A model generated the notes under the pieces. It made no database searches, was not told the origin of the DNA, and was given only the letters and a program-made list of their open reading frames with translations. A stretch of DNA of 34,101 bases, from positions 1 through 34,101 of the forward strand of contig CANPYM010000011.1 in the NCBI GenBank assembly GCA_947588685.1. Reading direction: 5' to 3'. Within the stretch, counting starts at the first letter, position 1; each line of letters begins with the position of its first letter. This DNA is from an uncultured Bacilli bacterium (GTDB taxonomy: Bacteria > Bacillota_I > Bacilli_A > RF39 > UBA660). Below are positions 1 to 34,101 of the stretch, one piece after another. A program made the position numbers and the translations under genes.

Positions 1-437
1 ATTTGCCATTTAATGCCAATATCTTTAGGAGTATCATAGTGTTTAGGTGTATATTTAGTATGTTTCTCTTTATTAACGTTATATTTTAATTTTCTAACCA
101 CTCTAAATAAAGAACAAGCATCTCTAGAATAACCTTTTTCAGTTCTTAACTTACCATATAATTCACATAGAGATATATTTGGATTTCTTCTTATATAATT
201 TTTAATCCAATAAAGTTCTTGTTTGGTATGAGAATTTGGATGAGGAGTAAGAGGCTTATGAGATTTGTCAATTAGTGATTCTTTGTTTCCATCGAATTTT
301 TTATTCCAACGCATTAAAGAAGCTTTAGAACATTTATATCTTCTACAAACAAAAGATATAGGATTTCCGTTTCTATAAAGCAAAACGGCATAATATTTAG
401 TATTTAAAGAATGAGGATAATGTGATATACTTGTCAT
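1..437 (-). CDS. IS transposase, N-terminal part (cut by window edge)
   Basis: The minus-strand frame opens at ATG 437-435 after a good ribosome binding site (AGAAAGGA) and runs without a stop to the window edge, giving about 145 residues. The protein begins MTSISHYPHSLNTKYYAVLL and has a helix-turn-helix region (SFVCRRYKCSKASLMRWNKK) followed by a second DNA-binding-like segment (NPNISLCELYGKLR). This is the typical N-terminal half of IS3/IS481-type DDE transposases, in which an rve integrase core follows. The catalytic DDE residues would lie beyond base 1 and cannot be checked. No internal stop or frameshift is seen, so the copy may be intact. The family call rests on pattern recognition of the HTH plus linker and is fairly secure; the exact IS family is not. 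Confidence 0.8.
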   Translation of the reverse strand, partial: MTSISHYPHSLNTKYYAVLLYRNGNPISFVCRRYKCSKASLMRWNKKFDGNKESLIDKSHKPLTPHPNSHTKQELYWIKNYIRRNPNISLCELYGKLRTEKGYSRDACSLFRVVRKLKYNVNKEKHTKYTPKHYDTPKDIGIKWQ

Positions 438-527
438 AGCGATAAATCCTTTCTAGTTAAAATTTGGTTTACAAAATACATTTTAACAGATTTATCGCTT
501 TATTTGTATATTTGGGGTCTCACATCA
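438..527 (-). mobile_element. IS terminal region with fold-back inverted repeat
   Basis: The non-coding end of the IS lies upstream of the transposase. An exact 11-bp inverted repeat (AGCGATAAATC at 438-448 and GATTTATCGCT at 489-499, 40-nt spacer) abuts the start codon. The stretch GTGAGACCCC read on the minus strand near 514-523 probably marks the outer end of the element, but the other IS end and target duplication are outside the window, so the exact boundary is not determined. Confidence 0.5.
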
Positions 528-571
528 ATTGTAACACTACAAGCGTTTGGCAATTAGTTCTTAAAAAAATA

Positions 572-600
572 TTGCAAACATAAATATTTTGTGCTATAAT
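572..600 (+). promoter_or_regulatory. Promoter of the tRNA-Arg/tRNA-Pro operon
   Basis: -35 TTGCAA (572-577), 17-nt spacer, -10 TATAAT (595-600). The predicted start near 607 is just before the tRNA-Arg 5' end at 625. Confidence 0.75.
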
Positions 601-624
601 CAATCTTGTATTGATTAAAGCAAT

Positions 625-701
625 GCGCTCATAGCTCAATTGGATAGAGTGTTTGACTACGGATCAAAAGGTTGGGGGTTCGACTCCTCCTGGGCGCACC
701 A
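625..701 (+). tRNA. tRNA-Arg (anticodon ACG)
   Basis: A 77-nt cloverleaf: acceptor GCGCTCA (625-631) pairs with TGGGCGC (691-697), with a D-arm (AGCTC...GAGT), an anticodon stem TTTGA/TCAAA around loop CTACGGA, a T-loop GTTCGAC and an encoded CCA (699-701). The ACG anticodon, with A34 normally edited to inosine, reads CGU/CGC/CGA. It is co-transcribed with the tRNA-Pro 3 nt downstream. Confidence 0.95.
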
Positions 702-704
702 CTT

Positions 705-781
705 CCGGAAATGGCTCAATTTGGTAGAGCACTTGGTTTGGGACCAAGGGGTTGCAGGTTCAAATCCTGTTTTCCGGACCA
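705..781 (+). tRNA. tRNA-Pro (anticodon TGG)
   Basis: A 77-nt cloverleaf: acceptor CCGGAAA (705-711) pairs with TTTCCGG (771-777), anticodon stem CTTGG/CCAAG encloses loop TTTGGGA (anticodon TGG), T-arm GCAGG-TTCAAAT-CCTGT, CCA encoded at 779-781. UGG can read all four proline codons. A partial inverted copy lies 45 nt downstream, and proS lies 1 kb away on the other strand. Confidence 0.96.
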
Positions 782-790
782 TTTGTATTT

Positions 791-818
791 GAAGACTTCG
801 TATGAAGTCTTTTTTTAT
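791..818 (+). terminator. Rho-independent terminator of the tRNA operon
   Basis: Stem AGACTTC (793-799) / GAAGTCT (804-810), loop GTAT, followed by a run of seven T. Confidence 0.85.
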
Positions 819-825
819 TACTTTG

Positions 826-854
826 TGCAACCCCACTATGTCCCAAACCAAGTG
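826..854 (-). repeat. Inverted partial copy of tRNA-Pro
   Basis: Read on the minus strand, 854 to 826 matches the anticodon arm and variable region of the tRNA-Pro gene (about 730-756). The first 15 nt (CACTTGGTTTGGGAC) are identical; a short divergent segment with a 2-nt insertion follows, then 9 identical nt (GGGGTTGCA). There is no acceptor or T-arm, so it is not a functional tRNA. It may be a relic of integration or recombination at the tRNA. Confidence 0.75.
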
Positions 855-918
855 TCTAACTATATATAGTCCCATACGTATTCATGAGGCTATGTTTATA
901 GGAATTTGTTTAATAATA

Positions 919-1662
919 TTAAATTCGTATTTCATCATACAATTTCAAAATATCATTTTCATTTATTTCGAACATTATTCCATGATCATGTGTTTTTCCT
1001 ATATTAGGACCATTTTTATATGTCCCAATAGCAAAACATATTTTTACAATTCCGTCTTCAATTAATGAGACAAAAGTATCAAAGTCTTTCAATTGATAGA
1101 AGTTTATACTTTGATAATGAAAAAACACCGCATTGTGCTCAAACTTTCGTTCCGCATTTATAATAGCTAGATAAGTTAATTTCCTTGAAAGCTTGTCTCT
1201 TAACATATCAAAACTCCAGGAAATGTCATCACATATTAATTTACAATTTATATCTATTACAATTAATCTTATTGTTTTTGATATTCGATCTACTTTTAAT
1301 TTAAATAGATATCTATTACCAATTTTAGTAAATGACTTGGCATTAATTATTCCATTAAAAACTACAATGTCTTTGTCTTTTTTGCTTGGATAGCTAAATT
1401 TTTCTCTAATTATTTTAGTTGGGAACAATTTGTCACCATCAGGTGTTGCACAAAATAATCTTACTGGCATTTTACTGAGTTTATTTTTCGTTTTTATTTC
1501 AATTGAGCCATAGTCAGGAATTTCTAAACTATTCTCTTCTTTATTTAGTAAGTTTTCAAATGTGTAACCAATTCCTGTTGAGCCTTTTCTCATACTTTCT
1601 ACCCATCCCATTTTTTTAATTCGGGTAAAATCTTTTATTAATGCTTCCATGTCGTGTTCCAT
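919..1662 (-). CDS. MvaI/BcnI-family type II restriction endonuclease, solitary
   Basis: Predicted restriction endonuclease of 247 aa, the usual size for the monomeric MvaI/BcnI family with a MutH-like fold; known members cut CCWGG or CCSGG. The N-terminus has the family pattern GWVESMRKGSTGIGYTFE followed by a PD-(D/E)xK site: D50, then E55-I-K57 in GSIEIKTKN, with E36 preceding. The rest, including a conserved-looking HNAVFFHY segment, is consistent with the DNA-recognition half. The start at 1662 is preceded by GGAGGG; M5 is an alternative. No methyltransferase gene lies beside it: the left neighbours are tRNAs and an IS, the right neighbour is proS. Either the partner lies elsewhere or this is a solitary or relic enzyme. 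Recognition specificity cannot be read from the sequence. Family assignment is good, activity is inferred. Confidence 0.8.
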   Translation of the reverse strand: MEHDMEALIKDFTRIKKMGWVESMRKGSTGIGYTFENLLNKEENSLEIPDYGSIEIKTKNKLSKMPVRLFCATPDGDKLFPTKIIREKFSYPSKKDKDIVVFNGIINAKSFTKIGNRYLFKLKVDRISKTIRLIVIDINCKLICDDISWSFDMLRDKLSRKLTYLAIINAERKFEHNAVFFHYQSINFYQLKDFDTFVSLIEDGIVKICFAIGTYKNGPNIGKTHDHGIMFEINENDILKLYDEIRI

Positions 1663-1764
1663 AAAATCCCTCCTATAATAATATTATTTAAAAACATTAC
1701 TTTTCCTTTTTTCTTTTTCAAACAATTTAATAATTTACTAATTTTAACAATTTCACGTGGACAC

Positions 1765-1796
1765 ATAAAAAAGGAAAATCTTAATAAGATTTTCCC
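1765..1796 (-). terminator. Terminator of proS
   Basis: Minus-strand stem GGAAAATCTTA (1795-1785) / TAAGATTTTCC (1783-1773) followed by six T; the hairpin overlaps the proS stop codon. Confidence 0.85.
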
Positions 1797-3220
1797 CAGT
1801 AAACCATATGTTTTGCATCTTTACCACAACATACACATTTATCACTAAGATGTTCCTCTTCGAATGGTATGCAACGGCTTGAAGCTCCACCAGTCATTGC
1901 TTTTATTTCTTCTTCACATTCTTTACTACCACACCACATAGCTTTTGCGAAACCTTGTTTAGTGTTAAATATGTCGATCATTTCTTCTTTTGTAGTGGCA
2001 GCATATATATGCTCGTCAAGAAAAGCTTTTGCGCGATTATACATATCTTTTTGCATTTGTTCAAGTATTTGTGGCAATTTTTCGCCCAATTCATTAATTG
2101 CCACAACGATTTTTTCTCTTGTATCGCGACGAACAACGACAACCTGATTGTTTTCTATATCTTTTGGACCAATCTCAATTCTAACAGGAATTCCTTGAAT
2201 TTCTTGTTCACTAAACTTCCAACCTGGTGTTTTATCCGAGTAGTCATATTTAACTTTAAGACCAGCTTCTTTAACTATATTTACTATTTCATCAGCTTTT
2301 TCAAGAACACCATCTTTATGTTGTGCAATAGGTATAACCATTACTTGCGTTGGCGCAATTCTTGGGGGTAATACCAGTCCACTATCATCACCATGAACCA
2401 TTATAATAGCACCGATTATTCTTGTTGATAGTCCCCATGATGTTTCATTTGGCACTTCTAATTCGTTGTCTTTATTTAAAAACTTTATGCCATATGCCCC
2501 TGCGAAGCCATCACCAAAAAAGTGGCTTGTTCCTGATTGTAAAGCTTTACCATCGTGCATCATCGCTTCAATGGTATAAGTGTCTTTAGCTCCAGCAAAT
2601 TTTTCACTTTCCGTTTTCCTTCCACAAATAAGTGGAATAGCTAAATCTTCGGTTACAAAATCATAATATACTTTTAACATCATTTGTGTTCTTTCTTCAG
2701 CCTCTTTAGCACTAGCGTGAAGCGTGTGTCCCTCTTGCCATAAGAATTCGCGTGATCTTAAAAATGGACGCGTTGTTTTTTCCCAACGTAAGACTGAACA
2801 CCATTGATTATATAGTTTTGGCAAGTCACGATATGATTTAACAACTTTAGACCAGTGATCACAAAATAACGTTTCTGATGTTGGTCTAATGCATAATTTT
2901 TCTTCTAATTCTTCATTCCCACCTTTTGTAACCCAAGCAACTTCAGGGGCAAATCCTTCAACGTGATCTTTTTCCTTTTGAAGTAAACTTTCTGGTATTA
3001 ACATAGGTAGATAGACATTTTCAACACCGGTATCTTTAAATCTTTTATCCAAGGCGTTTTTAATGTTTTCCCAAATAGCATATCCATTTGGTTGATAAAT
3101 AAGACATCCTTTTACTGAAGTATAATCGCATAATTCGGCTTCTTTTACAACATCAGTATACCATTGTGCGAAATCGACATCACGCGCAGTTATGTCTTTT
3201 ACTAATTTTTCTTTTGTCAT
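1781..3220 (-). CDS. proS: Prolyl-tRNA synthetase, short archaeal/eukaryote-type
   Basis: Class II aminoacyl-tRNA synthetase that charges tRNA-Pro. At about 479 aa it is the archaeal-type form: it lacks the large INS editing domain of the 560-570 aa bacterial type. Motif 2 is visible as [17 protein letters not shown] and motif 3 lies in [20 protein letters not shown]. An anticodon-binding domain follows, then a C-terminal domain with four cysteines (CGSKEC ... KCVCC) that can bind zinc, and the terminal tyrosine typical of this subgroup. The ORF extends to 3235, but the ATG at 3220 is preferred because it follows GGAAGGG; the upstream ATG has no such site. A long structured leader precedes it (see 3260-3451), suggesting control by attenuation. 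The matching tRNA-Pro gene is in the same window. Confidence 0.97.
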
Positions 3221-3259
3221 AATAATCCCTTCCATACAAATAAATATATTAAATTATAC

Positions 3260-3350
3260 GCTAATAATTATATTTGGTCTCTCCAAAAAGGCTTTCAAAT
3301 TGATATTTGATTTGACCTTAATAAAAGCCATTTAACTGTTTTTAGCGTTA
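3260..3350 (-). promoter_or_regulatory. Structured proS leader with terminator-like hairpin
   Basis: On the minus strand, ACGCTAA (3350-3344) can pair with TTAGCGT (3266-3260) and encloses two hairpins. One is GGCTTT/AAAGCC, extended by CAAAT/ATTTG and followed by five T, resembling an intrinsic terminator. The other is TTTGG-AGAGA-CCAAA. Together they form a possible three-way junction about 40 nt ahead of the proS start. No T-box antiterminator consensus is present. Structure predicted by eye; function inferred. Confidence 0.4.
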
Positions 3351-3358
3351 AAATAAAG

Positions 3359-3400
3359 TTAAATTATTTGCGGTCGCTTATATATTGCATAGCTTGTCAT
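3359..3400 (-). CDS. Possible 13-residue leader peptide upstream of proS
   Basis: ATG at 3400 with GGAG eight bases upstream opens a 13-codon frame MTSYAIYKRPQII ending in TAA. It has consecutive CGA (Arg) and CCG (Pro) codons, unusual in such AT-rich DNA, so ribosome pausing on proline shortage could affect the hairpins that follow. It lies just downstream of a good promoter (3423-3451). With only one Pro codon, the leader-peptide role is speculative. Confidence 0.35.
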   Translation of the reverse strand: MTSYAIYKRPQII

Positions 3401-3422
3401 ACTATCACTCCAGTGTGTCTAT

Positions 3423-3451
3423 AGTTTATCATACATAAATATATAAGTCAA
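3423..3451 (-). promoter_or_regulatory. Predicted promoter of the proS transcript
   Basis: Minus strand: -35 TTGACT (3451-3446), 17-nt spacer, -10 TAAACT (3428-3423) preceded by TG (extended -10). Start near 3416 would give a leader of about 195 nt before proS. A second TATAAT-like box near 3258 could provide a shorter transcript. Confidence 0.55.
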
Positions 3452-3452
3452 A

Positions 3453-3624
3453 GCATCATAATGTCTGAATTAAGATACATAAATTAAAATGTATTAATGA
3501 AAACACGTAGTATTATATACAACAAAACATACAAATTATGAAATTATCCTAAAATCATAAATTTAAATCAAATATAAGCAAAAGAGATTTAAAGATACAC
3601 AACCTAAAACTTAAAATCTGTAAT
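3453..3624. other. AT-rich intergenic DNA, no gene seen
   Basis: The central part of the proS/hipA-like divergent region is strongly AT-rich. I see no ORF with a ribosome binding site, no terminator and no clear repeat in it. Confidence 0.6.
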
Positions 3625-3652
3625 TTGACTTTTTAAAAAATTATGTTAATAT
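3625..3652 (+). promoter_or_regulatory. Promoter of the HipA-like pair
   Basis: -35 TTGACT (3625-3630), 16-nt spacer, -10 TAATAT (3647-3652), 28 nt before the GTG start at 3681. Confidence 0.7.
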
Positions 3653-3680
3653 AGTTATCCAAGAAAAAGGGGGTGGAAGT

Positions 3681-4580
3681 GTGATTTATAATATTAGGTT
3701 AAATGCCCGTAAAATTAAAAAGTATGGACCGGTTTGTAAATTAAGTCGTGATGTTGTTCATACATATGTTGATATTGACGAGGCATTGTTAATTGAAAAA
3801 GACTCGTGGTTTTATATTGACTCGACAGCTAATTTCTTTAAAGAAAGAAATGATGCAAGACTTGCTTGTGAGTGCCTTTCCCAAGCTTATGCAGAAGCTT
3901 TAGGTGCTGAAAGTGCTAGTTATTCTGTCGTAACTTTAAATGAACGCACGGGTCTTTTGTCGCCTAATTTTCAAAATAGGGATAAATATCAATACTTTGA
4001 TTTATGTGAATTATATAAATTACTTCCATCTTTCCCTAAAACGTACAATAGCTACACATTAAAAAAGATTTTTGAAACATTTGCTTATTACTTTGATGCG
4101 GATATGAGACTTGTGCTAGAAAAGGAAATTATCAAGCGATACGTTTTTGATTGGTATACTCATCAATTAGATGGTAATCCACGTAATAATAATTTCCGTT
4201 TAAATAAAGAAACTAACCGACTAGAACTTGGTCCATTATTTGACCGCGAGCAATCATTTGGTATTAATAGAAATGGTGAGCTTGACGACGAGGCTTTGGG
4301 AATATGGGTTCCGGCCATCCCATATGAAGATTTAGATTTTAAGTCTAATCCATATCTTTTTGAGGGTTTAGATGCTAATATAGTGTCTCTTCTTTTAGAT
4401 TATCCTGAAGCTACTATAGAAGCATTAAATTGGATAACATCAATTGATGTTGATCGTGTTTTAGATGATTTTGTAACTCGTGATGAAGGAATAATTTTAC
4501 CTGAAGCAACCCTTGGATATTTAAAAAAGATGGCTGAAGAAAAAAATAAAGAGAAAGAAAAAATAATGCAATTAGCATAG
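3681..4580 (+). CDS. HipA/CtkA-like kinase-fold protein, paralog 1
   Basis: A 299-aa protein that starts with GTG at 3681 after a very strong ribosome binding site (AAGGGGGTGG). No family is certain, but the C-terminal half resembles HipA_C kinases. HQLDGNPRNN carries D164 and N169, matching the HipA catalytic Asp plus the metal-binding Asn five residues later. LGPLFDREQSFG carries D188, matching the DFG-like metal Asp about 23 residues downstream. The N-terminal half (WFYIDSTANFFK ... CECLSQAYAEALG ... LLSPNF) resembles the HipA N-lobe, but the usual phosphate-binding Lys after the WxY segment is not obvious. Size fits CtkA-like proteins without the HipB-contacting N-domain, and no HipB-type HTH gene is adjacent. 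The next gene is a paralog 9 nt downstream. It could be an active Ser/Thr kinase or a pseudokinase. Confidence 0.6.
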   Translation: MIYNIRLNARKIKKYGPVCKLSRDVVHTYVDIDEALLIEKDSWFYIDSTANFFKERNDARLACECLSQAYAEALGAESASYSVVTLNERTGLLSPNFQNRDKYQYFDLCELYKLLPSFPKTYNSYTLKKIFETFAYYFDADMRLVLEKEIIKRYVFDWYTHQLDGNPRNNNFRLNKETNRLELGPLFDREQSFGINRNGELDDEALGIWVPAIPYEDLDFKSNPYLFEGLDANIVSLLLDYPEATIEALNWITSIDVDRVLDDFVTRDEGIILPEATLGYLKKMAEEKNKEKEKIMQLA

Positions 4581-4589
4581 AGGTTAATT

Positions 4590-5540
4590 ATGATATACAA
4601 TATAAACATTAATAAGAAATATATAGCAAAAGTAGTTGATCCGGCTAGGTTAACTTATGACCAAGTTAAAAAAAGCGTTGCTATTTCTCATAAGCTTTAT
4701 CGTGAAAAACCAGATTGGTATATTGTTAATAATTTTGTTCAATATTTTAAAACACATAAAGATGCTCGCTTTGTTGGTGAACTATTATCTAAAGACGTTA
4801 TTTCCTTAGTTGGAGGTTCATTCCATTTGGCGCCAGCTGAATATAAACCTGTTATCTTAACTGAACATCATACCAAAAAGATGACATTAGAAAGAGTCGG
4901 TTTATTATCACCTAATATTCAAAGTTCTGAACTTAATTATTGTGATTTAACAACTCTGCACAATTTGTTCTATGATTTGCCACGTCAACACAATGCTTTT
5001 ACAATCAAAGGATTATTAGAAGTACTCAGTAGGCATGATATTCCTAATTATGATGAACTAAAGTTGCAAATTATTGCTACTTATGTAATAGATTGGTTTA
5101 CACATCAATTGGATCGTAATTCATGCAATTTATTGTTTGAATATGATGATTTATCATTTGATGATGCGCCTAATGTTCGCTTAGCGCGTCTAATTGATAA
5201 CGAATCTTCATTTGCTGTTTCATCTAATGGGGTTATCGATAGTGAATATCAACGCTTATGGATTCCGGCCATACCTTATAGTCGATTAGAATTTAAAGAT
5301 CATCCTGAAAAATTTGATGGATTAGATTATAACATATCCGAGTTAATACTTGATTATCCCGAAGAAGTTGGTGCGGTTATAAATATATTATGTGTAACGG
5401 ATTTTAACCCTGCTTTGGAAAAATATGCTCCAAGTTATAATGCCGGTATTTCTGTTGGCGATGATTGTATTTCTTTCTTAAAATCATTTATTGATGAAAA
5501 AAAGGAAGAGGCTAGTAAAATAAAAAGTCTACAGTTTTAA
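4590..5540 (+). CDS. HipA/CtkA-like kinase-fold protein, paralog 2
   Basis: A 316-aa paralog of the preceding protein: both begin MIYNI and share WxYI, FKxxxDAR, ERxGLLSPN or RTGLLSPN, DWxTHQLD and IWVPAIPY-like segments. The putative catalytic residues are kept: D175 and N180 in HQLDRNSCN, D203 in LIDNESSFA. The spacing between the two Asp is longer (28) because of an acidic insertion (YDDLSFDDA). The N-lobe Lys is again not evident. It starts with ATG after AGAGG, 9 nt behind paralog 1, so the two are probably one transcript. A terminator overlaps the stop. Function unknown; kinase fold inferred from motif order. Confidence 0.6.
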   Translation: MIYNININKKYIAKVVDPARLTYDQVKKSVAISHKLYREKPDWYIVNNFVQYFKTHKDARFVGELLSKDVISLVGGSFHLAPAEYKPVILTEHHTKKMTLERVGLLSPNIQSSELNYCDLTTLHNLFYDLPRQHNAFTIKGLLEVLSRHDIPNYDELKLQIIATYVIDWFTHQLDRNSCNLLFEYDDLSFDDAPNVRLARLIDNESSFAVSSNGVIDSEYQRLWIPAIPYSRLEFKDHPEKFDGLDYNISELILDYPEEVGAVINILCVTDFNPALEKYAPSYNAGISVGDDCISFLKSFIDEKKEEASKIKSLQF

Positions 5541-5556
5541 TTGTAGACTTTTCTAT
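5523..5556 (+). terminator. Terminator of the HipA-like pair
   Basis: Stem AAAAGTCTACA (5523-5533) / TGTAGACTTTT (5542-5552); it overlaps the stop codon of paralog 2. Confidence 0.8.
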
Positions 5557-5649
5557 TAACAACTATAATATTACTTAAAATAATATTGTATTCGTATTAG
5601 AAACACTATCAATCTGAAGTATTTATAGTTTATATTTGGATAGAATATA

Positions 5650-5680
5650 TAAAAGAAAGACGATTAATTCGTCTTTTTTA
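5650..5680. terminator. Bidirectional terminator
   Basis: Stem AAAGACGA (5656-5663) / TCGTCTTT (5669-5676), T-rich on both sides. It sits at the stop of the Nudix gene and also faces the convergent HipA-like pair. Confidence 0.75.
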
Positions 5681-6128
5681 GATATCTTTCTAATCGATTG
5701 ATAAAGAATAATTGTTTAGGATTAATAATTTTTTTAGCTTCATCGATGTCAAACCATTCTGCTTTATCCATCTCTGGAAACTGTCTAATAATACCTGACC
5801 CTTTTGGAAATTCGCGACTAAAGAAGTTACTTTGAAAGTTAGAGTTATCTACATCTTGCTCTTTTGTGAAAATAATAACAAGTTTGTGATTACTAACTTT
5901 TTTACTTGCTAAATACGTTATAGGAGGTTGAATAGATATTCCGGTTTCTTCCTGAAACTCTCTTCTAGCACAATCGATGATCTTTTCGTCTTGATTAATC
6001 TCGCCTTTAGGAATAGACCAAGCACCGACATTGATATTTTGCCAAAAGGGACCTCCCATATGCGCTAAAAAGATTTGGTATTTTTGTTCTTTTTTTCTAT
6101 AAATTAATATCCCGGCACTTCGTTTCAT
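5664..6128 (-). CDS. Nudix hydrolase
   Basis: A 154-aa protein with a full Nudix box at residues 42-64: G42, E48, R56-E57, E60-E61, G63, the Mg-binding loop that hydrolyses nucleoside diphosphate-linked substrates. WSIPKGE leads into the box. The segment FPEMDKAEWFDIDEAKKII is the usual C-terminal part of small house-cleaning Nudix enzymes. Substrate cannot be told from sequence. ATG 6128 follows GAGGTGAG, with its own promoter at 6147-6175. It is divergent from the cad operon. Confidence 0.93.
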   Translation of the reverse strand: MKRSAGILIYRKKEQKYQIFLAHMGGPFWQNINVGAWSIPKGEINQDEKIIDCARREFQEETGISIQPPITYLASKKVSNHKLVIIFTKEQDVDNSNFQSNFFSREFPKGSGIIRQFPEMDKAEWFDIDEAKKIINPKQLFFINRLERYLKKTN

Positions 6129-6146
6129 TATCTCACCTCACTTTAA

Positions 6147-6175
6147 AAATTACGCTTTTATATGGCTCTTGTCAA
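6147..6175 (-). promoter_or_regulatory. Promoter of the Nudix gene
   Basis: Minus strand: -35 TTGACA (6175-6170), 17-nt spacer, -10 TAATTT (6152-6147). Confidence 0.65.
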
Positions 6176-6212
6176 TATTTATGCAATTTTGAAGACTATT
6201 TTATATACATAA

Positions 6213-6241
6213 TTGACAAAATTATTAATCAAGCATATAAT
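6213..6241 (+). promoter_or_regulatory. Promoter of the cadC-cadA operon
   Basis: Consensus sigma-A promoter: TTGACA (6213-6218), 17-nt spacer, TATAAT (6236-6241). The operator lies 4 nt downstream. Confidence 0.85.
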
Positions 6242-6245
6242 TTAA

Positions 6246-6270
6246 TATATGAACAAATATTCAAATGATA
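6246..6270 (+). promoter_or_regulatory. ArsR/SmtB-type operator
   Basis: Imperfect inverted repeat centred on TGAACAAATATTCA (6250-6263), flanked by AT-rich arms. It matches the 12-2-12 operator of CadC/CzrA/SmtB repressors. Its position over the start region of the regulator's own transcript implies autorepression relieved by metal. Confidence 0.75.
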
Positions 6271-6282
6271 AGGAGGATATGA

Positions 6283-6633
6283 ATGGAAGATACATGTGAA
6301 AATACCATTATCCATACGGAAGTTGTTAATAAGGTTAAAGAAAAAATGTTAGATGATGATAAATTAATCGATTTGGCTGAATTATTTAAAGTGTTTGGCG
6401 ATTCAACTAGAATGAAGATTATTTGCGCTTTACTTCAAAGTGAGTTATGTGTTTGCGATTTAGCAAGTGTTATTGGCTCAACTGTTTCGGCTGTATCTCA
6501 TCAACTTAGATTACTTAAGCAATCAAAATTAGTTAAATATCGTAAAGATGGCAAAACGGTATATTATTCCTTAGATGATAATCATATATATGAAATATTT
6601 AAAAAGGGGTGTGAACACCTTGAAGAAATGTAA
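6283..6633 (+). CDS. cadC: Metal-sensing ArsR/SmtB repressor, CadC-like
   Basis: A 116-aa winged-helix repressor expected to bind the operator at 6246-6270 and release it on heavy-metal binding. The recognition helix is SAVSHQLRLLKQSKLV. The CadC alpha3N cysteines are present: ELCVCDL with C56 and C58, plus an N-terminal C5 in DTCE. The alpha5 site of the SmtB/CzrA type is complete as well: D99-x-H101, H112 and E115. It therefore carries both known metal-site types. ATG 6283 follows AAGGAGG. The gene overlaps the ATPase by 14 nt, fitting a Cd/Pb/Zn sensor for the pump. The preferred metal is inferred. Confidence 0.92.
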   Translation: MEDTCENTIIHTEVVNKVKEKMLDDDKLIDLAELFKVFGDSTRMKIICALLQSELCVCDLASVIGSTVSAVSHQLRLLKQSKLVKYRKDGKTVYYSLDDNHIYEIFKKGCEHLEEM

Positions 6634-8647
6634 GTATACAATTGTTGGTCTTGATTGTGCTGATTGTGCAAGCAAGATTCAAGCAAGTTTAAGTCATGAT
6701 AAACATTTTGATAAAGTGTCGGTTAATTTTTCAACATCCAAAATAAGCTTTGAAACAGATTATGATACTAACATTGTTAAGAAAGCAAATAATTTAATTA
6801 AGGCTGTTGAACCTGAGGCCCATATTTTAGATGCGCAAAGCACCAAGCGTGATTTTACTATTTATAACCTTTTACGAATAATTTTAGCAGTAGCTATTTT
6901 AATATCTACTTATTTTGTCGCTAATGATACTTATACTAAAGTAGCTGTAATAATTACATACATTTTATTAATATCTCGAGTCTTTGTAAACGCTATTAAG
7001 CAACTTTTTCATTTTACTATTGACGAGAATTTTTTAATCACTGTCTCTTGTATCGGTGCCTATGCCATTAATGAATATATGGAAGGGGCAATGGTACTTA
7101 TCTTGTATGAAATTGGTAAGATTTTAGAAAGTAGAGCCATAAATCATAGTCGTAAGTCCATTTCTCATCTTATGGACATAAAACCAGACTATGCTAATTT
7201 AGCTGATGGTCAAAAGGTTAATCCGGATACTGTACAAATAGGTGATGTGATTGTTGTCAAACCTGGTGAAAAAATACCTTTAGACGGTGTCATAATAGAG
7301 GGTAGTAGTAGTCTCGATACATCATCATTAACAGGCGAAAGTAAGCCTACGAATGTTACTAAAGGTGATGATGTTTTATCAGGATCTATTAATCAATCTG
7401 GTCTTTTAAAAATTAAAGTAACATCTAGTTACGACGATAGTACTGTTAATAAAGTTTTAAAAATGGTTGAGGAAGCAACAGAACGTAAAGCTAAAACGGA
7501 AACTTTTGTTAGTAAACTTTCCAAAATATATACACCAATTGTTATTGCACTAGCTCTTTTAGTTGCTATTTTCTTACCATACATAATTGATATTTCATAT
7601 GAAGGAAGTATTTACCGAGCTCTATCATTCTTGGTAATAGCTTGCCCATGTGCGATTGTCATATCTGTGCCTCTAAGTTATTTTTCTGGTATTGGTTCTT
7701 TATCTAAAAAAGGTATCCTTATTAAAGGAAGTAATTATTTAGATGCCCTTAAAGATATTAGAGAGTTTGTATTTGACAAAACAGGTACTCTTACAGATGG
7801 ACACTTTACAGTAACAAATGTGACACTGTTATCTAGCGAAGAAGATACTTTTGCTCGCTATTTATTAATGGGTGAAAAATTATCTAATCACCCTTTAGCG
7901 CTCGCTATATTAGATCATTATCAAAGTAAAGATATTTCTTTAAGAGAGGTTAGCGATTATAAAGAAGTCGCTGGCTATGGCATAAAGTACACTATTAACG
8001 GGAAAGTTGTCAAAGTTGGTAATGCTAAATTAGTTGGTTATCAAAAGGAAGAGGGAATAGGTACCCATATTTATGTTAGCGTCGATGATGTTATTTTAGG
8101 TTATATTACTCTAAATGATACGATAAAAAATAGCGCTAGAGAATTGATTAATACTTTAAAAAAGCGAAACTTAATGGTCAGTATGTTTACAGGTGATAAT
8201 AAAGATATAGCTAAAAATGTAGCTTTAGAACTAGGTATTGATGATTATTATGGTGCTATGTTACCACAAGATAAATATCAAAAATTAGAAGAAAAAATAA
8301 ATAATGGACATAAAGTCGCCTTTGTTGGTGATGGCGTGAATGACGCTCCCGTTTTAGCTCGAGCTGACGTTGGTTTATCATTAGGCTTAAGTGGTAGTAG
8401 TGCGGCCATAGAAACAAGTGATGTTGTCATTTTAACCGATGATTTATTAAAGATTAACTATGCAATTGATACATCGTACTTTACAAGTAAAGTTATTAAA
8501 CAAAATCTTACTTTTGCATTTATTGTCAAAATTTTAGTACTTATTTTAAGTGTTCTAGGCATCAGTACAATGTGGCAAGCTGTTTTTGCTGATGTTGGTG
8601 TTACAATTATTACCATTTTAAACACTTTACGAATATTAAAACATTAA
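6620..8647 (+). CDS. cadA: P1B-type Cd/Zn/Pb-exporting ATPase
   Basis: Heavy-metal efflux P-type ATPase, about 675 aa if it starts at TTG 6620 (AAGGGG ten bases upstream). The frame extends to 6575, but those added residues only overlap cadC and have no RBS. Parts in order: one N-terminal HMA domain with GLDCADC (C13/C16); membrane segments; actuator loop SLTGES; the CPC metal-transport motif (about 342-344); phosphorylated Asp in DKTGTLTDG (about 386); HP motif NHPLAL; hinge GDGVNDAP; and a last helix FADVGVT whose Asp is typical of Zn/Cd/Pb pumps (P1B-2), not Cu pumps. Translation is probably coupled to cadC through the overlap. The function is secure; which of the divalent metals matters is not. 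Confidence 0.95.
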   Translation: MKKCKYTIVGLDCADCASKIQASLSHDKHFDKVSVNFSTSKISFETDYDTNIVKKANNLIKAVEPEAHILDAQSTKRDFTIYNLLRIILAVAILISTYFVANDTYTKVAVIITYILLISRVFVNAIKQLFHFTIDENFLITVSCIGAYAINEYMEGAMVLILYEIGKILESRAINHSRKSISHLMDIKPDYANLADGQKVNPDTVQIGDVIVVKPGEKIPLDGVIIEGSSSLDTSSLTGESKPTNVTKGDDVLSGSINQSGLLKIKVTSSYDDSTVNKVLKMVEEATERKAKTETFVSKLSKIYTPIVIALALLVAIFLPYIIDISYEGSIYRALSFLVIACPCAIVISVPLSYFSGIGSLSKKGILIKGSNYLDALKDIREFVFDKTGTLTDGHFTVTNVTLLSSEEDTFARYLLMGEKLSNHPLALAILDHYQSKDISLREVSDYKEVAGYGIKYTINGKVVKVGNAKLVGYQKEEGIGTHIYVSVDDVILGYITLNDTIKNSARELINTLKKRNLMVSMFTGDNKDIAKNVALELGIDDYYGAMLPQDKYQKLEEKINNGHKVAFVGDGVNDAPVLARADVGLSLGLSGSSAAIETSDVVILTDDLLKINYAIDTSYFTSKVIKQNLTFAFIVKILVLILSVLGISTMWQAVFADVGVTIITILNTLRILKH

Positions 8648-8654
8648 GCATCTA

Positions 8655-8663
8655 TGTTATAAT
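8655..8663 (+). promoter_or_regulatory. Extended -10 promoter element
   Basis: TGTTATAAT (TG-n-TATAAT) lies inside a small palindrome, ATCTAT/ATAGAT. It is a likely start for the 8683-10351 gene pair; no clear -35. Confidence 0.4.
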
Positions 8664-8682
8664 ATAGATACAGGGTGGAATT

Positions 8683-9246
8683 ATGGAAATAAATGGTTAT
8701 AAAGCTTTTGCGCCCGATGGTACTAATGTCCATGGTATTGTTATGCCAGTTGGTAGTTATCATGAGAAGGGTGAGATAAGTTTTGGCTTAAAAGGACATG
8801 GTATTCATTTTGCCAAACGACTAGAAGATACAATTCGGTATGGTAAAGTTGAGGCAGGTGTGGGCGATGTACTAATTGCTTCTGTTAAAGGCTATGGAAC
8901 GATTGTTGAAGGATACGATGATTATAATGGCTATTATGACCTATATAGTGCATCGGACATAGATATTTTAAAATATTTATCCCGTGAAGAAATAATTAGA
9001 TATGCTTTAGCGCTCCCACCATATCGAATGGAAAGATTTGTTGCGTCTTTTCGTTTGACAAAAGAAGAGATAAATCTTTTCTATGGTTATGCTGCCAATG
9101 TTGACTGGGCTTTAGACTATTATCAAAAAGCCTTGCCACCTGAATTATGTCATTCTAACTATCAAAGATATGTAGAAGAATATGCCACTAAAGGTGAGAA
9201 AAAGAAGATAAAAGGAGTAATGTATGAACGAACAAATAATGGCTAA
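8683..9246 (+). CDS. Uncharacterised protein, DUF7666-like N-terminus
   Basis: A 187-aa protein without signal peptide or membrane segments. The first 110 residues (GYKAF ... PVGSYHEKGEI ... GHGIHFAKRLEDTIRY) follow the pattern I associate with DUF7666-type domains (GYKAF ... G..Y ... GFHFC ... Y). These are often carried by phage or accessory proteins and have no known activity. The rest is helical and Tyr-rich. ATG 8683 follows AGGGTGG. It overlaps the following dGTPase-like gene by 23 nt in another frame, so the two are translated together and may work together. The family resemblance is weak. Confidence 0.6.
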   Translation: MEINGYKAFAPDGTNVHGIVMPVGSYHEKGEISFGLKGHGIHFAKRLEDTIRYGKVEAGVGDVLIASVKGYGTIVEGYDDYNGYYDLYSASDIDILKYLSREEIIRYALALPPYRMERFVASFRLTKEEINLFYGYAANVDWALDYYQKALPPELCHSNYQRYVEEYATKGEKKKIKGVMYERTNNG

Positions 9247-10351
9247 TATGCAAAAAATGGATCAATTTATAAGTCCTTATGGGACTAAAAATAGTGCTGC
9301 AATTAGATTGAATAGTGAAGAAAAAGATATGCGAACTAGCTTTTTTCGAGATATTGATCGTATTATTTATTCCCTTTCATATACACGATATTTAGATAAA
9401 ACTCAAGTTTTTAGTAATATCGAAAATGATCATATTAGTAGACGGATGACACATGTACAAATGGTTAGCAAAATTGCTCGTACTATCGGTCGGGCTTTAA
9501 ACTTGAATGAAGATTTAATTGAGGCGATTGCTTTGGGCCACGATTTAGGCCATGTTCCTTTTGGTCACCCGGGCGAAGCTGTTTTAAATCGTCTTAGTTT
9601 AGAATATACGGGTCGTTATTTTAATCATAATGTTCATAGTGTTCGTATTTTAAAGGATATTGAAAATCATGGCCAAGGTGAGAATGTTACTTTGCAAGTT
9701 TTAGATGGTATTTTATGTCATAATGGGGAGTTTGTTAGTAACGAATATTATCCAAAGGAAAAGACCAAAGATGATTTTTTACAAGAGTATGAATTATGCT
9801 ACACTGATGCCAGTGCTATTAAAACGCTTCATCCGATGACATTAGAAGGTTGCGTTGTTAGAATTAGTGACATAGTTGGTTATATTGGTCGTGATATCGA
9901 GGATGCTATTAGAGTTGGTATCATTACGAGTGATGAGATACCTAGTGATATTGCTAACGTTTTAGGACGAACTAATCGTGAAATTATTAATACAATCATT
10001 TTAGATATCATTAGTAATAGTTTAAATAAACCATATTTAAAAATGAGCGATGATGTATATCAAGCTATTAAAGATTTAAAAGCTTTTAATTATAAACATA
10101 TATATGATAAAGCTAATACAAAACTTACTTTAGATAGTTATGAGAAGATGTATCGTACACTATTTACTTATTATTTAAAAGATTTAAAAGAGAAAGAAAA
10201 TGCAAGTGAGATATATCAATTGTTTTTAGGAGATATGGATGATAATTACTTAATTAATACTAGCGATGAACAAAAAGTTATCGATTTCATTGCTGGTATG
10301 ACAGACGATTATTTTAAAATGATGTATCATAAGTATCAGGATGAGTCTTAA
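9224..10351 (+). CDS. dgt: dGTPase-like HD-domain triphosphohydrolase
   Basis: A 375-aa HD-superfamily protein. The metal-binding set is complete: H77 (RMTHVQMV), H106-D107 (ALGHDLGHVPFGH) and a later D216 (RISDIVGY). The order H...HDxGHxPFGHxGE is characteristic of deoxyguanosine triphosphate triphosphohydrolases, which cut dNTP to deoxynucleoside and triphosphate and shape the dNTP pool; some act in phage defence. It has the short bacterial length. GGAG lies 7 nt before ATG 9224, inside the end of the preceding gene. It could alternatively act on another nucleotide. Confidence 0.85.
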   Translation: MNEQIMANMQKMDQFISPYGTKNSAAIRLNSEEKDMRTSFFRDIDRIIYSLSYTRYLDKTQVFSNIENDHISRRMTHVQMVSKIARTIGRALNLNEDLIEAIALGHDLGHVPFGHPGEAVLNRLSLEYTGRYFNHNVHSVRILKDIENHGQGENVTLQVLDGILCHNGEFVSNEYYPKEKTKDDFLQEYELCYTDASAIKTLHPMTLEGCVVRISDIVGYIGRDIEDAIRVGIITSDEIPSDIANVLGRTNREIINTIILDIISNSLNKPYLKMSDDVYQAIKDLKAFNYKHIYDKANTKLTLDSYEKMYRTLFTYYLKDLKEKENASEIYQLFLGDMDDNYLINTSDEQKVIDFIAGMTDDYFKMMYHKYQDES

Positions 10352-10387
10352 AAAGATATTGCTACTAAAAAGCAATATCTTTTATTT
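10352..10387. terminator. Bidirectional terminator
   Basis: Stem AAAGATATTGCT (10352-10363) / AGCAATATCTTT (10371-10382), A/T runs on both sides. It serves the dgt gene and the convergent CmpB-like gene. Confidence 0.85.
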
Positions 10388-10865
10388 TATACAAAATATC
10401 GATGATAAAACAAATATAGAAGGTTAAATAAATAAAATTAGGAATCTTATCAATCAATTTAATCAGTTTATCTTTAAAGTAATAAATAATTAAAGCTAGA
10501 CTAGACCATATCAAAGATATTTCAATAGATATGTAATGACCATAACTTAATGGTAATTTTTTATAGCTCCAAAAAATTTTATGAAATATTTTTTCAATAA
10601 GAATACCGCCACTTAACTCTAAAATAGTGATTGTGAAGAAAAAAATACCAAAGACAATAATCATTTCTTGCCATCTTTTTAAATGCAAATGTCTAAAAAG
10701 ATATCCTCCACCATAGATGACTAAAAGAATACCCAAGCCATAAATAGGTGTGTATGGACCTTTTAGAATACCACTATTAAAATGTTGACCCATCATCAAT
10801 GTGAAAATGGTTTCAAAAAGATAACCGGCAACACTAAAAAACATAAATTGCTTTAGATATTGCAT
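10365..10865 (-). CDS. CmpB-family integral membrane protein (putative ABC transporter type IV)
   Basis: About 166 aa with four or five predicted membrane helices. FSVAGYLFETIFTLM, FNSGILKGPYTPIYGLG and ILELSGG are characteristic of the Pfam family called putative ABC-transporter type IV (CmpB), common in Bacillota and of unknown substrate. The frame is open to 10889, but ATG 10865 follows GGTGAT and is the better start. No ATPase gene adjoins. It lies downstream of the thioredoxin-like gene, separated by a terminator. Confidence 0.8.
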   Translation of the reverse strand: MQYLKQFMFFSVAGYLFETIFTLMMGQHFNSGILKGPYTPIYGLGILLVIYGGGYLFRHLHLKRWQEMIIVFGIFFFTITILELSGGILIEKIFHKIFWSYKKLPLSYGHYISIEISLIWSSLALIIYYFKDKLIKLIDKIPNFIYLTFYICFIIDILYKIKDIAF

Positions 10866-10887
10866 TAAATCACCATTATTAATATGC

Positions 10888-10918
10888 ACAAAAAAACGGA
10901 ATAATATTTTCCGTTTTT
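10888..10918 (-). terminator. Terminator of the thioredoxin-like gene
   Basis: Stem AAAAACGGAA (10892-10901) / TTCCGTTTTT (10909-10918); on the minus strand it is followed by seven T. Confidence 0.85.
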
Positions 10919-11459
10919 AGGCATTTTGAACTTTATTTAAAGCTCGTATTTCTTTAGCTTCTTTGAAATCACGTAAAGCAACATTAACAACTAAAAGAAT
11001 TATTAATACTATTGTTGATGCGTATAACAAATAAGTCTCTTGATACATTTCAACAATAAAAGGCCGAACTAAATCTTCATAAGTTTCATCGTTATATTGA
11101 TTTACAATAGCATTTATAATATCGTCATTCCAGTTTTTAGCGTATCCTGTAAATACTTTCTCACCAATAATGATATAAGGGACACCTAATTTATCTTTTT
11201 CGGTTCCCATTTTTTTTGCAACATCTTGCATTAATTTGTTCTTTCTAGCGGAGAACATGCTCCAAACTTCATATTTTTCTAGTTCATAATACTTTCCATA
11301 TTCGTCTTCAATACTATCGAAAAACTCCATCGCTTCATGGCAACGCGGACAAGTCTCACCATAGAACATATAAACAGTAATCTTCTTTTTATCATCGGCT
11401 CTTACGACACTAGGGAATATGGCTAGTAACATTGTTAAAACAATAAGTAATTTTTTCAT
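10917..11459 (-). CDS. Exported thioredoxin-like protein with C-terminal membrane anchor
   Basis: About 180 aa. An N-terminal hydrophobic segment (LLIVLTMLLAIFPSVV) ending in RADDKKK looks like a signal peptide. A thioredoxin-like domain follows with a CPRC redox pair (C37/C40 from the chosen start) and a cis-Pro region GVPYIIIG. A hydrophobic helix near the C-terminus (STIVLIILLVVNVAL) is followed by charged residues. It would work outside the membrane as a thiol-disulfide oxidoreductase. The frame opens at 11477, but that first ATG contains the AAAGGTGA ribosome binding site for ATG 11459. The partner protein is unknown. Confidence 0.8.
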   Translation of the reverse strand: MKKLLIVLTMLLAIFPSVVRADDKKKITVYMFYGETCPRCHEAMEFFDSIEDEYGKYYELEKYEVWSMFSARKNKLMQDVAKKMGTEKDKLGVPYIIIGEKVFTGYAKNWNDDIINAIVNQYNDETYEDLVRPFIVEMYQETYLLYASTIVLIILLVVNVALRDFKEAKEIRALNKVQNA

Positions 11460-11483
11460 AACTTCACCTTTTTTCAAATATAT

Positions 11484-11512
11484 ATAATATACTAATTAGT
11501 TATTCGTGTCAA
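11484..11512 (-). promoter_or_regulatory. Promoter of the thioredoxin-like gene
   Basis: Minus strand: TTGACA (11512-11507), 17-nt spacer, TATTAT (11489-11484). Confidence 0.8.
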
Positions 11513-11691
11513 TAAAATTAAATGGATTTTAGCTAGTCTTAAATATTTTTATAGTGACAATTATTCGAAATAATTAGTATCCAATTAATATTATGGACTT
11601 TTACATTTCTTTTGTCAACCAATGATAAATACTTGAGGAAACCAGCTAAAAAAGGATATAGAATGATATAATAATGTTAGTGAGGGATAAA

Positions 11692-12924
11692 ATGGGTAAA
11701 AGTAAAACAGATGGCGTTTATTTTGAATATTTAACCATTAATGGAGTAGCTAATCGTTATCATGTTGTCACACTTGATACGATTGGTTATAGTTTTCTTA
11801 TGCCCGATAATTATACGATTATTTATAATAAATCACTATGTAAATATGACGGTATGGGCCATTTGCGATTTTATAACGGACAAAATAAGTTTGATTTTGA
11901 TTACTTTAAAGAAGATGATGCTACATTTAGATACAATATTAATTTGATTCTTCCTAAAGTTAAAAAGACCTTTACGAATTACCGAGATCAAGTATTTTAT
12001 GAAGTAACCAAAGATAATACTGAAGTTATATATCTATACTTTGAAGGATTTATGTACCGAATTAAAAGCTATCATAAACTTAGTATGAATGAATATTTTG
12101 ATGCGTACTTGATGCTTTTAAGTTTAACATCAAAAATGATTCATACGGATATCCCACTATTAAAAGAAGTTATTTATTTTCACCAACATGCCTTGTCTAA
12201 TTTGATTGCTGAACATGATCTTTTGTTAGAAAATTTAAGCGATGTTAGTTCTATTGATATTTCCTTAGCTGATATCAATGTGACTAATGATGAAGATTAT
12301 ATGGAATATAAAGATCATAGCCATAAAATAGAACTATTAGAAGACTATCTTTTAACTATGGAAGATACTTCTTTAGGCGTCTTTTATGAAGATGGATGGC
12401 AAGTTAAGGGGACTTTTCTATTTGGATGTTTTGGGCGATACTCTACTATTCATATCAACGGATATCAAGAAATTATCGATGCGGAAAAGCTTACAATAAC
12501 TGAAAAAGAAAATCTTTTAACAACCATTATCAAAGAACGGCAAATGGAGGTTGATAGTCATAAGACCCGTTTGAAAAATGAATTATACCAATATATAGCT
12601 AGTTATTTTATTGAGTGTGTTTCATATGAATTATGGCATAAAAGTCATTTTAAAGAGTTTATTGATGTGGATATTTTGTTATCACCAGAAGAGGACTTGG
12701 ACGATATCAATTTGTATGCAAAAACGCTTAATTATTTAGAAGATACAACCGACTTGATGGAAGCTGCTAGTAAACTATTCAATTATCAAAAAATATGTGA
12801 TAGCGCTACTGGTAAAGAAATGGTTATCACCCCTGATACCTGCCTTTTGAAATTGTCGTTATGTAATGATTTGTTTTGTGATATTAATATTAGCTTAGAT
12901 GATAATTATTTCATTAAATATTAA
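11692..12924 (+). CDS. Uncharacterised 410-aa protein
   Basis: I do not recognise this protein. It is acidic, with no signal peptide and no clear membrane segment, so probably cytoplasmic. The N-terminal part is rich in Tyr/Phe and looks like mixed beta structure (YFEYLTING ... YNGQNKFDFDYF). The central part is helical (TSKMIHTDIPLLKEVIYFHQH). There is a glycine/aromatic segment VKGTFLFGCFGRYSTIHING near the middle and another helical region at the end. GAGGGATAAA precedes ATG 11692, a better start than the in-frame ATG at 11674; a TATAAT lies at about 11665. It stands alone between two promoters. Function unknown. Confidence 0.75.
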   Translation: MGKSKTDGVYFEYLTINGVANRYHVVTLDTIGYSFLMPDNYTIIYNKSLCKYDGMGHLRFYNGQNKFDFDYFKEDDATFRYNINLILPKVKKTFTNYRDQVFYEVTKDNTEVIYLYFEGFMYRIKSYHKLSMNEYFDAYLMLLSLTSKMIHTDIPLLKEVIYFHQHALSNLIAEHDLLLENLSDVSSIDISLADINVTNDEDYMEYKDHSHKIELLEDYLLTMEDTSLGVFYEDGWQVKGTFLFGCFGRYSTIHINGYQEIIDAEKLTITEKENLLTTIIKERQMEVDSHKTRLKNELYQYIASYFIECVSYELWHKSHFKEFIDVDILLSPEEDLDDINLYAKTLNYLEDTTDLMEAASKLFNYQKICDSATGKEMVITPDTCLLKLSLCNDLFCDINISLDDNYFIKY

Positions 12925-12932
12925 AACATTTG

Positions 12933-12961
12933 TTGAAGTCGATTTCGCATTATGATATAAT
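12933..12961 (+). promoter_or_regulatory. Promoter of rubrerythrin
   Basis: TTGAAG (12933-12938), 17-nt spacer, TATAAT (12956-12961). Confidence 0.8.
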
Positions 12962-12986
12962 TTTATAAGGAAAGGATGGAATTAAA

Positions 12987-13526
12987 ATGGAATTAAAAGG
13001 TTCAAAAACAGAACAAAATTTAATGGCAGCTTTTGCCGGTGAGAGTCAAGCTCGCAATAAATATACTTATTTTGCTAGCAAAGCTAAAAAAGAAGGATAT
13101 GAACAAATTGCTGCTATTTTTGAAGAAACAGCTAATAATGAAAAGGAACATGCTAAATTATGGTTTAAATTATTAAATGGTGGCGAAGTTCCTGGAACAG
13201 AAGAAAATTTAAAAGCTGCTGCTGAGGGCGAGAATTATGAATGGACCGATATGTATGCTGAGTTCGCTAAAGTAGCACGCGAAGAAGGATTTGAACATAT
13301 TGCTTTCTTATTTGAAGGAGTAGCTCAAATTGAAAAAGAACACGAAGAAAGATACCGCAAACTACTTGCTAATATTAATGATAAATTAGTATTCTCAAGT
13401 GAAGGTGACGCTATTTGGATTTGTCGTAATTGTGGTCATATTCACGTTGGAAAAGAAGCACCAAAGGTATGCCCTGTTTGTGCTCATCCACAAGCTTATT
13501 TTGAAAGAAGAGCTATTAATTACTAA
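12987..13526 (+). CDS. rbr: Rubrerythrin
   Basis: A 179-aa non-heme di-iron peroxidase that reduces H2O2 in the cytoplasm of anaerobes. The ferritin-like four-helix domain has the two ExxH pairs (E52-x-x-H55 and E116-x-x-H119) and further Glu ligands (E19, E99/E100). A C-terminal rubredoxin-like domain holds one FeS4 iron through C146, C149, C162 and C165 (CRNC ... CPVC). The architecture and length are those of classical rubrerythrin. ATG 12987 follows GGAAAGGATGG. The gene is monocistronic with its own consensus promoter and terminator. Confidence 0.97.
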
Positions 13527-13529
13527 AAA

Positions 13530-13556
13530 AATCTGCTTAGGCAGATTCTTTTTTTG
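13530..13556. terminator. Bidirectional terminator after rubrerythrin
   Basis: Stem AATCTGC (13530-13536) / GCAGATT (13541-13547), T7 on the plus strand and T7 on the minus strand. Confidence 0.85.
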
Positions 13557-14571
13557 CAGGAAAATCATATTCATCATAAATATTACCGACAATTTCTTCA
13601 ACAATATCTTCCATTGTTACAATGCCAATAACATTGTGATTAGCTTTAACAATACCCAGTCCAATGTGTTCTTGTTTCATTAGAAAAAAGGTATCATCAA
13701 TGTTAGCATCATAAGAGATGTTATATGGTTTTCGAATAATCGAACGAATATCAGTTATTTTTTCTTTTTGCATTAGTAAATCTTTAACATTTAAGATGCC
13801 GATAACGTTATCAGTTTGCCCTTCATATATAGGAAATCTTGTATATTTAGAGTACTTGATGATACTGATAATGCTTTTCATATCATCATTAGCGTTGATA
13901 AAGATAACATCTTTTATCGGTGTCATAATATCTTTAATTTTGGTGTCATTAAAATCAAAGACTTTTAAAATTAGTTCTTTTTCAAATTTTTCAATAATGC
14001 CATTGCTTTCGGCATTCATAATAGCTTTTTTTATGTCCTCTTCACTATATTCTTCTGTCTTCTTTTTAATATGAAATAGTCTAGTGAAAAGATTAGTCGA
14101 ACCACTTAATATTTTAATAAAAGGATAGCATATCTTGGATACAATATTAATTGGCGTTATCATCACTAGGGATACTTTCATTGGGTAAGCCATTCCAATT
14201 TTTTTGGGTATTAACTCACCAAAAACAAGTGAGAAGTACGATAAGATAATGGTAACGATAATAATTATTATATTTCTTAGAGTATTAAGTGACAGATAAT
14301 CGATTGTTATATATCTAAGTATTTCATCCGCAAAGCGATCAGCGGCAAAGGCACTAGCTAAAAAACCAGATAAAGTAATGGCAATTTGAATGGTTGATAA
14401 AAAGGTACTAGTGTCATTTAATATGCGTTCAATCTTGATTGCTTTTTTATTGCCATTTTTAACAAGGCGACTTAGTTCATACTTATTGATTGATAAAAAG
14501 GCTATTTCCGATGCTGAAAAGATACCATTTATAGCAATAAGAAGAATAAGAATTATAATATCAATTAACAT
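13537..14571 (-). CDS. CNNM/DUF21-CBS membrane protein (hemolysin-like family), short form
   Basis: A 344-aa member of the CNNM/CorB/YhdP family, implicated in Mg transport. The DUF21 membrane domain spans about residues 1-175 (NGIFSASEIAFLSINK, then GFLASAFAA and FGELIPKKIGMAYP). A tandem CBS pair follows at about 200-335 (DIMTPIKDV ... RFPIYEGQTDNVIGILNVKD and GIVTMEDIVEEIVG). It stops right after the CBS pair, so the usual C-terminal CorC_HlyC domain (about 80 residues) is absent. It starts in a TGATG overlap with the stop of the 601-aa gene, so translation is coupled, with AAAGGAG upstream. The hemolysin name is historical; ion transport is more likely. Confidence 0.85.
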   Translation of the reverse strand: MLIDIIILILLIAINGIFSASEIAFLSINKYELSRLVKNGNKKAIKIERILNDTSTFLSTIQIAITLSGFLASAFAADRFADEILRYITIDYLSLNTLRNIIIIIVTIILSYFSLVFGELIPKKIGMAYPMKVSLVMITPINIVSKICYPFIKILSGSTNLFTRLFHIKKKTEEYSEEDIKKAIMNAESNGIIEKFEKELILKVFDFNDTKIKDIMTPIKDVIFINANDDMKSIISIIKYSKYTRFPIYEGQTDNVIGILNVKDLLMQKEKITDIRSIIRKPYNISYDANIDDTFFLMKQEHIGLGIVKANHNVIGIVTMEDIVEEIVGNIYDEYDFPAKKESA

Positions 14572-16376
14572 CAGTATTGTTTCTCCTTTTCCTGTGTAAT
14601 GACCATCTCTAGATAAGTGCTTATTAACATCTCTAGTGCTTCTTTTGATTGCATTACACTTTTTGATGGTATTTTAGCCTTTTGACACATCAACTTTAAA
14701 CATTCTTCAACTGATAAACTTCTTTCAAGCTTTGTTCTAGCTCCTTTTTGATCAGTAAATGCTTGAAAAGAACGTTTTTCAAAAAGTTTAGTGATGGCAA
14801 AACGGACTTGGTCCATTCCAGAATATTGATATCTACCACACTCATATAGGGCTTGATATTTTTGATATGTTTCATTAATTGCTTCATCTAACGGAGACGA
14901 TGGATCAAGACTAGCGGTTGGAAGTAATTGAACTAACTTTCGGAAACTGATATTTTTCTTTTTTAAATATTCATTGATAAAATCTCTAAAAGGAGAAGAT
15001 ACAACTCTTGCCCGTAAGTTCTCTCTTGATGTTATATACATAGGATCGTTAGTTTTAAGATAAGCTTCAATGTTGTCAATGGCTGTCCCATAACTATCGA
15101 AACGAACCATAAGGAGTTTGATAGCTTCCATTAATAAATTGAGCATTTGGGTTTGTAATTCTAAATCAACGGTTGGTGTTTCTTCTATCTTGGTTTCCGC
15201 ACAAAGACCATAATATGTTTTAAAATCTATTCCACGACTATTTAAAACTTTGAGAATATCACGTCTAAAGGTACTTTCAGTAATTTTATCTCGTACACCA
15301 CCAACACGACTTAACCTACATTCATCGCCAGTTTTGATATATAGTTCGATAAGAGCTAGTGTCTCCTCTTTACCATATTTGGTACACATTTGATCAACCA
15401 TCCAATTTAGGGTACTGGCAATCTCTTCTTCACTCATAGCTTTATATGAAACTGGTGAATATAAAATAGCTGCAAATTGTTCTTCTTGGGTTTTTATCCT
15501 TGTAGGATTATTACATACATTAAAATGTTGATAATAGTCTTCTTCGGTAAAAGAAGGGGAATGGGATTTGATAATTAGTGCAGTTACATTAGCATAATTC
15601 GCTAAAAGAGCGGGGATAGATACTCGGTAACTCTTTGATTCTTTTTCTAATTGGAAGTCGGAAATGACTTGTTCCATACCTTCTTTAGACGCGAAGTTTT
15701 GCATATATGCTGCGACAAAATTATAAAAATCTTCACAATTAACGCTTGCTAATTTATTTTCTTTTTTTCTTCTTAATAGATATAGACTGATATATTTTGA
15801 TACAGTCTCATTATAAGAAACACTTCCGTCGACAGCCATAGCAATTCCATTATTGTTAAATGCAAAAGGATTAGGCTTAATCATTCCTCGTTGAATTTGT
15901 TTATTCCTTCGAGCAAAGTCAAGTATTTTATCAGCTGCTTCACGACTGGCTACTCTTATGACAATATCATCAAAGCGGATAGCTCGACCAATTTTAGAGT
16001 GATGAGGAATATTATTATCTCTTAAAAATGAAAATAATTCTTCAGCACTTCTTTCAATATGTTTGGCATCTTGCGGAATGTATATTTTAATTTGATCAGG
16101 TTGACCTAGGACTTCGCTATCCCGATTAATAAACTGACAAAAATAACGCCAAGTTTCACTTACAAAACATTCAATATGAGGTTGATTGCTAAAATATCTA
16201 ATCCAAGTTAGAAAACTACTCTGATCTAGACTTACTTTATGGTCTTTTTTATCTACCCCAAGACGAATTAACTGACTATATATGTCGTTTTTACCGGGAT
16301 TAAAATTTGGGTTTTGAAGCATTGTGTCACGCCAAGCCAATAAAAATTCATTAATCATTTTTTCTTTACTGGCCAT
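14571..16376 (-). CDS. Uncharacterised 601-aa protein
   Basis: A long, mostly helical cytoplasmic protein of no certain family. Residues 97-200 (IKIYIPQDAKHIE ... NNIPHHSKIG, then RFDDIVIRV and NGIAMAVDGSVSYNET) recall the fold pattern of HopA1-like domains: a KIY strand, a helix, an R-x-D-x-V-I strand, then a G-x-A segment. That resemblance is tentative. The C-terminal half contains ASTLNWMVDQMCTKYGKEET and repeated helical segments. It overlaps the upstream 83-aa gene by 11 nt and the downstream CNNM gene by 1 nt, so the three form a tight operon. ATG 16376 lies inside the end of the 83-aa gene. Confidence 0.7.
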   Translation of the reverse strand: MASKEKMINEFLLAWRDTMLQNPNFNPGKNDIYSQLIRLGVDKKDHKVSLDQSSFLTWIRYFSNQPHIECFVSETWRYFCQFINRDSEVLGQPDQIKIYIPQDAKHIERSAEELFSFLRDNNIPHHSKIGRAIRFDDIVIRVASREAADKILDFARRNKQIQRGMIKPNPFAFNNNGIAMAVDGSVSYNETVSKYISLYLLRRKKENKLASVNCEDFYNFVAAYMQNFASKEGMEQVISDFQLEKESKSYRVSIPALLANYANVTALIIKSHSPSFTEEDYYQHFNVCNNPTRIKTQEEQFAAILYSPVSYKAMSEEEIASTLNWMVDQMCTKYGKEETLALIELYIKTGDECRLSRVGGVRDKITESTFRRDILKVLNSRGIDFKTYYGLCAETKIEETPTVDLELQTQMLNLLMEAIKLLMVRFDSYGTAIDNIEAYLKTNDPMYITSRENLRARVVSSPFRDFINEYLKKKNISFRKLVQLLPTASLDPSSPLDEAINETYQKYQALYECGRYQYSGMDQVRFAITKLFEKRSFQAFTDQKGARTKLERSLSVEECLKLMCQKAKIPSKSVMQSKEALEMLISTYLEMVITQEKEKQY

Positions 16377-16617
16377 TTGGATTTACCTCACTTAATTCCG
16401 CTGTATTTTCCATATTCATTTGTATTGCGTTATAGTCGACTTCTTTAGTTTGGGCTAAAGCTTCATTTATAGCGTCCGTATCAATTCTTATTGTATCTTC
16501 ATTTTTATTTAAAGCTCTTTGTCGTTCTTCTGGAGTGATTAAATCTAACTCCATCATACCAGGTTCTAAATCTTGTCCTACTTCTATTTCTTCACCATCA
16601 AAAATTATCTTTGTCAT
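16366..16617 (-). CDS. Small acidic protein, first gene of the CNNM operon
   Basis: An 83-aa, strongly acidic protein beginning MTKIIFDGEEIEVGQ. A short beta-like start is followed by LITPEERQRALNKNEDTIR, then a helical and probably disordered tail. No known family recognised. ATG 16617 follows AGGAGAG. It overlaps the 601-aa gene by 11 nt, suggesting a partner or regulator of that protein. Confidence 0.7.
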   Translation of the reverse strand: MTKIIFDGEEIEVGQDLEPGMMELDLITPEERQRALNKNEDTIRIDTDAINEALAQTKEVDYNAIQMNMENTAELSEVNPNGQ

Positions 16618-16717
16618 ATTACTCTCCTATATTTAAAGTATAACATATAAAACAATAAAATTATACACAATTATAACGTTGTATGGTAAAATATAATATA
16701 GTATGGAGGAATAAAAA

Positions 16718-19069
16718 ATGGTTGAAGATTTAGATGAGGAAATGATTGATAGAATCAATCGTTATTGGAATGCAGCCAACTATTTATCAGTTGGACAATT
16801 ATATTTATTAGATAATCCTCTACTTAAAAGGCCTCTTGCCTGGAGTGATATTAAAAGTAAGATTGTGGGTCACTGGGGAACCGTACCAGGGCAAAATTTT
16901 ATCTATGCCCATTTAAATCGTATTATTAATAAATACGACTTAGATATGATTTATATATCTGGACCGGGTCATGGCGGTAATTTTATGGTTGCTAATACTT
17001 ATTTAGAGGGAACCTATAGTGAGATATATCCTAATATAAGTCAAGATGAAGAGGGAATGCGTAAATTATTTAAGCAATTTTCTTTTCCCGGAGGTATATC
17101 TAGTCATGTTGCACCCGAAACACCAGGCTCTATCAATGAAGGAGGGGAGTTAGGCTATTCACTAGCCCATGCTTTTGGTGCTGTTTTTGATAACCCCGAT
17201 TTGATAGCTACTTGTGTCGTTGGCGATGGGGAAGCTGAAACGGGACCGCTTGCCGCTTCTTGGCATTCTAATAAGTTTTTAAATCCTAAAACGGATGGCG
17301 CTGTTTTGCCGATATTGCATTTAAATGGATATAAAATCAGTAACCCAACCATTTTATCACGGATTCCTAAAGATGAACTTATAAAATTATTTGAGGGTTA
17401 TGGTTGGAAACCTTATTTTGTTGAAGGATCAGAACCATATATTATGCACCGATTAATGGCTGCTACTTTAGATAAAGTTGTCCACGATATTAGTAAAATC
17501 CAAAAAGAGGCTCGTGAATCAGATAAGTTTACTCGCCCACGCTGGCCGATGATTATTTTAAGAACACCTAAAGGGTGGACGGGGCCTAAATATATTGATG
17601 GTAAAGAGATTGAGGGAACTTTTAGAGCGCATCAAGTACCTATTCCGATGGATAAAGATGAGCACTTAAAATTATTAGAAGATTGGTTAAAAAGTTATCA
17701 CCCTGAAGAATTGTTTGATGATAAAGGACGCCTTTTACCAGAACTTGCCGATTTAGCGCCAGAAGGAAAAAGACGGATGGGAGATAATCCTCATGCTAAT
17801 GGAGGGCTTCTTCTTAAAGATTTACGTTTGCCCGATTTTAGAGCCTATCAATTAGAGGTAAATAATCCTGGCAGTATTGAAGCTAGCGATATGACTGAAT
17901 TAGGAAAATATGTTCGCGATGTTTTCAAGTTAAATGAAGAAAATCGTAATTTTCGAATTTTTGGTCCAGATGAGACAATGTCTAACCGACTAGGAGCGGT
18001 TTTTGAAGCAACTAACCGTGATTGGAATGCTCAAGAGTATCCTAATGACGAGTACTTGGAAAATGATGGTCGGGTTATGGATTCTCTTCTTAGTGAACAT
18101 CTTTGTGAAGGATGGCTAGAAGGATACTTATTAACAGGACGTCATGGTTTCTTTGCTAGCTATGAAGCTTTCATTAGAATTGTTGACTCAATGTTTTCGC
18201 AACATGCTAAATGGATAAAAGTATGTAAGAGCCTACCTTGGCGGCAAGAGATAGCTTCTTTAAATTATATTTTATCTTCTAATGTATGGCAACAAGACCA
18301 TAATGGCTTTACCCATCAAGATCCGGGTTTCCTTGATCACGTTGCTACTAAAAAAGCTGATATAGTAAGACTTTACTTGCCTCCTGATGCGAATTGTCTT
18401 CTATCGGTTTTTGACCACATTATTAAAAGTAAAAATCATATCAATGTCGTTATTAGTTCGAAACATTTACGGCCTCAATGGCTAACTATGGATCAAGCTA
18501 TTAAGCATTGTACCCAAGGTATTGGTATATGGGAGTGGGCTAGTAATGATCAAGGGTGTGAACCTGATATCGTTATGGCTTGTTGTGGTGATACCCCAAC
18601 GCTTGAGTCATTAGCAGCTGTAACTATCTTAAGAAAAGAATTACCAGAGCTTAAGATAAGATTTATTAATGTTGTTGATTTGATGAAATTACAGCCAGCT
18701 ATTGATCATCCACATGGCCTATCAGATACCGACTTTGATCTACTATTTACAAAAGATAAGCCAATTATTTTCAATTTCCATGGCTATCCTAGTATGATTC
18801 ATGAACTTTTATATCATCGTACGAATCGCAACTTGCATGTATGTGGTTACCGAGAAGAGGGAACAATAACCACTCCATTTGATATGCGGGTTCAAAATGA
18901 GATTGACCGTTTCCATCTTGTTATTGATTGTATTAAACATTTGCCTTCTTTAGGGAATAAGGGTGCTTATCTTACGCAGTTAATGAAAGATAAGTTGGTT
19001 GAACATAAACAATATATCAGTGAATATGGTGTGGATCTTCCGGAAGTTGTCAATTGGAAATGGGAATAA
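16718..19069 (+). CDS. xfp: Phosphoketolase (xylulose-5-P/fructose-6-P)
   Basis: A 783-aa thiamine-diphosphate enzyme, the full family length. It splits xylulose 5-phosphate (often also fructose 6-phosphate) with phosphate to acetyl-phosphate and an aldose phosphate, the key step of heterofermentative or bifid pentose breakdown. Family signatures: [55 protein letters not shown] and the ThDP/Mg motif [30 protein letters not shown] and [13 protein letters not shown] lie in the pyrimidine-binding half. ATG 16718 follows GGAGGAATAAAAA. It is single, with a strong terminator. No acetate kinase or phosphotransacetylase gene is in the window. Confidence 0.98.
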
Positions 19070-19072
19070 AAA

Positions 19073-19119
19073 AGAACTTTCTTAGTTAGATATAACTAAC
19101 TTTAAGAAAGTCCTTTTTT
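19073..19119. terminator. Bidirectional terminator between xfp and the HExxH operon
   Basis: Long stem ACTTTCTTA-GTTAG (19076-19089) / CTAAC-tt-TAAGAAAGT (19096-19111), T-run after it on the plus strand and T-rich on the minus strand. Confidence 0.85.
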
Positions 19120-20054
19120 TAAAGTGTAAATACTTTCATAATGCTTTTTTTAGACATGGAATTATCATAACTTATACTATATTTCTTAAGCATATCTTCC
19201 ACTTTAATTTCTCCATCAAAGATTTTTTGAATATAAGTCATCATCTCTTTTTTGGTCTCAATATTACCATCGTGATATAAACTAAATAGATGAAAAGCTT
19301 TAAAAATAGAAATAACATATGACCAATAAGTTGGAATATTTTCTGTTTCATCGTTTTCTGCTTTTAGTTTCTCTTCAAAAAGGGGATCATTTAAGCTTTC
19401 AATAATAGCGATGAGTGTTTCCAAGCGATGAACAATATTGATATGAAGAAGATAATTGTCATCATCAAGATCCATTGCGGCTACTAACTCAAGGAAGATA
19501 GGAATTATTTCACAATCATAGAAAGAAATAACTGATCCTTTGACACTCATAAGTTGTGTATGACCTATTTCATGGACATAACTGATGGGTGTATCTTCGT
19601 TAATTGTTTTAGATAAAAAGATATTTAAGAATAATGCGGGTGAATATTTTAAAACATAATCACTATCAACATAGTCGCCAAAAGTTTTTAAATATCCAGC
19701 AAAAGCATGTTTTTCGGTATATTGAATAGGTAAATTAAAGGGACTTATTGGTATACCAATTTGTTTATAAAGAGCAATCCATTCTTTAGCCATCATAGCA
19801 TTTGTTTTGCTAACTACTTCGAGATAACTTTGCGTATCTGCCATTAAGATGGGGTGAAGGTTTAGGTGAGCACTAAAGAAATTTTTAGCGCTAGCAATAA
19901 CTTCTTTTTCGGGAATAACTTTGACGTGTAAATATTCATCATTAATTGGAATACTATCTAATATGTCTCTAGCATAAAGTAATTTGTTGGTCATTTTGAT
20001 AGGTCTTAACTGATGATATCCGCATATAAGAAATTCTTTTTCTAATTCAGTCAT
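19119..20054 (-). CDS. Putative zinc metallopeptidase, HExxH paralog C
   Basis: Third gene of a tandem trio of related proteins, about 311 aa, no signal peptide or membrane segment. The motif YVHEIGHTQLMSVKGSV carries HExxH, followed 16 residues later by a Glu and then IFLELVAAMDLD with another Glu; this arrangement fits a gluzincin-type zinc site. The N-terminal part shares a FFSAHLNLHPILMAD element with its sisters (FFANYLKLHPIL and FFNRHLKLYPIYYAD). I do not recognise the family. The frame opens at GTG 20063, overlapping the previous stop; ATG 20054 has the best spacing from GGGGTGA and is chosen. Ends in the terminator shared with xfp. Confidence 0.65.
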   Translation of the reverse strand: MTELEKEFLICGYHQLRPIKMTNKLLYARDILDSIPINDEYLHVKVIPEKEVIASAKNFFSAHLNLHPILMADTQSYLEVVSKTNAMMAKEWIALYKQIGIPISPFNLPIQYTEKHAFAGYLKTFGDYVDSDYVLKYSPALFLNIFLSKTINEDTPISYVHEIGHTQLMSVKGSVISFYDCEIIPIFLELVAAMDLDDDNYLLHINIVHRLETLIAIIESLNDPLFEEKLKAENDETENIPTYWSYVISIFKAFHLFSLYHDGNIETKKEMMTYIQKIFDGEIKVEDMLKKYSISYDNSMSKKSIMKVFTL

Positions 20055-20059
20055 CATTA

Positions 20060-20977
20060 TCACCCCACTTGATTTAATAGATGCATAACATACTTTTTGT
20101 CTGCTGAGTTATCCATTGTTACATTATGATTAGCTAAAAAAGCTTCAACATTTTTTTGCCCGTCAAATATTTCTTGAATATCGTGGATAATCCTTTTTTT
20201 AAAACTTGCATCACCACTATAGTATAAATCAAACAAGTGAAAAACTTTAATAATAGAAACGGCGTAACGCATACATTCGATGACAGCATCTTGATTAATT
20301 TTTTTATCAAGTATGTTTTTAATGCATTCTTGATACATTGATATAAGTGATTTCAAAGTAGCATCTAACATAAATCCTGAATTATCAATTTCCATACTGG
20401 CCAGTAATTCTAAAAAAATAGATAAGACTTCATTATTATAATAATTTTTAACACTACCTTTAACACTCATAACTTGGGTATGGGTTATCTCATGAGCATA
20501 AAGAGACATTGTTTGCATACCAACTAAACTATTTAACTCAATACTACTAGCTAAAAAGGGCATTCCCTCAATCGCTTTAGCGGTTTCATCTATATATAAA
20601 AGTTGACCATGAAACAAATCACCATTGCTTACAAGTGTAATAGGTAAGTCAAAAGGGTCGATAAAATCATATAGACCATCTAGAGCTTGCTTAGCTATTT
20701 CTGTTGGAACAGGAAGACCAACATCTTCTAGGCGCCTATCAACTTCATCACCATCAATTCCTAATATAGGGTGTAGTTTTAAATAATTAGCGAAGAAATT
20801 TTGGGTATATTTTTTAATTTTATTTAATGATATTCTTTTAAAGGAATTTGGTAAATCAATGGGTATAGAAATTAGTTCCGTACTAACTTTAATTAAATTA
20901 GTTTTTTCAGGTATCTTAAATAATTTTAAGTCATATTCAAAAATTGGCGCTAAACTATATAATCTAAGTAAGGTCAT
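20060..20977 (-). CDS. Putative zinc metallopeptidase, HExxH paralog B
   Basis: Middle gene of the trio, about 305 aa. YAHEITHTQVMSVKGSV gives H162, E163 and H166, with E183 (NNEVLSIF) and E190 (FLELLASMEID) downstream, the same spacing as in the sisters. A shared C-terminal block (SIIKVFHLFDLYYSGD ... IQEIFDGQKNVEAFL) is present in all three, so the entire proteins are homologous and not just the motif. The frame is open to 20989, but ATG 20977 directly follows GGAGGTAAAT. The gap to paralog A is 15 nt. Cytoplasmic; substrate unknown. Confidence 0.65.
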   Translation of the reverse strand: MTLLRLYSLAPIFEYDLKLFKIPEKTNLIKVSTELISIPIDLPNSFKRISLNKIKKYTQNFFANYLKLHPILGIDGDEVDRRLEDVGLPVPTEIAKQALDGLYDFIDPFDLPITLVSNGDLFHGQLLYIDETAKAIEGMPFLASSIELNSLVGMQTMSLYAHEITHTQVMSVKGSVKNYYNNEVLSIFLELLASMEIDNSGFMLDATLKSLISMYQECIKNILDKKINQDAVIECMRYAVSIIKVFHLFDLYYSGDASFKKRIIHDIQEIFDGQKNVEAFLANHNVTMDNSADKKYVMHLLNQVG

Positions 20978-20992
20978 ATTTACCTCCATATA

Positions 20993-21889
20993 TTAAGATA
21001 ATAGATGCATAACATATTGTTTGCCTTTTGAATTATCAAAAGAGATATGATAATTAGCTAAGATATCTTCAACTGTTATTTTACCTTTAAATGTGTTTTG
21101 AATATCTTTCATTATTCTTCTTTGTAAACTATAACTACTACAGTTATATAAAGCAAATAAATGGAAGGCTTCCATAATCGATATGACATAACTCATTCTA
21201 CTTGAAATAATTTCACCACTATAACTATAAGTTAAGATTTCGTTTATGGAAGTGGTAATAGTATCTAGCATCGATTTGATAATATTATTAGTGACATCAT
21301 CTAGTTCTTGACTAGAAACAAGTTCTAAAAAGAAAGGTAAAAGTTCTTTATGATTATAATTTTGAACACTACCTCTTTGACTCATAGTTTGACTATGGGT
21401 TATTTCATGAACATAGAAGGGAATTGTTTGTAAGGTGATGAATGGTGCGAGCTCAATTTCACTAAATAGGGGATGAGTATCCTTTAATGCCTGCATAAAG
21501 TGAATGCTACCGCTATAGTGATGGATAGCAGTCGTAGGATTATCTTCACTAGATAATGTAAGAGGAAGACTAAAAGGACTAATTTTTTTTCGATATTTAA
21601 TAATTATTTTTTTCCAATCTTTAACTGTTTCAGGATTCTTTTTTTTAGCAGTTGAAATTAGTTTAACAGGATCAGCATAGTAGATGGGATATAGTTTTAA
21701 ATGTCTATTAAAAAAGTTTTGAGCGCCGATTGTAACTTGTTTTAACGTTAATGCCTTTACAGGTGAAGGGGTAATATCAATACTAATAAGTTCAGAACTA
21801 AGCTGCATTAATTCTTCTTGATTAGGTGAAGTGATACCCGAATCAAAGTCATAACCAAAGATGAAGACATTATCCCTAAAACTACTCAT
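20993..21889 (-). CDS. Putative zinc metallopeptidase, HExxH paralog A
   Basis: First gene of the trio, 298 aa. YVHEITHSQTMSQRGSV gives H161, E162 and H165, with E182 (HKELLPFF) and E189 (FFLELVSSQELD). The common features are ISPFSLPLTL (compare DPFDLPITL and SPFNLPIQY), the KLYPIYYAD element and the C-terminal SYVISIMEAFHLFALYN block. ATG 21889 follows GGAGGG and a consensus promoter sits at 21913-21941. The paralogs are clearly diverged, so this is an old duplication. Peptidase activity is an inference from the motif. Confidence 0.65.
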   Translation of the reverse strand: MSSFRDNVFIFGYDFDSGITSPNQEELMQLSSELISIDITPSPVKALTLKQVTIGAQNFFNRHLKLYPIYYADPVKLISTAKKKNPETVKDWKKIIIKYRKKISPFSLPLTLSSEDNPTTAIHHYSGSIHFMQALKDTHPLFSEIELAPFITLQTIPFYVHEITHSQTMSQRGSVQNYNHKELLPFFLELVSSQELDDVTNNIIKSMLDTITTSINEILTYSYSGEIISSRMSYVISIMEAFHLFALYNCSSYSLQRRIMKDIQNTFKGKITVEDILANYHISFDNSKGKQYVMHLLS

Positions 21890-21912
21890 GCTATCCCTCC
21901 AATTAGTTTATT

Positions 21913-21941
21913 ATTATAGAAAAAGTTCCTTTTAAAGTCAA
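21913..21941 (-). promoter_or_regulatory. Promoter of the HExxH trio
   Basis: Minus strand: TTGACT (21941-21936), 17-nt spacer, TATAAT (21918-21913). Confidence 0.8.
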
Positions 21942-21976
21942 ATAAAAAAGAAAAAGATACTATAAAGTATCTTTAT
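21942..21976 (-). terminator. Terminator after the dCMP deaminase gene
   Basis: Stem AAAGATACT (21953-21961) / AGTATCTTT (21966-21974), T-rich tail on the minus strand; it overlaps the stop codon and lies just before the HExxH promoter. Confidence 0.8.
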
Positions 21977-22518
21977 TTAAGGTATGAGATTTTTTCGTCA
22001 GGTTTTAATGATAGTTTAATTGTACGGCCATCAGCCGGTAGCTGACGACATTTAACACCACAGGTTTTAAATAATAATTTAGACGCTTGGGTACCTGGTG
22101 TATCTGCATATTTATCGGATAAGTATACAACTTCACTGATACCGGCTTGAATAATTGCTTTAGCGCATTCATTACAAGGAAATAAATCAACATAGATTCT
22201 TGCACCTTTTAAATCAGAGCGTGAGCCATGATAATTTAAGATGGCGTTTAATTCAGCATGACATACATAAGGGTATTTCGTTTCATTTTCACTATTACCT
22301 TCCCGGTCCCAAGGAAACTTATCATCATTAAAGTTGTTTGGAGTTCCATTATAACCGATAGATAAGATACGATTAGTATCACTTACGATACATGCGCCAA
22401 CTTGGGTTGAAGGATCTTTACTACGACCCGCTGATAATTTCGCAATGCCGATAAAAAATTCATCCCAAGTTAAATAATCTTTTCTTTTGTTTCCTAACTT
22501 TTTCTTATCTATTTTCAT
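21973..22518 (-). CDS. comEB: Deoxycytidylate (dCMP) deaminase
   Basis: A 181-aa zinc-dependent deaminase, dCMP to dUMP, feeding dTMP synthesis. The zinc site is H87-A-E89 ([10 protein letters not shown]) and C115-N-E-C118 ([11 protein letters not shown]). The segment [13 protein letters not shown] and IGYNGTP are typical of the dCMP deaminase/ComEB family. It is the last gene of an overlapping operon: its ATG overlaps the thioredoxin stop in ATGA. The upstream RBS lies inside trxA. Confidence 0.95.
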
Positions 22519-22829
22519 AAATCCTCCTCTATTTTTAACATTGTCATTAAAGCTTGTTTACTACATAAACCAATTTGCTTATTAATTTCTTTTCCATCTT
22601 TAAAAACGATTAAAGTAGGAATACTCATAACGCCATATTCTTTGGCCGTTATAGGGCATTTATCAACATTTATTTTAACAATTTTAGCACTTGTTTCTTT
22701 AGCTACTTCATCAATGATTGGCGATAACATCTTACAAGGGCCACACCAATCGGCATAAAAATCAACTAAAACAACATCTTCTTTAATACTATCTTTGAAT
22801 GTTTCATCACTGCCATAAATTATTGCCAT
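22515..22829 (-). CDS. trxA: Thioredoxin
   Basis: A 104-aa classical cytoplasmic thioredoxin: [13 protein letters not shown] with the redox pair C29/C32 and the cis-Pro in [12 protein letters not shown]. It reduces protein disulfides, and supplies electrons to e.g. ribonucleotide reductase. ATG 22829 follows TAGGAGG, 9 nt after the preceding gene. Overlaps comEB by 4 nt. Confidence 0.97.
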
Positions 22830-22838
22830 ATAATCCTC

Positions 22839-23186
22839 CTATTTGCAAACAAAGCCTTGGCTTTCATATTTTTCAATTTCTTTAAAGTAATCTTTTAATT
22901 TCTCTTTCTTAGTAGCTGTTAGTTTTAAATCTTTAGATGTTACTTCGTAACCATCACTTTTTAGATCTTCTTCTTCAAGCTTTTTAATTTCCTCATCAGT
23001 AAAAGTATATTCTTTAGTTATTTTAGTATCATTAAAACGCTTAATTTTAATGGTTACTTCTTCTTCATAAAACTCTTCCTCAATTTTATAAGTACACGTT
23101 TTTTCCTTTAAGAAGAAGATAACATTAATAGTAATCAAAAGAGTAGCTGTTAAGGTCATTATGAATAATAAAAGATATCTTTTCAT
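22839..23186 (-). CDS. Small membrane-anchored protein, unknown
   Basis: A 115-aa protein with one N-terminal hydrophobic helix (YLLLFIMTLTATLLITINVIF) followed by a Lys/Glu-rich extracytoplasmic part containing two Cys (KTCTYK and the end FVCK). These could form a disulfide. It overlaps the amidase gene by 4 nt (ATGA), so its product may accompany the cell-wall amidase. Family not recognised; a lipobox is not evident. Confidence 0.75.
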   Translation of the reverse strand: MKRYLLLFIMTLTATLLITINVIFFLKEKTCTYKIEEEFYEEEVTIKIKRFNDTKITKEYTFTDEEIKKLEEEDLKSDGYEVTSKDLKLTATKKEKLKDYFKEIEKYESQGFVCK

Positions 23187-24859
23187 GCGCCCTCCTTAAC
23201 CGGTATATAAGTTTTACCTAAAGCTTCAACATAGTGTTTAATTTTGGCTTCACTTAACTCTTGCCAATGTTCCATATACCAGTTGAAATCATCCATATTA
23301 CTTAAGTAACATCCCTCATATGTTGTTGTATAGACATTAAATAATTCATAAGGAATTCTTTGATATGCATACCAGTTTTTAATATTGTAAGTTTGACCGG
23401 ATTCTTTCTTTAGTAAAGCATCAGTATTATAATTACGACCATATATTCGTAAATGGTTTTCGGTTACAGGATACATTTTTTCCCAGTCGGCAGCAACAGC
23501 ATAGGCTACTTTATAAGTATTTTTATCCCCTTGGTTAGTTAAGATAATTTCCCATCCAGAGTAGTAATCATTACCAATACTGTTATGGTGATTATCATAA
23601 ACATAGTGAGCAACCGCTCCGTAGTAACCGACAGCTTGCATACGGCGATGAAGTCTAATTAGACTGGTAGGGCCCATTAACATGCCTTCACCATTGTCTT
23701 CTCTTGTTAATAAAACTTTAAGACCGTGTTCCTCATAACGTTTTTTTTCATATAGAGATTGGGTTAAGTTTAGATCTCTTTCCTTAATTTTACTATTAAC
23801 GGCACCCGGATCACTACCGCCATGACCAGGCGTTATAACAATATCATAAAGATATTTAAAGTCTTCAATTTTAATAGTTGGATGATTATTAGGATAAGTG
23901 AAAGTAACAAGTTTGTTACCAACTTTAGCCCGAACTAGTTTTTCACTAACATCTCTTTCGTCGATGATAGCATATTCATCATCTTCCGTCCGGATATTCA
24001 TTTCATAAGTACCATTTTCTAAATTATTTAGCTTAATGTCACCGGTATAGGTTGTTGTATTGGTAGCTTTCATATCGATTTGCTCACAATTACCATTTTT
24101 GCATAGCCGAATTTTAAACATACCATGGCCAGCTTTAACATAACCTGTTACATTAACACCGGTATTTGTCCATTTCATAGCTGTTAAGGTATTGGTGTTC
24201 TTATTTAGATTAGGTTTTTTGGTTGTAGTTGCACCTTTTTCATTTTTATCAGCCGTTGGTACAACTTTAGTTGAAACAGGCCGATTTTTAACTTTAACAG
24301 TTCTTTTAACGGATACTTCGTTACCTGAAGAATCACTAACTTTGTAAGTTAAAGTATAAGTTCCAACTTTTTTCCGATTAACTTCACCTTCGATGATAAC
24401 CTTATCCTGTAAGTCAGTATCATAATCATCTGAAACTTCATAGCCTGGTTCTTTATAAGTATCACCAACATACATTTCCATACTAGATTTACCTTTAAGC
24501 TTAATTATGGGTGCATTCTTATCAACAACATTGATAATTCGGTAGACATTATAACCAATGATACTATTACTATCATCATTATAACTAATAAAATATTTAC
24601 CAACTTTGGTATTATCAATTACACCTTGGTAGGCTATATCATATTTTTTATTATTAACAAGCATCGTTGCTTTTTCATCATCATATTCTTCATTAATGGC
24701 TAGTGAAATATTACTATCGCCGTTTAACTTTAGCTGATAAGTATTTTTAACTTTAATATCTTTGGTATCTTCATAATATTGATATCCTAAATATATGCCA
24801 TTACTAAGAATGATAAGACCGATAATGATGTATAGACTAATTATTATTCCTTTCTTCAT
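23183..24859 (-). CDS. Membrane-anchored N-acetylmuramoyl-L-alanine amidase with Ig-like domain
   Basis: About 558 aa. An N-terminal anchor helix (IIISLYIIIGLIILSNGIYL) is followed by an Ig-like DUF5011-type domain (about residues 115-195, MYVGDTYKEPGYEV ... GTYTLTYKVSDSSGN), a Thr/Lys-rich linker, a second beta-rich region, then the amidase_3 domain from about residue 340. The zinc site is visible as ITPGHGGSDPGA (His), KERDLNL (Glu) and DNHHNS (His). It would cleave the stem peptide from peptidoglycan outside the membrane. The frame opens at 24874, but ATG 24859 follows AAAGGG. It overlaps the GNAT gene by 23 nt. Confidence 0.9.
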   Translation of the reverse strand: MKKGIIISLYIIIGLIILSNGIYLGYQYYEDTKDIKVKNTYQLKLNGDSNISLAINEEYDDEKATMLVNNKKYDIAYQGVIDNTKVGKYFISYNDDSNSIIGYNVYRIINVVDKNAPIIKLKGKSSMEMYVGDTYKEPGYEVSDDYDTDLQDKVIIEGEVNRKKVGTYTLTYKVSDSSGNEVSVKRTVKVKNRPVSTKVVPTADKNEKGATTTKKPNLNKNTNTLTAMKWTNTGVNVTGYVKAGHGMFKIRLCKNGNCEQIDMKATNTTTYTGDIKLNNLENGTYEMNIRTEDDEYAIIDERDVSEKLVRAKVGNKLVTFTYPNNHPTIKIEDFKYLYDIVITPGHGGSDPGAVNSKIKERDLNLTQSLYEKKRYEEHGLKVLLTREDNGEGMLMGPTSLIRLHRRMQAVGYYGAVAHYVYDNHHNSIGNDYYSGWEIILTNQGDKNTYKVAYAVAADWEKMYPVTENHLRIYGRNYNTDALLKKESGQTYNIKNWYAYQRIPYELFNVYTTTYEGCYLSNMDDFNWYMEHWQELSEAKIKHYVEALGKTYIPVKEGA

Positions 24860-25367
24860 ATTCAACCCTTTCAATCTTCTTCACTTTTTCAATTCTCTTC
24901 ATTAATGTTTCCGTTCTTTGTTTATAGCCAAGATGTCGGTAGAACTCTTTGGCGTTAGTATTATATCCGAAGCATTCTAGTAAGACGTCATGGCATCCAA
25001 CACTTGCCAAATAATTTTCAGCATAGGCAAGTAATTTTTGACCGATGCCTTGGTGTTGATAGGCCTTGGTAATGACGATATCGGAAATGCGACCCCGTTT
25101 AGGTGCTTTAAAGTCAAATGTTTCTTCTTCATCATTATTGATGAGGGTAACGACAAGACCAATTAGTTTACCATTATCTTCGGCAACAAAGATTTTTCCC
25201 TCATACTTATGAACATTCATCATGATAAAAGCAAATACTTCATCGCGGTAATGCGAAGTTATAATATTATATCTATCTTCATCAAGACGGACAATTAGTT
25301 CTTGAAGTTCAACTAACAAATCTTTAACTTCATCAGCGTCTTTTTCTTCATATTCCCGGATTTCCAT
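24837..25367 (-). CDS. GNAT-family N-acetyltransferase
   Basis: A 176-aa acetyltransferase. The acetyl-CoA loop appears as ISDIVITKAYQHQGIGQKLL (motif A, Q-x-x-G-I-G), followed by AENYLASVGC and EFYRHLGYKQR (motif B). Substrate unknown. The Lys/Glu-rich tail overlaps the start of the amidase gene. GGTGG precedes ATG 25367 and an extended -10 (TGATATAAT) lies just upstream, so it probably heads the operon down to comEB. Confidence 0.9.
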   Translation of the reverse strand: MEIREYEEKDADEVKDLLVELQELIVRLDEDRYNIITSHYRDEVFAFIMMNVHKYEGKIFVAEDNGKLIGLVVTLINNDEEETFDFKAPKRGRISDIVITKAYQHQGIGQKLLAYAENYLASVGCHDVLLECFGYNTNAKEFYRHLGYKQRTETLMKRIEKVKKIERVEYEERNNN

Positions 25368-25417
25368 TAAACCACCAATTTCATTATATCACAATGTAAC
25401 CTAAATCCCCTTATTTT

Positions 25418-26377
25418 TTAATATGTTTGCCTTAAAAAATCTAAACTTTTAACCTTAAGGTAAGGTTTAGTAGTTTCTTCATTTGTAAATAAAATGGCAT
25501 GACCACCATTATTCCACCAGTCATCAACGTTTTTCTCTTGATCATCAATTAAAAAAACATTAGCGCGTGTTGATGATTTGGAAGGAAGATAAAGTTTAGG
25601 AACGACGATAGCACTTTTAGGCGTTTTAGGAGGAACAGATATAATCGGTAAGATAATGCCTTGATCTCTAAAATAGTTAATTTTTTCTTTTTCTTCATCA
25701 TAAGAATGACTAGTTGAAATTAAAAAGACACGACCTTTTAAAGGATAAGTAACCTCTTTTAAAATGGTAAGGCCATCGGCAAGTGGGGTAGAAGAATAGA
25801 TATGCTTATGCCAATCGGTAGTAGCAAGAGCTTCTTTCCACCCTAATTTTTTAGCTTTTTCACGCATTCTAGACTCGGTATCAAGGATAACGCCATCAAT
25901 ATCAATCATAAAGACGCTCTCCTTATTAATAAAGGCTGCAATATACATCTCACTATAAAGACGACGGTTTCGTAATATTAAATCAGCATATGAATCATTT
26001 AAAGAAGTGCCTTTTTTAGAATCGCAAAATGACCTAAAATCTTTCGCATAAGGTAGACCGAAAAAATCAGCCATAAGTTGGTGATAAAAGCGACATAAGT
26101 AGATATCAGGTTCCTTGGTATTAGGACTATAAGGTACTGGTTCTTGATAATAACGAATATCAAAATCATTTAATAGTAAAATAAGTTTTTCATTTCCCCA
26201 TCTAACACTAACTCTAATATATTCATCAAAATTATTTAAGCAACCTTCTTCATATACATTTTGAATAACCTTATTCTCACCATTATGTTGTTTTACTATA
26301 TATGTTATACAAGCGTTTATAAGTTCTTTCCTAGATTCTTTATCTAAACTTTTTAAATAATGAAAATATCTTTCCAT
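25418..26377 (-). CDS. Two-part protein with C-terminal HAD-family phosphatase domain
   Basis: A 319-aa protein. The C-terminal part from about residue 155 has HAD motifs: FMIDIDGVILD with D159-x-D161 (motif I), FLISTSHS (motif II, S221/T222), a Lys near 254 (TPKSAIV) and FLIDDQEKNVDDW with D278-D279 (motif IV). It resembles 5'-nucleotidase-type or NIF-like HADs, with no large cap. Residues 1-150 are of unknown family (RWGNEKLILLLNDFDIRYY). ATG 26377 follows GGGAGG. The substrate is unknown. Confidence 0.8.
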   Translation of the reverse strand: MERYFHYLKSLDKESRKELINACITYIVKQHNGENKVIQNVYEEGCLNNFDEYIRVSVRWGNEKLILLLNDFDIRYYQEPVPYSPNTKEPDIYLCRFYHQLMADFFGLPYAKDFRSFCDSKKGTSLNDSYADLILRNRRLYSEMYIAAFINKESVFMIDIDGVILDTESRMREKAKKLGWKEALATTDWHKHIYSSTPLADGLTILKEVTYPLKGRVFLISTSHSYDEEKEKINYFRDQGIILPIISVPPKTPKSAIVVPKLYLPSKSSTRANVFLIDDQEKNVDDWWNNGGHAILFTNEETTKPYLKVKSLDFLRQTY

Positions 26378-26433
26378 AGATACCTCCCATAGTTAATTGG
26401 CTATTATTATAACATAAAAAAACAGATAATGGC

Positions 26434-27039
26434 TTAAATATTAGGAAATTCAGCCATTAATCTATTTATTTCTTGAAGTAAAAGATGGATATGGTAGCCA
26501 TCAGCAAGGCCATGATGAATGTGAATAAGTAAGTTAACATAATGATGATTATTTTCGGTTAACACTTTATCCCAAATAAATTGGGGAATAGTATTGTCTT
26601 TGGTGAAAGGTGGGACAAGTCCTGTAAAGGAGAACCAAGGGAGTGAAGATATCCAAATGACATCATTGGTCTCTTTACTAGTTGATTGGTTTAATTCTTT
26701 AAGACGCGCTTGTTCCTTTTTAAAGCTTTCTAGATGTTCAAAATAATTATCGACATCGGGACAATCAAAAAAGCCGGCATCACCATTATTAAGCCTCTCG
26801 GCGTATGAGCCTCTGATAACATCGTAATAGGTAATACTATTGTTTTCAAGCCGAAATTTAAAATTATCTATATTGTTAACAGCCTTGGTAATGATATAAC
26901 CAATACTAGCATATAAACCCTTATGTTCCTTACAATAATCAACGATTTTAGTAACATCTAGTTTAATAGTTAAATCAATAAAAGGGTTATCAAGATTTTG
27001 ATAATAGTTAAACATTTCTTCTCTTTCAAATTTTTTCAT
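26434..27039 (-). CDS. Chloramphenicol acetyltransferase-fold protein (CAT type A-like)
   Basis: A 201-aa member of the CAT family. The catalytic segment IHIHHGLADGYHIH holds H176 with D180, matching the HHxxxDG signature of trimeric CATs. Other family elements are DNFKFRL, ISSLPWFSFTGLV and the start FNYYQ. It is somewhat shorter than the usual 213-219 aa. Many chromosomal CAT-fold proteins do not modify chloramphenicol, so the name describes the fold and not a resistance phenotype. GGAGG lies upstream of ATG 27039. Confidence 0.85.
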   Translation of the reverse strand: MKKFEREEMFNYYQNLDNPFIDLTIKLDVTKIVDYCKEHKGLYASIGYIITKAVNNIDNFKFRLENNSITYYDVIRGSYAERLNNGDAGFFDCPDVDNYFEHLESFKKEQARLKELNQSTSKETNDVIWISSLPWFSFTGLVPPFTKDNTIPQFIWDKVLTENNHHYVNLLIHIHHGLADGYHIHLLLQEINRLMAEFPNI

Positions 27040-27153
27040 AAGAATCCTCCATTTTTGATAATTATATAAGGTATTAATTAAAACTTTTGCTAGGAGTTAA
27101 TATCCATTACAACGTCGCTTTATTTTATCATCTAATAATATTGTATCATAACA

Positions 27154-27182
27154 AGAAAAAAAGAAAAATGAACATTTTCTTT
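27154..27182 (-). terminator. Terminator of glyA
   Basis: Minus-strand stem AGAAAATG / CATTTTTCT (27180-27162, one bulge) followed by a T-rich run. Confidence 0.65.
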
Positions 27183-28408
27183 TAATCAACATATAATGGA
27201 TATTTTTCCGTTAACTTTTTAACTTCCGTTCTAACTTCATCTAAGATAGCTTCATCTTGATAATTTTTAAGTGTTTTACTAATTAGTTTACCAACAAGGA
27301 CGAAGTCTTCTTCTTTAAAACCTCTTGTTGTCATCGCTGGTGTGCCAAGACGAATACCACTAGTTTTAAATGGTGATTCCGTTTCATTAGGAATCGTATT
27401 TTTGTTGCACGTTATATGGACACAATCAAGAATATTTTGGGCATCTTTACCCGTCATACCAAGAGAAGATTTAACGTCAACAAGCATTAAATGATTATCA
27501 GTTCCATCAGATATAATAGGAAAGCCTTCTTCCTTTAAGGTATCAGCTAATACTTTAGCATTTTTAATGACTTGTTCTTGATATGTTTTAAACTCTGGCT
27601 GTAAGGCTTCATAGAAACATTCGGCTTTAGCACCAATAACATGCATTAAAGGGCCACCTTGAATACCAGGGAAAATGACTTTATCAATCTTGGTAGCAAT
27701 CTCTTCATTATTTGTTAAAATCATTCCCCCGCGTGGGCCTCTTAAAGTTTTATGGGTTGTTGTTGTAACAACATCAGCATAAGGAATAGGGGATGGGTGT
27801 AAGCCAGTTGCAACTAATCCGGCAATATGGGCCATATCAACCATTAGGTAAGCACCAACTTTATCAGCGATTTCTCTAAAACGCTTAAAATCGATAATTC
27901 TTGAGTAGGCACTAGCTCCGGCAATAATCATTCTAGGCTTTTCTCTTAGGGCAATCTCTTCAACTTCATCATAATTAATCATTCCTGTTGAAGAATCAAC
28001 ATTGTAAGCGACAATATCATAATCGATACCACTAAAGTTTAGGGCATGACCATGGGTTAGATGTCCGCCATGATTTAGATTCATTCCTAAAACTTTATCG
28101 TGGGGATTTAACAAAGCCCGATACACAGCCATATTAGCGCTACTACCCGAATGTGGTTGAACATTAGCATAATTACACTTAAATAATTCTTTAGCTAATT
28201 CCCGGGCGGTATCTTCGAAAACATCGATATATTCACATCCACCATAATATCTTTTATTAGGATATCCTTCCGCATACTTATTTGTTAAAACACTTCCTTG
28301 AAGTTTTAAAATATCTTTAGATACAAAGTTTTCTGAGGCAATTAATTCAATATTATTTTGCTGTCTATTAAGCTCATTTTCTAGAGCTTCTTCTAATTTT
28401 TTCATCAT
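27182..28408 (-). CDS. glyA: Serine hydroxymethyltransferase
   Basis: About 408 aa. The PLP enzyme interconverts serine and glycine and loads tetrahydrofolate with a one-carbon unit. Signatures: [52 protein letters not shown] and [16 protein letters not shown] with the PLP lysine. The frame opens at 28429, but GGAGTGAT eight bases before ATG 28408 marks the real start. Complete and of normal length. Confidence 0.98.
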
Positions 28409-28427
28409 AACTATCACTCCTAAGACC

Positions 28428-28436
28428 ATTATATCA
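28428..28436 (-). promoter_or_regulatory. Extended -10 promoter element of glyA
   Basis: TGATATAAT on the minus strand about 20 nt before the glyA start; no good -35. Confidence 0.4.
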
Positions 28437-28566
28437 TATTTGCGTATTTATTACACATAAAAGTATAAAAACTATAAAATTTATTTTAAAATGATAGTTT
28501 GTGTATGTATTTGGGATTAATTATCAATATAATCTATGCAATGTTCTTTTTCTTACTCATATTATT

Positions 28567-28669
28567 AAAAAAATACGTAAGCCGTTATGCAGTGGACCTA
28601 CGTATTTTTATTTGACTTAATTTTTAGTAAGCATTTTTTAATTATAATTGTTCCTATCGTAACGGCTTA
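28567..28669 (-). other. Structured intergenic element with nested inverted repeats and terminator
   Basis: Minus strand: AAAAATACGTA (28609-28599) pairs with TACGTATTTTT (28579-28569) and is followed by further T, a strong terminator downstream of the acyltransferase gene. Its large loop contains TAACGGCTTA (28587-28578), which is the exact complement of TAAGCCGTTA (28669-28660) located 50 nt upstream. The two pairings overlap by only 2 nt and could form a pseudoknot. Confidence 0.6.
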
Positions 28670-28672
28670 TAA

Positions 28673-29752
28673 TTAACTATGGGCTCTTCTTAGAATGATT
28701 CTTTTTTGATTAACGCAATTACTTAAGTATTTTAATATAATGCCACTGATAAAGCTTAAAACTAGAGCTATAATAATATTAGGTAGATAGTGATGGGTTA
28801 ATCTTAAAACACTAAGGACACCATTTATAAAAATCATGTGGCAAATATAGATATCGTATGAAAAGTAATCAGAAAAATCTAAAACTTTTCTTACGATTTT
28901 TAATTTGGATAGAGCTTTACCTATTAAGGAGTAGAAATAAAATAATGCCAAACTTTGAATAAGACAGAAATAATCATATGTTCCTGTGACTAACGTTTTA
29001 AGATCATCATCGATTATAGTAGAAGTAACTTTATATCTTAAGTAATACCAAGCTCCTATTGATAATAATAGAATAACGCTTTCAAGACAAGTAACTAAAA
29101 CTTTCCTTTTTGTGGTTGCATTGTTTTTCATCTTTTCTTTTAATAATGGGAAAATAGTAAATCCCATAATGAAGCAGTTAATTCTAACAATATGGAAATA
29201 ACAATCAAAGGCAAATCCTAAAATTTGAAATACTACCATAAATGTTAGAGTATAAAAGATATATTTTAAATCTGAATTTTGCGATTTATTTTTGATAAAT
29301 TGCTTTAAATCATATAAGAATGGCGTTAAAAGATAACAGAATAAAATATAAGGGATATACCATAGATGATGAACCCCGCCGATTGTCCCTGAAAATGTTA
29401 GAACGTCAAAAATAGTCCATCTCGTAAACATATCTGGCCTCATAAAGTAGTAGACAGGTAAAATAATTAATATGGCATATATGTAGTAGTCAATTAATAC
29501 TTTTTTCCAATTTTTTAAAATAAATTGGATTCTTTCTTTACCACTTTGAAAAGTATCCTTTTTACAACCATATAAGTAACCTGATAGCATTAGAAATAGA
29601 TCGACACCAACAGCTAGGAAGTTACCAAAAATCCCAACTTTTTTGCTATATCCATAAGCAAAGCCAATGACTTCAAAAATATGACAGAATATAACCATCA
29701 TCAACGCTATAAATCTTATCATACTTAAGTTATAGTCTTTTTCTTTTTTCAT
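28673..29752 (-). CDS. Acyltransferase-3 family membrane protein (OafA-like)
   Basis: About 359 aa with ten or so hydrophobic helices. SMIRFIALMMVIFCHIFEVI and VGVDLFLMLSGYLYG are the characteristic N-terminal RF...H and GVDxFxxxSG segments of acyltransferase 3 proteins, which O-acylate cell-surface sugars. HHLWYIPYILFCYLLTPFL is another family block. The frame opens at TTG 29761, which touches GGAG; ATG 29752 has proper spacing. Consensus promoter at 29807-29835. Monocistronic; target glycan unknown. Confidence 0.9.
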   Translation of the reverse strand: MKKEKDYNLSMIRFIALMMVIFCHIFEVIGFAYGYSKKVGIFGNFLAVGVDLFLMLSGYLYGCKKDTFQSGKERIQFILKNWKKVLIDYYIYAILIILPVYYFMRPDMFTRWTIFDVLTFSGTIGGVHHLWYIPYILFCYLLTPFLYDLKQFIKNKSQNSDLKYIFYTLTFMVVFQILGFAFDCYFHIVRINCFIMGFTIFPLLKEKMKNNATTKRKVLVTCLESVILLLSIGAWYYLRYKVTSTIIDDDLKTLVTGTYDYFCLIQSLALFYFYSLIGKALSKLKIVRKVLDFSDYFSYDIYICHMIFINGVLSVLRLTHHYLPNIIIALVLSFISGIILKYLSNCVNQKRIILRRAHS

Positions 29753-29806
29753 AATCTTCAACTCCTACTTTGTTATAGCGTTTGATAGCTTTTTGATTCG
29801 TTAGTT

Positions 29807-29835
29807 ATTATATCATAACTATAGCAGCTCTTCAA
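29807..29835 (-). promoter_or_regulatory. Promoter of the acyltransferase gene
   Basis: Minus strand: TTGAAG (29835-29830), 17-nt spacer, TATAAT (29812-29807) with TG before the -10. Confidence 0.8.
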
Positions 29836-29885
29836 TTATAATCAAGATTCATTTGGGGTGTAAGTGAAACTTGGATTTTATCAAA

Positions 29886-30338
29886 TTATTTTATTTCTTT
29901 TTCAAATATAATTCTTTGCTTTATAAATCCTATTTTTTCATAAAACTTTAGTGCCTCTTCATTAAAAGACCAACAATTAAGTTCTATTCTTTTACAATTG
30001 TTTTTTTCAGCAAATAGCGTAACTTCTTCAATTAATCTTTTGCCATAGCCTTTCTTTTTGTGATTGCTATCTATAACAAGTTCATCAATCCAAATGGCTT
30101 TAGGTTCTTTAATTTTATATTTAAATTTTATATATCCTACAATTTTTTCGTTATTTTCTATAACCAAGATTATTTCATATGGGTCTTTTAAAGCATAAAT
30201 TAAGTCTTTTTTTAATTCGATATCGCTCTTTTTAGCAAATATATCTTTTCTCTTTTCATAATGCATACTAAATCCCGCAATGTATAACTTTAATAAATTG
30301 TTATCGATATCCTTAATATTAGCTATTCTTACATTCAT
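29886..30338 (-). CDS. GNAT-family N-acetyltransferase
   Basis: About 150 aa. Motif A is IDELVIDSNHKKKGYGKRLI (Q/K-x-x-G-x-G), followed by CKRIELNCWSFNEEALKFYE and GFIKQR. These are classic GNAT blocks; the acceptor is unknown. The frame is open to 30377, but GGAGG lies 10 nt before ATG 30338. It follows the HD-domain gene on the same strand and is probably in its operon. Confidence 0.9.
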   Translation of the reverse strand: MNVRIANIKDIDNNLLKLYIAGFSMHYEKRKDIFAKKSDIELKKDLIYALKDPYEIILVIENNEKIVGYIKFKYKIKEPKAIWIDELVIDSNHKKKGYGKRLIEEVTLFAEKNNCKRIELNCWSFNEEALKFYEKIGFIKQRIIFEKEIK

Positions 30339-30380
30339 TTTAAATGTTCCTCCGCAATCTAATGATAGGAGATGCAATCA

Positions 30381-31061
30381 CTATTTATAAAATTCTTTCC
30401 ATCGTTTATTGTTTATAGATACTTTAGGAGATAAATTAAGTTTATCAGAAAAAGATTTAATTGCTTTAAAAACTTTTTTAGTAAAATAGTAATTGTTTAA
30501 TTCCTCCAAATCTATATTTTCATCACATATAAAGTTTATATAGAAATTATTATTTATTATTTCAAATTGAATATCATTTATATATTGATATTGTCTATTA
30601 CCTTTTAACTGCTTACCAGCTTCACTAATTCTAGAACCTTTTATGTCGATTTTATCGGCTAATATAATTACAAGTTGTATTATGTTATCGGTGGTAAAAC
30701 CATCACTATGATTTTTGATGGCATCTAAGACTAAATCTTTGTTTTTTAAAGGAATATTATTTTCTTCAATATATTTTTTAGCAAATTCATAACTCCTTTG
30801 TGCATGATTTTCTTTTCCTTTTGTGCAACCGGTATCATGTAAAAGAGCAGCTATTTTAGCCTCACAAATGAAATCATCATCATATTTTAATGATTTTAGT
30901 ATCTTTTCACAATAGTTTGCTACATTGTTAACATGGTTATAATCATGATATGCATAACCACCTTCAGCATCTTCATATTCGTGAATTTTTTCATATATCG
31001 CTATTATTGTTTTATCATTTTTAATTCTATTAAGATAATTGGTTAAATTCTCGCTTTGCAT
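30381..31061 (-). CDS. HD-domain phosphohydrolase
   Basis: About 226 aa. Metal-site residues appear as YHDYNHVNNVANYC (first His), AALLHDTGC (HD) and later LADKIDIK (Asp), the order of the HD superfamily, close to YpgQ/YfbR-like or 5'-nucleotidase HD proteins. GKENHAQRS and IKNHSDG may add metal ligands. The substrate is unknown. The frame opens at 31076; ATG 31061 is eight bases after GGAG. It overlaps the CMD gene by about 32 nt, indicating coupled expression. Confidence 0.85.
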   Translation of the reverse strand: MQSENLTNYLNRIKNDKTIIAIYEKIHEYEDAEGGYAYHDYNHVNNVANYCEKILKSLKYDDDFICEAKIAALLHDTGCTKGKENHAQRSYEFAKKYIEENNIPLKNKDLVLDAIKNHSDGFTTDNIIQLVIILADKIDIKGSRISEAGKQLKGNRQYQYINDIQFEIINNNFYINFICDENIDLEELNNYYFTKKVFKAIKSFSDKLNLSPKVSINNKRWKEFYK

Positions 31062-31383
31062 CCCCATCACTCCCATATACTTCTTTAATTAAAGGAAATG
31101 TGCTCCAAGCTTTAGGCCATCCGGCATAAAAGGCAAGTTGGGTTACCACTTCGACAACTTCTTCTTTGGTAATTCCATGCTCTTTTCCAATAGCAAGATG
31201 GCTTTTTAATTGTGGAAATAATCCTTGCGCAAATAATGCTGATATAGTTATTAAGCTTCTATCTCTTGGAGATAATTTATCTTCTCTACTCCATACCTCT
31301 CCGAATAAGACATCGTCATTTAATTCAGCAAATTTAGGGGCGATAGCACCCAACTGATCTCTTCCAGCTGTTTGTTTTTTCAT
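31030..31383 (-). CDS. Carboxymuconolactone decarboxylase (AhpD-like) family protein
   Basis: A 117-aa single-domain CMD protein: LNDDVLFGEVWSREDKLSPR, then DRSLITISALFAQG and HGITKEEVVEVVTQLAFYAG. It lacks the AhpD CxxC redox pair, so it is not an obvious peroxidase partner; family members of this kind are mostly uncharacterised. ATG 31383 follows AAAGGAGG. First gene of the CMD-HD-GNAT operon, behind an extended -10 embedded in the repeat module at 31422. Confidence 0.93.
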   Translation of the reverse strand: MKKQTAGRDQLGAIAPKFAELNDDVLFGEVWSREDKLSPRDRSLITISALFAQGLFPQLKSHLAIGKEHGITKEEVVEVVTQLAFYAGWPKAWSTFPLIKEVYGSDGDAKREFNQLS

Positions 31384-31421
31384 AGTATTCCTCCTTTATA
31401 ATTAATTCTATCCATTGTCTA

Positions 31422-31472
31422 TTTCATTAAATATTATATCAAAGAAAAAGCAAATCTCATATAGAGTTTGCT
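31422..31472 (-). repeat. Terminator/promoter module, copy 1
   Basis: Minus strand: stem AGCAAACTC/GAGATTTGCT, then a T-rich run that terminates the Nudix gene, then TGATATAAT (31438-31430 region), an extended -10 for the CMD operon. Nearly identical to 31999-32049. Confidence 0.75.
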
Positions 31473-31896
31473 AATTCAAATATTCAAGTATTTGTTCTGG
31501 ATACATTTTTAATTCTTTATTTTTAAACTTATTTATATCTATCCATATTCCACTAATTTCCTTACTATTATTAATTGTGTGGTATTCTTCTTTATAATTT
31601 TTATCTTCTATATTAACATTATAAAATAATATTAACTCGTGGGCCTTTTTCCCATTATAAGTAAATATATTTTCAGCAATGCCTAAGAATTCTCCTACGC
31701 TTATATCTATATTAAGCTCTTCTTTAAATTCTCTTTTTAGAGCATCTTTACTATTTTCTAAAAATTCAATACCGCCACCTATACTTCTATAAAATACCTC
31801 ATTTGTGACTTCATCATATCCTTCACTAACTAATATTTTGTTTTCTCTTTTTGCTATACCAAGAACAATGGGTCTTATTTCTTTAAACTTATCCAT
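31471..31896 (-). CDS. Nudix hydrolase
   Basis: A 141-aa Nudix protein. The box at residues 41-63 has G41, E47, R55-E56 and E59-E60, but the usual final Gly is replaced (ELNI). It starts with GIAKRENKILV and ends with WIDINKFKNKELKMYPEQ, as in small Nudix enzymes of the ADP-ribose/8-oxo-dGTP type. Substrate unknown. GGTGATAAGAT precedes ATG 31896. It sits between the two copies of a terminator/promoter module. Confidence 0.9.
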   Translation of the reverse strand: MDKFKEIRPIVLGIAKRENKILVSEGYDEVTNEVFYRSIGGGIEFLENSKDALKREFKEELNIDISVGEFLGIAENIFTYNGKKAHELILFYNVNIEDKNYKEEYHTINNSKEISGIWIDINKFKNKELKMYPEQILEYLN

Positions 31897-31998
31897 ATCT
31901 TATCACCACTTTCTATTATCAAACAAAAACTGCATAATATAAATAACAATATTTTTTCACAATATTCCTCATCTATAGTTAATTTCATTTGTTATTTA

Positions 31999-32049
31999 TT
32001 TCACTTAATATTATACCAAAGAAAAAGCAAATCTCATATAGAGTTTGCT
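31999..32049 (-). repeat. Terminator/promoter module, copy 2
   Basis: The hairpin and T-run (about 24 nt of stem-loop, same bases as copy 1) terminate the ABC operon. TGGTATAAT just beyond is an extended -10 for the Nudix gene. Within about 50 nt it differs from copy 1 at only a few bases. Confidence 0.75.
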
Positions 32050-32078
32050 TGGATAATTGTAATTTATATTTAGTTTAT

Positions 32079-32867
32079 TTAATCAACATTTACGCCCTTA
32101 TTTAATAGTTTATTGCCTATAAAATAAACTATACAAATGTATATGGCATATATACATATTCCTAAAATCATTATACTTTTAATGGCCGTTGAACTTACAA
32201 TCATATTATTAAACACAGACATAATATCAGAATTTAGTAACCCGCCAATATAGATAATTAATAGGGTTATAGCTGAAAATGCCATATAGATTCCATATCC
32301 TATAATAATAGATCTTACTATTTTTAAATTGTTAGATCTATGTCCTATTATAATTCCTAGGGTGCCAACCATTATAATAAGTAAGAATTCAAAGAATATC
32401 GTAACGATTAACACTATTAATAAACTGGAAATAGAGCAGTTTAAGAAAATGGATGAAGATTCTAGTGAATCTTTTAACAAACGCCAACTATTTTCATTTA
32501 AACATACAATAGCTAAACAAGAAATGATAACAATAGCTGAGGTAAGTAAAGTTATGATTGCCGTTAACATCTTTGATAAGAATATTTTATTTTTTGTAAC
32601 GGGAAGGGTATGCGTTAAATAAGATTCATCATCATATATGTTTTTTACAAATCGAGCCCAATTTCTCATAAAACAATTTATTAGTATATTTACGAGCATT
32701 GCTATTGTAATACCAGAGCATATTTTATCTATAATGACTAAAATCAAAGTTTGATCAAATGATTCAATAACTCTTGTAATTATAGCGAAGAAAAAAGCTA
32801 ATATATAAAAGACAATTAGTGGTTTATAACACCATTTTAAATCATATTTAAGTAATTTTTTTAGCAT
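32079..32867 (-). CDS. ABC exporter permease subunit
   Basis: A 262-aa integral membrane protein with six predicted helices in the ABC-2-like arrangement. An N-terminal cytoplasmic start (MLKKLLKYDLKWCYKPL) precedes the first helix, and YLTHTLPVTKNKIFLSK is the coupling-helix region commonly seen in YtrC/D-type permeases. It overlaps the ATPase gene by 7 nt. Likely partner of that ATPase. Substrate unknown; related systems respond to cell-wall antibiotics. Confidence 0.88.
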   Translation of the reverse strand: MLKKLLKYDLKWCYKPLIVFYILAFFFAIITRVIESFDQTLILVIIDKICSGITIAMLVNILINCFMRNWARFVKNIYDDESYLTHTLPVTKNKIFLSKMLTAIITLLTSAIVIISCLAIVCLNENSWRLLKDSLESSSIFLNCSISSLLIVLIVTIFFEFLLIIMVGTLGIIIGHRSNNLKIVRSIIIGYGIYMAFSAITLLIIYIGGLLNSDIMSVFNNMIVSSTAIKSIMILGICIYAIYICIVYFIGNKLLNKGVNVD

Positions 32868-33556
32868 TTAAAACGCCTCCTAAATATTTCATCTATAGAT
32901 GAGTTTTCTTTTTCTCTTAACTCATCAGCTGACGAAGCTAGAACAATACTACCATTATCAATAAATATAACTTCATCAAGTATTCTTTCAATGTCACTAA
33001 TAAGATGCGTAGATATTATGACACTAGCATCCTCATTAAAATTATTTAAAATGGTATCTAGGATATAATCTCTAGTTGCCGGATCCACGCCACCTAGAGG
33101 TTCATCTAATATATAAAGAGAAGCATTTCTTGACATAACTAGGATAAGTTGTAACTTTTCTTGCATACCTTTACTCATTTTAGAAATTTTTGTATCTATA
33201 TCTAGATCTAAATCTTTTATCAATCTTTTAGCTTTTTCAAGATCAAAGTTATCATAAAAGTCCGTAAAATATTCAAGTGTTTGTTTAATTGTCATACTTT
33301 TATCTAAATAAGTTCTTTCTGGTAAATAAGATATAATTTTTTTGCTTTCTACACCAATATTTTTACCATTGACTAAAATCTCCCCACTTGTTGGTGTGAG
33401 TAGGTCATTGATAAGCTTGATTAAGGTTGTTTTACCAGTACCATTTTTTCCTAACAGACCAATAATTTTTCCCCGGGGTATGGTTAGGTTAATATCTTTT
33501 AAGACTTGTTTTTTATCAAAGCTTTTATAAATGCTTTTACACTCTAATAATTCCAT
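32861..33556 (-). CDS. ABC transporter ATPase subunit, YtrB-like
   Basis: A 231-aa nucleotide-binding protein: Walker A GKNGTGKT (36-43), signature MSKGMQEKLQL, Walker B LYILDEPLGGVD and switch STHL. The signature departs from LSGGQ to SKGMQ, which is usual in YtrB/YhcG-type exporters. Its ATG shares one base with the stop of the GntR gene (TAATG), and the ribosome binding site GGAGGAT lies within that gene. Regulator, ATPase and permease make one operon. Confidence 0.95.
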   Translation of the reverse strand: MELLECKSIYKSFDKKQVLKDINLTIPRGKIIGLLGKNGTGKTTLIKLINDLLTPTSGEILVNGKNIGVESKKIISYLPERTYLDKSMTIKQTLEYFTDFYDNFDLEKAKRLIKDLDLDIDTKISKMSKGMQEKLQLILVMSRNASLYILDEPLGGVDPATRDYILDTILNNFNEDASVIISTHLISDIERILDEVIFIDNGSIVLASSADELREKENSSIDEIFRRRFKC

Positions 33557-33915
33557 TATTTATCCTCCTCCTTTAAAAACTCAACTATTTTCTCTTTTAT
33601 AAATCCTAATTCTTGCATTTCCTTTATATATTTTTTAGTTTTTTCTTTGGCATATTTATCTTTAAATTTATTTAGTAGTTTCTCGTCTTTAGTAACATAT
33701 TTTCCGTTTGTTCTTTCGGTATAAATAAGTTTTAAATCTTCAAGTTCGACAAGGGCTTTTTGCATTGTATTAGGATTTACTTTTGTCTTTAGGGCTAAGT
33801 CTCTTACAGATGGTAATTTTTCACCGGGTTTTATTTTTCCCGATATAATATATATTTCTAATTGTTCGACTAATTGGATATATATAGGTCTATCATTATC
33901 AAATATAAAATTCAT
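33556..33915 (-). CDS. GntR-family repressor, YtrA subfamily
   Basis: A 119-aa protein. The winged-helix domain (PIYIQLVEQLEIYIISGKIK, then PSVRDLALKTKVNPNTMQKA) matches GntR, and the short all-helical tail of about 45 residues defines the YtrA subfamily, whose members control an adjacent ABC transporter. The palindrome at 33934-33953, just before the start codon and after the -10, is its likely own operator. GAAGGGAG precedes ATG 33915. Confidence 0.93.
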   Translation of the reverse strand: MNFIFDNDRPIYIQLVEQLEIYIISGKIKPGEKLPSVRDLALKTKVNPNTMQKALVELEDLKLIYTERTNGKYVTKDEKLLNKFKDKYAKEKTKKYIKEMQELGFIKEKIVEFLKEEDK

Positions 33916-33933
33916 ATTTGCTCCCTTCTATGC

Positions 33934-33953
33934 TGTATCATTTGCTTAATACA
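33934..33953 (-). promoter_or_regulatory. YtrA-type operator
   Basis: TGTAT (33934-33938) and ATACA (33949-33953) with a 10-nt centre, directly downstream of the -10 box, as in known YtrA-subfamily operators. Confidence 0.7.
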
Positions 33954-33982
33954 ATAATATAATAAAATTTTTAAAATGTCAA
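33954..33982 (-). promoter_or_regulatory. Promoter of the GntR/ABC operon
   Basis: Minus strand: TTGACA (33982-33977), 17-nt spacer, TATTAT (33959-33954). Confidence 0.85.
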
Positions 33983-33983
33983 T

Positions 33984-34016
33984 ATAAAAAGATTATCAAT
34001 TTTACTTGATAATCTT
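33984..34016 (-). terminator. Terminator of a gene to the right of the window
   Basis: Stem AGATTATCAA (33990-33999) / TTGATAATCT (34006-34015), loop TTTTAC, five T on the minus strand; it lies directly before the GntR promoter. Confidence 0.7.
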
Positions 34017-34101
34017 AATCATATAAATTGACTATCTAAGTTTTGTCAATACTTTTTTCATACTAATATTATATCACGACAAAAATCACGAAAATAGACA
34101 A

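Follow-up and report, generated by a model that had tools for sequence, protein, structure and literature searches.

The window, a stretch of 34,101 nucleotides from an uncultured Bacilli bacterium, contains three tandem open reading frames (ORFs) on the minus strand, which the ORF list of the window gives as 20993-21889, 20060-20989 and 19119-20063. An initial annotation had described them as paralogs with an HExxH motif and a fixed-spacing E-x6-E, and we confirmed this at the positions given in Table 1. The three proteins are 298-314 amino acids long and share 34-36% pairwise identity. In all three copies HExxH is followed by a glutamate at H+21 and a second at H+28. The HExxH/E-x6-E block is 49-56% identical among the copies, and paralog identity in the N-terminal and mid-helix parts is just 9-32%. 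About 0.007 HExxH motifs are expected by chance per 300-residue protein, and the motif with its catalytic glutamate is intact in 46 of the 49 family members that we collected; with these results, we conclude that HExxH is not a chance motif. The N-termini are non-hydrophobic (Kyte-Doolittle maximum ≤0.72 in 19-residue windows near the N-terminus), no copy has a signal peptide, and no transmembrane segment was evident from hydropathy. As proposed earlier, the three proteins are probably cytosolic.

Table 1. Features of the three-gene unit and its borders, in window coordinates.
Feature	Position	Strand	Details
Copy a (first gene)	20993..21889	-	298 aa; ORF, family membership, orthologs in G011 and G003
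Copy a, HExxH	21409-21395	-	
Copy a, Glu	21346-21344	-	
Copy b (second gene)	20060..20989	-	309 aa; ORF and AlphaFold model, M3-like fold
Copy b, HExxH (H166-H170)	20494-20480	-	
Copy b, E187	20431-20429	-	
Copy b, E194	20410-20408	-	
Copy b, Y242	20266-20264	-	
Copy c (third gene)	19119..20057	-	312 aa from ATG 20057; ORF and alignment with copies a and b
Copy c, alternative start	20063	-	GTG; 314 aa
Copy c, HExxH	19574-19560	-	
Copy c, Glu	19511-19509	-	
Sigma-A-type promoter-like site	21913..21941	-	TTGACT-17-TATAAT; 11/12 consensus; kept in G003 and G011
Shine-Dalgarno	21900-21895	-	GGAGGG; downstream of TTGACT-17-TATAAT, ahead of copy a
Hairpin 3' of deaminase gene	21941..21974	-	AAAGATACTTTATAGTATCTTT and T run; terminator-like; -8.3 kcal/mol
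Hairpin between copy c and convergent phosphoketolase gene	19068..19119	both	terminator-like; -22.4 kcal/mol (minus), -17.4 kcal/mol (plus)

Expression of the paralogs from one promoter had also been suggested, and a candidate site lies ahead of copy a. Our scanner found promoter-like sites overall at the chance rate (19 versus 19.9 expected), and we base the promoter call on the near-consensus match of this site, its position and its conservation in both of the relatives that have the triplet. The terminator-like hairpin behind the deaminase gene, with an A+T-rich stem that falls under the G-C rule of the terminator scanner, would set that gene apart from the triplet. Judged by these sequence signals, the triplet is one unit with its own promoter-like site. 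In G011 (C15; L108:7540-7840), an insert of about 190-200 bases interrupts the terminator-like hairpin that lies between the triplet and the deaminase gene. The insert has inverted ends (CTGTTGACAAA / TTTGTCAACGGCCAG) and a 22-base duplication, AAAGATACTTTATAGTATCTTT, on its flanks, and it looks like a small MITE-type element.

The dN/dS values of the triplet genes (0.16-0.26, versus 0.08 and 0.015 for the flanking genes) indicate that the triplet is under purifying selection. Between G000 and G003, dS of copy b is 0.23 (window positions 20063-20974 against L109:8614-9525); it is 0.56 and 0.85 for the tandem neighbors of copy b and 1.30 for phosphoketolase. The low value suggests recombination or exchange of copy b.

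For the triplet and its homologs we found no convincing match to a known family in Pfam, NCBIfam, PHROGs or PADLOC, and no sequence relatives in the PDB. Profile searches gathered about 50 homologs, carried by 45 of 386 genomes of the host's bacterial family; several of these genomes have paralogs and some have frame-disrupted copies. In samples of the class (395 genomes) and the phylum (392 genomes), every match fell within the host's bacterial family. Searches of phages, plasmids and viral contigs with single proteins or the close trio, which detect close relatives only, turned up no relatives. The family is thus patchy and uncatalogued, and in the genomes searched it was found in one bacterial family only. 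In a tree, the three window copies and G383 form one clade (support 99/95), and G003 has a separate ortholog of each window copy, which dates the duplication to before the split from G003. In G002, of the same genus, a distant subtype stands in place of the triplet clade.

Conservation of the motif histidines and glutamate among homologs, on which the earlier proposal depended, was borne out. HExxH and E-x6-E form the best-conserved stretch of the protein: among the 38 aligned homologs HExxH is intact in 36, and HExxH, E187, E194, S245 and Y256 (copy b numbering) are among the most conserved columns. Three homologs from two species, the G018 pair and its G287 relative, have lost HExxH while keeping intact ORFs of about 300 amino acids and a common upstream gene. 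By its motifs this clade is plainly non-catalytic, which implies that retention of the fold does not need catalysis. Y242 is missing in 5 of 7 homologs with an altered HExxH or E-x6-E, a group drawn from few lineages, versus 1 of 42 canonical ones; the Fisher value for this contrast takes no account of relatedness. Homologs at L083:7073-8970 (G298:C2), L038 and L048 contain in-frame stop codons, a sign that in some genomes the family is also decaying.

No conserved neighbor or operon partner was found, as neighbor clusters are hardly common beyond close relatives. The neighbors are mostly housekeeping genes that vary between genomes, as judged by eye and from a few profile hits, and the uncharacterized ones that were scanned had no Pfam matches. 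The congener G005 has a clean empty site, in which nothing but a hairpin separates the phosphoketolase gene from the deaminase gene; this indicates that the triplet was gained or lost as a unit. At two loci from two genera (L075:7921-9124 and L079:6050-8890), tandem related genes for proteins of about 93 to 209 amino acids (MYRFKYYYKDGTT...) flank a homolog, together with one protein of about 127 amino acids; the proteins scanned there had no Pfam match. The homologs at these loci have E194D and lack Y242. An ordinary M3 peptidase of full length is encoded in the genome of the window as well, in two pieces at contig ends.

The copies had been considered zinc peptidases of no known family. The absence of a catalogued family stood, yet the predicted fold sits beside oligoendopeptidase F (MEROPS M3, PF01432), a family named in the initial annotation as one to check, and, with the motif conservation, supports a putative zinc peptidase. 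The AlphaFold model of copy b (pLDDT 87, pTM 0.90) had its best Foldseek matches all to oligoendopeptidase F/Pz peptidase A, with a probability of 1.00 for the top three and a lowest E of 5e-3. VIA-align, in which helical proteins may score Z of about 13 or 14 by chance, placed model residues 1-309 on residues 211-557 of an M3 chain with Z 14.7 and an rmsd of 4.0 over 253 residues. The top five rows were all M3, and nearly all of the best 50 rows were HExxH zincins (M3, M2, M32 and M1). Because the best Z was 14.7 and nearly all 50 listed rows were HExxH zincins, we consider a chance fold match unlikely. A search of a library of viral structures yielded nothing at E ≤0.001.

As a reference we used the model of a full-length M3 protein from the same genus, in which HExxH lies on helix 379-401 and the zinc glutamate E415 on helix 411-431; the order of helices around the site matches the copy b model. 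We then took ungapped segments from the profile of the compact family and slid them along that of M3. The HExxH helix ranked first at the M3 HExxH, and helix 187-201 ranked 1 of 580 offsets in the register that places E187 on E415 and E194 on E422; with the longer segment 180-203, the E187 register ranked 3. Helix 238-258 ranked 2 with Y242 on M3 Y523, which we take to be the catalytic tyrosine (Tyr612 of thimet oligopeptidase). An early reading with E194 (+28) as the M3 zinc glutamate was rejected, since that register ranked 141 of 580 versus first for E187. The third zinc ligand is most likely E187, the first glutamate of E-x6-E.

Profile-profile comparison with M3 scored 35.9 versus at most 21.0 for shuffles, but the signal was gone when the HExxH segment was masked. 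Full-length hhalign to M3 gave just a local signal, driven by HExxH. The compact proteins score under every Pfam cut-off: PF01432 gave no match for the three proteins at E up to 10, and none was listed for the 38 homologs. They share with M3 enzymes the fold of the catalytic half, HExxH, the Glu-x6-Glu helix, by the register scan a tyrosine of a C-terminal helix and, judged by the absent signal peptide, a cytosolic location. In contrast to M3, they are half the length (298-314 versus about 595 amino acids) and lack the N-lobe of about 200 residues, the alignment starting at about M3 residue 210. The glycine of the M3 HExGH, invariant in local M3 proteins, is present in 3 of 38 homologs; the third histidine, three residues after the second HExxH histidine and also invariant locally, is not among the common residues of the 38. 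In the copy b model, the helices bearing M3 H513 and Y515 (the His/Tyr hinge block) have no evident counterpart. Since several M3 hallmarks are missing, we conclude that the family, as modeled, is M3-like rather than a member of M3.

ImmA-like (M78), M4 and M13 peptidases had no Pfam match listed and were absent from the listed structural rows. The listed Pfam results for the family likewise included no M1, M2 or M32 entry. Angiotensin-converting enzyme (ACE, M2) and carboxypeptidase Taq (M32) have the same superfold (Z 10-12), although the match is weaker than to M3; a glutamine two residues past HExxH is shared with ACE. The M1 aminopeptidases and leukotriene A4 (LTA4) hydrolase also match (Z about 10.7), and M1 enzymes likewise have HExxH followed at short spacing by E-x6-E; we take the +21 spacing of the triplet to be closer to M1 than to M3. 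The M1 alignment, however, spans 188-200 residues only, and the other M1 domains are absent. An independent gluzincin lineage closer to M1, M2 or M32 could account for these matches and for the spacing. We consider it improbable, because M3 is ahead by Z 2.4 and is the sole family near a Foldseek probability of 1, and because the E-x6-E and Y242 registers fit M3 in a sequence-profile comparison that covered M3.

The proteins could also be something other than peptidases in practice, that is, zinc scaffolds for binding or regulation in which HExxH is kept for metal binding or stability. The intact ORFs of the clade without HExxH would fit such a role, as would two further homologs with E194D and without Y242, but degenerate forms are limited to few clades and most members keep an intact HExxH and catalytic glutamate, making this reading unlikely. 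One-gene conflict modules against phage or peptide bacteriocins would account for the patchy spread and tandem copies, and the several paralogs, the frame-disrupted copies, the empty site in G005, the distant subtype in G002 and the apparent recombination of copy b agree with them. Against this stand the lack of a convincing PADLOC match in the family, the unrelated and mostly housekeeping neighbors, and the absence of copies from phages, plasmids and viral contigs within reach of close relatives, and we hold it to be slightly less probable still than a scaffold role.

We think it likely that the triplet encodes compact cytosolic zinc metallopeptidases corresponding to the M3 catalytic half without its N-lobe, kept as an accessory unit of tandem copies with diverged substrate-binding parts. 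That they bind zinc and are catalytic, how large their substrates are and how these differ between copies are points that we infer as follows. Zinc would be held by H166, H170 and E187, with water activated by E167 and the transition state probably stabilized by Y242. The missing N-lobe, which closes the substrate channel in M3, would leave an open cleft, with presumable consequences for substrate size. Tandem duplication would have produced copies that resemble one another in the catalytic block and differ in the N-terminal and mid-helix parts, and these three proteins most likely act on different peptide or unfolded-protein substrates; different substrates had been suggested before, and the similar catalytic blocks with divergent flanking parts are consistent with this. 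The triplet would work as a self-contained accessory unit that some species acquire and others lose, and it would have no housekeeping role. In M3 enzymes, the deep channel restricts substrate size (PMC7565970), and our literature search found no lobe-less M3. Streptococcal PepF, an ordinary M3 enzyme, breaks down internalized pheromone (PMC9173638), which illustrates the kind of role open to an intracellular M3-type peptidase.

More speculatively, and with little confidence, lineage-specific single-domain M3-like proteases, free of the lobe that confines M3 enzymes to small peptides, might have come to serve uncultured gut Bacilli as a rapidly changing accessory arsenal. Its tandem copies would address different protein targets, and the conserved non-catalytic copies would act as decoys or regulators. 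If the peptidase reading is true, these proteins would be an uncatalogued protease family, and the M3 catalytic half would be able to stand alone. They would offer a direct test of the part that the N-lobe plays in substrate size, and the family would provide a natural series with active enzymes at one end and conserved copies without catalysis at the other.
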